Shown piece by piece: positions 1 to 64,000 of a stretch of DNA of 64,000 nt. The stretch lies in assembly GCF_019801605.1 (NCBI RefSeq), contig NZ_JAHVIT010000002.1, positions 1,054,001 through 1,118,000 on the forward strand. The letters run 5' to 3'. The stretch's first letter is position 1, and each line of letters begins with the position of its first letter. The DNA comes from Maritimibacter alkaliphilus. GTDB taxonomy: Bacteria > Pseudomonadota > Alphaproteobacteria > Rhodobacterales > Rhodobacteraceae. The notes beneath the pieces were generated by a model that saw nothing but the letters and a program-made list of their open reading frames with translations, was not told where the DNA came from and did no database searches. Made by a program: the position numbers and the translations under genes.

Positions 1-660
1 ACCGTGACGCCGGGGGCCTCTGCCCCCCGGAGCCAGCCGCGCGACCAGGCTGCGTTGCAGGCGCAGGCCCGGCAGGCGGTGAACCAGTTCGTCATGGTGG
101 CCGACCGGCTGGAACCGGTGATGGAGCGGGAATGCCGTCGGCGTGCGCCGGAGCTGAACTGCAACTTCCAGATCGTCGTGGACCGCTCGCTGACCGATCC
201 GCCCAACGCCTTCCAGACCCTCGATGACACCGGCCACCCGATCCTCGCGGTGAACATCGCGCTGATCGCCTCGGTCGAGAACGCGGACGAGATGGCCTTC
301 GTCATGAGCCACGAGGCGGCGCACCATATCTCCGACCACCTCGGCCAGCAGCAGGCCAATGCCATGGCCGGGGCGCAGGTGCTGGGCGGGCTGGCGGCCG
401 CGGGCGGGGCCAGCGGCTCCGGGCTCGAGATGGCGCAGCAACTGGGCGCGGCGCTCGGCGCGCGGCGCTACTCGCAGGACTACGAGCTTCAGGCGGATGC
501 GCTCGGCGCGATCATCGCGCGGGCGGCAGGCTTCGACGCGCTGCACGGGGCGGAGTACTTCAACCGCATCCCCGATCCCGGGAACAGCTTCCTCGGCACC
601 CACCCGCCGAACGCGCGGCGGCTCGAGACGGTGCGTTACGCGCTCGCCAACGGCGTGTGA
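1..660 (+). CDS. M48 family zinc metalloprotease, 5' end outside window
   Basis: Peptidase M48-type metalloprotease, probably periplasmic or membrane-associated and acting in protein quality control. The zinc site is visible as HEAAHH (His103, Glu104, His107 counted from the GTG at base 4), with a likely third ligand in YELQAD near residue 161. The C-terminal part THPPNARRL resembles the end of other M48 family members. The frame is open back to base 1, and no signal peptide is visible, although relatives normally carry one. I therefore treat the GTG at base 4 as internal and the gene as truncated by the window edge. A noncoding gap of about 100 bases follows before the DUF6455 pair. The substrate is unknown. 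Confidence 0.85.
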   Translation, partial: TVTPGASAPRSQPRDQAALQAQARQAVNQFVMVADRLEPVMERECRRRAPELNCNFQIVVDRSLTDPPNAFQTLDDTGHPILAVNIALIASVENADEMAFVMSHEAAHHISDHLGQQQANAMAGAQVLGGLAAAGGASGSGLEMAQQLGAALGARRYSQDYELQADALGAIIARAAGFDALHGAEYFNRIPDPGNSFLGTHPPNARRLETVRYALANGV

Positions 661-759
661 GAGGCCGCCGCCTGGCCTCAGTCGCGATATTGATCAGGAT
701 CAAGGTGCCCGAGTCGCCCCTGGCGTAAACCCTCTTTCAACGAAACGAGGGAAACGCCG

Positions 760-1053
760 ATGAAGCCTCTTGGAGATGTGAAAGAGCATTTCTGGCTCGT
801 CCAGCGGATGGCCCGGGCCACGGGCACCGATCTGGACGCTGCACAGGACTGCGGTGCACTGACGGTCGAGGACTGGTCCGCCATGGTCACCCGCTGCCGC
901 GGATGCACCGGGCCGGAGGGCTGCCGTGACTGGCTCGACCGGGCCGAGCGCGCCGAGGTCGATCCCCAGCCCGCACCGGGTATCTGCATGAACCGCGCCG
1001 CCTTTGCCCGGCTGGGCACGGCGCAGGACCGGAAGGAGACCGTGACATGCTGA
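760..1053 (+). CDS. DUF6455 family protein (first of a pair)
   Basis: Small 97-residue protein recognised as DUF6455, a family of about 80-100 residues frequent in Rhodobacteraceae and without an assigned function. It has a helical N-terminal half (HFWLVQRMARATGTDLD), then a cysteine cluster CRGCTGPEGC near residues 46-55, and a later single Cys in GICMN. The spacing suggests a small metal or thiol site, which is inference. A GGGAAACG stretch precedes the ATG. The last 7 bases overlap the start of the next gene, a paralogue, so the two are probably translationally coupled. Confidence 0.8.
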   Translation: MKPLGDVKEHFWLVQRMARATGTDLDAAQDCGALTVEDWSAMVTRCRGCTGPEGCRDWLDRAERAEVDPQPAPGICMNRAAFARLGTAQDRKETVTC

Positions 1054-1298
1054 CGAAGTTCTTCGAGCGCCTCGATGCGCGGGCCGCGCTGGTCTCGCAG
1101 ATGGCCGACCGGGTTGGCGTGGATTTCGCCGAGAACATCAACCGCTCACCGGAGGTGGTGGGCGATTACCGTGCCGCCGTGATGCGCTGCACCGGCTGCA
1201 CCGAGGCGGACCGCTGCGCCAGCATTGACGCCAGCGTGCACGAGGTCCCCGGCTACTGCCGCAACAAGCGCCTGCTGGACCGGCTGGCGGTGGCCTGA
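1047..1298 (+). CDS. DUF6455 family protein (second of a pair)
   Basis: An 83-residue paralogue of the preceding gene with the same plan: an N-terminal helix (LVSQMADRVGVDF), a cysteine cluster CTGCTEADRC, then GYCRN close to the C terminus. All four cysteines are conserved between the two proteins, which argues that they matter for structure or metal binding. The start overlaps the upstream stop by 7 bases, and the upstream GGAAGGAG gives a good ribosome binding site. A very strong intrinsic terminator follows about 115 bases downstream, so the pair looks like a self-contained bicistronic unit. The function is unknown. Confidence 0.8.
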   Translation: MLTKFFERLDARAALVSQMADRVGVDFAENINRSPEVVGDYRAAVMRCTGCTEADRCASIDASVHEVPGYCRNKRLLDRLAVA

Positions 1299-1703
1299 GG
1301 AGAGATACCGCCCGGGAGGGTGGGACGGATTGCCAAGATCGATGTGCGGTAGGCCGGACGCTGGGGAGCGCCGCCGGTCGAGAGGGACCGCGTCTGCATT
1401 GATCCGAGCAAGCGCGCCGACGTGGATGAGGGCCACGTCGGCGCATTTTTTTATGGCGCAGGTGTCATGGCAGCCGACGGCGGTACCATCGGCCTCTGCC
1501 GTCTGACGCGCTCCCGCCATCTGCTCACACCGCGCGGCCACGTTCCCGGACGTCAGGCCTTCGCGCGACCGCGGGACGCCGGATCGATCAACCCGGCCGC
1601 CTGCCGGGCTCAGACGGCCCCGGCTTCATCTTTCCGGAAATACTCAGGTCCCGCCGCCAGCCTCGGCCGGCAGCCTCTCGTCCGAAACGCTCCGCTAACA
1701 GGA
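1299..1703. other. Gene-free stretch between DUF6455 pair and rimO
   Basis: About 405 bases separate the DUF6455 pair from the 3' end of rimO. They hold the terminator at 1414-1452 and, near 1624-1645, a copy of the TTCATCTTTCC..AAATACTC-type motif that resembles the dispersed element described at 26527. I see no convincing protein-coding frame; open frames here have atypical composition and no ribosome binding site. Confidence 0.5.
1414..1452 (+). terminator. Strong intrinsic terminator after the DUF6455 pair
   Basis: A perfect 12-bp stem (GCGCCGACGTGG against CCACGTCGGCGC) with a 7-base loop is followed, after one A, by seven T residues. The T-run lies only on the + side, so this ends + strand transcription from the DUF6455 pair. 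Confidence 0.85.
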
Positions 1704-3089
1704 TCAGGCCAGCCGACCCCAGAGGTCATATTCGCCCGCCTCGTCCACCTCGACCGTGACGATGTCACCGGGTTTCAGTGCTTCGAAGCCCTCGTCGATG
1801 AAGAGGTTGCCGTCGATCTCCGGCGCATCGGCCTTGGTCCGGCAGGTGGCGGCCTCGTCGTCGATCTCGTCCACGATGACCTCGATCCGCTGGCCGACCT
1901 TGGCGGCCAGCTTGGCCTCGGAAATCGCCTGCGCCTTCTCCATGAAGCGGTTCCAGCGGTCCTGCTTCACGTCGTCCGGCACGTGATCGGGCAGCGCGTT
2001 GGAGCGCGCGCCATCCACGTTCTCGTACTGGAAGCAGCCGACCCGGTCGAGCTGCGCCTCGTCCATCCAGTCGAGCAGCGTCTGGAATTCCGCCTCGGTC
2101 TCGCCGGGGTAGCCGACGATGAAGGTGGAGCGCAGGGTGATCTCGGGGCAGTCGCGACGCCAGGCGGCGATCTCGTCCAGCGTCTTGGCGGCAGCCGCAG
2201 GCCGCGCCATGCGCTTGAGCACATCCGGATGGGCATGCTGGAAGGGAATGTCGAGGTAGGGCAGCACCAGCCCCTCGGCCATCAGCGGGATCAGCTGGCG
2301 CACGTGGGGGTAGGGGTAGACGTAGTGCAGCCGCACCCAGGCGCCGAGCTTGCCCATCTCGCGGGCGAGGTCGGTGATATGGCTTCGGACCTCGCCATCC
2401 TTCCACGGGTGCAGGTCATGCTTGCGGTCCACCCCGTAGGCCGAGGTGTCCTGGCTGATCACCAGCAGTTCCTTCACGCCGGCCTCGACCAGCTTCTCGG
2501 CCTCGCGCAGCACGGCATGGGCCGGGCGTGACACCAGCCGCCCGCGCATGTCGGGGATGATGCAGAACTTGCACTTGTGGTTACAGCCCTCCGAAATCTT
2601 CAGATAGCTGTAGTGGCGCGGCGTCAGCGACACGCCGCTCGCCGGCAGCAGGTCCACGTAGGGATCGGGTGAGGGCGGCACGGCGGCATGGACCGCGTCC
2701 AGCACCTGCTCGTACTGATGCGGCCCGGTCACGGCCAGCACCTTGGGATGCACGCCGGTGATGTACTCGGGCTCCGCGCCAAGGCAGCCGGTGACGATCA
2801 CCCGGCCGTTCTCCTTCAGCGCCTCGCCGATGGCCTCCAGGCTCTCGGCCTTGGCGCTGTCGAGGAAGCCGCAGGTGTTCACGATCACCGCGTCGGCGCC
2901 GGTGTAATCCGGGCTGATGGCATAGCCCTCGGCCCGCAGCCGGGTCAGGATGCGCTCGCTGTCCACCAGCGCCTTGGGGCAGCCGAGGCTGACCATCCCA
3001 AGCGCGGGCTGGCCGGGGCGGGCGGGCGCGTCGCCCAGGCGGGCGGCGGGGGCAAGGTCGGGGCGGAGGTTGGGCGGGTTCTGGGACAT
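1704..3089 (-). CDS. rimO: Ribosomal protein S12 methylthiotransferase RimO
   Basis: Radical SAM methylthiotransferase that adds a beta-methylthio group to the conserved aspartate of ribosomal protein S12. In order: an N-terminal UPF0004 domain with the auxiliary-cluster cysteines Cys37 (SLGC), Cys73 (NTC) and Cys102 (TGC); the radical SAM core with CNHKCKFC (Cys169, Cys173, Cys176) binding the SAM-coordinating 4Fe-4S cluster; and a C-terminal TRAM domain from about residue 395. At 461 residues it has the usual length, with a Pro/Ala-rich N-terminal extension of about 25 residues before the conserved [16 protein letters not shown] block that separates RimO from MiaB. It stands alone, 389 bases downstream of gcrA on the same strand. 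Confidence 0.96.
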
Positions 3090-3478
3090 GAGCGGCCTAT
3101 AGCGCTAAACGGGGCACTTGGGAATTGTTTCGGAACGGGGCCAGACGGCGGGCTGGACGCCCGCCTTTCATCTTTCCCCATATACCTCCGGGGTGAATTG
3201 CGCCGCCCCGCGGCGCAAGAGGGGCAGCGCCCCTCCCGGATTTTTCGAAAAATCCGAACCGGAAAATGCGCATTTTCCGGACGGCGTTTCCAGCAGAGTC
3301 CAGACCACTCCAGAAAATCTCGCGCGAGACGAGGCGCGCGGCCCCCGGGATGGTCTCTCGACCGGGGCACCCGGTCTCCACTGCCGCGGAAAATTCTTCG
3401 AAGAATTTTCCCAAGAATTTTGGAAATTCTTGGGCGCAAGTCTTGGTCGCGGGCCGCGCCGGGAGGCTTGCCGGGGGC
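3090..3478. repeat. Gene-free stretch packed with perfect palindromes
   Basis: This 389-base gap between gcrA and rimO carries a chain of inverted repeats. There is a GC-rich pair near 3200-3238. An 18-bp palindrome at 3238-3255 is centred on TTTCGAAA. A 22-bp palindrome at 3259-3280 is centred on AATGCGCATT. A 22-bp palindrome at 3389-3410 is centred on TTCTTCGAAGAA. A 10-bp stem with a TGG loop spans 3411-3433. The AATGCGCATT palindrome recurs in full at 45579-45600. No coding frame is convincing here. The bases near 3168-3192 resemble the TTCATCTTTCC motif also seen near 1624. Confidence 0.75.
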
Positions 3479-4087
3479 TTACCGTTTCCGGTCGCGGCGC
3501 GAGGACATGGGCTGGAAGGCCACGCCCACGTGGGCCTCGCAATAGGGTTTGCCGGGCTGCACGGGCAGGCCGCAGAACCAGAAGTTCGGCGTCGCCGGAT
3601 CGCCCACGGGCCATTTGCAGGTCCGCTCGGTCAGGTCCATGAGGTTCAGCTTCCGGGCCTTCTTCTCCACTTCGCTCACCTTGGCGAGGGCCTCGGGGCT
3701 GATCTCGTTGGCGGAGGGCTGCGGCGGCAGGGGCTGGCCTGCGGGAATGATCTGCTTGCGCGCGGGCACGGCGGCGGGTTCCTCGGCCTTGGCCTCTTCA
3801 GGCTCTTCCTGCTTCGGCGCGGGGGCCGCAGCGGCGGGGCGCGGCTCGCGCTTGGGCGCGGCGGCGGGCTTGGGCTTGGCCTCGGGCTTGGGTGCGGCGG
3901 CGGCAGGGGCCGCGGCGGCGGCCGCGGGGGCTGCGCCTCCGGCACGGTTGGACAGGCCCAGCCGATGGACCTTGCCGATCACCGCGTTCCGCGTGACGCC
4001 ACCCAGTTCCTTCGCGATCTGGCTGGCGGATTGTCCCTCGCTCCACATCTTCTTGAGAAGTTCGACGCGTTCATCCGTCCAGGACAT
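3479..4087 (-). CDS. gcrA: GcrA cell cycle regulator
   Basis: GcrA is an alphaproteobacterial transcription factor that binds RNA polymerase with sigma-70 and activates promoters carrying GANTC methylation sites, linking CcrM methylation to cell-cycle transcription. The N terminus MSWTDERVELLKKMWSEGQS and the following ASQIAKELGGVTRNAVIGKVHRLGL form the diagnostic helix-turn-helix. A low-complexity Ala/Pro/Lys/Glu linker spans about residues 50-135. The C terminus holds the conserved CKWPVGDP..FWFCG block and a YCEAH motif that contact sigma. The 202-residue length is slightly long for the family because of the linker. It is monocistronic, followed by the palindrome-rich gap. Confidence 0.96.
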   Translation of the reverse strand: MSWTDERVELLKKMWSEGQSASQIAKELGGVTRNAVIGKVHRLGLSNRAGGAAPAAAAAAPAAAAPKPEAKPKPAAAPKREPRPAAAAPAPKQEEPEEAKAEEPAAVPARKQIIPAGQPLPPQPSANEISPEALAKVSEVEKKARKLNLMDLTERTCKWPVGDPATPNFWFCGLPVQPGKPYCEAHVGVAFQPMSSRRDRKR

Positions 4088-4279
4088 GTGTTTTCCCCAG
4101 CGTGAAAGGGCGGCGCCCGCAGGCCCGCCCGGTTCCGATCAGGGGGCCATATTAGCTGTGCTGCACGGGGGTCGCAAGGTGGTGGGCGATTCTATCGCAT
4201 CTGCGGCGGAGACAGCGCGCTGCGGCGCCGCTTGACGCCGGGGCGGGGCAGGGCCGGGGGCCGGCCCTGCGCAGCGATG

Positions 4280-5941
4280 TCAGGCCAGCAGGCGGCGGGC
4301 GATGACCTGCGCCTGGATTTCAGCGGCGCCTTCGAAGATGTTCAGGATCCGCGCGTCGCAGAGGATGCGGCTGATCTTGTACTCCAGCGCGAAGCCGTTG
4401 CCGCCGTGGATCTGCAGCGCGTTGTCTGCCGCCGCCCAGGCCACGCGCGCGCCAAGCAGCTTGGCCATCCCGGCCTCGAGGTCGCAGCGGCGGTCATGGT
4501 CCTTCTCCCAGGCGGAGAAATAGGTGAGCTGACGCGCGACCATGATCTCGACCGCCATCATGGCGAGCTTGGAGGCCACGCGCGGGAAGCTCACCAGCGA
4601 CGCGCCGAACTGCTTGCGGTCCTGGGCATATTGCAACCCGGTGTCCAGCGCCGCCTGCGCCACGCCGATGGCGCGGGCGGCGGTCTGGATGCGGGCGCTC
4701 TCGAAGGTCTGCATGAGCTGCTTGAAACCCTTGCCCTCTTCGCCGCCCAGCAGGTTCTCGCCCTTCACCTTGAAGCCGTCGAAGCCGAGTTCGTATTCCT
4801 TCATGCCGCGGTAGCCCAGCACCTCGATCTCGCCGCCGGTCATGCCGGGGGTGGGGAAGGGATCGTCGTCCGTGCCGGGTGTCTTCTCGGCGAGGAACAT
4901 CGACAGGCCCTTGTAGTCCGAGGTCTCGGGGTCGGTGCGCGCCAGCAGGGTCATCACGTGGGTGCGTGCCGCGTGGGTGATCCAGGTCTTGTTGCCGGTC
5001 ACCGTGTAATCGCCGTCCTCGCCCTTCACGGCGCGGGTGCGCAGCGAGCCGAGGTCGGAGCCGGTGTTGGGTTCGGTGAAGACGGCGGTGGGCAGGATCT
5101 CACCGCTGGCGATCCGGGGCAGCCAGCTGGCCTTCTGGTCCTCTGTGCCGCCGGCGAGGATCAGTTCCGCCGCGATTTCGGACCGGGTGCCGAGCGAGCC
5201 GACACCGATATAGCCGCGCGAGAGTTCCTCGGAGACGACGACCATGGAGGCCTTGGACAGGCCGAGCCCACCGTGCTCCTCGGGGATGGTCAGACCGAAG
5301 ACGCCCATCTCGGCCAGTTCCTCGATGATCTCCATCGGGATCAGCTCGTCCTTCAGGTGCCACTCGTGGGCATTGGGCTCCACCCGGTCGAGGGCATAGC
5401 GACGGAACTGTTCGCGGATCATCTCCAGTTCCTCTTCGAGGCCGGAGGCGCCGACGGTGATATTGGCGGATTGCTCAATCATCAACTCGACGAGGCGCAG
5501 GCGCGCGGGCTGCGTGTTGGCCGCGTGCATCAGCATCCGCGTATCGGGCGTGAAGAGACCGGCGATCTCCTCGCCGCTCAGGCCGAGATCAGGCAGACGC
5601 ATGATCTCGCCCTGGCTCATGGGGATGCCGCCGGCGAGCTGGTTCAGGTACTCGCCAAAGGCGATCTGGAGGATCAGCTGCTCGATCTCGCCCAGCTTGC
5701 CGGCTTCCTGAAGGCGCAGCGCCCAGGCCTGCATCTGGCGCAGTGCCTCGACATAGGTGGCCAGCCACGCCAGCCCGTGGGTCGCGCCCTGCGCGGCCTC
5801 CACGGCGCGCGAGGAAATCCGGCCATCCACGCTCAGCTCCGCCGAGAGGCGGGCGCGGGCGGCGTCCAGAAGCGCTTCTGCCGGGGCCACGGAGGCCGCG
5901 GTGAGCGAAAGAAGATCGGGAAGAAGTACCGGTCCAGCCAT
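4280..5941 (-). CDS. mcd: (2S)-methylsuccinyl-CoA dehydrogenase
   Basis: FAD-dependent acyl-CoA dehydrogenase fold. The first 150 or so residues form an extra N-terminal domain, and the total of 553 residues (ordinary family members have about 380) is typical of methylsuccinyl-CoA dehydrogenase, which oxidises methylsuccinyl-CoA to mesaconyl-CoA in the ethylmalonyl-CoA pathway for acetyl-CoA assimilation. Visible motifs include TIPEEHGGLGLS, the FAD/substrate block FTEPNTGSDLGS, and the C-terminal NIFEGAAEIQAQ. An in-frame upstream ATG exists at 5968, but the ATG at 5941 has AGGAGGT four bases before it, which decides the start. The promoter region carries GCGCAA half-sites shared with pckA. 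Confidence 0.9.
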   Translation of the reverse strand: MAGPVLLPDLLSLTAASVAPAEALLDAARARLSAELSVDGRISSRAVEAAQGATHGLAWLATYVEALRQMQAWALRLQEAGKLGEIEQLILQIAFGEYLNQLAGGIPMSQGEIMRLPDLGLSGEEIAGLFTPDTRMLMHAANTQPARLRLVELMIEQSANITVGASGLEEELEMIREQFRRYALDRVEPNAHEWHLKDELIPMEIIEELAEMGVFGLTIPEEHGGLGLSKASMVVVSEELSRGYIGVGSLGTRSEIAAELILAGGTEDQKASWLPRIASGEILPTAVFTEPNTGSDLGSLRTRAVKGEDGDYTVTGNKTWITHAARTHVMTLLARTDPETSDYKGLSMFLAEKTPGTDDDPFPTPGMTGGEIEVLGYRGMKEYELGFDGFKVKGENLLGGEEGKGFKQLMQTFESARIQTAARAIGVAQAALDTGLQYAQDRKQFGASLVSFPRVASKLAMMAVEIMVARQLTYFSAWEKDHDRRCDLEAGMAKLLGARVAWAAADNALQIHGGNGFALEYKISRILCDARILNIFEGAAEIQAQVIARRLLA

Positions 5942-6019
5942 CGGGACCTCCTGTCCATCATGTGCCATGAATCATACCTTTCCTTGGTCGATCTGCACAT
6001 AGATCATTTCGCAGTCGCA

Positions 6020-6080
6020 GCGCAATATAATTTCCGATGTGCGCAACATTTGGTCGCTTTCTTTCGTGCGCGATTTGCGC
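6020..6080 (-). promoter_or_regulatory. Candidate operator: repeated GCGCAA half-sites upstream of mcd
   Basis: GCGCAA occurs at 6020-6025 and again at 6041-6046, 21 bases apart on the same face of the helix, and the inverted form TTGCGC is at 6075-6080. On the minus strand TATATT (6024-6029) is a plausible -10 element for mcd, overlapped by the first half-site. A similar arrangement lies before pckA. The regulator is not identified. Confidence 0.35.
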
Positions 6081-6114
6081 TGTTTCCTGCATCGGGCAGT
6101 GATATGAGGCGAGC

Positions 6115-6885
6115 ATGGATATGCTGACCGATCTGATGTCGCCGGGGGCGCTGGCCCTGTGTCTCGCCATTGCGCTGCTTGCGGGGGTGATCAAGGGCAT
6201 GGTGGGCTTTGCCATGCCGATGATCATGATCTCGGGGCTGTCGTCGGTCGTGGGGCCGGAACTGGCGCTGGCGGGGCTGATCCTGCCGACGCTGGTCACC
6301 AACGGCTGGCAGGCGCTGCGGCAGGGGCCCGAGGCGGCCTGGGAGTCGGTCAAGCGGTTCCGCCTCTTCCTGTTTGTGGGCGGCTGTGCACTGATCGTCT
6401 CGGCCCAGCTGGTGCGGCTGATCCCGGCGAACGTGCTGCTGCTGATCATCGGCGCGCCGATCGTGGTCTTCGCGATCACCCAGCTGATGGGCAAGGCGCT
6501 GCGGCTGTCGGGCTATCCCTCGCACCGGGTCGAGGCGACGGTGGGCGGTCTCGCGGGCTTCATCGGCGGCATGTCCGGCGTCTGGGGCCCGCCGACGGTG
6601 GCCTACCTGACCGCGATGGACACCCCCAAGACGGACCAGATTCGCATCCAGGGCGTGATCTACGGGCTGGGGGCGCTGCTGCTGGCGGTGTCCCACGTCG
6701 GTTCGGGCGTGCTGAGCCTCAAGACGCTACCCTTCTCGGTCGCGCTGTTGCCGCTGGCGCTGGTGGGCATGTGGATGGGCTTCCAGGTGCAGGACCGGAT
6801 CGACGCGGTGGCTTTCCGCAAGGCGACGCTGGTGGTGCTGCTGGTGGCGGGCGCGAACCTCGTGCGCCGCGCGCTGATGGGCTGA
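6115..6885 (+). CDS. TauE/SafE family membrane transporter
   Basis: Integral membrane protein of 256 residues with about eight hydrophobic segments and the TauE/SafE hallmark in each half: GVIKGMVGFAMPM near residue 23 and GGLAGFIGGMSGVWGPP near residue 143. Members export sulfite, sulfoacetate or related organosulfur anions, or import some of them; the substrate cannot be read from the sequence. It diverges from mcd across 173 bases and is not obviously in an operon. The ATG at 6115 follows a GAGGCGAG purine stretch. A second TauE/SafE gene lies at 15738-16646. Confidence 0.85.
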   Translation: MDMLTDLMSPGALALCLAIALLAGVIKGMVGFAMPMIMISGLSSVVGPELALAGLILPTLVTNGWQALRQGPEAAWESVKRFRLFLFVGGCALIVSAQLVRLIPANVLLLIIGAPIVVFAITQLMGKALRLSGYPSHRVEATVGGLAGFIGGMSGVWGPPTVAYLTAMDTPKTDQIRIQGVIYGLGALLLAVSHVGSGVLSLKTLPFSVALLPLALVGMWMGFQVQDRIDAVAFRKATLVVLLVAGANLVRRALMG

Positions 6886-6907
6886 GGCCCGCGCGGGGCC
6901 GGGCCGC

Positions 6908-7462
6908 TCAGGACAGCAGCGACGGCCCTTCACACATCTTGACCGAGATCAGCGTGTCGCCCGGCGGGACGACCGTGAAGCTCTGTCGCAGCAGGGTTTC
7001 CTCCTCGGTGACGATTTCCATCACCCAGAGGCCGGTCTGGATCTCGTAGGCCTCGGAGAAGACGAACTGCGAGAGGGAAGGGGTCTCGTCCAGCGTGACG
7101 ACCCAGCTTTCGCGGGTGACCTGCGCGGGGCCGATGGGGGGATGGGTGATCACGATCCGGGCCTGCCGCGGGGCCGCGCCCTCGGCCAGCTTGAAGCGGA
7201 TGCCGAACCCCATGCCAAGCTCGGCCGGGGCCACGTGCGTGGCGAAATCGACCCGCGTGCCCGCGGGCACGAGGTGGATGTAGCCCAGTTCCGTATCCGG
7301 TGCCTCGGCCCGTCCCTGGCTGTCATGGGGGCAGAAGAGGCCCGATTCGATCAGGTCGAGAGGGGCAGATACGAAATCGCCGGCCTCGCTCTGCGCGGGG
7401 CCGGCGAGCCAGCCCAGAAGGGCTGGCAGGATCAGTGCCGAAGGGGCGATCCGGGGCAGCAT
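6908..7462 (-). CDS. DUF3859 domain-containing secreted protein
   Basis: A 184-residue protein with a signal peptide at the N terminus (hydrophobic stretch ALILPALLGWLAG, likely cleavage near GPAQSEAG) and a beta-rich body matching DUF3859, a family common in Rhodobacterales without an assigned function. Two cysteines remain in the mature part (LFCPHD and VKMCEG) and could form a disulfide. Its start codon shares one base with the stop of pckA (TGATG), so it is probably co-transcribed and translationally coupled with pckA. That link to gluconeogenesis is unexplained. Confidence 0.75.
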   Translation of the reverse strand: MLPRIAPSALILPALLGWLAGPAQSEAGDFVSAPLDLIESGLFCPHDSQGRAEAPDTELGYIHLVPAGTRVDFATHVAPAELGMGFGIRFKLAEGAAPRQARIVITHPPIGPAQVTRESWVVTLDETPSLSQFVFSEAYEIQTGLWVMEIVTEEETLLRQSFTVVPPGDTLISVKMCEGPSLLS

Positions 7463-9060
7463 CAGCCGATGGCTGCCGCTTTCACGTCTTCGTCGATGTA
7501 GGGCACGTACTGCTCGAAGTTGTCGGCGAACATCTTCACCAGCTTCGCGGCCTGTGCGTCGTAGGCTTCCGGGTCCGCCCAGGTCTGGCGCGGGTCCAGC
7601 AGCTGGGTCTTCACGCCGGTCACGGCCACGGGAACGTCGAAGCCGAAGTTCGCATCCTTGCGGAATTCCGCATCGTTCAGCGAGCCGTCAAGCGCCGCGG
7701 TCAGCAGGGCGCGGGTGGCCTTGATCGGCATCCGCGAGCCGGTGCCGAAGCCGCCGCCGGTCCAGCCGGTGTTCACCAGCCAGCAGGTTGCGCCATGCTT
7801 GGCGATCTTCTCGCGCAGCAGGTTGCCGTAGGCTTCCGGGCGACGGGGCATGAAGGGCGCGCCGAAGCAGGTCGAGAAGGTCGGGATCGGCTCCACGACG
7901 CCGCGCTCGGTGCCCGGGGTCTTGGAGGTGAAGCCCGACAGGAAGTGGTACATCGCCTGCGCCGGGGTCAGCCGCGAGATCGGCGGCAGGACACCATAAG
8001 CGTCACAGGTCAGCAGGATGATGTTCTTCGGGTGGCCGCCAAGCGCGGTGTCCGACGCGTTCGAAATGTAGTCGAGCGGGTAGGCGCAGCGCATGTTCTC
8101 GGTCAGCGAGCTGTCCTCGAAGTCGAGCTCGAAGGTCTCGGGATCGTAGACCATGTTCTCGATCACGGTGCCGAACTTCGAGGTCGTCGCGTAGATCTCG
8201 GGCTCGGCCTCGGCGCTCAGGTTGATGGTCTTGGCATAGCAGCCGCCTTCGAAGTTGAAGGTGCCGCGGTCCGACCAGCCGTGCTCGTCGTCGCCGATCA
8301 GCGTGCGCGAGGGATCGGCCGAGAGGGTCGTCTTGCCGGTGCCCGACAGGCCGAAGAAGATCGCGGTGTCGACCGGGTTGCCGACGGCATGGTTGGCCGA
8401 GCAGTGCATCGGCATCACGCCCTTCTCGGGCAGCAGGTAGTTCAGCAGGGTGAAGACCGACTTCTTGTTCTCGCCGGCGTATTCGGTGCCGCCGATCAGG
8501 ATCAGCTTCTTGTCGAAGTTGAGCGCGATCACGGTGTCCGAGCGGCAGCCGTGCTTCTCGGGGGTGGCCTTGAAGCTGGGGCAGTTGATGATGGTGAAGT
8601 CGGCGATGTAGGCGTCCAGCTCATCGCGCGCGGGGCGGCGCAGCAGGTGCCGGATGAAGAGGTTGTGCCAGGCCAGTTCCGACACGACGCGGACGTTGAT
8701 CGCATAGGCCGGGTCGGCACCGCCGACGAGGTCCTGCACGTAGTAGTCCTTGCCCTTCATGTGGTCGATCATGTCGGCGTAGAGCGCATCGAAGCCCTCG
8801 GGCGACATCTCGGCGTTGTTGTCCCACCAGATCGTGTCCTTGACCGAGTCGGTCTTGACCACGTGTTTGTCCTTGGGGGACCGGCCGGTGTACTTGCCGG
8901 TGGTGACGAGGAAGGTCCCGCCGTTGCCGAGCGCCCCTTCGCCGTTCTTGATGGCGGCCTCGATCAGCGCGGGCTCGACCAGGTTGTAATAGACATCGCC
9001 CAGGCCGTTGATCCCCTGATCTTCAAGCCGGAATGCCGGGTTTACCCGTCCAAATGCCAT
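7462..9060 (-). CDS. pckA: Phosphoenolpyruvate carboxykinase (ATP)
   Basis: Converts oxaloacetate and ATP to phosphoenolpyruvate, CO2 and ADP, the entry step of gluconeogenesis from C4 acids. At 532 residues it has the usual ATP-type length. Motifs seen are [14 protein letters not shown] near the N terminus, the kinase-1a P-loop [11 protein letters not shown] (residues 237-246), the following DDEHGW metal-binding segment, and the C-terminal [11 protein letters not shown]. The frame extends upstream to 9210, but only the ATG at 9060 has AGGAG at proper distance and starts the conserved [16 protein letters not shown]. It diverges from chvI, a gene order conserved in many alphaproteobacteria. 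Confidence 0.97.
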
Positions 9061-9189
9061 TATCAATGCTCCTGTAGCCGCAGCGCGGGCGGCAGTGTCC
9101 GTTCCGGCGGAGCGCGCCCGCCGATCAGCGTCGACGGCGCCGATGAGGGGCCTCATAACATGTCGTTTATAAAAAGGAACAGGACGGTT

Positions 9190-9226
9190 TTGCGCAGTTA
9201 GCGCAACCAAGTCCGGTTTAGCGCAA
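9190..9226 (-). promoter_or_regulatory. Candidate operator upstream of pckA
   Basis: TTGCGC (9190-9195) and GCGCAA (9201-9206) form an inverted repeat with a 5-base spacer. TTAGCGCAA recurs as a direct repeat at 9198-9206 and 9218-9226, 20 bases apart. Relative to the TATAAA at 9166-9171 on the minus strand, the first half-site sits in the -35 region, which suits control of pckA. The regulator is unknown. Confidence 0.4.
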
Positions 9227-9305
9227 TCACCCGCCGACGCCCTGCTACACCCTGCCGCAGCGGCAGGCGAAGCGGGGGCTCTTCAGTCTTGTGTAAGACC
9301 TTTTT

Positions 9306-9321
9306 GCCACATTTTCGCCAC
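9306..9321 (+). promoter_or_regulatory. Direct repeat GCCAC-N6-GCCAC before chvI
   Basis: Two GCCAC units 11 bases apart lie about 100 bases before chvI. OmpR-family response regulators usually bind direct repeats spaced 10-11 bases, so this is a candidate ChvI autoregulation site. It is one instance only. Confidence 0.25.
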
Positions 9322-9423
9322 GCTCGCATGGCCGATTCGTGTTTTGGGATTGATCGAACGTCGCGAAAGGGCGCATATTGAAAGAAAAAATCAGGCAATT
9401 AGAGCAGCACGAGGAAATCTTTC

Positions 9424-10125
9424 ATGTCGAAGATCGCTCTGGTCGACGATGACAGGAACATCCTGACATCCGTTGCCATGACCCTTGAGGCGGAAGGGTT
9501 CGAGGTAGAGACGTACAACGATGGCCAGGCCGCCCTGGACGCGTTTAACAAGAAACTCCCGGACATGGCCGTTCTGGACATCAAGATGCCCAGGATGGAT
9601 GGCATGGACCTGCTGCAGCGCCTGCGGCAGAAGACCACCATGCCCGTCATCTTCCTGACATCCAAGGATGATGAAATCGACGAGGTCCTCGGCCTGCGCA
9701 TGGGCGCGGACGACTACGTCAAGAAGCCCTTCTCCCAGCGTCTGCTGGTCGAGCGCATCCGCGCGCTGCTGCGTCGGCAGGACGTGCAGGCGGGCGAGGT
9801 CGTGGCCGAGACCGAGGACACCAAGGTCATGGTCCGCGGTGAGCTGCGGATGGACCCGCTGCGCCACTCCGTCGCCTGGAAGGGCAAGGACGTGTCGCTG
9901 ACGGTGACCGAATTCCTGCTGCTGCAGGCCCTGGCCCAGCGTCCCGGCTTCGTGAAGAGCCGCGATCAGCTGATGGACGTGGCCTATGACGATCAGGTCT
10001 ACGTGGATGACCGCACGATCGACAGCCACATCAAGCGCCTGCGGAAGAAGATGCGGACGGCCGATCCCGATTTCTCGGCGATTGAGACGCTCTACGGCAT
10101 CGGATACAGATACAACGAAGAGTAA
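9424..10125 (+). CDS. chvI: Two-component response regulator ChvI
   Basis: OmpR/PhoB-family response regulator, 233 residues. The receiver domain (about 1-120) shows the acidic pocket DDD at 8-10, phospho-acceptor Asp52 in LDIKMP, and Lys101 in KKPF. The winged-helix DNA-binding domain (about 130-230) ends with the [14 protein letters not shown] recognition region and YGIGYRY. In rhizobia, Agrobacterium, Brucella and Caulobacter the ChvG/ChvI pair responds to acid or envelope stress and controls surface and metabolic genes. The stop shares one base with the start of chvG (TAATG), so the two proteins are coupled. Confidence 0.95.
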
Positions 10126-11837
10126 TGGCACTCGTCGAGAGGTTCAGCTTGCGCGATGTTGCGTCCGAACGCAGCGGAGATGTCGTGCTGGGCGACGATT
10201 ATGTTGCCCCCAACGCATCCGCCGAAGAGTCCCTGCGCAGCCGTCGCGAGCGGCGCAGTGTCTTTTCGTTGCGGGCGTCCCCGCTCACGCGGAAGATCAT
10301 CATCTTCAACCTGATCGCGCTCAACGTTCTGGTTGCGGGTATCCTCTATCTCAACGCCTCGCGCGACTCTCTCGTCCAGCAGCGCGTGTCCTCGCTGGTG
10401 AGCGAATCCGAACTGCTGTCGAACATCTTCGAGGCGCAGTTGCCGGTCTCCGCCGGTGCACCGCAACTCAGCGACGGGGCCGACATCACCCGCACCCTGG
10501 CCGGGCTCGACCTGCGTCCGGGGCTGGAACTTTACGTCTTCGACGCCGAGGGGGCGCTGATCGGCAAGACCGCCGGCACCATCCTGCCCGCGACTGCCAC
10601 CCAGGGCCGCACGGTGATCACCGATTTCCTGACCTTCCTCTGGGACGGCATGACCTCGGTCTTCTCCTCCGGCCGTCGCGAGATCGCGCCGCCGGCGCTG
10701 ACCGACCAGCTGCGCGCCCTGTCCAATGCGGCCCTGACGCAGGGCACGGTGGTGGAACGCGAGGCGCGCACCGGAGCCGGCTCCACCACGCTTTTTGCCG
10801 CCGCATCGCCGATCCGGCAGGACGGGCAGTCCGTGGGCTCGGTCGCGCTGGCTTCCACCGGCGGTGAGATCGATGCTCTTGTGCGCTCCGAACGCGAACG
10901 CGTGCTGCAGATGTTCGTGATCGCGACGCTGGTTTCCATCGGGCTCTCCATCGTGCTGGCCTCGACCATCGCCAACCCGCTCTCGGACCTTGCCGCCGCG
11001 GCGGAAGTGGGGCGTGACCGCGACACCCGCAAGAAGGCGCCGAGCCGCGTGCGCATCCCCGACCTCACGGCCCGCCCGGACGAGATCGGGCGCCTTTCGG
11101 GTGCGCTGCGTGGCATGGTCTCGGCGCTCTATGACCGGATCGACGCGAACGAACAGTTCGCCGCCGACGTGGCCCACGAGATCAAGAACCCACTCGCCTC
11201 GCTGCGCTCTGCCGTGGGCTCGCTCCGCTTCGTGAAGAAGGAAGAGCACCGCGAGAAGCTGCTCGACGTGATCGACCACGACGTGCGCCGTCTCGACCGT
11301 CTGGTCAGCGACATCTCCAATGCCTCCCGCCTCGACAGCGAGCTGGTGAAGGAGGACGAGGAGCCCTTCGACCTGCTCAAGATGCTGGGCAACCTGAACC
11401 AGTACCTCGGCGATCAGGCGGCGGAGAAGGGGATCGACTTCATCTCGGACCTGCCGGACGACAAGATCGTGATCAACGGTCTCGAGGCCCGTCTGGCGCA
11501 GGTCTTCGTCAACCTGATCACCAATGCCACCTCCTTCTGCGAAGAGGGCGACGCGATCCGGGTCTGGGCCCGGCGCCGCGAGAACCGGGTGCTGGTGGTG
11601 GTCGAGGATACCGGCCCGGGCATCCCGGACCAGTCGCTGACGAAGATCTTCAAGCGCTTCTACTCGCACCGGCCCGAGAATGACTTCGGCAACAACTCCG
11701 GCCTCGGCCTCGCGATCTCCAAGCAGATCGTCGAAGCCCATGGCGGCGTGATCTGGGCCGAGAATATCCGCCCGACCGATGCCGACATCACCTCGGAGCC
11801 GCTTGGCGCACGGTTCGTCGTCGGCCTGCCGGTCTGA
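10125..11837 (+). CDS. chvG: Sensor histidine kinase ChvG
   Basis: Membrane sensor kinase partner of ChvI, 570 residues. After a cytoplasmic N-terminal stretch there is a transmembrane segment near IIIFNLIALNVLVAGILYL, a periplasmic sensing region of roughly 190 residues, a second transmembrane segment (FVIATLVSIGLSIVLA), a HAMP linker, then the DHp domain with DVAHEIKNPLASL (His351) and a catalytic ATPase domain with NLITNA, DTGPGIP and NNSGLGLAIS boxes. Orthologues are held inactive by the periplasmic repressor ExoR in rhizobia; no exoR-like gene is visible here. It is followed three bases later by hprK. Confidence 0.94.
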   Translation: MALVERFSLRDVASERSGDVVLGDDYVAPNASAEESLRSRRERRSVFSLRASPLTRKIIIFNLIALNVLVAGILYLNASRDSLVQQRVSSLVSESELLSNIFEAQLPVSAGAPQLSDGADITRTLAGLDLRPGLELYVFDAEGALIGKTAGTILPATATQGRTVITDFLTFLWDGMTSVFSSGRREIAPPALTDQLRALSNAALTQGTVVEREARTGAGSTTLFAAASPIRQDGQSVGSVALASTGGEIDALVRSERERVLQMFVIATLVSIGLSIVLASTIANPLSDLAAAAEVGRDRDTRKKAPSRVRIPDLTARPDEIGRLSGALRGMVSALYDRIDANEQFAADVAHEIKNPLASLRSAVGSLRFVKKEEHREKLLDVIDHDVRRLDRLVSDISNASRLDSELVKEDEEPFDLLKMLGNLNQYLGDQAAEKGIDFISDLPDDKIVINGLEARLAQVFVNLITNATSFCEEGDAIRVWARRRENRVLVVVEDTGPGIPDQSLTKIFKRFYSHRPENDFGNNSGLGLAISKQIVEAHGGVIWAENIRPTDADITSEPLGARFVVGLPV

Positions 11838-11840
11838 TCC

Positions 11841-12287
11841 ATGATGCGCGAGATCGCGCAGGCGGGCGATGCGCCGCTGATCCTGCACGCAAGCAGCGTG
11901 GCCCTCGCGGGCCGCGCTGTTCTCGTTCTGGGGGCCGCCGGGCGCGGCAAGTCGGCGCTGGCGCTGGAGTTGATGGCCATGGGTGCGGGACTGGTCGCCG
12001 ATGACCGGACCTGCGTGGCGGCGCGGGACGGTCAGGTCTGGCTCGACGCGCCCGAGACGATCCGCGGACGGATCGAGGCCCGGCAGGTGGGCATCCTGAA
12101 TGCCACGCCCTGCGGACCCGCGGCGCTGGCGCTGGTGGTCGATCTGGACCGGCCCGAGGGCGAACGGCTTCCGCCGCAGCGCAGAATAAAAGTGCTGGGG
12201 TCGGACTACCCTTTGCTTCACAATAGTCCCATGCGGCACTTCCCGGCCGCGATTCTGCAATATCTCAAGGCCGGCCGCCACGCCTGA
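11841..12287 (+). CDS. hprK: HPr kinase/phosphorylase, short alphaproteobacterial form
   Basis: A 148-residue protein equal to only the C-terminal catalytic half of the Firmicutes HPr kinase (about 310 residues), which is normal in alphaproteobacteria. The P-loop [11 protein letters not shown] lies at residues 31-41, followed by the VADDRT metal-binding element and the conserved [13 protein letters not shown] segment. It phosphorylates HPr on the regulatory serine; HPr itself is encoded about 1.4 kb downstream. It is sandwiched between chvG and rapZ, so envelope signalling and PTS signalling genes are likely co-expressed. Confidence 0.92.
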
Positions 12288-12318
12288 GGCGAGGCTGGCG
12301 CAACGCCGGAACGACCAG

Positions 12319-13251
12319 ATGACCGACCAGCCCCCCACCGACAGCGCCGCCCCCGGCCCGGGTCACCCGCGCGAGCAGGCCACGGGGCCACGCCTCGTCC
12401 TCGTCACGGGGCCCTCCGGGGCGGGGCGTTCCACCGCGCTCAGGGCGCTGGAGGACCTCGACTACGAGACCATCGACAACCTGCCGCTGTCGCTGCTGCC
12501 GCGCCTGCTGACCGGGCCGCTGCCACGCTCGCTGGTCCTTGGCATCGACGTGCGGAACCGGGATTTCTCGCCGCAGAAGATGGTCGAGATCATCGACGAG
12601 CTGGGCCGTGATACGGTGGTGCCGCTGGAGGTGCTCTACCTCGACGCCCGCGCCGACATCCTCCAGCGCCGCTATTCGGAAACCCGGCGGCGCCACCCGC
12701 TGTCCTCCGAGGAGACCGCCGAGGCGGCCATCGCGATGGAACTGGACCTGCTGGGCCGCATCCGGGCCCGCGCCGACGTGCTGATCGACACCTCCGAGAT
12801 GACGGTGCACGACCTGCGCGACGAGATCGGCCGCTGGTTTGCCACCGATGCGGAGCAGACGCTGGCGATCTCGGTCGAGAGCTTCAGCTACAAGCGCGGC
12901 CTGCCGCGGGGCGGGGACATGCTGCTCGACACCCGCTTCCTGCGCAATCCGCACTGGGACCGGGCGCTGCGACCGCTCGACGGGCGGGACCCGGCGGTTC
13001 AGGACTACGTGAAGGCGGACCCCCGGTTCGCACCTTTCTTCGACAAGCTCCTCGATCTGACCGAGATGCTGCTGCCGGCCTACGTGGCGGAAGGCAAGAG
13101 CTACTTCACGATCGGATTCGGGTGTACCGGCGGGCAACACCGCTCGGTTACCTTGGCGGAAACGCTGGCGAAGACCCTTGCGGAAAAGGGCTGGCAGGTG
13201 TCAATTAGACACCGAGAACTGGAACGGCGTCAGACCGCCGCCACGAAGTGA
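12319..13251 (+). CDS. rapZ: RNase adapter protein RapZ (YvcJ family nucleotide-binding protein)
   Basis: A 310-residue P-loop protein. Residues 31-39 are the Walker A motif GPSGAGRST, preceded by LVLVT. The following block [11 protein letters not shown] and the C-terminal half with [16 protein letters not shown] are diagnostic. In E. coli RapZ directs RNase E to the small RNA GlmZ and so tunes amino-sugar synthesis; in alphaproteobacteria the family is constantly linked to PTS genes and its RNA target is not established. The first 20 residues are Pro-rich and poorly conserved. The ATG at 12319 is the first usable start after hprK. Confidence 0.94.
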
Positions 13252-13282
13252 GATGCCAAGGCGCGCGGAAGGAAACCCGGCT

Positions 13283-13675
13283 TTGATCGGAATCGTCATC
13301 GTCGCACATGGAGGGCTGGCCACGGAGTACCTGGCCGCCATGGAACATGTGGTCGGGCATCAGCCGGGTATCCGCGCCATCGCGATCGAACCCAACCATG
13401 ATCGTGGCAGCAAGCAGGCCGAGATCTGTGCGGCGGCGGACGAGGTCGACCACGGCGAGGGGGTCGTCATGGTGACCGACATGTTCGGCGGCTCGCCCTC
13501 GAACCTCTCGCTGCGGGCCTGCCAGCCGGAAAACCGCCGAATTCTCTACGGGGCCAACCTGCCGATGCTGATCAAGCTGGCGAAATCCCGCCATCTGGCC
13601 TTGCCCGACGCGGTTCGGGCTGCCACCGAGGCGGGCAGGAAATATATCGACAGTCAGAACGTCAGCGGAACCTGA
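13283..13675 (+). CDS. PTS EIIA component, mannose family (regulatory PTS)
   Basis: EIIA-Man-type phosphocarrier. Phosphate from HPr is accepted on His9 in IGIVIVAHGG; the fold also shows MVTDMFGGSPSN near residue 70 and GANLPMLIKL. No EIIB/C/D permease subunits follow, so this belongs to a regulatory rather than a sugar-transporting PTS. The start is a choice: an in-frame ATG exists at 13253, but the conserved protein begins exactly at IGIVIVAHGG, the TTG at 13283 has GGAAGGAAA upstream, and the intervening residues are unlike the family. It is five bases upstream of the HPr gene. Confidence 0.88.
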   Translation: MIGIVIVAHGGLATEYLAAMEHVVGHQPGIRAIAIEPNHDRGSKQAEICAAADEVDHGEGVVMVTDMFGGSPSNLSLRACQPENRRILYGANLPMLIKLAKSRHLALPDAVRAATEAGRKYIDSQNVSGT

Positions 13676-13680
13676 GGCTT

Positions 13681-13959
13681 ATGAGCACGACCATCACCCG
13701 CAAACTCAAGATCATCAACGAGAAGGGGCTGCACGCCCGCGCCTCGGCGAAACTGGTGGAAGTGGCGGAAGGCTTCGACGCGCGCGCGGAAATCGCCCGT
13801 GACGGCATGTCCGCCTCCGGCGACAGCATCATGGGCCTTTTGATGTTGGCAGCCTCGAAGGGAACCACTATTGAAGTCGAAACCTCCGGACCCGATGCCG
13901 AGGCCCTCGCCGATGCGCTCGAGGCGCTGGTGGCCGACCGGTTCGGCGAGGAGATGTGA
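13681..13959 (+). CDS. ptsH: HPr family phosphocarrier protein
   Basis: A 92-residue HPr. The histidine phosphorylation site is His18 in GLHARASAK, and the regulatory serine is Ser49 in DSIMGLL, equivalent to Ser46 of Firmicutes HPr and the presumed target of the HprK encoded upstream. A slightly longer C-terminal tail than the 85-90-residue norm is present. It ends the chvI-chvG-hprK-rapZ-EIIA-HPr run; the enzyme I gene is not in the window. Confidence 0.95.
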   Translation: MSTTITRKLKIINEKGLHARASAKLVEVAEGFDARAEIARDGMSASGDSIMGLLMLAASKGTTIEVETSGPDAEALADALEALVADRFGEEM

Positions 13960-14001
13960 CGGCGCCCCGAGGGGCCAACGGGAAGAACAGGTGGCGGCCA
14001 A

Positions 14002-14916
14002 GTGGTAGACTCGTATCATGGCAACCGGCGGAATGCGGGCAACATCGTGAGGCCTGACAGCGGGGCCCAGACGGGCGTCCAGTCGGGCGGTCAGACGAAG
14101 TACGACCGCCGCAGCCTGACCTATTCCAACACCTTCGAAGACCCGCTGCCGCGCAACCTGATCCGCGCGATGGAGTGGATGACCGGCAAGCTGACGATCC
14201 TGCGGCTGATCCGCAAGTTCGAGAAGCAGGGCGCCCCGCAGGGGCAGGCCTTCTGGCGCGCCTGTCTGGATGTCATGGGCATCCCGCTGACCACCCCGCA
14301 GGCGCAGATCGACCTGATCCCCGAAACCGGCCCCGTGGTGCTGGTGGCGAACCATCCGCACGGCATGGTCGACGGGATGATCCTTGCCGATCTCGTGGGC
14401 CGGCGCCGGCTGGATTACAAGATCCTCACCCGCTCCGTGCTGACCGGCATCGACGAGGTGGCCTCCTCATACATGATCCCGGTGCCCTTCCCGCATGACG
14501 TGGACGTGCAGCGCAAGTCGGTCGAGATGCGCGCCAACGCCATGGCCCACCTGAAGGAGGGCGGGCTGATCAGCCTCTTCCCCTCGGGCGTCGTGGCCTC
14601 GTCCGAAACCATGTTCGGCCCGGCCATCGAGGCAGAGTGGAACGTCTTCACCGCGCAGATGATCCGCCGTTCGGGCGCGCGGGTGGTGCCGGTCTTCTTC
14701 CCCGGTTCGAACTCGCGCTGGTACCAGATCGCCAACCGGCTGTCGCCGATCCTGCGGCAGGGCCTCCTGCTGCACGAGATCGTCCACGCGCTGAACAAGC
14801 CGCAGGCGCCGGTGGTGGGCAAGCCGCTGACCGATGCACAGATGGAACGGCTGCAAAGCGATCCGCGCGGCTTCATGGCCTGGCTGCGGCAGCACACGCT
14901 CGACCTCGGACAGTAA
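14002..14916 (+). CDS. Lysophospholipid acyltransferase family protein
   Basis: PlsC-like acyltransferase, likely membrane-associated, transferring an acyl chain to a lysophospholipid or related acceptor. The HX4D catalytic motif appears as NHPHGMVDG near residue 115, followed by a second conserved block LFPSGVVASSE and VVPVFFPGSNS. At 304 residues it is longer than typical PlsC (about 240). The start is uncertain: GTG at 14002 gives the length quoted, and GTG at 14047 is an alternative; neither has a strong ribosome binding site. A role in glycerophospholipid versus ornithine-lipid synthesis cannot be settled here. Confidence 0.75.
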   Translation: MVDSYHGNRRNAGNIVRPDSGAQTGVQSGGQTKYDRRSLTYSNTFEDPLPRNLIRAMEWMTGKLTILRLIRKFEKQGAPQGQAFWRACLDVMGIPLTTPQAQIDLIPETGPVVLVANHPHGMVDGMILADLVGRRRLDYKILTRSVLTGIDEVASSYMIPVPFPHDVDVQRKSVEMRANAMAHLKEGGLISLFPSGVVASSETMFGPAIEAEWNVFTAQMIRRSGARVVPVFFPGSNSRWYQIANRLSPILRQGLLLHEIVHALNKPQAPVVGKPLTDAQMERLQSDPRGFMAWLRQHTLDLGQ

Positions 14917-14971
14917 CTGATTGCTCAAGGCCCGCCGGGCCTGAAACGCAGCTGCGCCGCGGCGCCCGGGG

Positions 14972-15736
14972 TCAGCGGCGGAACCAGCGGAAGACGGCAG
15001 AGGCCAGCCAGCCTGCCACGACCGCGATCACCAGCGACAGCACGCCGTAGACGACGGGCTGGTTCCTTGACAGCACGAAGAGCCAGCGTTCGAGGCCGAC
15101 CTTGCGCACGTCGATCACCGTCTCGAAATCCGCCACCACGGCACCGCCGCGGGTCAGGAAGATCCGCGTGGGATAGGAGCCTTCGGTCAGGTTCGAGGGC
15201 AGGGTGATCTTGGTCCGGAACAGCGTCTGCTGGTCGAAGGTCACCTCTCCGTCGAGCTGCTGGTAGACGCCCTCATTCTCGCGGATGCGGATCAGCGCAT
15301 CGGTGAAATTGCCCGGATCGGCCACCACTTCGCTGACCCCGACGGAGCGCACGGCGCGCGGGATCGAGACCTCGTGGCGCAGGTCCTCGGTCTGGGACAG
15401 GATCTTGTCCAGCGGGCCGGTGGTGGCCACGGCGTAGAAGCTGGGCGCACGGTCGATCCGCACCGTGTCGGCGTTGACCCAGATGCCGGCCTTGCGGGCC
15501 TTGCGGTGCAGGGTCACGGGGCCATCGGGGCCGGCGACGGTGATGATCACCTCCATCGGCTGTTCGGGGATCGGCGCCTGCCGTTTCACCGCGCCGAAGA
15601 CGAGGATTTCCGAACCGTCGAAGCTGGCGGTGATTGCCACCCGGTTCTGGGACAGGCCGAGGACGACTTCCTCGTCCTGCGCGCGCAGCGGCAGGGCCGA
15701 GATCAGGAGCAGGAGGAGGATGGCCGCGAACCGCAT
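14972..15736 (-). CDS. TIGR02186 family membrane-anchored periplasmic protein
   Basis: A 254-residue protein with a signal peptide (MRFAAILLLLLISALPLRAQ) followed by a beta-rich periplasmic domain and one C-terminal transmembrane helix (VVYGVLSLVIAVVAGWLASAVF) ending in FRWFRR. This matches the alphaproteobacterial TIGR02186 family. Its gene starts one base after the stop of a TauE/SafE permease, a pairing I know to be recurrent in this group, which suggests the two proteins act as a unit. The function of the periplasmic part is not known. Confidence 0.8.
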   Translation of the reverse strand: MRFAAILLLLLISALPLRAQDEEVVLGLSQNRVAITASFDGSEILVFGAVKRQAPIPEQPMEVIITVAGPDGPVTLHRKARKAGIWVNADTVRIDRAPSFYAVATTGPLDKILSQTEDLRHEVSIPRAVRSVGVSEVVADPGNFTDALIRIRENEGVYQQLDGEVTFDQQTLFRTKITLPSNLTEGSYPTRIFLTRGGAVVADFETVIDVRKVGLERWLFVLSRNQPVVYGVLSLVIAVVAGWLASAVFRWFRR

Positions 15737-15737
15737 C

Positions 15738-16646
15738 TCAATCCCCGATCGTGTAGAGTTCGGAGGGGGTGAGCAGCAGGTCGAGGGCGATCTTGCCGCA
15801 GACCATCAGCACGAGGCCCGCCAGCAGGATGCGGAGCTGCTCGGCCTTCATCCGCGCGCCGATCCACGTGCCCGCCTGTGCGCCGATGACCCCGCCAAGC
15901 AGCAGCAGCACCGCCAGCGCCATGTCCACCGTCTGGTTGGTGATCGCGTGCAGCATCGTCGTGAAGGCCGCGACGAAGATGATCTGGAACAGCGAGGTGC
16001 CCACCACGACCTTGGTCGGCATGTGGAGCAGGTAGATCATGGCCGGGACCATGATGAAGCCGCCGCCGACGCCCATGATGGCGCCCAGCATCCCCACGGC
16101 CGCCCCCACGAGGAAGGGCGGAATGACCGAGATATAGAGGCCCGACACCCGGAAGCGCATCTTGAACGGCATCTTGTGGGCCCAGTTGCGGTGCCGCTTG
16201 TGCGGCGTCGCGGGGCCCGCGCGCTTGGCGCGGCGGATGGCGTTCAGGCTTTCGACGAACATCAGCGCGCCGATGATGCCGAGGAAGATCACGTAGCAGA
16301 GCTGCACCAGCAGATCGACCTGGCCGATCGACTTGAGCAGGTTGAAGATGTAGACGCCGATGCCGGAGCCCGCGAGGCCCCCTATCAGCAGGACGAAGCC
16401 CATCTGGAAATCGACCGCCTTGCGCCTGACATGGGCGAAGAGCGCCGAGACCGAGGAGGCGACGATCTGGTTGGCCGAGGTGGCCACGGCAACCGCCGGC
16501 GGAATGCCGACGAAGAACAGGAGCGGCGTGATCAGGAATCCACCGCCGACGCCGAACATGCCCGAGAGAATCCCCACCAACCCGCCGATCCCCAGCAGGA
16601 GAAAGGCGTTCACTGAAACCTCAGCAATGGGCAGGTAGATCGTCAT
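15738..16646 (-). CDS. TauE/SafE family membrane transporter
   Basis: A 302-residue membrane protein with duplicated TauE/SafE halves: GIGGLVGILSGMFGVGGGFLITPLL near residue 20 and AVGMLGAIMGVGGGFIMVPAMIYL near residue 185, joined by a basic cytoplasmic loop (ATPHKRHRNW). It probably moves a small sulfur-containing or organic anion; the direction is uncertain. The open frame runs far upstream to 18509, but that part is the antisense of the ABC transporter. The ATG at 16646 has AGGAGA four bases before it and starts the first hydrophobic segment. The TIGR02186 gene follows after one base. Confidence 0.85.
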   Translation of the reverse strand: MTIYLPIAEVSVNAFLLLGIGGLVGILSGMFGVGGGFLITPLLFFVGIPPAVAVATSANQIVASSVSALFAHVRRKAVDFQMGFVLLIGGLAGSGIGVYIFNLLKSIGQVDLLVQLCYVIFLGIIGALMFVESLNAIRRAKRAGPATPHKRHRNWAHKMPFKMRFRVSGLYISVIPPFLVGAAVGMLGAIMGVGGGFIMVPAMIYLLHMPTKVVVGTSLFQIIFVAAFTTMLHAITNQTVDMALAVLLLLGGVIGAQAGTWIGARMKAEQLRILLAGLVLMVCGKIALDLLLTPSELYTIGD

Positions 16647-16705
16647 GGCCTCTCCTAGCCCCAAATGCCGCGTTGCCGCAACGGGGGATGATCTATGGCC
16701 GCCAT

Positions 16706-16732
16706 AGAAAAACGCGCCCCTTGGGGCGCGTT
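16706..16732 (-). terminator. Intrinsic terminator of the BMP-type ABC transporter operon
   Basis: A perfect 10-bp stem (AACGCGCCCC against GGGGCGCGTT) lies four bases after the stop of the last transporter gene. On the minus strand it is followed by a run of T residues, so it ends this operon before the TauE/SafE gene. Confidence 0.85.
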
Positions 16733-16735
16733 CCG

Positions 16736-17701
16736 TCAGCGTTCCTTGATGTAGGGCTGGCTGGCAGCCCGGGGTGGCGTGGCCTTGCCCACGAAGCCGG
16801 CGAGGATCACCACCGTCAGGATGTAGGGCAGGGCATCCATCACCTGCACCGGGATGACGATCCCGCCGAGGTTGATGTTCTGGTAGCGCAGCGCCACCGC
16901 CTGCAGCAGCCCGAAGAGCAGCGTCGCATAGAGCGCGTACCACGGCCGCCACTTGGCGAAGATCAGCGCGGCGAGGGCGATGTAGCCGCGCCCGGCCGTC
17001 ATGTCCTTGGTGAAGCCCGCCTGCAGCCCGGTCGCGAGGTAGGCCCCCGCCAGCCCGCAGAGCACGCCGCAGATCACGATCGCCGCGTAGCGCAGCCGCA
17101 CGACCGAGACACCGGCGGTGTCCACGGCGGCGGGGTTCTCCCCCACGGCGCGCAGACGCAGGCCGAAGCGGGTGCGGAACAGCACCCACCACGTCAGGGG
17201 CACGCAGAGGAAGGCCACGTAGACCAGCATGGAATGGCCCGAGATGAGCTCGTAGTAGAGCGGCCCGAGGACGGGCACGGGACGGAGGCTCTCGGCGAAG
17301 GGCAGGGTCAGCGGCTCGAACCTTGCGCCGCCGAAGAGCGAGGGCGTGCGCCCGCCCTGGCTGAACCAGTGCTGCGCGATCAGCACGGTGATGCCCTGCG
17401 CGAACATGGTGATCGCCACGCCCGAGATCAGCTGGTTGCCGCGGAAGGTGATCGAGGCCAGCCCATGCACCAGCGACAGCATGGTCGAGGAGACGACCGC
17501 CGCCAGCACGCCCAGCCAGACCGATCCGGTGACATAGGCGATGGCCCCCGAGAAAAGCGCGGCGATCAGCATCTTGCCCTCGAGCCCGATGTCTACGATC
17601 CCCGCCCGTTCCGAGTAGAGCCCGGCAAGGCAGGCCAGCAGCAGCGGCGTCGCAAGGCGGACGGTCGAGTCGAGGACCTGGAGCAGCGTCATGTAATCCA
17701 T
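16736..17701 (-). CDS. ABC transporter permease, BMP/nucleoside type (second permease)
   Basis: A 321-residue permease of the simple-sugar/nucleoside ABC class (NupQ/YufQ-like). It has about eight hydrophobic segments, the early block ERAGIVDIGLEGKML, and the cytoplasmic coupling region GLRLRAVGENPAAVDTAGVSV that docks on the ATPase. It forms the last gene of the operon, three bases after the first permease. The two permeases together form the membrane channel for the BMP-type binding protein encoded upstream. Confidence 0.9.
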   Translation of the reverse strand: MDYMTLLQVLDSTVRLATPLLLACLAGLYSERAGIVDIGLEGKMLIAALFSGAIAYVTGSVWLGVLAAVVSSTMLSLVHGLASITFRGNQLISGVAITMFAQGITVLIAQHWFSQGGRTPSLFGGARFEPLTLPFAESLRPVPVLGPLYYELISGHSMLVYVAFLCVPLTWWVLFRTRFGLRLRAVGENPAAVDTAGVSVVRLRYAAIVICGVLCGLAGAYLATGLQAGFTKDMTAGRGYIALAALIFAKWRPWYALYATLLFGLLQAVALRYQNINLGGIVIPVQVMDALPYILTVVILAGFVGKATPPRAASQPYIKER

Positions 17702-17704
17702 GGT

Positions 17705-18802
17705 TCAGCCCTCCTGCCGGCGGCGCAGCGCGAGGAACAGCCGTTCCAGCGGCAGGCGCACCATGTTGTCGAGCGCCCCGGTGAAGAGGATCACCAGCGC
17801 CTGGATCACCACGATCAACTCGCGCGGGATCTGGGTCCAGAGCGCCAGCTCGGCCCCGCCCTGGTAGAGGAAGCCGAAGAGGATCGCGGCCAGCAGCACG
17901 CCGAAGGGGTGGTTGCGGCCCATCAGCGCCACGGCGATGCCGATGAAGCCCGCGCCCTCGGTCGAGTTCAGCACGAGGCGCTCTGCCTCGCCCATGACGT
18001 TGTTGACGGCCATCATGCCCGCCAGCGCGCCCGAGATCAGCATCGCGATCATGATGATCTTGACCGGCGAGATCCCGGCATAGACCGCCGCGCTCTCGCT
18101 CTTGCCATAGGCGCGGATCTCGTAGCCCAGCTTGGTGCGCCAGATCAGCAGCCAGACCGCGACGCAGGCCACGAGGCCGATCAGGAAGGCCACGTTGGCC
18201 GGGGCCGCCTTGGAGAAGTTGATGCCGATGGGCGCGAGGATCTCGTGCAGCGTCGGCAGGTTGGTCGCCTCGGGGAAGCGCGCGGTGGCCGGGTCCATCG
18301 AGCCCATGGGCTTGAGGATGTTCACCAGCAGGTAGTTCAGCAGCGCGCCCGCGATGAAGTTGAACATGATCGTGGTGATCACGATATGGCTGCCGCGCTT
18401 GGCCTGAAGGTAGGCCGGGATCGCGGCCCAGAGCGCGCCGAAGGCAGCCGCTGCAAGGCCCGCGCCGAGCACCGCCAGCGTCCAGTGCGGCCACGGAATG
18501 AAGAGGCACATCAGCGCCACGCCAAGGCCCCCCAGCGTCGCCTGACCTTCACCGCCGATGTTGAACAGCTGCGCATGGTAGGCGACCGAGACGGCCAGCC
18601 CGGTGAAGATGAAGTTGGTCGCGTAGTAGAGCGTATAGCCCCAGCCGTAGGTGGAGCCGAGCGCCCCATCGACCATCAGCTTGACCGCCGCCCAAGGGTC
18701 TTCGCCGATGGCGAGGATCACCAGCGCCGAGATGACGGCGGCCAGCAGCAGCGAGATGAGCGGGATCAGGACGATATCCGCCCATGCCGGCATCTTGTCC
18801 AT
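17705..18802 (-). CDS. ABC transporter permease, BMP/nucleoside type (first permease)
   Basis: A 365-residue permease (NupP/YufP-like) with an N-terminal membrane segment VLIPLISLLLAAVISALVIL, the conserved FNIGGEGQATLGGLG block, and the coupling loop GYEIRAYGKSESAAVYAGIS near residue 225. It is longer than its partner, as is usual for the first permease of this class. A 106-base gap separates it from the ATPase gene upstream; the next permease follows after three bases. Confidence 0.9.
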   Translation of the reverse strand: MDKMPAWADIVLIPLISLLLAAVISALVILAIGEDPWAAVKLMVDGALGSTYGWGYTLYYATNFIFTGLAVSVAYHAQLFNIGGEGQATLGGLGVALMCLFIPWPHWTLAVLGAGLAAAAFGALWAAIPAYLQAKRGSHIVITTIMFNFIAGALLNYLLVNILKPMGSMDPATARFPEATNLPTLHEILAPIGINFSKAAPANVAFLIGLVACVAVWLLIWRTKLGYEIRAYGKSESAAVYAGISPVKIIMIAMLISGALAGMMAVNNVMGEAERLVLNSTEGAGFIGIAVALMGRNHPFGVLLAAILFGFLYQGGAELALWTQIPRELIVVIQALVILFTGALDNMVRLPLERLFLALRRRQEG

Positions 18803-18908
18803 GGATCAGGTCTCCGTTGCGGGAAGGGGGGCGGGGGCGGTGTGACGACGGGCCGGGGCGGTCGGACGCACCGGGCCGCGACGGGCGGCGGAAGGGGCGG
18901 TGCGGGGA

Positions 18909-20546
18909 TCAGCCATTGGGCGGCGTGCCCCCGTCTTCCACGGCCTTCATGTTTTCTTCGATTGCCTTCCACGCGGGCTGGTCGGGTTCGCCCTCGATCC
19001 CGGCCATCAGGAGGCCCAGTTCGCGTTCGTCCGCCGTGGCGGGATCGCGGAAGCCCATGATGCTGCCATCGAACATGACCGCCACCCGGTCCGAGAGCGA
19101 CATGATCTCGTCCAGTTCGACCGAGACCAGCAGGATCGCCTTGCCCTGATCGCGCAGGCGCACGATTTCCTGGTGGATGAACTCGATCGCGCCGATGTCC
19201 ACGCCGCGCGTCGGCTGGCCCACCAGCAGCAGGTCGGGATTGCGCTCGATCTCGCGGGCGACGACGATCTTCTGCTGGTTCCCGCCCGAGAAGTTCTTGG
19301 CCGCGAGGCGCGGGTTGGGCGGACGCACGTCGAAGCGTTCCATCTTGCCCTCGGTCTCGCGCAGGAGCCCCGCGTTATCCATCAGCAGGCCCTTCTGGTA
19401 GGCCGGATCGCGGTGATAGCCGAAGGCCACGTTCTCCCACGCGGCGAAGTCCATGATCAGGCCCTCGCGCTGCCGGTCCTCGGGCACATGGGCGATACCC
19501 GCGGCACGCCGCGCCATGCCGTCGGCACTATGGCCCGACAGGGCCAGCGGCTGGCCGTTCAGGGTGATCTCGCCCTTGGCGTTCAGGATCTGGCCGCCCA
19601 GAACCTGCATCAGTTCGGACTGGCCGTTGCCCGCCACGCCGGCGATGCCAAGGATTTCGCCCGCCTTGATGTCGAGGGAGATGCCGCGCAGCCGTTCCAC
19701 GCCCTGGCCATCGGTGACCTTAAGGTTCTTGACCGACAGCACCGTTTCGCCCGGCGTCGCGGGTTTCTTGTCCACGCGCAGCAGGACCTTGCGGCCCACC
19801 ATCAGCTCGGCCAGCTCCTCGGGGCTGGTCTCGGCGGTCTTCACGGTGGCCGTCATCTCGCCGCGGCGCATCACGCTCACCGTGTCGGTGATCTCCATGA
19901 TCTCGCGCAGCTTGTGGGTGATCAGGATGACGGTCTTGCCCTCCTTGCGGAGGTTGTCGAGTATGCGGAACAGGTGGTCGGCCTCGGCCGGCGTCAGCAC
20001 GCCGGTGGGCTCGTCCAGGATCAGGATCTCGGCCTGCCGGTAGAGCGCCTTGAGGATCTCGACACGCTGCTGGTGCCCGACGGAGAGTTGTTCGATCACC
20101 GCGTCGGGATCGACGTTCAGCTCGTATTCGCGCGACAGGTCCGTCAGCGAGCGCCGGGCCTTGGCCAGCGAGGGGCGCAGCAGGGGTCCGTCCTCGGCGC
20201 CGAGGATGACATTCTCGAGGACAGTGAAATTCTCGACCAGCTTGAAGTGCTGGAACACCATGCCGATGCCTGCCGCGATGGCGGCTTGGCTGTCGGGGAT
20301 GGAGGTGGGTTTGCCGTCGATCAGGATCTCGCCGCGGTCGGCCTTGTAGAACCCGTAGAGGATCGACATGAGCGTGGATTTACCGGCGCCGTTTTCGCCG
20401 ATGATCCCGTGGATCGTGCCCTTCTTGACCGAGATCGAGATGTCCTTGTTGGCCTGGACGGGTCCGAAGGCCTTGGAGATCCCTCTCAGTTCAATGGCTG
20501 GAGCGGCAGTTGCCTGCCGCTCCTCTGTCTGCGTTGCGCCGGTCAC
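18909..20546 (-). CDS. ABC transporter ATP-binding protein, BMP/nucleoside type (tandem ATPase)
   Basis: A 545-residue protein with two fused nucleotide-binding domains. The first is canonical (Walker A GENGAGKST, signature LSVGHQQRVEI, Walker B ILILDEPTGVLT). The second is degenerate (GVAGNGQSEL in place of Walker A, FSGGNQQKIVVARE, LLLVGQPTRGVD), as usual in simple-sugar and nucleoside importers of this class. The start is taken as GTG at 20546, four bases after the stop of the binding-protein gene. Upstream in-frame codons lie inside that gene and have shadow-type composition. Translation is probably coupled, because no clear ribosome binding site precedes the GTG. Confidence 0.9.
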   Translation of the reverse strand: MTGATQTEERQATAAPAIELRGISKAFGPVQANKDISISVKKGTIHGIIGENGAGKSTLMSILYGFYKADRGEILIDGKPTSIPDSQAAIAAGIGMVFQHFKLVENFTVLENVILGAEDGPLLRPSLAKARRSLTDLSREYELNVDPDAVIEQLSVGHQQRVEILKALYRQAEILILDEPTGVLTPAEADHLFRILDNLRKEGKTVILITHKLREIMEITDTVSVMRRGEMTATVKTAETSPEELAELMVGRKVLLRVDKKPATPGETVLSVKNLKVTDGQGVERLRGISLDIKAGEILGIAGVAGNGQSELMQVLGGQILNAKGEITLNGQPLALSGHSADGMARRAAGIAHVPEDRQREGLIMDFAAWENVAFGYHRDPAYQKGLLMDNAGLLRETEGKMERFDVRPPNPRLAAKNFSGGNQQKIVVAREIERNPDLLLVGQPTRGVDIGAIEFIHQEIVRLRDQGKAILLVSVELDEIMSLSDRVAVMFDGSIMGFRDPATADERELGLLMAGIEGEPDQPAWKAIEENMKAVEDGGTPPNG

Positions 20547-20550
20547 GGGA

Positions 20551-21540
20551 TTACTGGACCGGGCAGGTGCTGTCGGCCATGTAGTCGTGCACCTCGATCT
20601 CGCCCGAGGCGATCTTGGTGGCGGCATCGTCCACGGCGGCTTTCATCTCGTCGGTGATCAGCTCGGCGTTGAACTCGTCGAGGGCATAGCCCACGCCGCC
20701 GTTGCCGAGGCCCATCACGTTGATGCCGACCTCGAGGTCGGTGCCCGCCTTCATGGCGTCATACACCGCGTTGTCGACGCGCTTCATCATCGAGGTCAGG
20801 ACCGAACCGGGGTGCATGTAGTTCTGGTTGCTGTCCACGCCGATGGAGTAGATGCCTTCGTCCGCGGCGGTCTGCAGCACGCCCACGCCCGAGCCGCCGG
20901 CCGCGGCATAGACCACGTCCGCGCCCTGGCTGATCTGCGCCTTGGTCAGTTCCGAGCCCTTCACCGGGTCACCCCATGCGGCGGGGGTGGTGCCGATCAT
21001 GTTCTGGATCACGGTTGCATCGGGGTTGGCCGCCTTGACGCCCTGCGCATAGCCGCAGGCGAACTTGCGGATCAGCGGGATGTCCATGCCGCCGACGAAG
21101 CCCACGGTGCCCGACTTGGAGGCCATCGCGGCCAGCATGCCGACGAGGTAGGAGCCTTCGTGCTCGTTGAAGACGACCGAGCGGACGTTGGGCTGATCGA
21201 CGACCATGTCGACGATGGCGAACTTGGTGTCGGGGTAGTCGGGGGCGACCTCACCCAGCACGTCACCGAAGGCGAAGCCGGTCATGATGATCGGGTTGGC
21301 GCCCGATTCGGCGAAGCGGCGCAGGGCCTGCTCGCGCATCGCTTCCGAGGTCATCTCGATCTCGCGGAAGCTCTCGCCGGTCTCGTCGGCCCAGCGGGTC
21401 GCGCCGTTGAAGGCGGCTTCGTTGAAGCTCTTGTCGAACTTGCCGCCCAGATCGTAGATCAGCGCAGGCTCGGCGGCGACGGCACCGGCGGTCAGGGCGA
21501 GGCCTGCGGCCGCGCCGAGGAATTTCGTCATCAGGGTCAT
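20551..21540 (-). CDS. BMP family ABC transporter substrate-binding protein
   Basis: Periplasmic binding protein of the basic membrane protein (BMP/PnrA) family, 329 residues, with a signal peptide (TKFLGAAAGLALTAGAVAAEPA). Conserved elements are IYDLGGKFDKSFNEAA at the mature N terminus, the FVGGMDIPLI segment and the AAAGGSGVGVLQTA ligand loop. Known relatives bind purine nucleosides, and some bind other compounds; the exact ligand here is not decidable. The ATG at 21540 has GGAGA six bases upstream. It heads the four-gene operon that ends at the terminator at 16706. Confidence 0.9.
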   Translation of the reverse strand: MTLMTKFLGAAAGLALTAGAVAAEPALIYDLGGKFDKSFNEAAFNGATRWADETGESFREIEMTSEAMREQALRRFAESGANPIIMTGFAFGDVLGEVAPDYPDTKFAIVDMVVDQPNVRSVVFNEHEGSYLVGMLAAMASKSGTVGFVGGMDIPLIRKFACGYAQGVKAANPDATVIQNMIGTTPAAWGDPVKGSELTKAQISQGADVVYAAAGGSGVGVLQTAADEGIYSIGVDSNQNYMHPGSVLTSMMKRVDNAVYDAMKAGTDLEVGINVMGLGNGGVGYALDEFNAELITDEMKAAVDDAATKIASGEIEVHDYMADSTCPVQ

Positions 21541-21699
21541 TGTCGTCTCCCGGTTGGTGTCAGGCGCCCGGTGCACTTGTCCGGCCCGGTCGCGCCTGCG
21601 GATCTTGGTTGATCAGACACGATTTAGGACTGAGCCCCCTTTGGGGGTCAATAGCAAACTGGACCGCCCCGGCGTCGGATTGCCTAACGGAACCGGGGG

Positions 21700-22152
21700 T
21701 TACGTCAATTGCTTGCTCAGGATTTCAGCATCCACGGCATCGCCTTGCGGCGTGTGGTAATAGCCCCGGCGCCGTCCCGTGAGTTGCCAGCCCGCACCGG
21801 TATAGAGCCGGCGCGCCGCATCGTTCGTCACCGCCACCTCGAGGAAGGCGGTCGTCGCCCCCCGTGCCCGTGCCGTCGCCTCGAACGCCGCCAGCAGGCG
21901 GGCGCCGCTGCCCCGGCGACGGGCGGTGGGCTCGACGGCGATGGTCAGCAGTTCGGCTTCATCCGCGATGACGCGGCCAAGGATGAACCCCGACGCGCCG
22001 TCCGTCTCGACAAAGCAGAGCGGCGAGGCGAGGAAATCCGCGAAATCCCGGGCGGGCCAAGGCGCGGGCATGACGAAGCTCGCCCCGTGGATGCGGGCTA
22101 GGTCGTCGGGTGTCATATCGGGCGTCATCCCGGGCGCCATTTCAGGCATCAT
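21700..22152 (-). CDS. rimI: RimI-like GNAT N-acetyltransferase
   Basis: GNAT-fold acetyltransferase of about 150 residues. The acetyl-CoA-binding region reads LLTIAVEPTARRRGSGARLL, followed by AFLEVAVTNDAARRLYTGAGW and the C-terminal RRGYYHTPQGDAVD. The position next to tsaB is typical of rimI, whose product acetylates the N-terminal alanine of ribosomal protein S18. The start is uncertain: ATGs occur at 22152, 22149, 22140 and 22116. I use the first, which overlaps the end of tsaB by 11 bases. The N-terminal repeat MAPGMTPDMTPD makes a start near 22116 possible. Confidence 0.8.
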   Translation of the reverse strand: MMPEMAPGMTPDMTPDDLARIHGASFVMPAPWPARDFADFLASPLCFVETDGASGFILGRVIADEAELLTIAVEPTARRRGSGARLLAAFEATARARGATTAFLEVAVTNDAARRLYTGAGWQLTGRRRGYYHTPQGDAVDAEILSKQLT

Positions 22153-22720
22153 CGAGGATACGCGGCGCCGGGTCGCGCGGCGGGGCGGCATCGGCGGGCT
22201 TGAGGTAGAGGGGCGCGGGGGCGGTGAGCCCCTCGGTCCCGGCCTGCGCGGCGACACGGGCGATGGCCTCGGCCAGCGTGGGGCCCGCTGGGGGCAGGGC
22301 GGGATCGCCGGCCTCTGCCGCGGGCAGGAGTTCGGGCGTGCCGCCGGGGGCGAGGACATAGAGGTGATCGCGCGGGGCCGGCACGGCGGCGGTGCGCCCT
22401 GGGGCCAGTAGCGCGATGGCCTCGAAGGTGCTGACCCCGACCGCGGGAATGTCGAGCGAGAGCGCCAGCCCGCGCGCGGCGGAGACGGAGATGCGGATGC
22501 CGGTGAAATTCCCTGGGCCCACGCCCACGCCGATGCGGTCAAGCTCGGCCCAGGTGACGCCGCCCTCGGCCAGCACTTCCTCCAGCAGGGGGAAGAGCCG
22601 TTCGGCCTGGCCGCGGGTCATCTCCTCGGCGCGGGAGACCAGCAGGGTGTCACCCCGCAGCAAAGCGGCCGCGCAATGCGCGGCCGATGTGTCGAACCCG
22701 AGGGTCAGAAGATCGGACAT
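22142..22720 (-). CDS. tsaB: tRNA threonylcarbamoyladenosine biosynthesis protein TsaB
   Basis: A 192-residue TsaB, the inactive-protease-like partner of TsaD in making the t6A37 modification of ANN-decoding tRNAs. The N terminus LLTLGFDTSAAHCAAALL and the hallmark VGVGPGNFTGIRISVSAARGLA near residue 67 are clear. The C-terminal third is Pro/Ala-rich and less conserved, as in other alphaproteobacteria. It lies nine bases after nfuA and overlaps rimI, forming an nfuA-tsaB-rimI operon. Confidence 0.93.
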   Translation of the reverse strand: MSDLLTLGFDTSAAHCAAALLRGDTLLVSRAEEMTRGQAERLFPLLEEVLAEGGVTWAELDRIGVGVGPGNFTGIRISVSAARGLALSLDIPAVGVSTFEAIALLAPGRTAAVPAPRDHLYVLAPGGTPELLPAAEAGDPALPPAGPTLAEAIARVAAQAGTEGLTAPAPLYLKPADAAPPRDPAPRILDDA

Positions 22721-22729
22721 GAGACCGGG

Positions 22730-23293
22730 TCAGACCGCCACGGGGCGGACTTCGGTCACTTCCGGGATGTAGTGCCGCAGCAGGTTCTCGATTCCCATCT
22801 TCAGCGTCAGCGTGGAGGAGGGGCAGCCTGCGCAGGCGCCTTGCATGTGCAGGTAGACGACGCCGCGGTCGAAACCGTGGAAGGTGATGTCGCCACCGTC
22901 CTGCGCCACGGCGGGCCGGACGCGGGTGTCGAGCAGTTCCTTGATCTGGCCCACCACTTCGCCGTCGGGGCCGTCATGCTCGGCATGGCCTGCCGGTGCG
23001 ACGCCTTCGCCTGCCATCACGGGCTGGCCGGACTGGTAGTGCTCCATGATCGCGCCGAGGATTGCCGGCTTGATATGGTCCCATTCCGTCGCTTCGGTCT
23101 TCGTCACGGTGACGAAGTCATTGCCGAAGAAGACACCGGCAACGCCGGGCACGGAGAAGATGCGGGTCGCGAGCGGCGACGCGGAGGCGCCCTCGGCGGT
23201 GGGGAAATCGGCTGTGCCGGTGTCCAGCACGGTCTGACCCGGCAGGAACTTCAGCGTGGCGGGATTCGGGGTGGATTCGGTCTGAATGAACAT
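22730..23293 (-). CDS. NfuA-type Fe-S cluster carrier (NifU family protein)
   Basis: A 187-residue carrier that delivers 4Fe-4S clusters to target enzymes. The N-terminal Nfu_N domain begins MFIQTESTPNPATLKFLPGQ. The C-terminal NifU-like domain holds the cluster-binding CxxC in QGACAGCPSSTLT (around residues 155-165) after the conserved VAQDGGDI motif. A charged linker (AGHAEHDGPDGE) joins the two. It is the first gene of the operon with tsaB and rimI; TsaB/TsaD chemistry does not need Fe-S clusters, so the link is probably only regulatory. Confidence 0.92.
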   Translation of the reverse strand: MFIQTESTPNPATLKFLPGQTVLDTGTADFPTAEGASASPLATRIFSVPGVAGVFFGNDFVTVTKTEATEWDHIKPAILGAIMEHYQSGQPVMAGEGVAPAGHAEHDGPDGEVVGQIKELLDTRVRPAVAQDGGDITFHGFDRGVVYLHMQGACAGCPSSTLTLKMGIENLLRHYIPEVTEVRPVAV

Positions 23294-23394
23294 CTGTGGC
23301 CCCTGTTTTGCTGTGGCAACCTATATGCGCCTCGGCCCGCTCCGGGTCAAGGTTTGGAATCATTCTAAATTGGCGGCCATCTCTCGAGGGCCCG

Positions 23395-23850
23395 TCAGGT
23401 GATGGCTTCCAGCCGTTCCTTGGACATGTCGCCGGGAACGATGGTGACGGGCACCGGCAGGCTGCCGGAATTGCGCGACATCTGAGTGACGAGCGGGCCG
23501 GGGCCCGCCTTCTCGGTGCCCGCCCCGAGGACGAGGACACCGATCTCGGGGTCTTCCTTGATCTGCGCGAGGATCTCGGGCACCGCCTCGCCTTCGCGGA
23601 TCACCAGCTCCGGGTCGACGCCCTGCCGGTCCCGCATCCATTTCGCGAAGACCTCGAAGTGCGCCACGATGCGCTCGCGGGCCTCTTCGCGCATGATGTC
23701 GCCCACGCCGAGCCAGTGGTTGAACTCCTCCGGCGCGATGACCGAGAGAATCGCCACCCCGCCGCCGGTGTTGGCAGCGCGCATGGCGGCAAAGCGCATG
23801 GCGTTCAGACATTCACGGCTGTCATCGAGGACGACGAGAAACTTGCGCAT
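23395..23850 (-). CDS. Universal stress protein (UspA family), single domain
   Basis: A 151-residue UspA-like protein with the alpha/beta fold starting MRKFLVVLDDSRECLNAMRFA. The glycine-rich nucleotide-binding motif of ATP-binding members (G-2x-G-9x-G) is altered here (VLVLGAGTEKAGPGPLV), so ATP binding is doubtful. It is a lone gene transcribed away from the RNase P RNA gene. A second, two-fold longer stress protein lies at 54522-55361 in an FNR-linked context. Confidence 0.85.
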   Translation of the reverse strand: MRKFLVVLDDSRECLNAMRFAAMRAANTGGGVAILSVIAPEEFNHWLGVGDIMREEARERIVAHFEVFAKWMRDRQGVDPELVIREGEAVPEILAQIKEDPEIGVLVLGAGTEKAGPGPLVTQMSRNSGSLPVPVTIVPGDMSKERLEAIT

Positions 23851-24019
23851 GGTGATATGACCCCTCTTCGGCGCGGATCATGACAGCCGGGCGAGGGGCA
23901 GGCAATGGGCTAGCGCCATGCGCGAACTGCAAGGCGCGTCCGGCAGGGCCGCCCCTTGCTGATGCCGCACCCGCGGAGACCGGCAGGGGCTAACGGGGCC
24001 CAGCAGAGGTCAACAGGGC

Positions 24020-24047
24020 TTGCGCGAAACCCTCCTTGCGCTATACC
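24020..24047 (+). promoter_or_regulatory. Probable rnpB promoter
   Basis: TTGCGC (24020-24025) and TATACC (24042-24047) are separated by 16 bases and place transcription start near 24053-24056, exactly where the P1 helix of the RNase P RNA begins. Confidence 0.6.
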
Positions 24048-24055
24048 CCGCCCTC

Positions 24056-24474
24056 GCGCGGAGGGCCGGATGGCCGCGGCAGCCTGCTGTCGAGGAAAGT
24101 CCGGACTCCACAAGGCAACGGTGCCGGGTAACGCCCGGCGGGGGCAACCCCAGGGAAAGCGCCACAGAAAACAGACCGCCCTGGCCGGACCATCGGGTCC
24201 GTCTTCGCAAGAAGGGGCAGGGTAAGGGTGAAACGGTGGGGTAAGAGCCCACCGCGGGACGGGCAACCGGACCGGCACGGCAAGCCCCACCGGGAGCAAT
24301 GCCAAATAGGGACCCCGTCGCGGGCCGGTCGCGCAAGCGATACCGCCGCAGGATCGCCTTGGTTCGAGGGTCCGGGTTGGCAGCTACAGGCGCGGGGGCA
24401 ATCCCGCGTCCAGATGAATGGTCATCCAGGGGATTTTTTCCCCGGACAGAATCCGGCTTACAGGCCCTCCGCGC
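24056..24474 (+). ncRNA. rnpB: RNase P RNA (catalytic RNA subunit, bacterial type A)
   Basis: Catalytic RNA that trims 5' leaders from precursor tRNAs. The ends are set by the P1 helix: GCGCGGAGGGCC at 24056-24067 pairs perfectly with GGCCCTCCGCGC at 24463-24474. Universal elements are present in order: GAGGAAAGTCCGGACTCC, GGGTGAAACGGTGGGGTAAG, and near the 3' end ACAGAATCCGGCTTACAGG. About 419 bases long, it lies between a stress-protein gene and a PRC-barrel gene. Open reading frames here are artefacts. Confidence 0.97.
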
Positions 24475-24715
24475 AAAAAATTCCAAGCCTCAGGGAACCC
24501 GTTGCAGGCGTTCCGGAAAATCACGGCGCCGTGCGGTCCCGGGAGGGGTGCGTGATCCATTTTCCGCCGATGATTTCGCGGCTGACAGGCGCTAACGTGC
24601 CTGCCTTCAATGATTTTTTCGGGGAACCGCAAGAGGGGAGGCGGGTTGTGCTGCCGATGACAACGCGGCCTGCCTCATCCCTCGAACGGCGGGCCTTCCT
24701 GAGGAGGACGAAGTT

Positions 24716-25507
24716 ATGAAAACGATGTTCCAGACCACCAGCCGCGCCGCCCTGATTGCCCTGATGGCCGCTGCCCCGATTTCCGTCGCCTACGCCCAGT
24801 CGGCGACCGAAGAAGCCCCCGCTGACGCACAGGTCATGCCCGAAGCCGATGCCGCCGCCTCCGCCGAGGCAACGGCGCCTGAGGCCGGTGCCACCGACGA
24901 GATGGCCGCCGAAGAGACCATGCCGACCGAGGAGTCGACCGACATGGCCTCGGACGAGGCGATGCCCTCGGACGAGTCGACCGACATGGCCGCCGACGAG
25001 ATGGCCCCGGCTGACGGTTCCACCGACATGGCGGCCGACAGCACGATGCCGGCAGACAGCGCCACCGGCATGGGCACCGATACCGCCGCCGACACGGACA
25101 TGGCCGCGGCCGAAGAGCCCGCCAAGCCGGTGGATGGTCAGATCACCATGCAGGACGGCGACACGATCCTCGCACAGGATCTGCTGGGCGCCACCGTCTA
25201 CAACGACATGGACGAGAACGTCGGTGACATCTCCGACTTCATCATCTCCATGGACGGCAACGTCGAAGGCGTCGTGATCGGCGTGGGTGGTTTCCTCGGC
25301 CTCGGTGAGAAATCCGTTGCCATCGAGATGGCCGCTCTGGACGTGGTCGCAGACGACGCCGGCAACCCGCGCCTCGTGACCTCGGCCACCCAGGCCGACC
25401 TCGAAGCGGCGCCCGAGTTCGTCACCGCCGACGAGCAGGCCGCAGAGGCCGACAACGATGCCATGATGAACTCCGGTTCGGCTGGCACCACGGCCCCGGT
25501 GGAATAA
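24716..25507 (+). CDS. Secreted PRC-barrel domain protein with acidic repeat linker
   Basis: A 263-residue protein with a signal peptide (ALIALMAAAPISVAYAQ), an extremely acidic Met/Asp/Ser-rich segment (about residues 30-135) built from imperfect repeats around STDMAADEAMP, and a C-terminal PRC-barrel (DLLGATVYNDMDENVGDISDFIISMDG, then VVIGVGGFLGLGEKSVAI). PRC-barrels mediate protein or RNA contacts and, in periplasmic forms, often accompany envelope stress proteins. The ATG at 24716 follows GAGGAGG. It is monocistronic with its own terminator. The low-complexity linker varies strongly between relatives; the function is unknown. Confidence 0.85.
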   Translation: MKTMFQTTSRAALIALMAAAPISVAYAQSATEEAPADAQVMPEADAAASAEATAPEAGATDEMAAEETMPTEESTDMASDEAMPSDESTDMAADEMAPADGSTDMAADSTMPADSATGMGTDTAADTDMAAAEEPAKPVDGQITMQDGDTILAQDLLGATVYNDMDENVGDISDFIISMDGNVEGVVIGVGGFLGLGEKSVAIEMAALDVVADDAGNPRLVTSATQADLEAAPEFVTADEQAAEADNDAMMNSGSAGTTAPVE

Positions 25508-25543
25508 TCCGGCCCGACACTTGGGGCCGCACTGGCGGTCCCG

Positions 25544-25576
25544 TGCAGGGGGGGCTTCGGCCGCCCCCTGTTTCGT
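25544..25576 (+). terminator. Terminator of the PRC-barrel gene
   Basis: A GC-rich hairpin closes on a C(TTCG)G tetraloop, one of the most stable loops known, with arms CAGGGGGGGC and GCCGCCCCCTG, followed by TTTCGTT. It lies about 37 bases after the stop codon. Confidence 0.7.
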
Positions 25577-25741
25577 TCCGGCCTGCTCCCGCCGGGAGGG
25601 GCCGTTTTTCTGCCTATTCCGCCAAAAACCTCGCCGATGGTGGTTGACTCATCGTCGGGCATCGGTAAAAGGCGGGCTTCATGAGATTTCACGGGCGACG
25701 TGCACCCTTCAGGGTGCCGCACCCCGCGCAGGAGAAGACAA

Positions 25742-25909
25742 ATGGCGAAGCCGACCACCATTAAGATCCGCCTGAACTCGTCCGCGGGCACGGGCCACTT
25801 TTACGTGACCAAGAAGAACGCTCGCACGATGACCGAGAAGATGACCGTACGCAAGTACGACCCGGTCGCGCGGAAGCACGTCGAGTACAAGGAAGGCAAG
25901 ATCAAGTAA
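25742..25909 (+). CDS. rpmG: 50S ribosomal protein L33
   Basis: A 55-residue ribosomal protein L33, full length: [29 protein letters not shown], and a lysine-rich tail [11 protein letters not shown]. It lacks the CxxC pairs, so it is the zinc-free form common in alphaproteobacteria. AGGAGAAG precedes the ATG. It is expressed alone and ends in the terminator at 25936. Confidence 0.97.
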
Positions 25910-25935
25910 GCCCTCCGACGGACTGACAAGATGCA

Positions 25936-25967
25936 AAGCCGCGCCCTTCCAGAGCGCGGCTTTTCTC
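25936..25967 (+). terminator. rpmG terminator
   Basis: A 9-bp stem AAGCCGCGC / GCGCGGCTT with a 9-base loop is followed by TTTTCTCTTT, 27 bases after the rpmG stop codon. Confidence 0.8.
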
Positions 25968-26013
25968 TTTCCGGGTCGCGCCCTGTCTCCCTCTTCCGAC
26001 AGGACATGATCCC

Positions 26014-26523
26014 ATGTGTGACACGCTCACGATCCGCCCCGCCGCGCCCTCGGACGCCGACGCCCTCAGTCGGTTGCTCAGCCGGTCCTACCGCGCGCTC
26101 CTTGCCGCCGACTATGCCCCCGCGCTCCTGACCGAGGCGCTGCCCTATATCGGGCAGGCCCGGCCCGCGCTCTTGGGCTGCGGCACCTATTTCCTCACCC
26201 AGGACAGCGACGGCCGCCTGCTCGCCGCCGGTGGCTGGACGGACACCTCGCCCCACGGGCGCGCCGCCCGCACCGGCGAGGCTCATATCCGCCACGTGGC
26301 CGTCGACCCCGACGCCGTCCGGCAGGGCCACGGCCAGCGGCTTCTGGGCCATATCCTTGCCCATGCCCGCCACGCCGGTGTCACACGGGTGCATTGCCTC
26401 TCGACGCTCACGGCCGCAGGCTTCTACCGCGCGCAGGGCTTCGAGACGCTGGCGAAGGTCGAGACCCGCCTCGTGCCCGGCCTCTACTTCCCGGTGGTCC
26501 AGATGCAGCGCAGCCTCGCCTGA
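26014..26523 (+). CDS. GNAT family N-acetyltransferase
   Basis: A 169-residue GNAT protein, beginning LTIRPAAPSDADALSRLL. The acetyl-CoA motif A reads HIRHVAVDPDAVRQGHGQRLLGHIL, and AAGFYRAQGFETL is motif B. The substrate is unknown. The segment CDTLTIRP at the start and the single-gene setting between rpmG and a dispersed repeat give no functional clue. Confidence 0.8.
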   Translation: MCDTLTIRPAAPSDADALSRLLSRSYRALLAADYAPALLTEALPYIGQARPALLGCGTYFLTQDSDGRLLAAGGWTDTSPHGRAARTGEAHIRHVAVDPDAVRQGHGQRLLGHILAHARHAGVTRVHCLSTLTAAGFYRAQGFETLAKVETRLVPGLYFPVVQMQRSLA

Positions 26524-26526
26524 CGC

Positions 26527-26593
26527 CCCATCCACTGTTCCCAAATATCCTCGGGGGGAGGGGCCGCCGGCCCCGGGGGGCAGACAGCCCCCT
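26527..26593 (+). repeat. Dispersed intergenic element, copy 1 (CATCCACTGTTC type)
   Basis: Seven bases after the GNAT stop begins CATCCACTGTTC, then CAAATATCCTCGGGGGG, a GC-rich stretch, and a hairpin GGGGGC-AGACA-GCCCCC. The same three-part unit recurs at 34197, 40205 and, in the opposite orientation and without the hairpin, at 59138. The identity over the first 30 bases is nearly complete. Confidence 0.8.
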
Positions 26594-26829
26594 CCCACGC
26601 CCGAGGCCCGCGCAGGCGCGCCCTCGCCACGGATGCCTTGCCCGAGGCGCGGCCTTCCCCTAAGAGGCAGGGGCCGAAAAGTGGTGGGCCGGTTGGTTAA
26701 CCCGGTCCCCTGTCGCCCCGCGCGGCAGGCACGCACCTCGCCCGAGGATCCCGCGGCATCCACCCGACACCGGGGGATGCTGCGTCGTGACCTGCCGGGC
26801 CCGCTGCATCTCCCCTTTAGGAGCACAGA
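26594..26829. other. Rest of gene-free stretch before the DUF2798 gene
   Basis: Following the dispersed element, about 235 bases precede the DUF2798 gene. I see no conserved coding frame and no clear promoter. GGTTGGTTAACC near 26689-26700 is a small palindrome (GGTTAACC core). Confidence 0.3.
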
Positions 26830-27060
26830 ATGCAGCACACGAAATCCCTCGTTCTCACCGCCCAGGTCTTCATCTCCCTGATGATGGCCGCCGCCATGAC
26901 ACTGATCATGGGTTACGTCCAGGCTGGGCCGCAGCCCGATTGGCTGGCGCACTGGGGCTGGAGCTTCCTCCGCGCCTGGCCGATCGCCTTCGTCCTGTCG
27001 CTGGCCGTGGGACCATTGGCCTTCCGCCTTGCCGTCCTCGTGCATCGCTGCCGCACCTGA
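26830..27060 (+). CDS. DUF2798 small membrane protein
   Basis: A 76-residue protein with two transmembrane segments (VFISLMMAAAMTLIMGYVQ and WPIAFVLSLAVGPLAFRLAVLV) separated by a short loop GPQPDWLAHWGWSFLRA. This is the DUF2798 pattern, of unknown function. AGGAG lies at good distance before the ATG. The gene converges on the yccA-like gene. Confidence 0.8.
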   Translation: MQHTKSLVLTAQVFISLMMAAAMTLIMGYVQAGPQPDWLAHWGWSFLRAWPIAFVLSLAVGPLAFRLAVLVHRCRT

Positions 27061-27125
27061 CGGGTGCGGTCGCATGCAGATGCGGAGGCAAAAGGCGCAG
27101 TCCCAACCAGACAGCGCCGCAAACG

Positions 27126-27154
27126 AAAAGGGCCGGTCCCGCAGGACCGGCCCT
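27126..27154 (-). terminator. Terminator of the YccA-like gene
   Basis: A perfect 11-bp stem AGGGCCGGTCC / GGACCGGCCCT with loop CGCA, followed on the minus strand by TTTTCGTTT. It lies about 25 bases downstream of the YccA-like stop codon. Confidence 0.8.
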
Positions 27155-27178
27155 CGAAAGGCGTCAGGCTGGACGGGC

Positions 27179-27916
27179 TTACTCGCGGTTGCCCATCAGC
27201 TGAAGCAGGAACATGAACATGTTGATGAAGTCCATGTAGAGGTTCAGCGCGCCCATGATCGCGGCCTTGCCCAGCCATTCGCTGTCGCCGGTGTGGGCGT
27301 GCTGCAGGTAGGTCACCTTGATGTTCTGGGTGTCATAGGCGGTCAGGCCGGCAAAGATCAGCAGGCCGAGGATGGTGATGCCGAAGGCCAGTGCGCCCGA
27401 GCCGATGAAGATGTTCAGGATCGAGGCGACGATCAGGCCGATCACACCCATGATCAGGAAGGAGCCCCAGCCGGAGATGTCCTTCTTGGTGGTGTAGCCC
27501 CAGAGCGACAGGCCCGCGAAGGAGATCGAGGTCACGAGGAAGACCTGGGCGATCGACATGCCGGTGAAGGCCACGAAGATCCAGCTCAGCGACAGGCCCA
27601 TGACGGCTGCGAAGGCATAGAAGAAGAGCTGCGCGCCAGCGGCGGACAGCCGGTTGATGGCTGCACCGAAGGCGAAGATCATGCCCAGCGGGGCGAACAT
27701 GATGATCCAGCCGAGGATGTTCGGCTTGAGGGTCATCGGATCGCGGAAGACGCTCAGAAGCTCGGGGCTGGAGCCCACGGCCCATGCCACGAGGAAGGTC
27801 AGGAACATGCCCACGGACATCGTGCCGTAGACCTTGTTCATGTGGGCGCGGAGGCCCTCGTCAATCGCGGCGCTGCGCGTGCCGGCAGCGGTGCGCATCG
27901 TGTTGAATTCAGCCAT
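27179..27916 (-). CDS. Bax inhibitor-1/YccA family membrane protein
   Basis: A 245-residue seven-helix membrane protein of the BI-1/YccA (TMBIM) family. After a soluble N terminus (MAEFNTMRTAAGTRSAAIDEG) come conserved family blocks LRAHMNKVYGTMSVGM, MGLSLSWIFV, and GLTAYDTQNIKVTYL, whose Asp is part of the calcium/pH-sensing site in structurally studied relatives. E. coli YccA modulates FtsH proteolysis; a like role here is inference. The upstream region carries an RpoH-like promoter, which would suit a stress role. Confidence 0.93.
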   Translation of the reverse strand: MAEFNTMRTAAGTRSAAIDEGLRAHMNKVYGTMSVGMFLTFLVAWAVGSSPELLSVFRDPMTLKPNILGWIIMFAPLGMIFAFGAAINRLSAAGAQLFFYAFAAVMGLSLSWIFVAFTGMSIAQVFLVTSISFAGLSLWGYTTKKDISGWGSFLIMGVIGLIVASILNIFIGSGALAFGITILGLLIFAGLTAYDTQNIKVTYLQHAHTGDSEWLGKAAIMGALNLYMDFINMFMFLLQLMGNRE

Positions 27917-27968
27917 TCAAGCCTCCCGAAAACAGGTCAATGTCCCATGCGGGACCGTTCGCTTCGAA

Positions 27969-27997
27969 ATATCGGGAAGGAAGGGGCACATTTCAAG
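27969..27997 (-). promoter_or_regulatory. Heat-shock (RpoH)-like promoter of the YccA-like gene
   Basis: On the minus strand CTTGAAA, a 14-base spacer and CCCGATAT closely match the sigma-32 consensus (CTTGAAA, 11-16 bases, CCCCATNT). It lies about 50 bases before the ATG at 27916. It also fits a loose sigma-70 reading. Confidence 0.4.
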
Positions 27998-28044
27998 AAC
28001 TTGTGTTCTCGAAATGCTGTCATCTGTCTGACAATTACGTCAGC

Positions 28045-28103
28045 GCCCGCCGGTCCGGCCAAATGGGCCGATCCGGCGGGCGTGCGGCCCGCGCAGCGGG
28101 CCG
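28045..28103. repeat. Two adjacent strong GC-rich hairpins
   Basis: Bases 28045-28081 form a hairpin with arms GCCCGCCGGTCCGGCC and GGCCGATCCGGCGGGC around AAAT. Bases 28085-28103 form a second, CGGCCCGC-GCA-GCGGGCCG. They lie between the DUF1127 gene and the YccA-like gene, both on the minus strand. Neither has a T-run, so their role is unclear. Confidence 0.5.
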
Positions 28104-28194
28104 ACGAACCGGGCCAGTTGATCTGGCGTGGATGCCCGCGGGACGCAGCGAGGGGGCGCTGTCCGCGGGCGGTCCGGTCCGCAAGGAGGCAGGG

Positions 28195-28413
28195 TCAGCC
28201 GCGCAGGCCGCCGAGATCCCAGATCGGGCGCTGCGCTTCCTTGAGCGCCTCGGCACGGGTCACCCCGATGTCGTTGAGCAGCGCGTCGTCCAGTTCGGCC
28301 AGCTTGGTGCGGCTGCGGGACACGGCCATGAGGGTGAACAACCAACCCAGAATCGCAAATTGCGGCCGGGGGGTCGTCACGGTGCGGGTGTTAAGTTGCG
28401 TGAAGGTCGCCAT
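28195..28413 (-). CDS. DUF1127 domain small protein
   Basis: A 72-residue basic protein ending in the DUF1127 (YjiS-like) helix-turn-helix-like motif SRTKLAELDDALLNDIGVTRAEALKEAQRPIWDLGG. Such proteins are widespread in alphaproteobacteria; some long forms bind RNA or influence phosphate and carbon metabolism. An ATG nine bases upstream (28422) is also open, but AAGGA is correctly spaced only for the ATG at 28413. The gene diverges from a LysR regulator across 127 bases that carry palindromes. Confidence 0.8.
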   Translation of the reverse strand: MATFTQLNTRTVTTPRPQFAILGWLFTLMAVSRSRTKLAELDDALLNDIGVTRAEALKEAQRPIWDLGGLRG

Positions 28414-28488
28414 CTCTTCCATCCTTTCCGTTTGCTGATAAGTCCGGCGTATTGAATTATTTCTGTTGATGGATATGGCGCAGTATGA

Positions 28489-28533
28489 TCAATATTGAAA
28501 ATGAATGTTCTTTCGGTCTGGCATCAATATTGG
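28489..28533. promoter_or_regulatory. Candidate LysR operator between DUF1127 and lysR genes
   Basis: A perfect 10-bp palindrome TCAATATTGA (28489-28498) and a near-copy TCAATATTGG (28524-28533) lie 35 bases apart in the divergent intergenic region. Both fit the A/T-rich T-N11-A style of LysR boxes and stand out against the GC-rich background. Confidence 0.5.
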
Positions 28534-28540
28534 TGATGAT

Positions 28541-29392
28541 ATGAGAAACCTTGACATGACCGCCCTGCGCAGCTTCGTGGCGGTGGCCGACCATGGCGGC
28601 GTCACCCGGGCGGCGGGGGTGCTGAACTTCACCCAGTCCGCCGTCTCCATGCAGCTGAAAAGGCTGGAGGATCTGCTGGGTCTTGCGCTGCTGGACCGGG
28701 CCAACCGCCGGGTGGCCCTGACCGCAGAGGGCGAGCAGCTGCTGGGCTATGCCCGCCGCATGGTGGAGATGAACGACGAGGCCATGTCGCGCCTGACCAG
28801 CAAGGTTTTCGAGGGCGAGATTCGCCTCGGCGTGCCCCATGACATCGTCTACCCGGTGCTGCCGAAGGTGCTGCAGCGTTTCAACGCCGAGTTTCCGCGC
28901 ATGAAGGTGCATCTCGTCTCGGCCTACACGACCGCGCTCAAGGAGGATTTCGCGCGGGGCGAGCTCGACATCATACTGACCACCGAGGTCTCGGTGGGCG
29001 AGGGGGGGGAGACGCTGGACCAGCGCCCGCTGGTCTGGATCGGCGCGCCCGAGGGCTCGGCCTGGCGGCAGCGGCCGCTGCGGTTTGCCTCCGGTCGGAA
29101 CTGCCTGTTCCGGCCTCGCGCGATTCGCGCGCTGGAGGAGGCGGGCATCGACTGGGAAAACGCGGTCGAGACCGACAGCGACCGCACCGTCGAGGCGACG
29201 ATCTCGGCCGACCTCGCGGTGGGGGCGATGATCGAGGGCACGGAGGCCTCCTACCTCTCGACCATCGATCACGGCGGCGACCTGCCTCAACTGCCCGCGC
29301 AGAACATCAACATGTACCTTCAGCCCCGCACCACCGGCGAGGTGACGGAGCGGATGGCGGACATGCTGCGCGCCCACTTCCGCTGCAAATAG
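28541..29392 (+). CDS. LysR family transcriptional regulator
   Basis: A 283-residue LysR-type regulator. The winged helix-turn-helix is at the N terminus (LRSFVAVADHGGVTRAAGVLNFTQSAVSMQLKRLEDLLGLALLDR), with the effector-binding domain starting around residue 90 (GEIRLGVPHDIVYPVLPKVL). The start is set at ATG 28541 (MRNLDMTALRSF), since the earlier in-frame ATG at 28505 would add residues unlike the family and overlap the palindromes. It is divergent from a DUF1127 gene, an arrangement recalling VtlR of Brucella and Agrobacterium, which activates DUF1127-type small proteins and an AbcR small RNA; orthology is not proven. Confidence 0.85.
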   Translation: MRNLDMTALRSFVAVADHGGVTRAAGVLNFTQSAVSMQLKRLEDLLGLALLDRANRRVALTAEGEQLLGYARRMVEMNDEAMSRLTSKVFEGEIRLGVPHDIVYPVLPKVLQRFNAEFPRMKVHLVSAYTTALKEDFARGELDIILTTEVSVGEGGETLDQRPLVWIGAPEGSAWRQRPLRFASGRNCLFRPRAIRALEEAGIDWENAVETDSDRTVEATISADLAVGAMIEGTEASYLSTIDHGGDLPQLPAQNINMYLQPRTTGEVTERMADMLRAHFRCK

Positions 29393-29393
29393 G

Positions 29394-30353
29394 TCAGATC
29401 GTTATCACCACCTTGCCGGTGGAGCGGCGGGTGCGGAGCAGGTCCAGCCCCTCCTCGGCGCGCGCCAGCGGCAGCAGGTGGCTGATGTGGGGCTTGATCC
29501 TGCCCTCGCCGTGCCAGGCGACCAGCTGGGCGAGGCTCTCGGTGATCACCTCGGGGCGGAACTTGAGGTAGCCGCCCCAGTAGAAGCCCATCAGGTCGAT
29601 GTTCTTCACCAGCATGTGGTTCGGCTTCAACTCGGGCAGTTTGCCGCTGGCGAATCCGATCAGCAGGATTCGCGCCTCGGGCTTGCAGGCCCGGAAGGCC
29701 GCGGTGAAGAGATCGCCACCCACCGGGTCATAGACCACGTCGGCCCCGCCAAGCGATTTCACCATTTCGCGGAGGTCGTCGGAGCCGCTGTCGATCACGT
29801 GATCGGCACCCGCATGACGTGCAATCTCCAGCTTCTCGGCGCCACGGGCGCAGGCGATCACCCGGGCGCCCATCAGCTTGCCGATCTCCACCGCGGTCAG
29901 GCCCACGCCCCCCGCCGCCCCCAGCACCAGAAGGGTTTCACCGGGCGCCAGCCGTGCTTTGTGCTGCAAAGCAACGTGGCTGGTGCCATAGGCGATCTGC
30001 AGAGCGGCGGCGTCTTCGAAACTCATCGTTTCCGGTAGCGCAACAACCCGTTCGACGGGGAAGCACCCGTATTCGGCGAGCCCGCCCGACCCGCCGTAGA
30101 TCGCGACTCGTGTGCCGGGCGCCGGTCCAGTGGTGTCAGGGCCAAGGGCCTCCACGATCCCGGCGACCTCCATCCCCATGGTGATCGGCAGCGGTGGCAT
30201 GTCCTGATACTTGCCCTCGATCATCAGCGTATCGGCGAAATTCAGGCCGCAAGCCTTTATCCTCACGAGGATTTCCCCGGACGCGGGAATCGGTGTCCCG
30301 GTTTCGGTCCAGACCGGCGCCGCGCCCAATGTTTTGATTTGTAGGGATTTCAT
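29394..30353 (-). CDS. NADPH:quinone oxidoreductase / zinc-independent MDR family alcohol dehydrogenase-like
   Basis: A 319-residue medium-chain dehydrogenase/reductase of the quinone oxidoreductase group. The GroES-like half (ILVRIKACGLNFADTLMIEGKYQ, then PLPITMGMEVAG) precedes the Rossmann half with the NADPH motif LGAAGGVGLTAVEIGKLMGA. Zinc-ligand cysteines of classical alcohol dehydrogenases are missing. It probably reduces quinones or enones. ATG 30353 is preferred over the upstream in-frame codons because GAGGTT precedes it and MKSLQIKTLG is the normal family start. It converges with the LysR gene, leaving a single base between the two. Confidence 0.88.
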   Translation of the reverse strand: MKSLQIKTLGAAPVWTETGTPIPASGEILVRIKACGLNFADTLMIEGKYQDMPPLPITMGMEVAGIVEALGPDTTGPAPGTRVAIYGGSGGLAEYGCFPVERVVALPETMSFEDAAALQIAYGTSHVALQHKARLAPGETLLVLGAAGGVGLTAVEIGKLMGARVIACARGAEKLEIARHAGADHVIDSGSDDLREMVKSLGGADVVYDPVGGDLFTAAFRACKPEARILLIGFASGKLPELKPNHMLVKNIDLMGFYWGGYLKFRPEVITESLAQLVAWHGEGRIKPHISHLLPLARAEEGLDLLRTRRSTGKVVITI

Positions 30354-30538
30354 CAGAACCTCATCCTGTGGAGCCGGTGCAGCGTAGCGGCGGAGGCGCC
30401 CGGGGCGCAACGCTCCTCTGGAAGGGCTGAAAACAAGGGGTTTGGCCGTCTATTGTCGCATCTGGAGACAGCTATGCAGGGTTCCCGCTAGAATTGTCGC
30501 CGCTGCGCGGAGTTACTCGCGTGTCGTGTGTATCTTTC

Positions 30539-30566
30539 TTGATTTGAAGGTCAAAGCTGTTACGAT
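30539..30566 (+). promoter_or_regulatory. Candidate promoter of the XRE regulator
   Basis: TTGATT and TACGAT are separated by 16 bases in an A/T-richer patch, leaving a 5' leader of about 110 bases before the XRE regulator. The remainder of the 328-base gap from 30354 shows nothing else recognisable. Confidence 0.4.
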
Positions 30567-30681
30567 CAACGCCACGCTGAAGGGATGCACGGCGTAATTT
30601 AACTAGGGACTGGGTTGGGGCGGCGTTCAGGCGCTCCTCTTCTTATGCCCGCACTAGTAAGGTAGTTGAAGGAGCCGCCAT

Positions 30682-31050
30682 ATGACTCACCCTGTAGATG
30701 TTCATGTTGGTAAACGCATCCGTCATCGTCGCTGGCTTGTCGGAATGACCCAGCAACAATTGGCAGAGCGTGTCGGGATCAAGTTTCAGCAGATCCAGAA
30801 GTACGAGACCGGTGCCAACCGTGTCAGCGCGTCCCGCCTTTGGGACATCGCCGATGCGCTGGACGTGCAGGTCAGTTTCTTCTTCGAAGGGCTGGAAGAC
30901 GGTCAGACCGAACGTGAACAGGGCAATGTGCCCGCCGACCTGATGGGCGACAAGGAAGCCCTGGACCTGATCCGGTCCTACTATTCCATCCCGGAGAATC
31001 AGCGTCGTCGCCTGTTCGAGCTTGCCCGCGTCCTGTCCGACGTGGCTTGA
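30682..31050 (+). CDS. XRE family helix-turn-helix transcriptional regulator
   Basis: A 122-residue DNA-binding protein with an XRE helix-turn-helix in residues 10-65 (VGKRIRHRRWLVGMTQQQLAERVGIKFQQIQKYETGANRVSASRLWDIADAL) and a C-terminal dimerisation-like tail (DLIRSYYSIPENQRRRLFELARVLSDVA). This form, with the FQQIQKYE recognition helix, is highly conserved and single-copy or low-copy across alphaproteobacteria, but its regulon in this group is not one I can name. GAAGGAG precedes the ATG. The hisN-like gene starts 55 bases later. Confidence 0.88.
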   Translation: MTHPVDVHVGKRIRHRRWLVGMTQQQLAERVGIKFQQIQKYETGANRVSASRLWDIADALDVQVSFFFEGLEDGQTEREQGNVPADLMGDKEALDLIRSYYSIPENQRRRLFELARVLSDVA

Positions 31051-31105
31051 GCGAAACGCTCTGCTGCGGTAGCCCTGCCCCCTGTACCACAGAGGCGGGG
31101 CGGAC

Positions 31106-31909
31106 ATGACACCTGAGCAGATCGCAGACATCATCGACACGGCCCATGCGTTGGCAGATGCCGCACGCCGGGCCGTGTTGCCCCATTTCCGGCGCACCGA
31201 TCTGACCGCGGACAACAAGGATGCCGCGGCCTTCGATCCGGTCACGGTGGCCGACCGCGCCGCCGAGGCCGCCATGCGCGAGATCCTCGCAGCCCGCCGT
31301 CCCGAGGATGGCATCCTCGGAGAGGAGATGGGCAATTTCGAGGGCACCAGCGGCCTGACATGGGTGCTGGACCCGATCGACGGCACCCGCAGTTTCATCA
31401 GCGGCACGCCCACTTGGGGCGTCCTGATCGCCCTTTCCGACGAAAGCGGCCCGATCTTCGGCATCATCGACCAGCCCTATACCGGCGAACGTTTTGTCGG
31501 CGGCCTTGGCGTCTCCGAGATGACCGGCCCGCTAGGCAAGGTGGCCCTTGGCGTCCGGCCCGCGCGGCCGCTTGCCGAGGCGACGCTCTTCTCCACCTTC
31601 CCCGAGGTCGGCACCCCCGCCGAGGGCGCGGCCTTCCGTGAGGTGGCGTCGCGGGTGCGCCTCGTCCGCTACGGCACCGATTGCTACGCCTATGCGCTGC
31701 TCGCGGCGGGGCAGATCGACCTCGTGATCGAGGCCGGGCTGCATCCCTACGATGTCGGTGGGCCGATCGCCGTGATCGAGGCGGCGGGCGGCCTCGTCAC
31801 CAACTGGGCGGGCGGCAAGGCCCATGGCGGCGGCCGGGTGCTGGCGGCGGCCAATGCCGAGGTCCACGCGGCGGCGCTGGCGATCCTGTCCGACGCCGGT
31901 CTCGACTGA
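31106..31909 (+). CDS. hisN: Histidinol-phosphatase, inositol monophosphatase family
   Basis: A 267-residue Mg-dependent phosphatase of the inositol monophosphatase fold. Metal-binding motifs are FDPVTVADRAAE, ILGEEMG, WVLDPIDGTRSFISG and, near the C terminus, HPYDVGGPIAVIEAAGG. The variant IDGTRSFISGTP with the YDVGGPI ending is that of HisN histidinol-phosphatases in actinobacteria and alphaproteobacteria, which complete the last phosphatase step of histidine synthesis. Suhb-type or CysQ-type activity is a less likely alternative. It follows the XRE regulator and has no other histidine gene nearby. Confidence 0.85.
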   Translation: MTPEQIADIIDTAHALADAARRAVLPHFRRTDLTADNKDAAAFDPVTVADRAAEAAMREILAARRPEDGILGEEMGNFEGTSGLTWVLDPIDGTRSFISGTPTWGVLIALSDESGPIFGIIDQPYTGERFVGGLGVSEMTGPLGKVALGVRPARPLAEATLFSTFPEVGTPAEGAAFREVASRVRLVRYGTDCYAYALLAAGQIDLVIEAGLHPYDVGGPIAVIEAAGGLVTNWAGGKAHGGGRVLAAANAEVHAAALAILSDAGLD

Positions 31910-32155
31910 TCGGCGCGGGCGGCGTTCTTCAACTGCCCTGCCTCAGATGGCCGGCCTCGACAGACCGTCGCTGGCCGCCACCGACCGTGTCCAAACGGCG
32001 ATCCGCTGCCTCTGACCCGTGCACATGGACGTGCCTACCCGAGGCCTCGCCATCCGCGTTGTCCCCTGCGGTCCCGCTCCGCCGCCCGGTCACACTGGCG
32101 TCGGGCGGGCTCTTCTGCGTAACTTATCCCGATCCCGCCACCGGAGGAGCGCCCC

Positions 32156-33490
32156 ATGCCCGAGACCTTGATCCGCGGTGCAGACCGCATACTCACAATG
32201 GACGACGACCGCAGCGAGCTGTCGGGCGCGGATATCCTGATCCGCGACGGCAAGGTTGCCGCCATCGGGCAGGGGCTGGAAACGACGGGCGAGGTCATCC
32301 CGGCCAGCGGCTGCGTCATCACGCCCGGCCTCGTGAACACGCATCATCACCTCTACCAGAGCCTCACCCGCGCGGTGCCCGGCGGTCAGGACGCGCTGCT
32401 CTTCGGCTGGCTGCGCACGCTCTACCCGATCTGGGAACGCTTCGGCCCCGAGGAGATGCATGTCTCCGCCCTCACCGGGCTGGCGGAGCTTGCGCTCTCC
32501 GGCTGCACGATGACCTCGGACCATCTCTACCTCTATCCCAACGGCGCGCGGCTCGAAGACACCATCGCCGCCGCGCGCGAGATCGGCCTGCGATTCCATC
32601 CCACCCGCGGCGCCATGAGCATCGGCGAAAGTGCGGGCGGCCTGCCGCCGGACAGCCTCGTGGAGCGGGAAGCCGCCATCCTCGAGGACATGATCCGCGT
32701 GGTCGATGCCTTCCATGATCCCTCCGAGGGCGCCATGGTCCGCGTCGGCCTCGCGCCCTGTTCGCCCTTCTCGGTGAGCCGCGAGCTGATGCGTGACGCC
32801 GCGCTGCTGGCCCGCGACAAGGGGGTGATGCTGCACACCCACCTGGCCGAGAACGACGAGGACGTGGCCTATTCGCTGGCGACCTTCGGCTGCCGCCCCG
32901 GACAATACGCCGAAGACCTCGGCTGGACCGGCCCCGACGTCTGGCACGCCCATTGCGTGAAACTCGATGGGCAGGAGATCGACCTCTTCGCCCGCAGCCG
33001 GACCGGCGTTGCCCATTGCCCCTGTTCCAACTGCCGCCTCGGCTCGGGCATCGCGCCGCTGCGCGCCATGCGCGACGCGGGCGTGCCGGTGGGGCTCGGC
33101 GTCGACGGCTCGGCCTCGAACGATGCGGGCAACCTCGTGCTGGAGGCGCGCCAGGCGATGCTGCTGCAACGCGTCGCCCGCGGGGCCGATGCCATGTCCG
33201 CGCGCGAGGCGCTGGAGATCGCCACCCGCGGCGGCGCGGATGTGCTGGGGCGGCCCGACTGCGGCCGCCTCGCCCCGGGCAAGCGCGCCGATATCGCCGT
33301 CTGGGATGTCTCGGGGGTGGAGAGCGCGGGCAGCTGGGACCCGGCTGCGCTGCTCCTCGCCGGTCCGACCCGGGTGCGCGACCTCTTCGTTGACGGGCGC
33401 GCGGTGGTCCGGGATCATCACATGGCGACGATTGACCTTTCCTCAACCCTCGCCCGGCAGACTGCCCTCGCCCGGGCCCTGATGGGCTGA
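32156..33490 (+). CDS. 8-oxoguanine deaminase
   Basis: Amidohydrolase of 444 residues that deaminates 8-oxoguanine to urate, salvaging or detoxifying an oxidised purine. Metal ligands are seen in the NTHHHLYQSLTRAVPG motif near residue 62, the HTHLAE motif near residue 225, His in VWHAHCVKL, and Asp in GVDGSASND near residue 315. The pair CPCSNCRLGSGIAP and the SASND signature separate it from atrazine chlorohydrolase and guanine deaminase relatives. ATG 32156 is preceded by GGAGGAG. It is a lone gene; the BMP-type nucleoside transporter earlier in the window is not adjacent. Confidence 0.88.
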   Translation: MPETLIRGADRILTMDDDRSELSGADILIRDGKVAAIGQGLETTGEVIPASGCVITPGLVNTHHHLYQSLTRAVPGGQDALLFGWLRTLYPIWERFGPEEMHVSALTGLAELALSGCTMTSDHLYLYPNGARLEDTIAAAREIGLRFHPTRGAMSIGESAGGLPPDSLVEREAAILEDMIRVVDAFHDPSEGAMVRVGLAPCSPFSVSRELMRDAALLARDKGVMLHTHLAENDEDVAYSLATFGCRPGQYAEDLGWTGPDVWHAHCVKLDGQEIDLFARSRTGVAHCPCSNCRLGSGIAPLRAMRDAGVPVGLGVDGSASNDAGNLVLEARQAMLLQRVARGADAMSAREALEIATRGGADVLGRPDCGRLAPGKRADIAVWDVSGVESAGSWDPAALLLAGPTRVRDLFVDGRAVVRDHHMATIDLSSTLARQTALARALMG

Positions 33491-33573
33491 GCGGGGACTG
33501 ACATCGCGAACACATCCAGCTGGCGCTGACGGCCGGTATCCCTGCCGCGCGGCGGCCGCTGATCGGAAGACAC

Positions 33574-34152
33574 ATGAGACAGAACCGGACCCGCGCGCAA
33601 AGGCCCCCTCGGCAGGGCGACGTCCAGACGGCGCGCGATCCTGCGCGTGATCCCGTGTCGGGCCTTCTGCTGCTCGGCGCGCTGCTCCTGCTCCTCTTGG
33701 CTGCGCTTCCGGTCGCCGCTTCCTCGGTGCCGACGGGCCTGCGCTTCACCGTCGATCCGGCCGCACAGGGCCAGTCGAGCGCCTCTCTCGCCGGGGAGGT
33801 GAACGAGATGCGCCGCCAGCAGGGGCTGCCGCTGTTGCGCAGCCTCTCGGAGCTGGACCGGATTGCCGCAGCCCGGGCCGCTGACATGGCGCGCAACGGC
33901 TACTTCAGTCACTACGATGGCCGCGGCGAGACGGTGGTCAAGCGCGTGCGCGAGTCAGGCCTCTCCGCCTGCCGCACCTCCGAGACCATCGCCTTCGGTC
34001 AGGACACGCCGCGACAGACCGCGATCGAGTGGATGCGCAGCCCCGGCCACCGCACGGCGATGCTCGACACGCGGGTCGACCATATCGGCACCGCCCGCGC
34101 GGTCGCGCAGGGCCGGGCCTACTGGGTCGCCGTGTTCGCGCGTCTCTGCTGA
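33574..34152 (+). CDS. CAP (SCP/YkwD) domain secreted protein
   Basis: A 192-residue protein with a positively charged N terminus, one transmembrane or signal segment (LLLLGALLLLLLAALPVAASS) and a CAP domain from about residue 70. The CAP hallmarks are NEMRRQQGLPLL, DMARNGYFSHYDGRG and HRTAMLDTRVDHIGTA. Bacterial CAP proteins of this kind are secreted and mostly uncharacterised. The long N-terminal stretch before the hydrophobic segment is unusual for a signal peptide, so the true start could be further downstream or the protein may be membrane-anchored. The dispersed element follows about 45 bases after the stop. Confidence 0.8.
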   Translation: MRQNRTRAQRPPRQGDVQTARDPARDPVSGLLLLGALLLLLLAALPVAASSVPTGLRFTVDPAAQGQSSASLAGEVNEMRRQQGLPLLRSLSELDRIAAARAADMARNGYFSHYDGRGETVVKRVRESGLSACRTSETIAFGQDTPRQTAIEWMRSPGHRTAMLDTRVDHIGTARAVAQGRAYWVAVFARLC

Positions 34153-34196
34153 CCGGCCAGTGCCGACCGCGTCTGCCGACGGGGGCAGCGGCCCTT

Positions 34197-34260
34197 CATC
34201 CACTGTTCCAAAATATCCTCGGGGGGAGTCGCGCCAGCGACGGGGGGCAGACAGCCCCCT
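34197..34260 (+). repeat. Dispersed intergenic element, copy 2 (CATCCACTGTTC type)
   Basis: Begins CATCCACTGTTC, continues AAAATATCCTCGGGGGG and ends with the hairpin GGGGGC-AGACA-GCCCCC. It is in the same orientation as the copy at 26527 and similarly placed just downstream of a + strand gene. Confidence 0.8.
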
Positions 34261-34380
34261 TTCACCGCTGCGGACCGCACGCCGCCCGAAGGCGTGCATA
34301 GATCGCCCAAGACAAGCGCCGCCTTCGAAACGGGACCCTCGCCCACATTTCCGTCTTGCACGTAGTGCCCAGCCGTGGCC

Positions 34381-34452
34381 CGGTCATCCCGGTCATCCCG
34401 GTCATCCCGGTCATCCCGGTCATCCCGGTCATCCCGGTCATCCCGGTCATCC
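34381..34452. repeat. Tandem array of eight identical 9-bp units
   Basis: Eight perfect head-to-tail copies of CGGTCATCC, followed by a degenerate partial copy, lie between the CAP-domain gene and the end of dnaX. The unit is a multiple of three and reads as Asp-Asp-Arg in one minus strand frame, but no supported gene covers it. No drift between units suggests recent slippage expansion. Confidence 0.9.
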
Positions 34453-34494
34453 CGGGTCACGCATGGGCGGGGGCGCCGCGGTGAGGCGCGCGCG

Positions 34495-36309
34495 TCAGTC
34501 TTCCTCGAAGGGATCCCACTCGTCCTCGACCTCGGGCAGGGCCTGCGCCTCCGCCTCCGCGGCGAGCGCCTCGGCGGTGCGGACCTCGACGATCTTGGCC
34601 TTCGGGAAGGCCGAGAAGAGCGCCTGCACCAGCGGATGGGACGAGGCCTCGGCCTCGATCGCCAGCCGCTGCGCGTCGCGCTTCTGGGCGATGGTCTCCT
34701 CGCCCGGTTCGTTGCTGACGATCACGGCCCAGCGGTTGCCGGTCCAGCGCTGCAGGGCGCTGCCCAGCTTCTGGGCGATGTCCTTGGGGGCATCGTCGGT
34801 GGGGCGGAACTCGATCCGGCCGGGGCGATAGCTGACCAGCCGGACAAAGGTTTCCGCCTCCCATTGCAGCTTGGCGTCGCGATGGGCGCGGATCAGTTCG
34901 ATGACATGGTCGTAGGTCGGATAGCGGGCGAGCGCCGCCTCGGCCTCCTGCGCGCGCAGGGCAACCGGGCCGCCGCCCCCGCCGCCGCCCGCGGGACGGC
35001 CGTAGGCCATGGTCCCGCCCGTGGCACCGGCGGGCATTCCGCCGCCCCCGTCGGGCCCGCGCCCGGGACCGCCGGTCGGGCCTCCGTTGGACCCGGCCCC
35101 CGGTCCGCCCGCGGGCCCGGAGGGCATCGGCGGCGGCGGGCTGTCCTGCAGCCGTCGGATCAGGTCCTCGGGTGAGGGCAGTTCGGCCACGTGGGTCAGG
35201 CGGATCACCGCCATCTCGGCGGCCATCATCGCGTTCGGCGCGACCGAGACCTCCTCCAGCGCCTTCAGCAGCATCTGCCACATCCGGGTCATGGCCCGCA
35301 TCGGCAGCTGCTCCGCCATGGCCAGCCCGCGCTCGCGCTCGTCGGGGCTGACGGTCGGGTCCTCGGCGGCATCGGGGGTGATCTTCACCACCGAGATCCA
35401 GTGCGTGATCTCGGCCAGGTCGCGCAGCACCGCCATCGGGTCGGCGCCATCGGCATATTGCGCGGAGAGCTCGGCCAGCGCCGCGGCGGTGTCGCCGCGC
35501 ATGATCGCCTCGTAGAGGTCCAGCACGCGGCCCCGGTCGGCGAGGCCCAGCATCGCGCGCACCTGTTCCGCCGTGGTCTCGCCCGCGCCATGGCTGATCG
35601 CCTGGTCCAGCAGCGAGGTGGCGTCCCGGGCCGAGCCTTCGGCGGCCCGCGTGATCAGCGACAGGGCGTCATCGGTGATCTGGGCGCTTTCCGACGTTGC
35701 GATCTTGCGCAGGAGCGCAATCATCACCTCGGGCTCGATCCGGCGCAGGTCGAAGCGCTGGCAGCGCGACAGGATCGTGACCGGCACCTTGCGGATCTCG
35801 GTGGTGGCAAAGATGAACTTCACATGGGCCGGCGGCTCTTCCAGCGTCTTGAGCAGCGCGTTGAACGCGCTGGTCGAGAGCATGTGCACCTCATCGATGA
35901 TGTAGATCTTGTAGCGCGCCGAGGCCGCCCGGTAGTTCACGCTGTCGATGATCTCGCGGATGTCATTGACGCCGGTGTGCGAGGCGCCGTCCATCTCCAT
36001 CACGTCGACATGGCGGCCTTCCATGATCGCGCGGCAGTGTTCGCACTGGCCGCAGGGCTCGGTGGTGGGGCCGCCCTCGCCGTCGGGGCCGATGCAGTTC
36101 ATGCCCTTGGCGATGATCCGGGCCGTCGTCGTCTTCCCGGTCCCGCGGATGCCGGTCATGATGAAGGCCTGCGCGATCCGGTCGGCGGCAAAGGCGTTCT
36201 TGAGCGTGCGGACCATCGCCTCCTGGCCGACGAGGTCGGCAAAGGTCTCGGGGCGGTATTTCCGCGCGAGTACCTGGTAGGCGGGTTTGCTGTCTGTGGC
36301 GTCGCTCAT
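34495..36309 (-). CDS. dnaX: DNA polymerase III subunit gamma/tau
   Basis: Clamp-loader ATPase, 604 residues. The AAA+ core contains Walker A GIRGTGKTT (residues 53-61), four zinc-ligand cysteines (Cys72, 86, 89, 92), the DEVHMLS Walker B and the SRCQRFDLRR arginine-finger region. A Gly/Pro-rich linker around residues 410-465 contains runs such as AGGGGGGGP, followed by the tau domain that contacts the polymerase. The frame remains open to 36897 upstream, but MSDATDSKPAYQVLARKYRP is the true start. No slippery A-run for a shorter gamma product is visible. Confidence 0.95.
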   Translation of the reverse strand: MSDATDSKPAYQVLARKYRPETFADLVGQEAMVRTLKNAFAADRIAQAFIMTGIRGTGKTTTARIIAKGMNCIGPDGEGGPTTEPCGQCEHCRAIMEGRHVDVMEMDGASHTGVNDIREIIDSVNYRAASARYKIYIIDEVHMLSTSAFNALLKTLEEPPAHVKFIFATTEIRKVPVTILSRCQRFDLRRIEPEVMIALLRKIATSESAQITDDALSLITRAAEGSARDATSLLDQAISHGAGETTAEQVRAMLGLADRGRVLDLYEAIMRGDTAAALAELSAQYADGADPMAVLRDLAEITHWISVVKITPDAAEDPTVSPDERERGLAMAEQLPMRAMTRMWQMLLKALEEVSVAPNAMMAAEMAVIRLTHVAELPSPEDLIRRLQDSPPPPMPSGPAGGPGAGSNGGPTGGPGRGPDGGGGMPAGATGGTMAYGRPAGGGGGGGPVALRAQEAEAALARYPTYDHVIELIRAHRDAKLQWEAETFVRLVSYRPGRIEFRPTDDAPKDIAQKLGSALQRWTGNRWAVIVSNEPGEETIAQKRDAQRLAIEAEASSHPLVQALFSAFPKAKIVEVRTAEALAAEAEAQALPEVEDEWDPFEED

Positions 36310-36413
36310 GTTCGTTCCGGGCCCTGCTTCACCGCGCCAAGGTAAGGGGAGGGCGCGGCAAGATCCACCCGATAGCGGCTTCCCCCGCGCGGCACCTGTG
36401 ATAGGCTCCGCCC

Positions 36414-36758
36414 ATGCAGGCCGAGACCCCGGAAACCGCTTCGACATCGCGCGCTTCGCGTGCGCCCTCCGCGTCCCTTTACTGGACGCTTTTCGCCCTT
36501 TGGGGGCTGGCCTTCGTCGGCTCCTTCCTCGTGCCGCACCTGATCCCCGCGGGGCCCGGGATGCTCGTCTCCGGGATCGGGCGGGCCTTCTGGCTGGCCG
36601 GGCTGCAGTGCCTCGCCTCTCTGCTGGCGCTGGTGATTCTCGTGCGCGCCCGCGATTTCGCACCGGGCAGCCTGCCGCGCCGGGTGGCCTGGGGGCCGGC
36701 CGGGCTGGCGCTGCTGGTGGTCTGCGCGATGCTGCTGATGACGGTGACAGGCGCCTAG
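36414..36758 (+). CDS. Hypothetical three-helix membrane protein
   Basis: A 114-residue protein with a polar N terminus and three hydrophobic segments (SLYWTLFALWGLAFVGSFLV, FWLAGLQCLASLLALVILV, GLALLVVCAMLLMTVTGA). I do not recognise a family. Its codon pattern is like that of neighbouring genes. It lies between the divergent dnaX gene and the ABC transporter cassette, 188 bases upstream of the latter, so it may or may not belong to that unit. Confidence 0.6.
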   Translation: MQAETPETASTSRASRAPSASLYWTLFALWGLAFVGSFLVPHLIPAGPGMLVSGIGRAFWLAGLQCLASLLALVILVRARDFAPGSLPRRVAWGPAGLALLVVCAMLLMTVTGA

Positions 36759-36946
36759 GGATCGTCCGGCGGGCCGCGCGGAATGCGCGGGATGCGGCCA
36801 TCGCGGGCACCTTGTCGCAGCCGGGCCCGGAGAGGGCCGGTGCGCCTTGCCACCGGGCAGGGGGCCATGCATCGTGAGCCCGCGGGCCGGCGGGCACTCC
36901 GCCGCGGTTCGCAAAAGGCCCATAGGTTCAATGGTGTGCGCGTGTG

Positions 36947-37636
36947 ATGTCTCCGGTTCTGGTGCTGGATAACCTCTCCTTCGGATGGCCCGGAGCGCCC
37001 AGGGGTGTGCTCGACATCCGCAGCCTCTCTCTGGCGGCGGGGGAGAACCTGTTCCTGCGCGGTCCCAGCGGGTGCGGCAAGTCCACGCTGCTGTCGGCGA
37101 TCGCGGGTATGGTCAACGTGGGCCCCGGTCAGATCCGCGTCGCAGGTGTCGATGTCGGCATGCTGAAAGGCGGCGCACGGGACCGGTTCCGCGTCGAACA
37201 CATCGGGATGATCTTCCAGGTCTTCAACCTCGTGCCGTGGATGAGCGCGCTCGACAATGTGCAACTGCCCTGCCGCTTCTCCGCCGCACGGCGGGCCCGC
37301 GCGGGCGGCGATCCCGGGGCGGAGGCGCATCGCCTTCTCAGCGCGCTGCACCTGCCGGAGGCGGCGCACCGGGCCCCGGCCCGCACCCTCAGCATCGGCC
37401 AGCAGCAGCGCGTCGCCGCGGCCCGGGCGCTGATCGGCGCGCCGGAGCTGATCCTCGCGGACGAGCCGACCTCGGCGCTGGACGAGGACGCCAAGGCGGC
37501 CTTCGCCGACCTGCTGGCCGCCGAATGCGCGGCGGCGGGGGCGGCGCTGCTCTTCGTCAGCCATGACCGGGGGCTGGAGGGGCGCTTCGACCGGGCGCTC
37601 GACTTCCGCGACCTGAACCGGTGGATCGCGCCATGA
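36947..37636 (+). CDS. ABC transporter ATP-binding protein (MacB/LolD-like), metal cassette
   Basis: A 229-residue ATPase of the MacB/LolD type. Walker A is GPSGCGKST (residues 39-47), the Q-loop lies in GMIFQVFNLVPWMSALDNV, the signature is LSIGQQQRVA and Walker B is [16 protein letters not shown] three bases earlier could also start the protein. Its last bases overlap the permease start as ATGA, so the two subunits are translationally coupled. With the following permease and DUF3299 protein it forms a three-gene cassette similar to a zinc-responsive ABC cluster in Pseudomonas aeruginosa. Confidence 0.88.
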   Translation: MSPVLVLDNLSFGWPGAPRGVLDIRSLSLAAGENLFLRGPSGCGKSTLLSAIAGMVNVGPGQIRVAGVDVGMLKGGARDRFRVEHIGMIFQVFNLVPWMSALDNVQLPCRFSAARRARAGGDPGAEAHRLLSALHLPEAAHRAPARTLSIGQQQRVAAARALIGAPELILADEPTSALDEDAKAAFADLLAAECAAAGAALLFVSHDRGLEGRFDRALDFRDLNRWIAP

Positions 37637-39264
37637 TCGGTGTCGCGCTCGGCAGCCTGTGGAACCGGCGGTTCGTGGCGGCGCTGACCATGGCGTCGAT
37701 CGCCCTCAGCGTGGCCCTGATCCTCGGGGTGGAGCGGCTGCGCACCGAGGCGCGCGACAGTTTCGCCAATTCCGCCTCGGGCATCGACCTGATCGTCGCG
37801 GCGCGGGGCAACCCGGTGCAGATCCTCATGGCGACGGTCTTCGGCGTGGGCTCCGCCGGGCCCGGGATCAGCCGCGACACCTACGAGATGGTCGCCGCCC
37901 GGCCTGAGGTCGCCTGGGCAGTGCCGATGCAGATGGGCGACAACCATCGCGGTTTCCCGGTGATCGGAACGACCGATGCCTATTTCACCCGCCTGCGCCA
38001 CAGTGGCGGCCAGCCGCTTGTCTTCGCGCAGGGCGTGCCTTTCGAGGAAGGCGATGCGGCGGGCGCCGTGGTGGGGGCCGAGGTGGCCGCCCGGTTCGGC
38101 TATGCGCCCGGGACAGTCATCGTGAATGCCCATGGCGCCGGGGCCGTCGCCTTCGATGTGCATGAGGACGCGCCCTTCACCATCACCGGTGTGCTGGAGC
38201 GGACCGGCACCGCGGTGGACCGGATGGTGCTGGTCTCGCTGGCCGGGTTCGATGCGCTGCACGCGGCGCGCGGGCCGGTGGCGGCGGATCCCTTCGACGA
38301 TCCGCTGGCAGGAAGCGGTCTCGCCGCGCCGGGCGCCGGTGAGCCCGCCATGCCAGGGGGGCTCGCCGTGGAAGATGATGCAACGCCGGAAGGGCACGGG
38401 GGGCATCCGGTGGACCATGTCCCGGAGGCCGAGGCGGCGCAGGACGCCGATCATGCCCAAGACGTTGATCACGCGCATGAGGCCGACCTCTCCGCAGCCG
38501 AAGATCACGAGCATGACCCCGACCACGATATGGCGACGGACCACGCCCATGATGTCAGCCCAGCTGCCGGGGGGTCAGAGGGGCAGGCGGATCACGGTGA
38601 TCACGATCACGACGACCCCGAGCATGACGACCACGACGGCCACGACCACGACGACCACGGGCACGGGGCGGAGGACGTCCCCGATGCGCACGCCGGTCAC
38701 GAACACACACCCGACCTGCTGAATGCGGTCTACGTCGGGCTGGCGGATCGCGGGGCGGTCCTCGGCCTCCAACGCGCCTTCTCGGAGTACCGGGGTGAGG
38801 CGATTTCGGCCGTGCTGCCCAATGTCGCCCTGCTGGAACTCTGGTCGATCACCGGCACGGCGGAGACGGCGCTGCAACTGATGGCCTGGGCCGTGGCGTT
38901 GGCGGGGATCACCGGCATGGTGGTCATGCTGAGTGCGACGCTGGAGGCCCGACGGCGCGAGTTCGCGATCCTGCGGTCGGTGGGGGCGACGCCCGCGCGG
39001 GTCTTTGCGCTGATCCTGATCGAGGCGGCGGTTCTGACGCTGGGCGGGCTGGCGCTCGGCTCCCTTCTGCTGACCGTGGCGACCCTGCTGGCCGACCCGA
39101 TCCTTTCGGCCCGCTTCGGGATGCGCATCGGTGCGGGCTTGGCGGGGCGGGGAGAGCTTGCCATGATGGGGGCGATCCTGCTGGCGGGACTCGCCGCCGC
39201 GCTGCTGCCCGCGCTGCGGGTCTACCGGATGACACTCGCCGACGGGCTGAGCCCGCGCATGTAA
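37633..39264 (+). CDS. MacB/FtsX-type ABC permease with histidine-rich periplasmic insert
   Basis: A 543-residue FtsX-type permease. One transmembrane helix starts the protein (FVAALTMASIALSVALILGV), a large periplasmic domain follows, and three helices end it (LMAWAVALAGITGMVVML, FALILIEAAVLTLGGLALGSLLL, GAILLAGLAAALLPALRVY). Within the periplasmic domain, about residues 253-360 form an Asp/His-rich insert with some 23 histidines, many as HDHDD or DHAHE, characteristic of zinc, copper or nickel binding. Ordinary MacB-like permeases lack it. It overlaps the ATPase gene by four bases and precedes a DUF3299 gene, so I infer a metal-related transporter. Confidence 0.85.
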   Translation: MIGVALGSLWNRRFVAALTMASIALSVALILGVERLRTEARDSFANSASGIDLIVAARGNPVQILMATVFGVGSAGPGISRDTYEMVAARPEVAWAVPMQMGDNHRGFPVIGTTDAYFTRLRHSGGQPLVFAQGVPFEEGDAAGAVVGAEVAARFGYAPGTVIVNAHGAGAVAFDVHEDAPFTITGVLERTGTAVDRMVLVSLAGFDALHAARGPVAADPFDDPLAGSGLAAPGAGEPAMPGGLAVEDDATPEGHGGHPVDHVPEAEAAQDADHAQDVDHAHEADLSAAEDHEHDPDHDMATDHAHDVSPAAGGSEGQADHGDHDHDDPEHDDHDGHDHDDHGHGAEDVPDAHAGHEHTPDLLNAVYVGLADRGAVLGLQRAFSEYRGEAISAVLPNVALLELWSITGTAETALQLMAWAVALAGITGMVVMLSATLEARRREFAILRSVGATPARVFALILIEAAVLTLGGLALGSLLLTVATLLADPILSARFGMRIGAGLAGRGELAMMGAILLAGLAAALLPALRVYRMTLADGLSPRM

Positions 39265-39316
39265 GACTGAACGGGACCAGGGCCGGGCTTCCGGCGGAGA
39301 TGAAGGGACCCTACCG

Positions 39317-39946
39317 ATGACGACGCGACCTCTGCTGCTTTCCGCCTTCCTCCTCGCGGCCGGCGCCTCCGCTCTATGGGCCACACCGCGCGAGCTTTCC
39401 TGGGCGGATCTCTCCCCGCCGAGCACGGCGCTGGAAAATCCCTTCGAGAACCTGACGCCCGACCAGCTCGACACCCTGCGCGCCATCGTGCGGATCGAGA
39501 GTGGCGGCGGTGACATGGAGAAGGCGCAGGCCCTGCGGGCGGAGATGGCCACGCAGGGGCTCGACGTGGATGCCCTCTTCGCGGCGCGCACGGCGATCAT
39601 CGAGAACCGCAGCCGTGCGGCTTCGGCGGTCAGCACCGACCTGCTGGGCGAGGACGTGCGGATGCCGGGCTACCTGCTGGCGCTGGAGTTTCGCGATGGC
39701 AAGGCGGTGGAGTTCCTGCTTGTTCCCACGGTGGGCGCCTGCATCCACACCCCGCCGCCGCCCGCCAACCAGATGATCCACGTCCGCTATCCGGAAGGTA
39801 TCGAGGTCGCCGGGCTCTATACCGCAGTCTGGATCGAGGGCACGCTGGCGATGGAGACCTCGGTCCAGACGGTGCGCTATTCGGACGGCCAGTCCAATGT
39901 GGCGGTAAGCTACATGATGCAGCCGGACGCCGTGACGCTCTACTGA
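39317..39946 (+). CDS. DUF3299 domain periplasmic protein, metal cassette
   Basis: A 209-residue secreted protein: a signal peptide (LLLSAFLLAAGASALWA), then the DUF3299 domain around residues 115-200 with the family motif MPGYLLALEFRDGKAVEFLLVP and GACIHTPPPPANQMIHV. The single Cys and His in GACIHTPPPP are typical of the family and could bind metal. It lies 52 bases after the His-rich permease and is probably part of the same operon. No enzyme activity has been assigned to the family that I know of. Confidence 0.85.
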   Translation: MTTRPLLLSAFLLAAGASALWATPRELSWADLSPPSTALENPFENLTPDQLDTLRAIVRIESGGGDMEKAQALRAEMATQGLDVDALFAARTAIIENRSRAASAVSTDLLGEDVRMPGYLLALEFRDGKAVEFLLVPTVGACIHTPPPPANQMIHVRYPEGIEVAGLYTAVWIEGTLAMETSVQTVRYSDGQSNVAVSYMMQPDAVTLY

Positions 39947-40013
39947 CGGCGCGTCGCCGGAGCGCCAAAGCCCGCGCCGACTGAGCCCGTATCAGCGACA
40001 CGGCCTGGCAACA

Positions 40014-40047
40014 CACAGAGGGCCCCTGTCAGGGGCCCGTCTCTGTG
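40014..40047. terminator. Extended hairpin between DUF3299 and SRP RNA genes
   Basis: CACAGAG (40014-40020) pairs with CTCTGTG (40041-40047), enclosing GGCCCCT-GTC-AGGGGCC. It lies 20 bases beyond the SRP RNA 3' end on the minus strand and 68 bases after the DUF3299 stop on the + strand. It lacks a clear T-run, so termination of either is probable but unproven. Confidence 0.45.
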
Positions 40048-40067
40048 ACGAATGGCGGGGATAAGGT

Positions 40068-40161
40068 GAGAGGCTGGACAACGACCCAAGCGGGGCTCGT
40101 TACGGCTGCTTCCTTCCGGACCTGACCGGGTTGGCGAGGTGCCTGCCCGCGCCAACCTCTC
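40068..40161 (-). ncRNA. ffs: Signal recognition particle RNA, small 4.5S-type
   Basis: RNA scaffold of the bacterial signal recognition particle, partner of Ffh. Read on the minus strand it contains the universal Ffh-binding sequence GGTCAGGTCCGGAAGGAAGC followed by AGCC. The ends are set by pairing of GAGAGGTTGG (40161-40152) with CCAGCCTCTC (40077-40068), giving about 94 bases, right for the short form. A good promoter lies directly upstream. The predicted open frames over this stretch are artefacts. Confidence 0.95.
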
Positions 40162-40168
40162 AAGCGGC

Positions 40169-40197
40169 CATATAGGAAAGACGGGCGCGCAATGCAA
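40169..40197 (-). promoter_or_regulatory. Promoter of the SRP RNA gene
   Basis: On the minus strand TTGCAT (40197-40192) and TATATG (40174-40169) are exactly 17 bases apart, with the RNA 5' end seven bases further on. The dispersed element at 40205 abuts the -35 box. Confidence 0.65.
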
Positions 40198-40204
40198 CCC
40201 GTCC

Positions 40205-40261
40205 CATCCACTGTTCGAAAATATCCTCGGGGGGTGCGGGGGGCAGACAGCCCCCCCCCCT
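40205..40261 (+). repeat. Dispersed intergenic element, copy 3 (CATCCACTGTTC type)
   Basis: CATCCACTGTTCG, then AAAATATCCTCGGGGGG, a short spacer and the hairpin GGGGGC-AGACA-GCCCCC with a run of extra C residues. It sits between the SRP RNA promoter and the 3' end of the convergent phosphodiesterase gene. Confidence 0.8.
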
Positions 40262-40279
40262 CGATCCGGAGCGCAGGGC

Positions 40280-42259
40280 TCAGAGCGTGATGCGGAACCG
40301 CGCGAAACCGTCGGGGCCCTCGCCCGCCGGTTCGATCTGCACGCCCTTCACGTCGGCGGCATATTGCGTCGCCTTGGGGCCGGTGTCGAAGAGAACGGTC
40401 GTGCCGGGTATCGGCGCGAAGGTCCAGTTGGCATCGGCGGAGGGCTCGATGGTGCCCTGTTCCACGATGTAGCGCACGATCACGTCGCGGTTGGTGTCCG
40501 GGCCCTCGAAGATGATCGTGTCGCCCATGGCGCCGGGGAAGCTGCCGCCGCCGGAGGCGCGGTAATTGTTGGTGGCCACGACGAATTCCATGTCGTCGGT
40601 CACCGGCTGGCCCTCGTAGGTCAGGTTCACGATCCGCGTGGCCTCCGCATCGGCCAGCTCGCCCTTGGCGTTGAAGCGTGAGGGCTGGCTCAGGTCGATC
40701 TGGTAGCTGACCCCGTCCATCACGTCGAAGTTGTAGCTCGGGAACGCGGTGTTCAGCAGCAGCTGGTCCGCCTCTCCGGGGGTGATCTGGTTGAACATCC
40801 CGGCGGACCGCTCCAGCCAGCCCTTGAGCTGCGCGCCGGTGATCTTCACCGCGCGGATCGTGTTGGGATAGAGATAGAGATCGGACACGTTCTTGATCGC
40901 CACGTCGCCCACGGGCACGTCGGTGTAGTAGTCCGGGCCGCCGCGGCCCCCGGCCTTGAAGGGCGCCGCAGCCGAGAGCAGGGGCAGGTCGGCGTATTTC
41001 GTGCCGGCCAGCATCTGCTTGATGTACCAGGTCTGCGCGATCGAGACGATCTGCACCGAGGGATCGTCGGCCACGAGGGCAAAGTAGGAATAGAGCGGGG
41101 CCGAGGTCTTGCCCACGGCGCGGCGCACATAGGCCAGGGTTTCCTCGTGCTGCTGCCGGACGGAGCTTTCGACCGTGTCGACGCTTTCCACCAGCGGGGT
41201 GATCGAACGGTCCTCGTTGCGCTTGTAGATCGGCCGGGTGGCGACCTCGTGCATCAGCACGCGCCAGCCGCCGCCGTCGCGTTCCAGCATCAGGTCGATC
41301 ACGCCGAGGTGCGAGCCCCAGAAGCCGCCCATGGTGGCGGGCTTGCCGTGGATCTCGCCTTTGGTGGCGTCCACGGCGGCAAAGCCATCATAGGTGGGCG
41401 ACGGGAAGACGAGGTGCGAGTGGCCGGTGAGCAGCGCGTCGATTCCCTCGACCTCCGCCAGCGGGACGGAGGCGTTCTCCATCCCCTCGGTGTGATCGGC
41501 GGACCCGATGCCGGAGTGGCTGAGCGCGATGATGATGTCGGCGCCTTCCTCTTTCATCTGGGGCACGTAGGCGCGGGCGGTCTCGACGATGTCGCGGGTC
41601 TTCACGTTGCCTTCGAGGTGCTTGCGGTCCCAGTTCATGATCTGCGGCGGCACGAAGCCGATCAGGCCCACGCGGATCGGATGCTCCACGCCCGAGCCGT
41701 CGGTAACCATCCGGTCGAGGATCACGTAGGGCTTCATCAGGGGTTTGTCGCCGGTCGGGTTGGCGGCCATCTCCTTGACCACGTTGGCCGAGATGACGGG
41801 GAAGTTGGCGCCCGCGACCGACTTCATCAGGAAGTCGAGCCCGTAGTTGAACTCGTGGTTGCCCAGCGTCGAGGCATCGAAGCCGAGGGTGTTCATGGCG
41901 GCGATCACCGGGTGGAGGTCGCCCTCCTTCATCCCGCGCTCATAGGCGATGTAGTCCCCCAGCGGGTTGCCCTGCAGGAAGTCGCCATTGTCCAGCAGCA
42001 TGGAGTTGGTCGCCTCGGCGCGGATGTCAGCCACATGGGCCGCGGTGCGCGCCAGGCCCACGGTATCGTCGGGCCGGTCAGCGTAATAATTGTACGGGAA
42101 GACATGCACGTGCAGGTCCGTCGTCTCCATGATGCGGAGATGGGCCTGGTTCACGGCCGCCCGGGCCGAGAAGGGGTGCAGGCTGAGCAAGGATGCGCCC
42201 GCCATGGTCTGTGCCAGAAAACTCCGGCGCGAAAGGACTTTGCTTCTAAACGTGGTCAT
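40280..42259 (-). CDS. cpdB: Bifunctional 2',3'-cyclic-nucleotide 2'-phosphodiesterase / 3'-nucleotidase
   Basis: A 659-residue periplasmic enzyme that hydrolyses 2',3'-cyclic nucleotides from RNA breakdown to nucleosides and phosphate. A twin-arginine-like signal (SRRSFLAQTMAGASLL) starts it. The calcineurin-like half carries metal motifs ETTDLHVHVFPY, DNGDFLQGNP, LGNHEFNYGLDF and GHSHLVFPSP. The C-terminal 5'-nucleotidase domain (from about residue 370) ends with NNYRASGGGSFP. A Tat signal fits cofactor loading before export. It is monocistronic and could supply phosphate and nucleosides to the cell. Confidence 0.93.
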   Translation of the reverse strand: MTTFRSKVLSRRSFLAQTMAGASLLSLHPFSARAAVNQAHLRIMETTDLHVHVFPYNYYADRPDDTVGLARTAAHVADIRAEATNSMLLDNGDFLQGNPLGDYIAYERGMKEGDLHPVIAAMNTLGFDASTLGNHEFNYGLDFLMKSVAGANFPVISANVVKEMAANPTGDKPLMKPYVILDRMVTDGSGVEHPIRVGLIGFVPPQIMNWDRKHLEGNVKTRDIVETARAYVPQMKEEGADIIIALSHSGIGSADHTEGMENASVPLAEVEGIDALLTGHSHLVFPSPTYDGFAAVDATKGEIHGKPATMGGFWGSHLGVIDLMLERDGGGWRVLMHEVATRPIYKRNEDRSITPLVESVDTVESSVRQQHEETLAYVRRAVGKTSAPLYSYFALVADDPSVQIVSIAQTWYIKQMLAGTKYADLPLLSAAAPFKAGGRGGPDYYTDVPVGDVAIKNVSDLYLYPNTIRAVKITGAQLKGWLERSAGMFNQITPGEADQLLLNTAFPSYNFDVMDGVSYQIDLSQPSRFNAKGELADAEATRIVNLTYEGQPVTDDMEFVVATNNYRASGGGSFPGAMGDTIIFEGPDTNRDVIVRYIVEQGTIEPSADANWTFAPIPGTTVLFDTGPKATQYAADVKGVQIEPAGEGPDGFARFRITL

Positions 42260-42442
42260 CGCCTGCTCCTTGATTCCTCTGCTGGAATACTAGACACCAG
42301 CATGACGCAGGTTTGACGGACAGGTCAAAAAACAACGTTGGGATCAAGGCGACGTGACGACAGTCCCTCTGGCCGCGGCCCGGGGGGCGCGGGCCAAGGG
42401 CGGACCGCCTGTTTGCGGGGCCACGCGGTCGGAAAGGACAAG

Positions 42443-43387
42443 ATGGGCGGACTTCAGGACGAGGTGACCTTCGGCGGGTCGGGGCTGGACCGGGCGGCGG
42501 AACTGCGCGGGCGCGATGATCTGGCGGCGCTGGCCGGGGCAGGGGGTGCCTGCCTGCTGTTCTGGCGCGGCATGGTGCTCATGGCGGGGCCGCGCGTGGC
42601 GCGGCTGCCGCTGGACCACCCGGTGCTGCAGGACCGCGAGACCCGGCCCACCCTTCTGGGCCGCGAGGAGGGGGCGCTGACCTTCGCCCTCGATATCTCG
42701 GAATGGGCCCCGGACCTGCCGCCGGACTGGCACCCGGGGATGCCCCCGCCGCCGCACCCCGAGATCGAGCCGGGGTTTGCCTTTGGCGACCTGCGCGCCG
42801 TCATGGCCGATCTCACCCCGCGCGAGGCGGAACTGGCGGCCACGGCGCGGGCGCTCTTCTCGTGGCATTCCACCCATCGCTTCTGCTCGCAGTGTGGCCA
42901 GCCGTCCGTCGTGATCCAGTCGGGATGGCAGCGGTCCTGCCCGGCCTGCGGCGGGCAGCATTTCCCGCGCACGGACCCGGTGGTCATCATGCTGATCACG
43001 CGGGGAAATTCGGTGCTTCTTGGCCGGTCTCCGGGCTGGGCCGAGGGGATGTATTCCCTGCTGGCGGGCTTCGTGGAGCCGGGCGAGACGATCGAGGCGG
43101 CCGTGCGCCGCGAGGTCCGGGAAGAGGCCAGCATCGAGGTGGGCGCGGTGCGCTACCAGCTCTGCCAGCCCTGGGCCTTCCCGAACTCGCTGATGTTCGG
43201 ATGTACCGGCGAGGCGCTCTCGGAGGAGGTCACGCTGGACCCGGCCGAACTGGAGGATGCGCGCTGGTTCCACCGCGACGAAGTGGCCGAGATCTTCTCG
43301 GGCCTGCACCCCAGTGTGCGCCGCCCGCGCAGGGGCGCCATTGCCGAGTTCATCCTGCGCAACTGGCTTGCGGACCGGCTGGATTGA
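42443..43387 (+). CDS. nudC: NAD(+) diphosphatase NudC
   Basis: A 314-residue Nudix hydrolase that cleaves NADH and removes NAD caps from RNA. A zinc ribbon has Cys148, Cys151, Cys166 and Cys169. The Nudix box starts at GFVEPGETIEAAVRREVREE (about 209-231), followed by the NudC signature block, which reads CQPWAFPNSLM where SQPWPFP is usual; the first residue is Cys instead of Ser. Upstream in-frame codons to 42338 exist, but ATG 42443 has GGAAAGGA before it. The neighbouring SRPBCC gene follows by 42 bases. Confidence 0.9.
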   Translation: MGGLQDEVTFGGSGLDRAAELRGRDDLAALAGAGGACLLFWRGMVLMAGPRVARLPLDHPVLQDRETRPTLLGREEGALTFALDISEWAPDLPPDWHPGMPPPPHPEIEPGFAFGDLRAVMADLTPREAELAATARALFSWHSTHRFCSQCGQPSVVIQSGWQRSCPACGGQHFPRTDPVVIMLITRGNSVLLGRSPGWAEGMYSLLAGFVEPGETIEAAVRREVREEASIEVGAVRYQLCQPWAFPNSLMFGCTGEALSEEVTLDPAELEDARWFHRDEVAEIFSGLHPSVRRPRRGAIAEFILRNWLADRLD

Positions 43388-43429
43388 CGCCAGATTGCCC
43401 CCGGGGCAGAGCTAAGGAACAGGACCGCC

Positions 43430-43906
43430 ATGAAACTGACGGTGAAGGAAGATATCGAGGCGCCGATCGAGTATGTCTTCGACCGCTGCGCCGATTTCGA
43501 GACCTTCGAACGAGGCGTGCTGCGCCGGGGTGCCAAGATCGAACGCAAGGGCGGCGCGACCGAGATCGCGCCCGGCCTGACCTGGGCCGTCTCGGCGGAG
43601 TTCCGGGGCCGGACGCGCAACTTCGACGTGACCCTCAAGGAATATGACCGGCCGAACCGTCTGGAGTTCCTCGCGGAATCGGACAGCTTCGGGGCCGAGA
43701 CGGTGCTGGAGTTCGTGGCCCTCGCCCCCGGGCGGACGCGGATTTCCTGTAGCTTCGAGGTCAAGCCCAAGACGCTGTCGGCGCGGCTGATGGTGCAATC
43801 GGTGAAGATGGCCAAGTCCAACCTGACCAAGCGGCTGTCGCTGCGGCTGGCGGACTTCGGCGAGGAGATCGCGGCCAGCTACCGGGCCACCACGCCCTCC
43901 GCCTGA
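43430..43906 (+). CDS. SRPBCC family protein
   Basis: A 158-residue START/SRPBCC-fold protein, probably binding a hydrophobic ligand. The N terminus MKLTVKEDIEAPIEYVFDRCADFETFE is the usual first strand and helix, and the C-terminal helix SVKMAKSNLTKRLSLRLADFGEEIAASY closes the cavity. The ligand is unknown. It likely shares transcription with nudC and ends at a bidirectional terminator. Confidence 0.8.
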   Translation: MKLTVKEDIEAPIEYVFDRCADFETFERGVLRRGAKIERKGGATEIAPGLTWAVSAEFRGRTRNFDVTLKEYDRPNRLEFLAESDSFGAETVLEFVALAPGRTRISCSFEVKPKTLSARLMVQSVKMAKSNLTKRLSLRLADFGEEIAASYRATTPSA

Positions 43907-43940
43907 GGCCCCCGGGGCCGTTCCCGGACCGGAACATGAC

Positions 43941-43968
43941 AAAGCCGCGCAGGGTCCTGCGCGGCTTT
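43941..43968. terminator. Bidirectional terminator between SRPBCC and pheA
   Basis: AAAGCCGCGCAG (43941-43952) pairs with CTGCGCGGCTTT (43957-43968) around GGTC. The short T-run at the right edge favours termination of the + strand gene; the A-run at left serves the convergent pheA. Confidence 0.75.
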
Positions 43969-44015
43969 TGCATTTTCATGGGCCCATGTCACGAGCGCGG
44001 GCACCGCTCGAGCGG

Positions 44016-44849
44016 TCAGGCCCGGCGGGCGTCCGCCGGGTAGACGCCGAGGATCTCCATCTCCTTGGTGAAGAAGCTCAGCTCCTCCAGCGCGCGCTGG
44101 ACGGGCGGATCCTCGGGGTGGCCCTCGATGTCGGCGTAGAACTGCGTCGCCGTGAAGGAGCCGCCCTTCATGTAGCTTTCCAGCTTGGTCATGTTGATCC
44201 CGTTGGTCGCGAAGCCGCCAAGCGCCTTGTAGAGCGCGGCCGGGATGTTGCGGACCTGGAACACGAAGGTGGTGACCATGCCGTGCTCGCCGCGCCGGGT
44301 GGTGTCCATCTCGGGCGACATGACGAGGAAGCGGGTGGTGTTGTTCTGGAAATCCTCGATATGCCGGGCCAGCACGTCGAGGCCGTAGATCTCGCCCGCC
44401 AGCTCGGAGGCCAGCGCCCCGAGGGAGGGATCGCCCACCTCTGCTACGTGACGGGCCGAGCCCGCGGTATCGGCACCGGTTTCGCGGTGGATCTTGTGTT
44501 CGCGCAGGAAGTCCTGGCACTGGCCCAGCAGCACCGTGTGGCTCATCGCGGTGCGGATGTCCGACACCTTGGTGCCCGGCATCCCCAGCAGGTTGATATG
44601 CACCCGCACGAAGGCCTCCTCGATGATGTGGAGGCCGGATTTCGGCAGCAGCGTGTGGATGTCCGCGACGCGGCCGTAGGTGGAGTTCTCGACCGGCAGC
44701 ATGGCCAGATCGGCCTCGCCCTTGCGGACGGCCTCGATCGCGTCCTCGAAGGTCCGGCAGGGCATTGCTTCAAAGTCGGGCCGCGCCTGTCGGCAGGCCT
44801 GATGAGAGTAAGCGCCGGGTTCCCCCTGGAATGCGATGCGTCTGGTCAT
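44016..44849 (-). CDS. pheA: Prephenate dehydratase
   Basis: A 277-residue monofunctional enzyme converting prephenate to phenylpyruvate for phenylalanine synthesis. The catalytic domain shows IAFQGEPGAYSHQACRQ, MLPVENSTYGRV and, around residue 170, NNTTRFLVM. The C-terminal ACT domain (from about residue 195: TTFVFQVRNIPAALYKALGGFATNGINMTKLESYMKGG) provides feedback control by phenylalanine; the usual ESRP motif reads ESYM. No chorismate mutase domain is attached. It is divergent from the cytochrome gene downstream. Confidence 0.94.
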   Translation of the reverse strand: MTRRIAFQGEPGAYSHQACRQARPDFEAMPCRTFEDAIEAVRKGEADLAMLPVENSTYGRVADIHTLLPKSGLHIIEEAFVRVHINLLGMPGTKVSDIRTAMSHTVLLGQCQDFLREHKIHRETGADTAGSARHVAEVGDPSLGALASELAGEIYGLDVLARHIEDFQNNTTRFLVMSPEMDTTRRGEHGMVTTFVFQVRNIPAALYKALGGFATNGINMTKLESYMKGGSFTATQFYADIEGHPEDPPVQRALEELSFFTKEMEILGVYPADARRA

Positions 44850-44991
44850 GGAACTGTCTTTCGGTTAAACCTTTTCCCGGGAGGAGGCCCGGGCGTTTGG
44901 TCGCGGTTCGTACACCTTGCCAGACGCGAGGGGAAGCGGGTAGATACGCGCTGGAGGGCTACCGACATTCATTGAGAAGGCTAGGGCGCGC

Positions 44992-45501
44992 ATGTTCGAC
45001 ACTATGACGATGACCAAGGTACTGGGGGGATTCTGCGGGGCGCTTCTCGTGTTCCTGCTGGGCAAATGGGCCGCGGAGGAAATGTATACCATCAGCGGCG
45101 GCCATGGCGCTGAACACGCCCAGGCCTATGTGATCGACACCGGCGCCGACGAGGGCGGGGCTGCCGCCGAAGAAGGGCCGAGCTTCGAGGAGGTCTTCGC
45201 CTCCGCAGATGCAGGCGCCGGCGCACGCGTCTTCAACAAGTGCAAGGCTTGCCACAAGATCGACGGCACCAATGCCACCGGTCCGCACCTCGACGGTGTC
45301 GTGGGCCGCGCGATCGACAGCGTGGACGGCTTCGGCTACTCCGGCGCGCTGGAGCAGGTCGGCGAGACCTGGACCCCTGAAAACCTGAGCCATTTCCTCG
45401 AAAACCCCAAGGCAGCGGCGCCCGGCACCAAGATGTCCTTCGCCGGTCTGGGCAAGGTCGAGGACCGCGCGAACCTGATCGCCTACCTGCAGGGTCTCTG
45501 A
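44992..45501 (+). CDS. Membrane-anchored c-type cytochrome (cytochrome cy type)
   Basis: A 169-residue cytochrome with an uncleaved N-terminal anchor (VLGGFCGALLVFLLGKWAA), a flexible acidic linker (about residues 40-70) and a class I heme domain with CKACH (Cys84, Cys87, His88) and axial Met148 in GTKMSF. This is the architecture of cytochrome cy in Rhodobacter and of c552/CycM, which carry electrons from the bc1 complex to cbb3 and aa3 oxidases without diffusing away. The ccoNOQP oxidase 10 kb downstream is a plausible acceptor. Confidence 0.9.
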   Translation: MFDTMTMTKVLGGFCGALLVFLLGKWAAEEMYTISGGHGAEHAQAYVIDTGADEGGAAAEEGPSFEEVFASADAGAGARVFNKCKACHKIDGTNATGPHLDGVVGRAIDSVDGFGYSGALEQVGETWTPENLSHFLENPKAAAPGTKMSFAGLGKVEDRANLIAYLQGL

Positions 45502-45578
45502 TCGCTGCAGCCTGAGGGCACGGATTTCAGGGCCGCTCCCACCCGGGGGCGGCCTTTGCGATTCCGCCGCCGCGCTGT

Positions 45579-45623
45579 CCGGAAAATGCGCATTTTCCGG
45601 TCCGTTTTCTTCGAAGAAAACGG
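45579..45623. repeat. Two adjacent perfect palindromes, second locus
   Basis: A 22-bp palindrome centred on AATGCGCATT (45579-45600), identical to that at 3259-3280, is followed after one base by a palindrome centred on TTCTTCGAAGAA (45602-45623), whose core recurs at 3389-3410. They lie between the cytochrome gene and yejA. Confidence 0.8.
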
Positions 45624-45763
45624 GCAGGGCGGCAGGGTTGGGGCCTGCAGGCGGGCGGTGGTGTCCCGTTCACGTGAGTGTCACGCATTCTCGCCTTGAA
45701 GTCCTGCGGGGCTCCTTTAGCTTGTGACCCCAGATGTTTCTGTCGTCTCACCGGAGGATCTTG

Positions 45764-47728
45764 ATGCGGACTTTGCCCCTTACCCGGACCCGTCCGGCTG
45801 CTGCGACGGCCGCGAGAGCGCTGGACGCGAGGGAGGGCCGCCTGCGGCGTCAGGTCGCAGGGCTCCTGACCCTCGGCGCCCTCGTCACGGGGCTGGCGCT
45901 GGCCAATGCCGCCCGCGCGCAGGACGCAGGCGATGACCCGGTCATCAAGAGCCACGGCTATTCCTACTTCGGCGAGCTGAAGTACCCGGCCGACTATGCC
46001 CATTTCGACTACGTGAACCCGGAGGCGCCCAAGGGCGGCGAGCTGGCGATCTCCGCGGCGGGCACCTTCGACAGCCTCAACCCCTATTCGGTGCGCGGCC
46101 GGGCCGGCGCGCTCTCCTCGATGATGTACGAGAGCCTGCTCGACGGCACGGCGCCCGCCGATGAATACGGCGCGCAATACGGGCTGCTGGCCGAGAGCCT
46201 CGAATACGACGCGGACAAGACCTGGGTCATCTTCCACCTGCGCCCCGAGGCGACCTTCTCGGACGGCACGCCGGTGACGGCCGATGACGTGGTCTTCTCG
46301 CACAACCTCTTCCTCGAGCAGGGGCTGCCCTCCTACGCCGCCGCGGTGAAGAAACGCGTCCTGACCGCCGAGGCACTGGACGACCACACGGTGAAGTTCA
46401 CCTTCGCCCCCGACATCTCGCGCCGGTCGCTGATCGATCAGGTCGGCTCGACGCCCGTCTTCTCCAAGGCGTGGTTCGACGAGACCGGCGCCCGGCTGGA
46501 CGAGCCGCGCATGGAAACCTCGCCCGGCTCCGGCCCCTACATGCTGGACAGCTACGACGTGAACCGCCGCATCGTCTACAAGCGCAACCCTGACTATTGG
46601 GGCGCGGACCTGCCGGTGAACATCGGGCGGCACAACTTCGACACCATCCGGGTCGAGTATTTCGCGGACGAGGCGGCGGAGTTCGAGGCCTTCAAGGCCG
46701 GGGAATACAGCTTCCGGACCGAGGGCAACTCGCGCCAGTGGGCGACGGGTTACGACTTCCCCGCCGTCCAGAAGGGCTGGGTGAAGACCGAGGACCTGCC
46801 CGACGGCACCCCGCCGGACAACTCGGGCTTCGTCTTCAACCTTGGCCGTGACATCTTTGCCGACAAGCGCGTGCGCGAAGCGGTGGCGCTGGCCTACAAC
46901 TTCGAATGGTCGAACGAGAGCCTGCAATACGGTCTCTTCAGCCAGCGGTCCTCCTACACGCAGGACACGCCGCTGATGGCCGAAGGCGTGCCGGAAGGCG
47001 AGGAGAAGACCTTCCTCGAAGAGCTGGGCGACCTCGTCCCGGCCGAGATGCTGACGGAGGAGCCGGTGACGGCCCATACCTCCGATCCCGCCCGGCTGAA
47101 CGACCGGCGCAACCTGCGCCGGGCTGCGGGCCTGCTGGAAGAGGCCGGCTGGACCATGGGCCCGGACAACATCCGCCAGAAGGACGGTAAGCCGCTCCGC
47201 ATCCAGTTCCCGATCAACTCCTCCGGTTCGGCCACACTGAACTCCGTGGTGGAGACCTACGCCCAGAACCTCGCCCAGATCGGCGTGGACCTGCAGGTGC
47301 AGAAGGTCGACCCCTCGCAGTTCACCCTGCGCCGCCGCGAGCGCGACTACGACATGATCTATGCCGCCTACCGGTCCTTCCTTGGTACCGGCACCGGGCT
47401 GATGCAGATGTACGGCTCCGCCGAGGCGGCTTTCTCGGTCTTTAACCCGGCCGGGCTTGCAAGCCCGCTGGTGGACGAGATCATCGAGAAGTCGCTGCGC
47501 ACGGAAAGCCTCGAGGCACAGGATGTCTCGCTCCGGGCGCTGGACCGCGCGCTGCGCTACGAGTTCATCATGGTGCCGACGTGGTACAACCCCAGCTACT
47601 GGGTGGCCTACTACGACATGTACGAATACCCCGAGGAGCTGCCGCCCTACGATCTGGGCTACATGGACTTCTGGTGGGTGAATCCCGACAAGGAAGCGGC
47701 GTTGAAGTCCGCCGGCGCGCTGAGGTAA
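45764..47728 (+). CDS. yejA: YejA-like peptide ABC transporter substrate-binding protein
   Basis: A 654-residue extracellular solute-binding protein of family 5, close to YejA, which binds oligopeptides and microcin C-type compounds. An N-terminal signal follows a charged lead (LLTLGALVTGLALANAARA). The mature protein begins near DPVIKSHGYSYFGELKYP and has the family block YVNPEAPKGGELAISAAGTFDSLNPYS. The C terminus ends DYMDFWWVNPDKEAALK-like (YMDFWWVNPD). ATG 45764 has GGAGG six bases upstream. It heads the yejABEF operon. Confidence 0.92.
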   Translation: MRTLPLTRTRPAAATAARALDAREGRLRRQVAGLLTLGALVTGLALANAARAQDAGDDPVIKSHGYSYFGELKYPADYAHFDYVNPEAPKGGELAISAAGTFDSLNPYSVRGRAGALSSMMYESLLDGTAPADEYGAQYGLLAESLEYDADKTWVIFHLRPEATFSDGTPVTADDVVFSHNLFLEQGLPSYAAAVKKRVLTAEALDDHTVKFTFAPDISRRSLIDQVGSTPVFSKAWFDETGARLDEPRMETSPGSGPYMLDSYDVNRRIVYKRNPDYWGADLPVNIGRHNFDTIRVEYFADEAAEFEAFKAGEYSFRTEGNSRQWATGYDFPAVQKGWVKTEDLPDGTPPDNSGFVFNLGRDIFADKRVREAVALAYNFEWSNESLQYGLFSQRSSYTQDTPLMAEGVPEGEEKTFLEELGDLVPAEMLTEEPVTAHTSDPARLNDRRNLRRAAGLLEEAGWTMGPDNIRQKDGKPLRIQFPINSSGSATLNSVVETYAQNLAQIGVDLQVQKVDPSQFTLRRRERDYDMIYAAYRSFLGTGTGLMQMYGSAEAAFSVFNPAGLASPLVDEIIEKSLRTESLEAQDVSLRALDRALRYEFIMVPTWYNPSYWVAYYDMYEYPEELPPYDLGYMDFWWVNPDKEAALKSAGALR

Positions 47729-47737
47729 GCCGACCCT

Positions 47738-48826
47738 ATGGGAGCCTACATTCTTCGCCGCCTGCTGCTGGTGATCCCCACGCTGCTGGGGATCATGGTG
47801 ATCAACTTTGCCCTGACGCAATTCGTGCCCGGCGGGCCGATCGAACAGATCATCGCCCAGCAGGAAGGGCAGGGGGACGTGTTCTCGGGTTTCTCCGGGG
47901 CCGGGCAGGACGGGATGAACTCCGCCGCCGCCGCGGGGAGCGAGACCTACGCCGGGGCGCGGGGCCTGCCGCCCGAGTTCATCGAGAAGCTGGAGAAGGA
48001 ATTCGGCTTCGACAAGCCGCCGCTGGAACGCTTCCTCACCATGATGTGGGGCTACATGCGGCTTGACTTCGGTGAGAGCTACTTCCGCTCGATCTCGGTC
48101 GTGGACCTCGTGCTGGAGAAGATGCCCGTGTCGATCACGCTAGGGCTCTGGTCCACGCTGATCGCCTACCTGATCTCGATCCCGTTAGGGATCCGCAAGG
48201 CGGTGCAGGACGGCTCGAAGTTCGACACATGGACCTCGGCCGCCGTGATCGTGGCCTATGCGATCCCGGGCTTCCTCTTCGGCATCCTGCTGCTGGTGCT
48301 CTTCGCCGGGGGCTCCTACTGGCGCATCTTCCCGCTGCGCGGCCTGACCTCGGACAATTTCGCGGACCTCTCGCTGATCGGCAAGATCCTCGACTACCTC
48401 TGGCACATCACCCTGCCGGTGATCGCCTCGACCATCTCGGCCTTTGCCACGCTGACGCTGCTGACCAAGAACTCCTTCCTCGACGAGATCAAGAAGCACT
48501 ATGTCATGACGGCGCGGGCCAAGGGCCTGAGCGAACGCCGCGTGCTCTATGGCCACGTCTTCCGCAACGCGATGCTGATCGTGATCGCGGGCTTCCCCTC
48601 GCTCTTCATCGGCGTCTTCTTCGGCGGCTCGGTGATCATCGAGACGCTGTTCTCGCTCGACGGCCTCGGCCGGCTTGGCTTCGAGGCCGCGGTGGCGCGG
48701 GATTACCCGGTGATCTTCGGCACGCTCTTCGTCTTCGGCCTGATCGGCCTCGTGGTGGGTATCATCTCTGACCTCATGTATGTCGTCGTCGATCCGCGGA
48801 TCGATTTCGAGAAGCGGGAGGGCTGA
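47738..48826 (+). CDS. yejB: YejB-like peptide ABC transporter permease
   Basis: A 362-residue permease with the usual N-terminal helix ([23 protein letters not shown]) and a large periplasmic loop of about 100 residues rich in Gly and Asp before the five-helix core ([21 protein letters not shown]). The EAA coupling loop reads [25 protein letters not shown]. Such a long insert is characteristic of YejB and absent from DppB. It follows yejA by nine bases. Confidence 0.93.
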
Positions 48827-48829
48827 CGG

Positions 48830-49936
48830 ATGGCGCTTTCGCCCCTGAACCAGCGCCGCTGGCGCAACTTCCGCCGCAACAAGCGGGCCTATTGGTCGCT
48901 GGTGATCTTCACCGTGCTCTTCGTGCTCTCGCTCTTTGCCGAGTTCATTGCTAACGACAAACCCATCGTGGTCCGCTACCGCGGCGAGTTGATGGCGCCG
49001 ATCTTCAACTTCTACCCCGAGACGGCCTTCGGTGGCGATTTCCAGACCGAGGCGGTCTATTCCGACCCGGAGGTGAAATGCCTGATCGTGTCGGGCGGGC
49101 TGGATGCCTGTTTCGATGACCCCGAAGGGATCATGGAAGAGGCGCGGACCGGCATGGTCAACGGCGAGGCGATCGAGAAGGGCTGGATGATCTGGCCGCC
49201 GATCCCCTATTCCTACTCGCGCCCCGTGGACCGTCCCGGCGCGGCTCCGCTGCCGCCCAACAGCCAGAACTGGCTGGGCACCGACGACACCAAGCGCGAC
49301 GTGCTGGCCCGGGTGATCTACGGCTTCCGGCTGTCGATCCTCTTCACTCTGATCGTCACCACGCTGTCCTCGATCATCGGGGTGACGGCGGGGGCGTTGC
49401 AGGGCTTCTTCGGCGGGCGGCTGGACCTCTTCTTCCAGCGCTTCATCGAGATCTGGTCGGGCGTGCCGCAGCTCTACATCATCATCATCCTCTTCGCGAT
49501 CCTCGGACGCAGTTTCTGGTTGCTGGTGTTCCTCATGGTGCTCTTCGGCTGGACCTCCCTCGTGGGGGTGGTGCGGGCGGAATTCCTGCGGGCCCGCAAC
49601 CTCGAATACGTCCGCGCCGCGCGGGCGCTGGGCGTGTCGAACGCGGTGATCATGTTCCGCCACATGCTGCCCAACGCCATGGTGGCCACGCTGACCATGC
49701 TGCCCTTCATCGTGACCGGGACGATCGGGGCGCTGGCCTCGCTCGACTTCCTCGGCTACGGCCTGCCGTCCTCGGCGCCCTCGCTGGGGGAGCTGACGCT
49801 GCAGGCGAAACAGAACCTTCAGGCGCCCTGGCTGGCCTTCACGGCCTTCTTCGTGTTCGCCGCGATGCTCTCGCTCCTCGTCTTCATCTTCGAAGGCGTG
49901 CGCGATGCCTTTGACCCGAGAAAGACCTTCCAATGA
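48830..49936 (+). CDS. yejE: YejE-like peptide ABC transporter permease
   Basis: A 368-residue permease with an N-terminal DppC-type domain (NQRRWRNFRRNKRAYWSLVIFTVLFVLSLFAEFIA), a periplasmic loop of about 130 residues with NWLGTDDTKRDVLARVIYG, and the conserved EAA motif YVRAARALGVSNAVIMFRHMLPNAM. It pairs with YejB to form the pore. It starts three bases after yejB and overlaps yejF by four bases. Confidence 0.93.
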   Translation: MALSPLNQRRWRNFRRNKRAYWSLVIFTVLFVLSLFAEFIANDKPIVVRYRGELMAPIFNFYPETAFGGDFQTEAVYSDPEVKCLIVSGGLDACFDDPEGIMEEARTGMVNGEAIEKGWMIWPPIPYSYSRPVDRPGAAPLPPNSQNWLGTDDTKRDVLARVIYGFRLSILFTLIVTTLSSIIGVTAGALQGFFGGRLDLFFQRFIEIWSGVPQLYIIIILFAILGRSFWLLVFLMVLFGWTSLVGVVRAEFLRARNLEYVRAARALGVSNAVIMFRHMLPNAMVATLTMLPFIVTGTIGALASLDFLGYGLPSSAPSLGELTLQAKQNLQAPWLAFTAFFVFAAMLSLLVFIFEGVRDAFDPRKTFQ

Positions 49937-51516
49937 GCCTGCTCGAGGTGAACAACCTGACCGTCGCCTTCCGGCAGGACGGCAAGCGGATCGAGGCGGT
50001 GCACGGCGTCTCCTTTGCCGTGGACCGGGGCGAGACGGTGGCGCTGGTGGGCGAAAGCGGCTCGGGCAAGTCTGTCTCGGCGCTTTCCACGGTGCAGCTT
50101 CTGGGCGACAGCGCCGAGGTCAGCGGTTCCGTCACCTTCGGTGGCACCGAGATGGTCGGCGCCGACATGCAGACCCTGCGGTCGGTCCGGGGCAACGAGA
50201 TCAGCTTCATCTTCCAGGAGCCGATGACCTCGCTCAACCCGCTCCACACGCTGGAGAAACAGCTGGGCGAGACGCTGGCACAGCACCAGGGGGTCGTGGG
50301 TGACAAGGCCCGTGCCCGGATCATCGAACTGCTGCACCAGGTCGGCATCCGCGACCCGGAGGAGAGGCTGGGCGCCTATCCGCACCAGCTGTCCGGCGGG
50401 CAGCGGCAGCGGGTCATGATCGCCATGGCGCTGGCCAACGATCCCAAGATGCTGGTGGCGGACGAACCGACCACCGCGCTCGACGTGACGATCCAGGCGC
50501 AGATCCTCGACCTGCTGGCCAAGCTGAAGGACGAGACCGGCATGGGGATGCTCTTCATCACCCATGACCTGAACATCGTGCGCCGCATTGCCGACCGGGT
50601 CTGCGTCATGAAGGACGGCCATATCGTCGAGACCGGCCCCACGGCCGAGATCTTCGACAATCCGCAGCACCCCTATACCCAGATGCTGCTGGCGGCCCAT
50701 GCCACCGGCGCGCCCCTGCCTGCGGCCGAAACCGCCCCCGTGGTGGTGGAGACCGAGCACCTGAAAATCTGGTTCCCGATCCAGCGCGGCTTCCTCAAGC
50801 GGACGGTGGGCCACGTGAAGGCGGTCAACGACACCTCGATCCGCGTCCACAAGGGCGAGACGCTGGGCATCGTGGGCGAGTCGGGCTCCGGCAAGACGAC
50901 GCTGGCGCTGGCGATCATGCGGCTCATCGCCTCCGAGGGCGGCATCACCTTCGAGGGTCGCGACATCCGCAACGTCTCGACCCGGGCGCTGCGGGGCCTT
51001 CGCAAGGACATGCAGATCGTGTTCCAGGATCCCTTCGGCTCGCTCTCGCCCCGGATGACCTGCGAGCAGATCATCGCGGAGGGGCTGGGCGTTCACAAGG
51101 TCGGCGCGGGCCGCTCCAAGCGGGAGCTGGTGGCCGAGGTGATGACCGAGGTCGGCCTCGACCCGGAGGCGATGACACGCTACCCGCATGAATTCTCCGG
51201 CGGGCAGCGGCAGCGGATCGCCATCGCCCGCGCGATGATCCTGCAACCGAAACTGGTGGTGCTGGACGAGCCGACCTCGGCCCTCGACATGACGGTGCAG
51301 GTGCAGATCGTCGACCTGCTGCGCCGGCTGCAGGAGAAGCACGGGCTGACCTATCTCTTCATCAGCCACGACCTGAATGTGGTGCGCGCCATGTCGCACC
51401 GGGTGCTGGTGATGAAGCAGGGCGACGTGATCGAGGAGGGGACCGCGGCGCAGATCTTCGAGACCCCGCAGGACCCCTATACCCGCGCGCTGCTGGCCGC
51501 GGCCACGATGAACTGA
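49933..51516 (+). CDS. yejF: YejF-like peptide ABC transporter ATP-binding protein
   Basis: A 527-residue fused ATPase powering the YejABEF importer. Both halves are complete: Walker [11 protein letters not shown] and [10 protein letters not shown], signatures LSGGQRQRV and FSGGQRQRI, Walker [10 protein letters not shown] and LDEPTSALD, and each ends with an oligopeptide-transporter tail ([20 protein letters not shown]). In other bacteria the transporter takes up peptides, including antimicrobial ones. The start overlaps yejE as ATGA, so it is translationally coupled. Confidence 0.95.
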
Positions 51517-51535
51517 ACCGGCGACCGGAACGGCA

Positions 51536-51559
51536 ACGACCGGCCCGTGGGCCGGTCGT
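51536..51559 (+). terminator. Hairpin after yejF
   Basis: ACGACCGGCCC pairs with GGGCCGGTCGT with a very short loop, 20 bases after yejF. No T-run follows, so it may only protect the 3' end or act with Rho. Confidence 0.45.
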
Positions 51560-51614
51560 GCATGTCGCGGGGGCGTCTCCCCAGCCTGAGATGGCGGGCC
51601 TCGGATGGCCGACC

Positions 51615-52970
51615 TCAGATGGCCGAGGAGTGTTTCGCCTTCGTCATGTCATAGGCGTCGAAGCTGCGCGCGATGATCCGCGTCAGCGGGCGCGCGTCCT
51701 CGGGGATCAGCAGTCCTGCGTCCGAGACCTCCAGCAGCCCCTCGAAGCCCGCCGCGGCGTGGTCGTAGAGCTGGCGCGCGGTCTCGACCGGGATGCCGAA
51801 CCGGTCGCGCAGGTCCTGCGTGGACACGGAGAAATCGCACATCAGCGCCTCGATGATCCGCCCGCGCAGCAGGTCGTCCGGCGTGAAGGCATGGCCCTTG
51901 GCGGTCGAGAAGCGGCCCTCGCGGATCGCGGCGTTATGGGCCGAAGTGGCGGGCGCGTTCTGCGCGTAGCCCTGCGAGAAGCGCGAGATCGACGAGGCGC
52001 CGATGCCGATCAGCACCTCGGACTGATCGTCCGTGTAGCCCTGGAAGTTGCGGCGCAGCCTGCCCGCCTGCTGGGCGACGGCGAGGCCGTCCTCCGGCGT
52101 GGCGAAATGGTCGATCCCGATCTCGGCGTAGCCGTCCCACTTGAAGAGCTGGCGCGCGGTCTCGAAGAGGTCGAGCCGCTCGGTGGGCGTCGGCAGCGCG
52201 TCCGAGGGAATCATCGACTGCCGCCGCGCCATCCACGGCACATGGGCATAGCCGTAGAGCGCCACCCGGTCGGGGCCGAGGGCCAGCAGCTTCTGCACGC
52301 TCTCGGTGATGCGGGCGCGGCTCTGGTGCGGCAGGCCGAAGAGGATGTCGGTATTCAGGCTGTAGACGCCTGCCTCGCGCAGGGCCGCCACCGCGTCGCG
52401 GGTGATCTCGAAGCTCTGGATGCGGCCGATGGTGTTCTGGATCTCGGGGTCGAAGTCCTGCACCCCGATCGAGGCGCGGTTCATCCCGGCAAGCTTGAGC
52501 GCCTGCACCCGGTCGGCGTCGATCTCGTTCGGGTCGATCTCGACCGAGAACTCGGCCTCCGGGCCAAGCGGCACGGTGTCGAAGATCGCCCCGGCCAGCT
52601 CGGACATCATCCCGGCGGACAGCAGGGTCGGCGTGCCGCCGCCCCAGTGCAGCCGCGACAGGGTGACGCCCTCGGGCAGGCGCGCCTTCAGCAGCTGAAG
52701 CTCGGCCTTGAGAATTTGCAGGTAGGCCGCCACCGGGCTGTCGCTCTGGGTGCCCTGCGTGCGGCAGGCGCAGAACCAGCACAGACGCCGGCAAAACGGC
52801 ACGTGGACATAGAGAGAGATCGACGATCCGGCGGGGATGGCGCCGATCCAGTTGCCAAAGCTCTCAGGCCCGACCGCATCGGAAAAATGCGGCGCCGTGG
52901 GGTAGCTGGTGTACCGCGGCACTTTCGCGTCAAACAGTCCCAGCCGTTCAAGTTGCGTTTTCGGTATCAT
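51615..52970 (-). CDS. hemN: Oxygen-independent coproporphyrinogen III oxidase
   Basis: Radical SAM enzyme, 451 residues, converting coproporphyrinogen III to protoporphyrinogen IX without oxygen. The cluster motif is CRRLCWFC (Cys60, Cys64, Cys67, with Cys69 next), followed by HWGGGTPTLL, SVEIDPNEID and DILFGLPHQ. The C-terminal HemN domain has TDDQSEVLIGIGASSISRF. It diverges from fnrL over a single FNR box, so both should be induced by low oxygen. It supplies heme for the cbb3 oxidase encoded downstream. Confidence 0.95.
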   Translation of the reverse strand: MIPKTQLERLGLFDAKVPRYTSYPTAPHFSDAVGPESFGNWIGAIPAGSSISLYVHVPFCRRLCWFCACRTQGTQSDSPVAAYLQILKAELQLLKARLPEGVTLSRLHWGGGTPTLLSAGMMSELAGAIFDTVPLGPEAEFSVEIDPNEIDADRVQALKLAGMNRASIGVQDFDPEIQNTIGRIQSFEITRDAVAALREAGVYSLNTDILFGLPHQSRARITESVQKLLALGPDRVALYGYAHVPWMARRQSMIPSDALPTPTERLDLFETARQLFKWDGYAEIGIDHFATPEDGLAVAQQAGRLRRNFQGYTDDQSEVLIGIGASSISRFSQGYAQNAPATSAHNAAIREGRFSTAKGHAFTPDDLLRGRIIEALMCDFSVSTQDLRDRFGIPVETARQLYDHAAAGFEGLLEVSDAGLLIPEDARPLTRIIARSFDAYDMTKAKHSSAI

Positions 52971-53005
52971 GCACTTACCTTTGACGAAAGCGGCCGGCAG
53001 AAGCC

Positions 53006-53019
53006 TTGACCCAGATCAA
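53006..53019. promoter_or_regulatory. FNR box between hemN and fnrL
   Basis: TTGACCCAGATCAA differs from the consensus TTGAT-N4-ATCAA by one base. It is 36 bases upstream of hemN and 17 bases upstream of fnrL, so FnrL probably activates hemN and controls its own gene. Confidence 0.8.
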
Positions 53020-53036
53020 TCTCATGAAGTGTTATT

Positions 53037-53783
53037 ATGTTGCAGGAAGCTTTTTCGATCGGCTCGCATGATTGTGGCGACTGCCCCATCCGCCACCGCG
53101 CCGTCTGCGCCCGCTGCGAGGCGGACGAGCTCGAGCAGCTCGAGGAAATCAAGTACTACCGCAGTTTCGAAGCCGGCCAGACCGTCATCTGGTCCGGCGA
53201 CAGGATGGATTTCGTGGGCTCTGTCGTGTCGGGAATCGCCACGCTGACCCAGACCATGGAAGACGGCCGCACCCAGATGGTGGGGCTGTTGCTGCCCTCC
53301 GATTTCGTCGGTCGCCCCGGGCGTCAGGGCTCTGCCTATGACGTGGTGGCGACGACCGATCTGGTCATGTGCTGCTTCCGCAAGAAGCCCTTCGAGCAGA
53401 TGATGGAGACGACGCCGCATATTGCGCAGCGCCTGCTCCAGATGACGCTCGATGAGCTCGACGCGGCACGGGAATGGATGCTGGTGCTGGGGCGCAAGAC
53501 CGCGCGCGAGAAGATCGCCTCGCTGCTGGCGATCATCGCCCGGCGCGATGCGACGCTGCACCTGCGCGGCACCGACGGGCCGCTGGTCTTCGACCTGCCC
53601 CTGACCCGCGAGGCGATGGCCGATTACCTCGGCCTGACGCTGGAGACGGTGAGCCGGCAGGTCTCGGCACTGAAGCGGGACGGGGTGATCGAGTTGCAGG
53701 GCAAGCGCCACGTGACGATCCCCGATTTCGGCCGCCTGCTGGAAGAGGCGGGCGACGACAGCGACGGCGGCATGCTGGCCTGA
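53037..53783 (+). CDS. fnrL: Oxygen-sensing regulator FnrL
   Basis: A 248-residue Crp/Fnr regulator. The N terminus holds Cys13, Cys16, Cys24 and Cys27 (CGDCPIRHRAVCARC), with a central Cys pair at 113-114 (VMCCFRK); together these can hold an oxygen-labile 4Fe-4S cluster. The helix-turn-helix is EAMADYLGLTLETVSRQVSALKRDG, with recognition residues E and SR typical of FNR binding to TTGAT. It sits next to hemN and upstream of cco genes with FNR boxes. The ATG at 53037 lacks a strong ribosome binding site. Confidence 0.94.
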   Translation: MLQEAFSIGSHDCGDCPIRHRAVCARCEADELEQLEEIKYYRSFEAGQTVIWSGDRMDFVGSVVSGIATLTQTMEDGRTQMVGLLLPSDFVGRPGRQGSAYDVVATTDLVMCCFRKKPFEQMMETTPHIAQRLLQMTLDELDAAREWMLVLGRKTAREKIASLLAIIARRDATLHLRGTDGPLVFDLPLTREAMADYLGLTLETVSRQVSALKRDGVIELQGKRHVTIPDFGRLLEEAGDDSDGGMLA

Positions 53784-53805
53784 GCTGCGTCGTATCCCTG
53801 ACGTG

Positions 53806-53831
53806 AAAAGCCGCGGGAGACCGCGGCTTTT
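53806..53831. terminator. Bidirectional terminator between fnrL and a GNAT gene
   Basis: An 11-bp stem AAAAGCCGCGG / CCGCGGCTTTT with loop GAGA, symmetrical A and T runs, ends the convergent fnrL and GNAT genes. Confidence 0.85.
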
Positions 53832-53858
53832 GCATGTCCGGACGGGCGGTGCACGACC

Positions 53859-54335
53859 TCAACCGAGCATCTTTTCCATGTAGACCCGGTTGCGCCCCTT
53901 CTCGGTGATCCGCGCGGTTTCGACATAGCCGCGGGCGGCGTAGATCGCGATGTTCGCGGCCATCTTCTCGTGGGTGTAGAGCCGGATGCGGTCCCGCCCC
54001 ATGGCGCGGGCGATCTGCTCCGCCGCGTCGAGAAGGATGCGCCCGTGGCCCTTGCCCTTGGCCTCCGCCGCGAGCGCCACGTTGTCGAGCATCAGGGCAT
54101 CCGCCTGCGGGATCAGCACCAGAAGGCCCAGCACCTCCTGCCCGTCGGGGCGGTAGATCAGCGCGTGGCCGTTGGCGATGAAGGCGGCGTAGTCGTCATC
54201 CATCGGCCCCGCCCGCTGGCCGAGGAGCGGGGTCCAGGGGCCATAGGCGGCCTCGACGATCTCCTGCACGCGGGGCAGGTCGGCGAACCGGGCGAGGGAC
54301 AATCCGGCGGGAAGGGACGCGGGCAGGGGGGGCAT
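53859..54335 (-). CDS. GNAT family N-acetyltransferase
   Basis: A 158-residue GNAT enzyme. The acetyl-CoA region reads LDNVALAAEAKGKGHGRILLDAAEQIARAMG and the C terminus has ANIAIYAARGYVETARITEKGRNRVYMEK, a form frequent in uncharacterised small-molecule acetyltransferases. It converges on fnrL. Nothing in its context gives a substrate. Confidence 0.82.
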   Translation of the reverse strand: MPPLPASLPAGLSLARFADLPRVQEIVEAAYGPWTPLLGQRAGPMDDDYAAFIANGHALIYRPDGQEVLGLLVLIPQADALMLDNVALAAEAKGKGHGRILLDAAEQIARAMGRDRIRLYTHEKMAANIAIYAARGYVETARITEKGRNRVYMEKMLG

Positions 54336-54521
54336 TGGGGCCTCCGGTCTAGGATTGCCGGAAGCCTAGCGGAGGAGCGGCGCGGCCCAAAGATCCAGCG
54401 CCGGAAAAGGGGAGGGGCCACAGGGGGCCACAGGGGGCGGGGAGCCACGGGGGCCCATCAGAGGCAAGCGGGGCGGACCAGATGGCCCGCCCCGCGCGTG
54501 TTCAAACCTGATGCCGCGGGC

Positions 54522-55361
54522 TCAGTGGGACATGAAGACCGGCACGTGGGCCTCTTCCAGCATGTTGCGCGTGGCCCCGCCGAGGATCGCCTCGCGGAAG
54601 CGGGAGTGGCCGTAGGCCCCCATGACGATCATGTCGGCACCGATCTCGCTGGCGTGGCGGCGCAGCACGTCGGAGATGCGCGGCACCGTCTTGGAGAGCA
54701 CGTCGATCTCGGCGTGGATGCCGTGCCGGGAGAGGTACTGGGCCAGCATCCCGCCCGGATCGGAGCGGTTCGGCCCATGCACCGGCGGGTCGATGACCGT
54801 GATGTGCACGTTCTCGGCGGTGATCAGGATCGGAAGGGCGGCGCGAATCGCATCCAGCGCTTCGCGGCTCTCGTTCCAGGCGACGACGATTCGCTTCGGC
54901 TTGGCAGAGGGCGTGGCGGCATCGGGGACCACGATCACCGGCACCTGTCCGTCGAACATGGCAGCCTCGACCACCGGCTCCAGTTCCATCCCGCGGCCTT
55001 CGCCGTAGGGCGTGGGCAGCACGGCGATGTCGGTGAACCGGGCCCGGGCCGCGACGTGACGACCGAGATCGCCCAACTGGGCCACGGCGGAATCGGTGGA
55101 CCAGCGCCCGCCCAGCTTGGTCAGCTCGGCCTTGGCCAGCTCTTCCAGCTCGACGGCCTCGGCCTTGGTGCGCTCCATGGTTTCCTGGATCACCGCGGCA
55201 GAGGCGCCGGCGTAGTAGTAGCCCACCTGCGTCCGGTCGACGCCAAGGCAGAGCACATCGAGATGCGCCCCGTAGTCGGCGGCCAGGGCAGAGGCCTTCT
55301 CAAGAAGGGGTTTCACAAGCGCCTTATCGGTGAGCGCGGTAAAGATAGATTTGTACACCAT
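54522..55361 (-). CDS. Universal stress protein, two UspA domains
   Basis: A 279-residue protein with two UspA folds in tandem. The N-terminal one (MVYKSIFTALTDKALVKPLLEKA) lacks a nucleotide motif; the C-terminal one ends with the ATP-binding signature MGAYGHSRFREAILGGATRNML. It diverges from ccoN, and FNR-like boxes lie between them, so it is likely induced at low oxygen like anaerobic Usp proteins in other alphaproteobacteria. The start is ATG 55361, with AAGGAAGGA before it, not the upstream in-frame codon. Confidence 0.88.
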   Translation of the reverse strand: MVYKSIFTALTDKALVKPLLEKASALAADYGAHLDVLCLGVDRTQVGYYYAGASAAVIQETMERTKAEAVELEELAKAELTKLGGRWSTDSAVAQLGDLGRHVAARARFTDIAVLPTPYGEGRGMELEPVVEAAMFDGQVPVIVVPDAATPSAKPKRIVVAWNESREALDAIRAALPILITAENVHITVIDPPVHGPNRSDPGGMLAQYLSRHGIHAEIDVLSKTVPRISDVLRRHASEIGADMIVMGAYGHSRFREAILGGATRNMLEEAHVPVFMSH

Positions 55362-55380
55362 TGGAGTCCTTCCTTTCCGA

Positions 55381-55398
55381 AGGTTGCTCAGACAACCT
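55381..55398 (-). promoter_or_regulatory. Inverted repeat in the usp leader
   Basis: AGGTTG and CAACCT flank CTCAGA. The repeat lies 20 bases upstream of the usp start and adjoins its ribosome binding site, so the RNA hairpin could affect translation. Confidence 0.35.
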
Positions 55399-55421
55399 AT
55401 GCGCATTTAATCTTCCTGACA

Positions 55422-55435
55422 TTGACCCCGGTCAA
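55422..55435. promoter_or_regulatory. FNR-like box (usp side)
   Basis: TTGACCCCGGTCAA is a symmetrical variant of the FNR consensus with C and G in place of the inner T and A. It lies 61 bases upstream of the usp start. Confidence 0.6.
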
Positions 55436-55453
55436 GGATGCGAGTTGCGAGTG

Positions 55454-55467
55454 TTGATGCAGATCAA
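55454..55467. promoter_or_regulatory. Perfect FNR box (ccoN side)
   Basis: TTGATGCAGATCAA matches TTGAT-N4-ATCAA exactly. It lies about 108 bases upstream of ccoN and 19 bases from the companion box, suited to activation of ccoNOQP at low oxygen. Confidence 0.85.
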
Positions 55468-55575
55468 GGCGGTTCGCCGGTAGTCCCCGCATTAAGCTCT
55501 CAGTCTGAAAAGAACCTCACGTGCTCGTGACTCGTCGCGAGGGAGGGTGCGTGCGGCTGGACAAAGGGACGCGTT

Positions 55576-57180
<1,605 letters not shown>

Positions 57181-57192
57181 GGAGCGAGAGAG

Positions 57193-57918
57193 ATGGCAAT
57201 TCTCGACAAGCATAAAATCCTCGAAAAGAACGCCACGCTGCTGCTGGCCTGTTCCTTCGCGGTGGTCACGATCGGCGGCATCGTTGAAATCGCCCCGCTG
57301 TTCTACCTTGAGAACACGATCGAGGAAGTGGAGGGCGTGCGCCCCTACTCCCCGCTCGAACTGACGGGCCGGGACATCTACATCCGGGAGGGCTGCTATG
57401 TCTGCCACTCCCAGATGATCCGGCCCATGCGGGACGAGGTGGAGCGTTACGGTCACTACTCGCTGGCGGCGGAATCGATGTACGACCACCCGTTCCAGTG
57501 GGGTTCCAAGCGGACGGGGCCCGACCTCGCCCGCGTCGGCGGCCGCTACTCGGACGAGTGGCACGTCGACCACCTGACCGACCCGCAGTCGGTGGTGCCG
57601 GAATCGGTGATGCCCAAGTACGGTTTCCTCAGCAACACGCTGATCGAAGGCACGTACGTGGCGGACCTGATGAGCACCCACCGCATGGTCGGTGTCCCCT
57701 ACACGGACGAGATGATCGAGAACGCCGCGGCGGACTTCAAGGTTCAGATCGATCCCTGGGGCGACATCGACGGGTTGATGGAACGCTATCCCGGCGCGCA
57801 GGTCCGCAACTTCGACGGCGAACCCGGCATCACGGAAATGGATGCGCTGATCGCCTACCTGCAAATGCTCGGCACGCTGGTCGATTTCTCGACCTTCACG
57901 CCCGACGCGAGCCGGTAA
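57193..57918 (+). CDS. ccoO: cbb3 oxidase subunit II, monoheme cytochrome (CcoO)
   Basis: A 241-residue membrane-bound cytochrome c with an N-terminal anchor ([26 protein letters not shown]) and one heme site CYVCH (Cys68, Cys71, His72) in the conserved [24 protein letters not shown] Met in [11 protein letters not shown] is the likely axial ligand. It passes electrons from CcoP to the heme b of CcoN. AGGAG (57180-57184) precedes its ATG, and a second one (57919-57923) precedes the ATG of ccoQ. Confidence 0.97.
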
Positions 57919-57930
57919 GGAGGAGACGTC

Positions 57931-58125
57931 ATGGACCTCTATTCCCTTCTCCGTCAGTTCGCGGACAGCTGGATGCTGCTGGCGCTCTTCCTGTTCTTCT
58001 TGGGCGTGATCCTCTGGGTCATCCGTCCCGGGAGCACGAAGACCTATCGCGACACGGCAAACATCCCGTTCCGTCACGAGAACGCCCCTGCCAAGGCAGA
58101 GGCCAACGCCCGCAAGGAGGCGTGA
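57931..58125 (+). CDS. ccoQ: cbb3 oxidase small subunit (CcoQ)
   Basis: A 64-residue single-helix protein ([19 protein letters not shown]), followed by a charged tail with [18 protein letters not shown]. CcoQ stabilises the cbb3 complex. It lies 12 bases after ccoO, and its stop is separated from the ccoP ATG by one base. Confidence 0.93.
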
Positions 58126-58126
58126 G

Positions 58127-58987
58127 ATGAGCAAAGACCTGAAAGAGAAATACGGTACGACAGGCCATAGCTGGGACGGGATCGAAGAGCTCAACACCCC
58201 GATGCCGCGCTGGTGGCTCTGGACCTTCTATGCCTGCATCTTCTGGGCGGTGCTCTACACGATCGCCTTCCCCGCATGGCCCCTGATCACGGGCGCCACG
58301 CCCGGCGTTCTGGGGTTCTCGACCCGGGGCGAGGTGGCCGAGGAGATCGCCGCTGTCGAACAGGCCAACATGCAGATCAACCAGCAGCTCGCCTCGGTCG
58401 AGCTGACCTCGATCGCGGGCGATCCGGAGCTGAACCAATATGCCGTCTCTGCCGGTGCCGCGGTCTTCAAGACCTGGTGCGCGCAGTGCCACGGCTCGGG
58501 CGCGGCCGGTGCGGTGGGGTATCCCAACCTGCTGGACGATGACTGGCTCTGGGGTGGCGACATCGAGGCGATCCACACGACGGTGACCCACGGTATCCGC
58601 AACGACACCGATCCGGACGCGCGCTATTCGCAGATGCCCGCCTTCGGCACCGATGACCTGCTGGAAGATGCCCAGATCGACGCCGTGGTGAACTACGTCA
58701 TGTCGCTGAGCGGTGAGCCGCAGGATGCCGGTCTGGTCTCCGAAGGGGCCGAGGTCTTTGCCGAAAACTGTGCCTCCTGCCACATGGAAGACGGCACCGG
58801 TGACCGGGAGCAGGGCGCGCCGAACCTGACCGACGCGATCTGGCTCTACGGCGGCGACTACGCCACCCTCAAGGAGACGGTCGAGAAGGCCCGTTTCGGT
58901 GTCATGCCGAACTGGAACAGCCGCCTGACCGAGGCGCAGATCCGCGCCGTGGCAACCTACGTCCACCAGCTGGGCGGCGGCGAGTGA
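58127..58987 (+). CDS. ccoP: cbb3 oxidase subunit III, diheme cytochrome (CcoP)
   Basis: A 286-residue diheme cytochrome c with a single anchor helix ([20 protein letters not shown]). The heme sites are CAQCH (Cys118, Cys121, His122) and CASCH (Cys215, Cys218, His219). It accepts electrons from soluble or membrane cytochromes, such as the cy-type protein encoded at 44992. The short cytoplasmic head [25 protein letters not shown] is typical. A strong hairpin ends the operon. Confidence 0.96.
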
Positions 58988-59000
58988 CCTGACAAGAACA

Positions 59001-59025
59001 CCCCGCGCGGGCATCCCGCGCGGGG
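59001..59025 (+). terminator. Hairpin after ccoP
   Basis: CCCCGCGCGGG pairs with CCCGCGCGGGG around CAT, starting 14 bases after ccoP. No T-run follows. Confidence 0.55.
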
Positions 59026-59070
59026 CGGCACCGGCCCGTTCGTCCTGTTCGCGCGTTTCCTGAACGGCCG

Positions 59071-59115
59071 GTGCCTGTTAGTCGCGTGCCTGTTAATCGC
59101 GTGCGTATTGATCCC
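59071..59115. repeat. Three imperfect 15-bp tandem units
   Basis: GTGCCTGTTAGTCGC, GTGCCTGTTAATCGC and GTGCGTATTGATCCC follow one another after the ccoP hairpin. The first two differ by one base, the third by five. No function is evident. Confidence 0.6.
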
Positions 59116-59137
59116 CCGACGCGCAGAAGAGATTTGA

Positions 59138-59173
59138 AGCCTCCGGCGGGGATATTTCCGAACAGTGGATGAG
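59138..59173 (-). repeat. Dispersed intergenic element, copy 4, inverted
   Basis: Read on the minus strand it begins CATCCACTGTTC, followed by GGAAATATCCCCGCCGG. It lacks the GGGGGC-AGACA hairpin. It follows the small-ORF pair at 59195 on the same strand, matching the placement of other copies after gene ends. Confidence 0.7.
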
Positions 59174-59194
59174 AGGACTGGCCCCCGCGTGGGG

Positions 59195-59311
59195 TCATGT
59201 GCGTTTGCGCAGCCGGACCTCGTGCGGGAGGGGCTGGTCCTTCTGCCAGCCGGAGCGGCGGCGGGCTTCCTCCGCCACCACGTCGAGGGGACGCCAGAGA
59301 ACGGGGCTCAC
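59195..59311 (-). CDS. Candidate small protein, 38 residues (second of pair)
   Basis: Frame MSPVLWRPLDVVAEEARRRS then GWQKDQPLPHEVRLRKRT, starting from GTG at 59311. The GTG overlaps the stop of the preceding small frame as GTGA, and GGAGCGGGGC before it is a usable ribosome binding site. The composition (helix with WRPLDVVAEEARRR, basic tail) looks protein-like, but I do not recognise a family. It is divergent from a LysR gene and followed by a dispersed element. Too short for certainty. Confidence 0.4.
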   Translation of the reverse strand: MSPVLWRPLDVVAEEARRRSGWQKDQPLPHEVRLRKRT

Positions 59312-59397
59312 TTGCCCCGCTCCCGGCGCGGTTTCCGGGGGGCAGGGCGGTCCGTCCGGGCGGCCGTCATGAAAGATTTCGCGTAGATACCGAGCAT
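59308..59397 (-). CDS. Candidate small basic protein, 29 residues (first of pair)
   Basis: MLGIYAKSFMTAARTDRPAP then RKPRRERGK, starting at ATG 59397 with AGGAG nine bases upstream. It is strongly basic and Pro-rich. The stop overlaps the GTG of the next frame. The tail of a neighbouring frame extends upstream without a start codon, so a frameshifted single gene is an alternative reading. No family recognised. Confidence 0.35.
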   Translation of the reverse strand: MLGIYAKSFMTAARTDRPAPRKPRRERGK

Positions 59398-59498
59398 GGT
59401 CTTTCTCCTGAGCTGTCGTTTCTTGCCTTGAACATCGCGGCTGTCGCGTCACAATGCCAATCAGGAATGGTTCTGCTGTGTAAGGTAGTCTTACAGAT

Positions 59499-60422
59499 AT
59501 GGATTGGCTGTCGCTGCCGCCCCTGACCGCGCTGCGGGCCTTCGCGGCCTTTGCCGAGGCGGGCACGATGTCCGGCGCGGGGGCGGCGCTGAACGTGAGC
59601 CACGCCGCGATCAGCCAGCAGATCCGCGCGCTGGAGGAGCACATGGGCCTGCCGCTGCTGGACCGGCACGCGGGGCGCGGGGCCCTGACGCCCGCGGGCA
59701 GTACGTTGGCGCTGGCCCTGGCGGAGGGGTTCGACACGATCGAGCGCACCGTGGCCGCGCTGACCGGCGCGGATGCGGAACGCCCGCTCCAGATCACCAC
59801 CACGCCGGCCTTTGCCTCGGGCTGGCTGATGCCGCGGCTTGCGGACTTCCGGGCGCAGCATCCCGGGGTCTCGCTCATGCTCGACCCCTCGCCGGAGCTG
59901 AAGCGGATCGAGCCCGGGGGGATCGACCTCGGCGTGCGCTACGGGTCCGGCACATGGCCGGGGCTGGAGGCGGAGCTGCTGGTGGAGAGCTCGATCGCCA
60001 TCGTCGCCGCGCCGGCGCTGGTGGGGGAGGGCGCCTATGACGCCCCGGCGCAGCTGACCGCCTTCCACTGGCTGCAGGAACTGGGCACCAGCGAGGCCTC
60101 GGATTTCCTGGCGGAGCATGGTGCGGCGCTTGATCGCAGCAAGGGCGTCACCTCGGCCCCCGGCAACCTGATGATCGAGGCCGCCCGTAACGGGCAGGGC
60201 ATCGCCGTGGTTGGGCGGGCCTTCGTCGAAGCGGACATCGAGGCCGGGCGTTTGCGGCTTCTTTTTGAGGATCGGCGCAAGAAGGGCTATTATCTGGTGA
60301 CCCGGCCCGGGGTCGCCCGCCCCCCGGTGCGGGATTTCACCCGCTGGCTGAAGACACAGGCACGGGCGCAGGCACGGCGGGCGGACAAACCGGCGGGACA
60401 CGGTGGCGGCCCGCCGAGCTAA
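59499..60422 (+). CDS. LysR family transcriptional regulator (GcvA-like)
   Basis: A 307-residue LysR regulator with helix-turn-helix LRAFAAFAEAGTMSGAGAALNVSHAAISQQIRALEEHMGLPLL at the N terminus and an effector domain starting near residue 92 (LQITTTPAFASGWLMPRLADF). The GcvA-like style (SGWLMPRL, YGSGTWPGLEAELL) suits it. It diverges from the small-ORF pair and sits between the ccoNOQP and ccoGHI operons, a position not seen in every relative. Its targets may be the small ORFs. Confidence 0.88.
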   Translation: MDWLSLPPLTALRAFAAFAEAGTMSGAGAALNVSHAAISQQIRALEEHMGLPLLDRHAGRGALTPAGSTLALALAEGFDTIERTVAALTGADAERPLQITTTPAFASGWLMPRLADFRAQHPGVSLMLDPSPELKRIEPGGIDLGVRYGSGTWPGLEAELLVESSIAIVAAPALVGEGAYDAPAQLTAFHWLQELGTSEASDFLAEHGAALDRSKGVTSAPGNLMIEAARNGQGIAVVGRAFVEADIEAGRLRLLFEDRRKKGYYLVTRPGVARPPVRDFTRWLKTQARAQARRADKPAGHGGGPPS

Positions 60423-60460
60423 GGTACGGGTGAAATTAAGGTACCGGGAAAATGTCGCAT

Positions 60461-60474
60461 TTGACCCAAGTCAA
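60461..60474 (+). promoter_or_regulatory. FNR-like box upstream of ccoG
   Basis: TTGACCCAAGTCAA, a symmetrical variant of TTGAT-N4-ATCAA, lies 62 bases before the ccoG start chosen here. It indicates separate FnrL control for the ccoGHI operon. Confidence 0.7.
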
Positions 60475-60536
60475 TGCCGTGATCCCCTGTCCGGGTCAGA
60501 AGACCATCAGCCAGTGTGCAGCCGGAGTGTGTTTCC

Positions 60537-61973
60537 TTGTCCTCGACCGAGCCCCAAGCCCCCGAGAGTCTCTATACCGCCCGTGAGCCGATCTTCCCCC
60601 GGCGCGTGAAGGGCACCTTCCGGAACCTGAAGTGGGTGATCATGGCGATCACCCTCGGAATCTACTACCTCACGCCGTGGATCCGCTGGGACCGGGGCCC
60701 GCAGCTGCCCGACCAGGCGGTGCTGGTGGACCTCGCCAACCGGCGTTTCTTTTTCTTCTTCATCGAGATCTGGCCGCATGAGTTCTACTTCATCGCGGGC
60801 CTTCTGGTGATGGCGGGGCTGGGGCTCTTTCTTTTCACCTCGGCGCTTGGCCGGGTCTGGTGCGGCTATACCTGCCCGCAGACCGTCTGGACCGATCTCT
60901 TCATCCTCGTGGAGCGCTGGATCGAGGGTGACCGCAACGCCCGCCTGCGCCTGCACCGGCAGAAGAAATGGGACGCGCGCAAGCTGCGGCTGCGGGTGAC
61001 GAAATGGGTGACGTGGTTCCTGATCGCCATGGCGACGGGCGGGGCCTGGGTGTTCTACTTCACCGATGCGCCCACGCTGCTGGTGGACCTTGTCACCTTC
61101 AACGCGCATCCGGTGGCCTACACCACCATCCTCGTGCTGACCGCGACGACCTTCATCTTCGGCGGCTTCATGCGCGAACAGATCTGCATCTATGCCTGCC
61201 CCTGGCCCCGTATCCAGGCCGCCATGATGGACGAGGACACGATCACCGTGGCCTACCGCGAATGGCGCGGCGAGCCGCGCGGCAAGCACCGCAAGGCCGA
61301 AGGGGCCGAACTTCTGGGCGATTGCATCGACTGCAACGCCTGCGTGAACGTCTGCCCCATGGGGATCGACATCCGCGACGGGCAGCAGCTGGCCTGCATC
61401 ACTTGCGCGCTGTGCATCGATGCCTGCGACGACGTGATGGAGAAGGTCGGCAAGCCGCGCGGGCTGATCGACTACATGGCGCTGACCGACGAACAGGCCG
61501 AGCGTCAGGGTGCCGAACCGCGCCCGATCATCAAGCACATCCTGCGTCCGCGCACGATCCTCTATACCGTGCTGTGGGCGGCCATCGGCGTGGCGCTGGT
61601 GGTGGCGCTGTTCCTGCGCTCGGATATCGACATGACCGTGGCCCCGATCCGCAACCCGACCTTCGTGACGCTGTCGGACGGGACGATCCGCAACACCTAC
61701 GACGTGCGCCTGCGCAACAAGCATGGCGAGGATCGGCCCTTCCTTGTTTCGCTGGAGGGCGCGCCGGGCATGACCCTGACGCTGGAAGGGGCCGAGGACG
61801 CGGTGGTCACCGTGCCCGCGGACAGCATCCGCCTGCAGCGGGTCTATATCATGGCCGCACCCGACAGCGCCGCCGCCGGGGCCGAGCGGACCGATGTGAC
61901 GATCCTTGTGGAGGACGTCTCGAGCGGCGAACATGCCGAGAAGGACACCGTGTTCAACGGAAGGACGAACTGA
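60537..61973 (+). CDS. ccoG: Cytochrome c oxidase accessory protein CcoG (FixG)
   Basis: A polyferredoxin-like membrane protein required for copper handling in cbb3 assembly; it reduces Cu(II). Five or so transmembrane helices flank two 4Fe-4S motifs, CIDCNACVNVCPMGID and CITCALCIDACDD. Other cysteines lie in WCGYTCPQTVW and CIYACPW. The C-terminal domain is periplasmic and Ig-like. Start: GTG 60516 is open, but TTG 60537 gives SSTEPQAPESLYTAREPIFPRR with GGAG about ten bases before, fitting relatives better. The first gene of ccoGHI(S). Confidence 0.9.
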   Translation: MSSTEPQAPESLYTAREPIFPRRVKGTFRNLKWVIMAITLGIYYLTPWIRWDRGPQLPDQAVLVDLANRRFFFFFIEIWPHEFYFIAGLLVMAGLGLFLFTSALGRVWCGYTCPQTVWTDLFILVERWIEGDRNARLRLHRQKKWDARKLRLRVTKWVTWFLIAMATGGAWVFYFTDAPTLLVDLVTFNAHPVAYTTILVLTATTFIFGGFMREQICIYACPWPRIQAAMMDEDTITVAYREWRGEPRGKHRKAEGAELLGDCIDCNACVNVCPMGIDIRDGQQLACITCALCIDACDDVMEKVGKPRGLIDYMALTDEQAERQGAEPRPIIKHILRPRTILYTVLWAAIGVALVVALFLRSDIDMTVAPIRNPTFVTLSDGTIRNTYDVRLRNKHGEDRPFLVSLEGAPGMTLTLEGAEDAVVTVPADSIRLQRVYIMAAPDSAAAGAERTDVTILVEDVSSGEHAEKDTVFNGRTN

Positions 61974-61974
61974 G

Positions 61975-62454
61975 ATGAGCGACGCGAACCAGATCGACAG
62001 CGGTTTCCGCCTCAAGGGCTGGCACGTGCTGGCGGGCTTTGTCGGGGCCTTCGGGATCATCATCACCGTGAACGTGGTGATGGCGACCCAGGCGATCCGG
62101 ACCTTCCCGGGGCTGGAGGTGAAGAACTCCTACGTGGCGAGCCAGCAGTTCGATGACCGGCGCGCGGCGCAGGAGGCGCTCGGCTGGGAGATCTACGGCG
62201 ACTGGGAGGATGGCATGGTGCACCTGTCGATCACCGATGCCGCGGGTCAGCCGGTGCGGGTGAAGGACCTGCACGCCGTGGTCGGCCGCGCCACCCACGT
62301 GAAGGACGACGTGGAACCGGTCTTTGCCTTCAACGGCAAGACCTACGAGGCCCCGCTGGATCTGGCCGCGGGCAACTGGAACATCCGCATGACCGCACTG
62401 GCCGAGGACGGGACGCTCTTCGAACAGCGGGTCATCCTCCACGTGAAACGTTGA
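61975..62454 (+). CDS. ccoH: FixH family protein CcoH
   Basis: A 159-residue cbb3 assembly protein with a single N-terminal helix (GWHVLAGFVGAFGIIITVNVVMA) and a periplasmic domain with SYVASQQFDDRRAAQEALGWE. CcoH interacts with CcoI and the oxidase during assembly. An in-frame upstream codon at 61906 lies inside ccoG; ATG 61975 directly follows the ccoG stop by one base and begins MSDANQIDSGFRLKGWHV, the expected start. Confidence 0.93.
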   Translation: MSDANQIDSGFRLKGWHVLAGFVGAFGIIITVNVVMATQAIRTFPGLEVKNSYVASQQFDDRRAAQEALGWEIYGDWEDGMVHLSITDAAGQPVRVKDLHAVVGRATHVKDDVEPVFAFNGKTYEAPLDLAAGNWNIRMTALAEDGTLFEQRVILHVKR

Positions 62455-62458
62455 GACC

Positions 62459-64000
62459 ATGACCGAGGCCGCCGCCTTCTCTGCCTGTCCTGCCTGCTCT
62501 GCCGCGCCCGCGGCGGATGCGCTTGCCAAGGGGCAGGCCCGCGCGCTGAGGGAGACACACATTACGCTCTCCGTGCCCGCGGTGCATTGCGCGGCCTGCA
62601 TCACGACGGTGGAACACGCGCTCGCCGCGGCGCCGGGCGTTGCGGCGGCGCGGGTCAACCTGACGCTCAAGCGGGCCAGCGTGGAGACAGACGGCGCGGT
62701 CAGCGCCGAGGACCTCGTGCAGGTGCTGGCGCGGGCGGGCTTTGAGGCCCATGAACTGGACGCCGGCACGCTGGCCGCGACCCAGACCGACAGGGCGGGG
62801 CGCGACCTGCTGATGCGGCTGGCGGTGGCGGGCTTCGCCTCGATGAACGTGATGCTGCTCTCCGTCTCGGTCTGGTCCGGGGCCGAGGATGCGACCCGCG
62901 ACATGTTCCACTGGATCAGCGCGGCGATCACCCTTCCGACCATCGCCTTCTCGGGCCAGCCCTTCTTCCGCAATGCGTGGTCCGCCCTGAAGGCCGGGCG
63001 GCTGAACATGGATGTGCCGATCTCGCTGGCCATCGCGCTCGCCCTCGTGACCTCGCTGTGGGAGACGATGCTGTCGGGCGAGCACGCCTATTTCGACGCG
63101 GCGCTGACGCTGACCTTCTTCCTGCTGGCGGGGCGCTACCTCGACCACCGCACCCGCGCCGTGGCGCGCTCCGCCGCCGAGGAACTGGCCGCGCTGGAGG
63201 TGCCACGCGCACAGCGCGTGCAGGCCGACGGCACCAGCGAGACGGTCGAGGTCGCGGCCCTGCGCCCCGGTGACCTGATCCTCGTGCGGCCCGGCGGGCG
63301 GATGCCCGTGGACGGCGAGATCACCGAGGGCCGCTCGGAGCTGGACCGCTCGCTGCTGACCGGCGAGACGGTGCCGGTCTTCGCGGCCCCGGGGCAGGGC
63401 GTCAGCGCGGGTGAGGTGAACCTCACCGGGCCGCTGACCGTGCGGGCCACCGCCGTGGGCCGCGATACCTCGCTGCACCGCATGGCTGAACTGGTGGCCA
63501 TCGCCGAATCCGGCCGCTCGCGCTACACCTCGCTGGCGGACCGCGCGGCCAAGCTCTATGCGCCCGGCGTGCATATCCTCTCGGCCCTCGCCTTCGTGGG
63601 CTGGTGGCTCTACTCCGGCGACCTGCGCACCGCGCTCAACATCGCCGCCGCCGTGCTGATCATCACCTGCCCCTGTGCGCTCGGCCTTGCGGTGCCTGCC
63701 GTCACCACGGCGGCCAGCGGGCGGCTCTTCAAGCGCGGGATGCTGATCAAGCACGAAACCGCGCTGGAGCGTCTGGCCGAGGTCGATACCGTGGTCTTCG
63801 ACAAGACCGGCACGCTGACCGCAGGCACGCCTGCGCCGCTCGACCTCGACCGCTACGACCGGCCGACGCTGGAACTGGTGCTGGCGCTGGCGGAAGGCTC
63901 CTCGCATCCGCTGTCGCTGGCGCTGTCCAAGGCGATCCGCGCCATGGGTCTGGCGCCTGCTCGGATCACCGATCTGACCGAGCGTCCGGGCTATGGCACC
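62459..64000 (+). CDS. ccoI: Copper-translocating P-type ATPase CcoI (FixI), 3' end outside window
   Basis: Copper-exporting P1B ATPase dedicated to loading the cbb3 CuB site. The first 514 residues are seen. In order: an N-terminal CPAC at residues 10-13, an HMA domain with HCAAC (Cys44, Cys47), transmembrane helices starting near RLAVAGFASMNVMLLSVSVW, the actuator motif LLTGETVP, the ion-pathway CPC (Cys404-Pro-Cys406 in ITCPCALGLAVP), phosphorylation Asp448 in FDKTGTLTAG and SSHPLSLALSKAI of the nucleotide domain. The frame is open to the window end. It starts four bases after ccoH. Confidence 0.95.
   Translation, partial: MTEAAAFSACPACSAAPAADALAKGQARALRETHITLSVPAVHCAACITTVEHALAAAPGVAAARVNLTLKRASVETDGAVSAEDLVQVLARAGFEAHELDAGTLAATQTDRAGRDLLMRLAVAGFASMNVMLLSVSVWSGAEDATRDMFHWISAAITLPTIAFSGQPFFRNAWSALKAGRLNMDVPISLAIALALVTSLWETMLSGEHAYFDAALTLTFFLLAGRYLDHRTRAVARSAAEELAALEVPRAQRVQADGTSETVEVAALRPGDLILVRPGGRMPVDGEITEGRSELDRSLLTGETVPVFAAPGQGVSAGEVNLTGPLTVRATAVGRDTSLHRMAELVAIAESGRSRYTSLADRAAKLYAPGVHILSALAFVGWWLYSGDLRTALNIAAAVLIITCPCALGLAVPAVTTAASGRLFKRGMLIKHETALERLAEVDTVVFDKTGTLTAGTPAPLDLDRYDRPTLELVLALAEGSSHPLSLALSKAIRAMGLAPARITDLTERPGYGT

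Follow-up and report, generated by a model that had tools for sequence, protein, structure and literature searches.

What might a MacB-like ABC transporter do with a long run of histidines and aspartates in its permease? The question is raised by a three-gene operon of Maritimibacter alkaliphilus, which lies in a stretch of 64,000 nucleotides of contig NZ_JAHVIT010000002.1 (hereafter, the window). A first-pass annotation, made from the sequence without database searches, had proposed a zinc or copper system with its metal-binding part fused into the permease, by comparison with PA4063-PA4066 of Pseudomonas aeruginosa. The job of the relevant relatives, ZrgBC and PA4064-4065, is disputed between zinc import and export of pyochelin-cobalt. 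A built-in loop makes such a machine's job easier to test.

Genes and Predicted Structures

The operon encodes an ABC ATPase, a permease and a DUF3299 protein (Table 1), the ATPase and permease genes sharing an ATGA overlap. Open reading frames and matches to PF00005, PF02687, PF12704 and PF11736 bear out the first-pass reading of this order, and the comparison with PA4063-4066 holds as far as the ATPase, MacB-fold permease and DUF3299 protein are all present. The top NCBIfam matches of the ATPase were DevA, LolD, YbbA and FtsE, each under its own cut-off. A small upstream ORF (36414-36758) gave no convincing match in a family search, and no MacA-type adaptor was found in the neighboring ORFs scanned around the operon. 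Neither a ZnuA-type binding protein nor an exported zinc enzyme occurs within the operon; a metallophosphoesterase gene (40280-42259) converges on it.

In the AlphaFold2 model, the permease has long helices at residues 2-47, 396-439, 454-495 and 506-537, which we read as four transmembrane helices. Foldseek matched this model best to Acinetobacter baumannii MacB (5gko; E 6e-12, TM 0.48), followed by LolCDE, MacB and HrtBA; by sequence, the first 230 residues gave no match above chance among solved structures. The DUF3299 model matches the PA4066 structure (4hsp) and has an additional helical stretch at about residues 48-103. Its C142 and H144, within the motif GACIHxPPPPANQ, are invariant in the 26 sequences of our alignment A3.

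Table 1. Features of the operon, with positions in the window.
Feature	Position	Strand	Basis or remark
LolD/MacB-like ABC ATPase	36947..37636	+	PF00005 5.6e-29; ATG start, alternative GTG at 36944
MacB-fold permease, ZrgB/PA4065-like, 543 aa	37633..39264	+	PF02687 2.2e-13, PF12704 5.9e-11; ATG start
GD(N/S)H motif, permease D103 and H105	37939..37947	+	Alignment of 108 permeases
Permease H167 and H177	38131..38163	+	Alignment; near opposite ends of one predicted beta-hairpin
Permease H210	38260..38262	+	Alignment; final residue of predicted helix 203-210
Variable segment, permease residues 211-363, from invariant H210 to strand 365-370	38263..38721	+	Alignments
His/Asp-rich loop, permease residues 253-360	38389..38712	+	23 His/108; predicted disordered
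Short tandem repeats inside the loop	38603-38659	+	Sequence
DUF3299 protein, ZrgE/PA4066-like, putatively secreted (signal read by eye)	39317..39946	+	PF11736 4.6e-34

The Histidine-Rich Loop and a Candidate Metal Site

The histidine-rich insert noted in the first pass is well beyond chance: its 108 residues hold 23 His and 25 Asp, while the maximum for a stretch of that length in 2000 shuffles of the permease was 16 His. Model confidence suggests disorder, with pLDDT below 50 over most of residues 227-356. Nor is the insert peculiar to this protein: of 11 further close orthologues in the family sample, 10 have it in the matching position, with 8-26 His in the segment, and at least five His follow H210 in 34 of the 38 full-length named orthologues, a count from which L090, ending at a contig edge, was excluded. 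The variable segment spans 34-147 residues at the full-length named loci, as against mostly 28-30 in ZrgA-type relatives, and is rich in His, Asp and Glu in separate lineages. Copper, the other metal first considered, is unlikely on composition, as the permease has no Cys and only two Met in residues 200-370.

Only 5 of the 28 permease histidines lie outside the loop (H105, H123, H167, H177 and H210). D52, D103, H167, H177, D196 and H210 are invariant in 108/108 permeases, and H105 is present in 94 of them, being F, Y or W in the remainder. The same Asp/His set is invariant in all 17 paralogues examined. H210 is immediately N-terminal to the variable segment. The conserved Asp and His residues near the loop are thus a candidate metal site, at which they may come together in space.

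Distribution of the Loop and of ZrgA

We divided loci into type A, the window's kind, and type B, the ZrgA type. A search of the whole M. alkaliphilus genome for ZrgA (PF10986) returned none, while the same search was positive in 10 of 18 genomes. The phylum sample comprised 398 genomes, 92 of which had a match; 80 permeases were examined and 12 weak matches were not included. ZrgA was absent from all 14 genomes whose permease has at least three loop His (two of these, the broken or masked G309 and G571, are absent from the tree and the Fisher test), and was present in 62 of 65 with loop-poor permeases. G210 stands outside this table, its row being a type-A permease and its ZrgA belonging to another locus. 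On the 77 intact rows, Fisher's test gave 1.2e-11 with kinship ignored; a kinship-aware pair test, on five pairs, never pointed in the opposite direction and was not significant. ZrgA is missing from three loop-poor genomes, of which two are distant relatives; G503 and G412 have ZrgA and no permease match.

Loop and ZrgA thus alternate between operons. The exclusion is per operon and not genome-wide: some Rhodobacterales have two loci, one of either kind. In the five genomes of the family sample with both kinds, the ZrgA hits sit at the type-B locus; G043 and G118, as well as G020 and G181 with weaker hits, have ZrgA and no type-B permease among the matches listed. ZrgA also occurs at another locus in 10 of 30 named full-loop genomes, and in G005, G038, G141 and G200. 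Among 34 named type-A genomes, ZrgA lies elsewhere in 4/4 of those with at most four loop His vs. 10/30 of the others (p 0.02); in the named set of 40 loci, L108 was not searchable for ZrgA and L073, L078, L090 and L098 (the last from the same strain as L087) were left out.

The first-pass annotation had regarded insert-less orthologues in unchanged context as an argument against its reading. Three such orthologues keep the ATPase-permease-DUF3299 order (L042, L097 from Shimia haliotis and L102 from Shimia marina), so this argument has some force; all three genomes have ZrgA at another locus. On the midpoint-rooted permease tree, type-A permeases fall among ZrgA-type permeases and the loop trait needs 10 changes, at least six of them well supported, by which the loop appears to have been gained or lost several times instead of arising in one fusion. 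A true fusion of ZrgA and permease was rejected: the insert is of low complexity, predicted to be disordered and highly variable, and the PF10986 search of the genome came back empty. Of the original claim, the idea of a metal-binding part shifted into the permease stands, in view of the alternation of loop and ZrgA; the part found there is a low-complexity His/Asp loop, however, and not the ferredoxin-like ZrgA domain. The operon probably encodes a metal-handling system with the loop in place of ZrgA.

Zur-Like Sites and the Case for Import

The system might import zinc, with the loop serving as an integral substrate-binding element and the permease taking the metal across to the cytoplasm, the kind of import proposed for ZrgABC. 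Vibrio zrg mutants grow poorly at low zinc and their operons are Zur-repressed, according to two reports (PMC9820375, PMC9817125), and we found Zur-like sites at 21 of 28 ZrgA-type loci. At the window, however, the best consensus-scan match within 400 bp upstream covers 6/14 positions, against 11/14 between znuA and zur in this genome, leaving a response to zinc limitation unsupported at this locus. Two strict Zur patterns found nothing at the window, but one of them also misses the genome's own znu site, which makes such patterns a weak yardstick. Type-A loci had Zur-like sites in 3/50 cases, or about 2/42 once some eight genomes counted in both the family and named sets are removed; Zur-like boxes also occur at two insert-type relatives outside the class (L143 and L152). 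Two ZnuA-type binding proteins accompanied by ABC genes are already encoded elsewhere in this genome, and the predicted permease fold belongs with MacB, LolCDE and HrtBA, a class that is not known to import. Given these results, we consider import unlikely.

Gene Neighborhoods and the Case for Export

Export of some ligand, such as a complex of metal and chelator, with the loop just sensing or scavenging metal, seems to us about equally improbable. The MacB-like predicted fold would suit an exporter, and PA4065 mutants in a zinc-starved background are reported to build up pyochelin and cobalt (PMC11481552). At 6 of 39 named type-A loci, the ATPase gene shares a 4-bp overlap with a gene for an HlyD-type adaptor, which favors export as well, but a conserved adaptor gene was seen at only those six. 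An invariant Asp/His set common to separate lineages and to alkaline phosphatase-linked paralogues also fits poorly with one special chelator.

Amidohydrolase genes lie within 5 kb of 18/39 named type-A loci vs. 2/28 ZrgA-type loci (p 0.0009), with queries drawn from type-A neighborhoods, so that amidohydrolases of other kinds may have escaped the type-B control; none were found near the remaining 21/39. In a paralogous family, alkaline phosphatase heads 12 of 17 operons, plus one in this genome, in the order alkaline phosphatase - small protein - ATPase - permease. This operon link to alkaline phosphatase points to a possible need of exported zinc enzymes for a supplier driven by ATP, which to our knowledge is not established for zinc. 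An hhalign comparison of DUF3299 with the small partner of this group gave a probability of 7 over 16 columns and does not show the two to be one family, although PF11736 does match the small partners of L145 and L215, at about 1e-6.

Proposed Mechanism

If the loop were just low-complexity sequence that had expanded neutrally, at a surface position that tolerates it in an otherwise ordinary MacB-like transporter, its variable length, its repeats and its absence from some Shimia would be explained, but this is very unlikely given a His/Asp/Glu-rich composition in separate lineages and a presence that accompanies absence of ZrgA from the operon.

The account that we prefer, and to which as a whole we give an even chance, is of a cis-type Zrg relative: a MacB-fold ABC machine that would handle zinc, and perhaps cobalt too, at its periplasmic face. 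Its disordered loop would gather and buffer metal, replacing ZrgA, and pass it to the nearby Asp/His site of the periplasmic domain (D103, H105, H167, H177 and H210). MacB and LolCDE work by mechanotransmission; here, ATP hydrolysis could likewise move the periplasmic domain and cause the metal to be handed on. The recipient would most likely be an exported metalloenzyme, reached via the DUF3299 protein, much as may occur with NosDFY and nitrous oxide reductase. That the direction is such a hand-over, rather than import or export, we put forward tentatively, as something short of an even bet. The His-rich part of V. cholerae ZrgA is dispensable, according to one study (PMC9820375), and this counts against our account.

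New here are the exclusion between loop and ZrgA, the invariant Asp/His set, the lack of a Zur-like site at the window, and the amidohydrolase and alkaline phosphatase neighborhoods. The natural swap between a separate collector and a built-in loop, beside invariant candidate ligands, indicates a docking place for ZrgA and residues to mutate. More speculatively, and with rather little confidence, Zrg, type-A systems and the alkaline phosphatase-linked paralogues might form one superfamily of ATP-driven periplasmic zinc-insertion machines, in which a MacB-fold permease, bearing the invariant Asp/His site and supplied by a His-rich collector in trans (ZrgA) or in cis (the loop), would work with a small partner to serve exported zinc enzymes, alkaline phosphatase and amidohydrolases among them.

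Comparison With Known Systems

The closest comparison is ZrgABCDE of V. cholerae and V. parahaemolyticus, which shares the LolD-like ATPase, MacB-like permease, DUF3299 protein (ZrgE) and a His-rich element on the periplasmic face. It differs in that the window's genome has no ZrgA, its His-rich element lies in the permease and no Zur-like site was found; its DUF3299 protein is also longer by the helical stretch, although some ZrgA-type DUF3299 ORFs are long too (L149, L158). The conserved permease residues are common to the window and to ZrgA-type permeases. PA4063-PA4066 shares the split MacB pair and the DUF3299 protein, but PA4063 is encoded apart from the permease and has a distinct fold that carries His-rich loops, whereas the window's loop is inside the permease. 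For PA4064-PA4065, export of pyochelin-cobalt has been reported (PMC11481552). Among type VII ABC transporters, MacB, LolCDE and HrtBA are alike in predicted fold and topology at modest TM-scores (best 0.48); unlike MacB, the window has ATPase and permease as separate genes, and unlike all three it has a His-rich loop, with no adaptor gene among the scanned neighbors. Finally, NosDFY is an ABC machine proposed to serve maturation of the periplasmic metal site of nitrous oxide reductase (PMC7660919); its likeness to our system would be an analogy of function only, in the proposed way of working.

Operon structure and relatives

Within a 4.9 Mb genome, the window (G000:C2:1054001-1118000) carries the arrangement recognized by the first-pass annotation: an ABC ATPase gene sharing an ATGA overlap with a permease gene, followed by a gene for a DUF3299 protein with a signal-like N-terminal start. 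The reported His-rich permease insert is real, as residues 253-360 account for 23 of the 28 His residues, the others being H105, H123, H167, H177 and H210; the protein has no Cys, and only two Met fall in residues 200-370. An AlphaFold2 permease model (mean pLDDT 75.7, 35 sequences) leaves the insert disordered between a periplasmic-domain helix (203-210) and a strand (365-370). Its top Foldseek match was MacB 5gko (E 6e-12, TM 0.48), followed by LolCDE, MacB and the heme exporter HrtBA, and the model of the DUF3299 protein (mean pLDDT 89.2) resembles PA4066 (4hsp).

Coordinates of the operon, its surroundings and a paralogous pair in the same genome
Feature	Position	Strand	Remarks
ABC ATPase, permease and DUF3299 operon	window 36947-39946	+	three genes
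Bacterial small signal recognition particle RNA	window 40064-40162	-	directly downstream of operon
5'-nucleotidase/metallophosphoesterase gene	window 40280-42259	-	converges on operon; export-signal-like start
Perfect 9-bp tandem repeat, 8.6 copies	window 34379-34455		CAP-domain gene on one side, dnaX on the other
Paralogous MacB-like ABC pair (locus L066)	L066 6135-10323 (G000:C2 about 1352134-1356322)		

Permease matches at 1e-10 occurred in 83 of 295 family genomes. Apart from the window, close orthologues (designated type A; 60-69% identity) occur in 11 family genomes, and more distant permeases (42-54% identity, N-terminal part) appear in 54 genomes among the matches listed. The 28 distant loci fetched (type B) encode permeases with a 415-420 aa core, no insert and 0-1 His past H210. 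PF10986, representing the separate His-rich protein ZrgA, matched in 10 of 18 family genomes searched, with a type-B locus alongside every time; it was not found in those of the 18 with type A alone. Both types are present in five genomes (G005, G038, G141, G200 and G210). Type A also makes up 39 of 40 loci of a set with named hosts, nearly all Rhodobacterales (Ruegeria, Shimia, Tropicimonas, Defluviimonas and others), the remainder being Roseibium aggregatum and two metagenome bins carrying other names.

Five loci (L034, L036, L038, L039 and L105) have an additional DUF3299 gene, distinct from the first and encoding 231-277 aa, which sits among amidohydrolase genes a few kb upstream. The permease loop of Rhodobacteraceae bacterium Alg231_30 (L075) consists mainly of AHDEGHEHD/AHDEGHDHD repeats and looks like a recent repeat expansion. 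Two insert-type permeases, L152 (G309) and L153 (G571), read as two pieces or with masked bases, the G309 match being interrupted by an in-frame stop.

Alternation of the permease loop and ZrgA

Among 398 genomes sampled from the phylum, the type-A alignment matched 92, and PF10986 scored above the cut-off in 65. We examined 80 permeases, leaving G210 out of the tabulation. ZrgA was absent from the genomes of all 14 permeases with at least three His in the segment following H210. Of the 65 genomes with fewer, 62 had ZrgA; neither feature was present in G539 or in two distant genomes, G646 and G668. Loop and ZrgA co-occurred in no genome at thresholds of 3 to 8 His, and in one at a threshold of 2. 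The exclusion applies per operon, not per genome: ZrgA lies at another locus in 10 of the 30 named genomes whose type-A permease has a full loop. Orthologues mostly retain the insert, with exceptions: L042, the type-A permease of G210, lacks it, and poor loops contain 0 (L097, L102), 3 (L110) or 4 His (L101). All four named genomes with a poor type-A loop carry ZrgA, a pattern that is weak on its own because three of them are Shimia.

With the loop columns excluded, a midpoint-rooted tree of 106 permeases requires 10 changes of the loop trait, at least six of them forced by well supported branches, although single placements are unsure because several branches are long. For the type-A clade, the simplest history is a single gain followed by losses in Shimia; the remaining changes fall in different families of this class and beyond it. 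In five independent pairs, too few for significance, loop and ZrgA never changed in the same direction and changed oppositely in two to four. The earlier proposal of a collector fused into the permease stands as to its location and fails as a one-off event: the pattern is one of repeated switching between a separate metal collector and a putative one built into the permease, which makes the finding more interesting than first stated.

A candidate metal site

D52, D103, H167, H177, D196 and H210 are invariant across 108 permeases and retained in 17 of 17 distant paralogues fetched; position 105 is His in 94 of the 108. The model places D103 and H105 close to the turn of one hairpin and H167 and H177 near opposite ends of another, with H210 at the end of the helix preceding the variable segment. 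We infer that these residues meet in space, and they constitute a candidate metal site.

Gene neighborhoods and proposed mode of action

Amidohydrolase genes lie within 5 kb of 18 of 39 named type-A loci vs. 2 of 28 type-B loci, a control that may overlook other amidohydrolase kinds because the BLAST queries derived from type-A neighborhoods. Several of these enzymes show an export-signal-like start by eye, and in several type-A loci the gene ends about 40 bp upstream of the ATPase gene. At L066, the gene order is alkaline phosphatase, small protein (CPFC motif), ATPase and permease, an order that recurs in 12 of 17 family loci fetched, and alkaline phosphatase also adjoins two distant insert-bearing loci (L146, L147). 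Both enzyme families use zinc. These neighborhoods are the basis, short of proof, for our preferred but unproven mode of action, an ATP-driven hand-over of metal to exported enzymes. Six Ruegeria/Falsiruegeria loci have an HlyD-type adaptor gene overlapping the ATPase gene by 4 bp, together with a metallo-beta-lactamase-fold gene. Near the insert-type ABC genes of L150 and L204 are a MerC-family gene and, by eye, one for a His-rich CDF-type transporter.

Zur-like sites

We scanned for Zur-like sites as matches of at least 11/14 to the 14-position TGTTATANTATAACA, over 1300 bp for type B (so that zrgA is included) and 400 bp for type A. Sites were found at 21 of 28 type-B and 3 of 50 type-A loci, some type-A genomes being counted twice; shuffled sequence scores 11 in about 2% and 1%. 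Within 400 bp upstream of the window operon the best match is 6/14, vs. 11/14 at the genome's own znu site, so the suggested response to zinc limitation is unsupported here. That znu site has znuA on one side and, on the other, a Zur-like gene (PF01475 0.0007, below the family cut-off) followed by znuC- and znuB-like genes. Strict Zur patterns, applied up to 1800 bp, gave no hit in type-A loci and hits at 6 of 28 type-B loci; they also overlook the znu site. Where an amidohydrolase gene closely precedes the ATPase gene, the promoter may lie more than 400 bp upstream. The insert-type relatives L143 and L152, outside the class, possess Zur-like boxes.

Comparison with known systems

We found nothing in the open-access papers searched that describes a His-rich loop within a permease of the Zrg type, the alternation of loop and ZrgA, or the conserved permease residues. 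Earlier papers report that a V. cholerae znuA mutant requires ZrgA for low-zinc growth and that PA4063 binds zinc (PMC9820375, PMC8561739, PMC11481552), that the His-rich part of V. cholerae ZrgA is dispensable (PMC9820375), that PA4064-4065 is a split MacB exporting pyochelin-cobalt (PMC11481552), and that ABC genes lie within five genes of 97% of zrgA genes (PMC7731109). By membership, the window system is a variant of the Zrg kind that lacks ZrgA.
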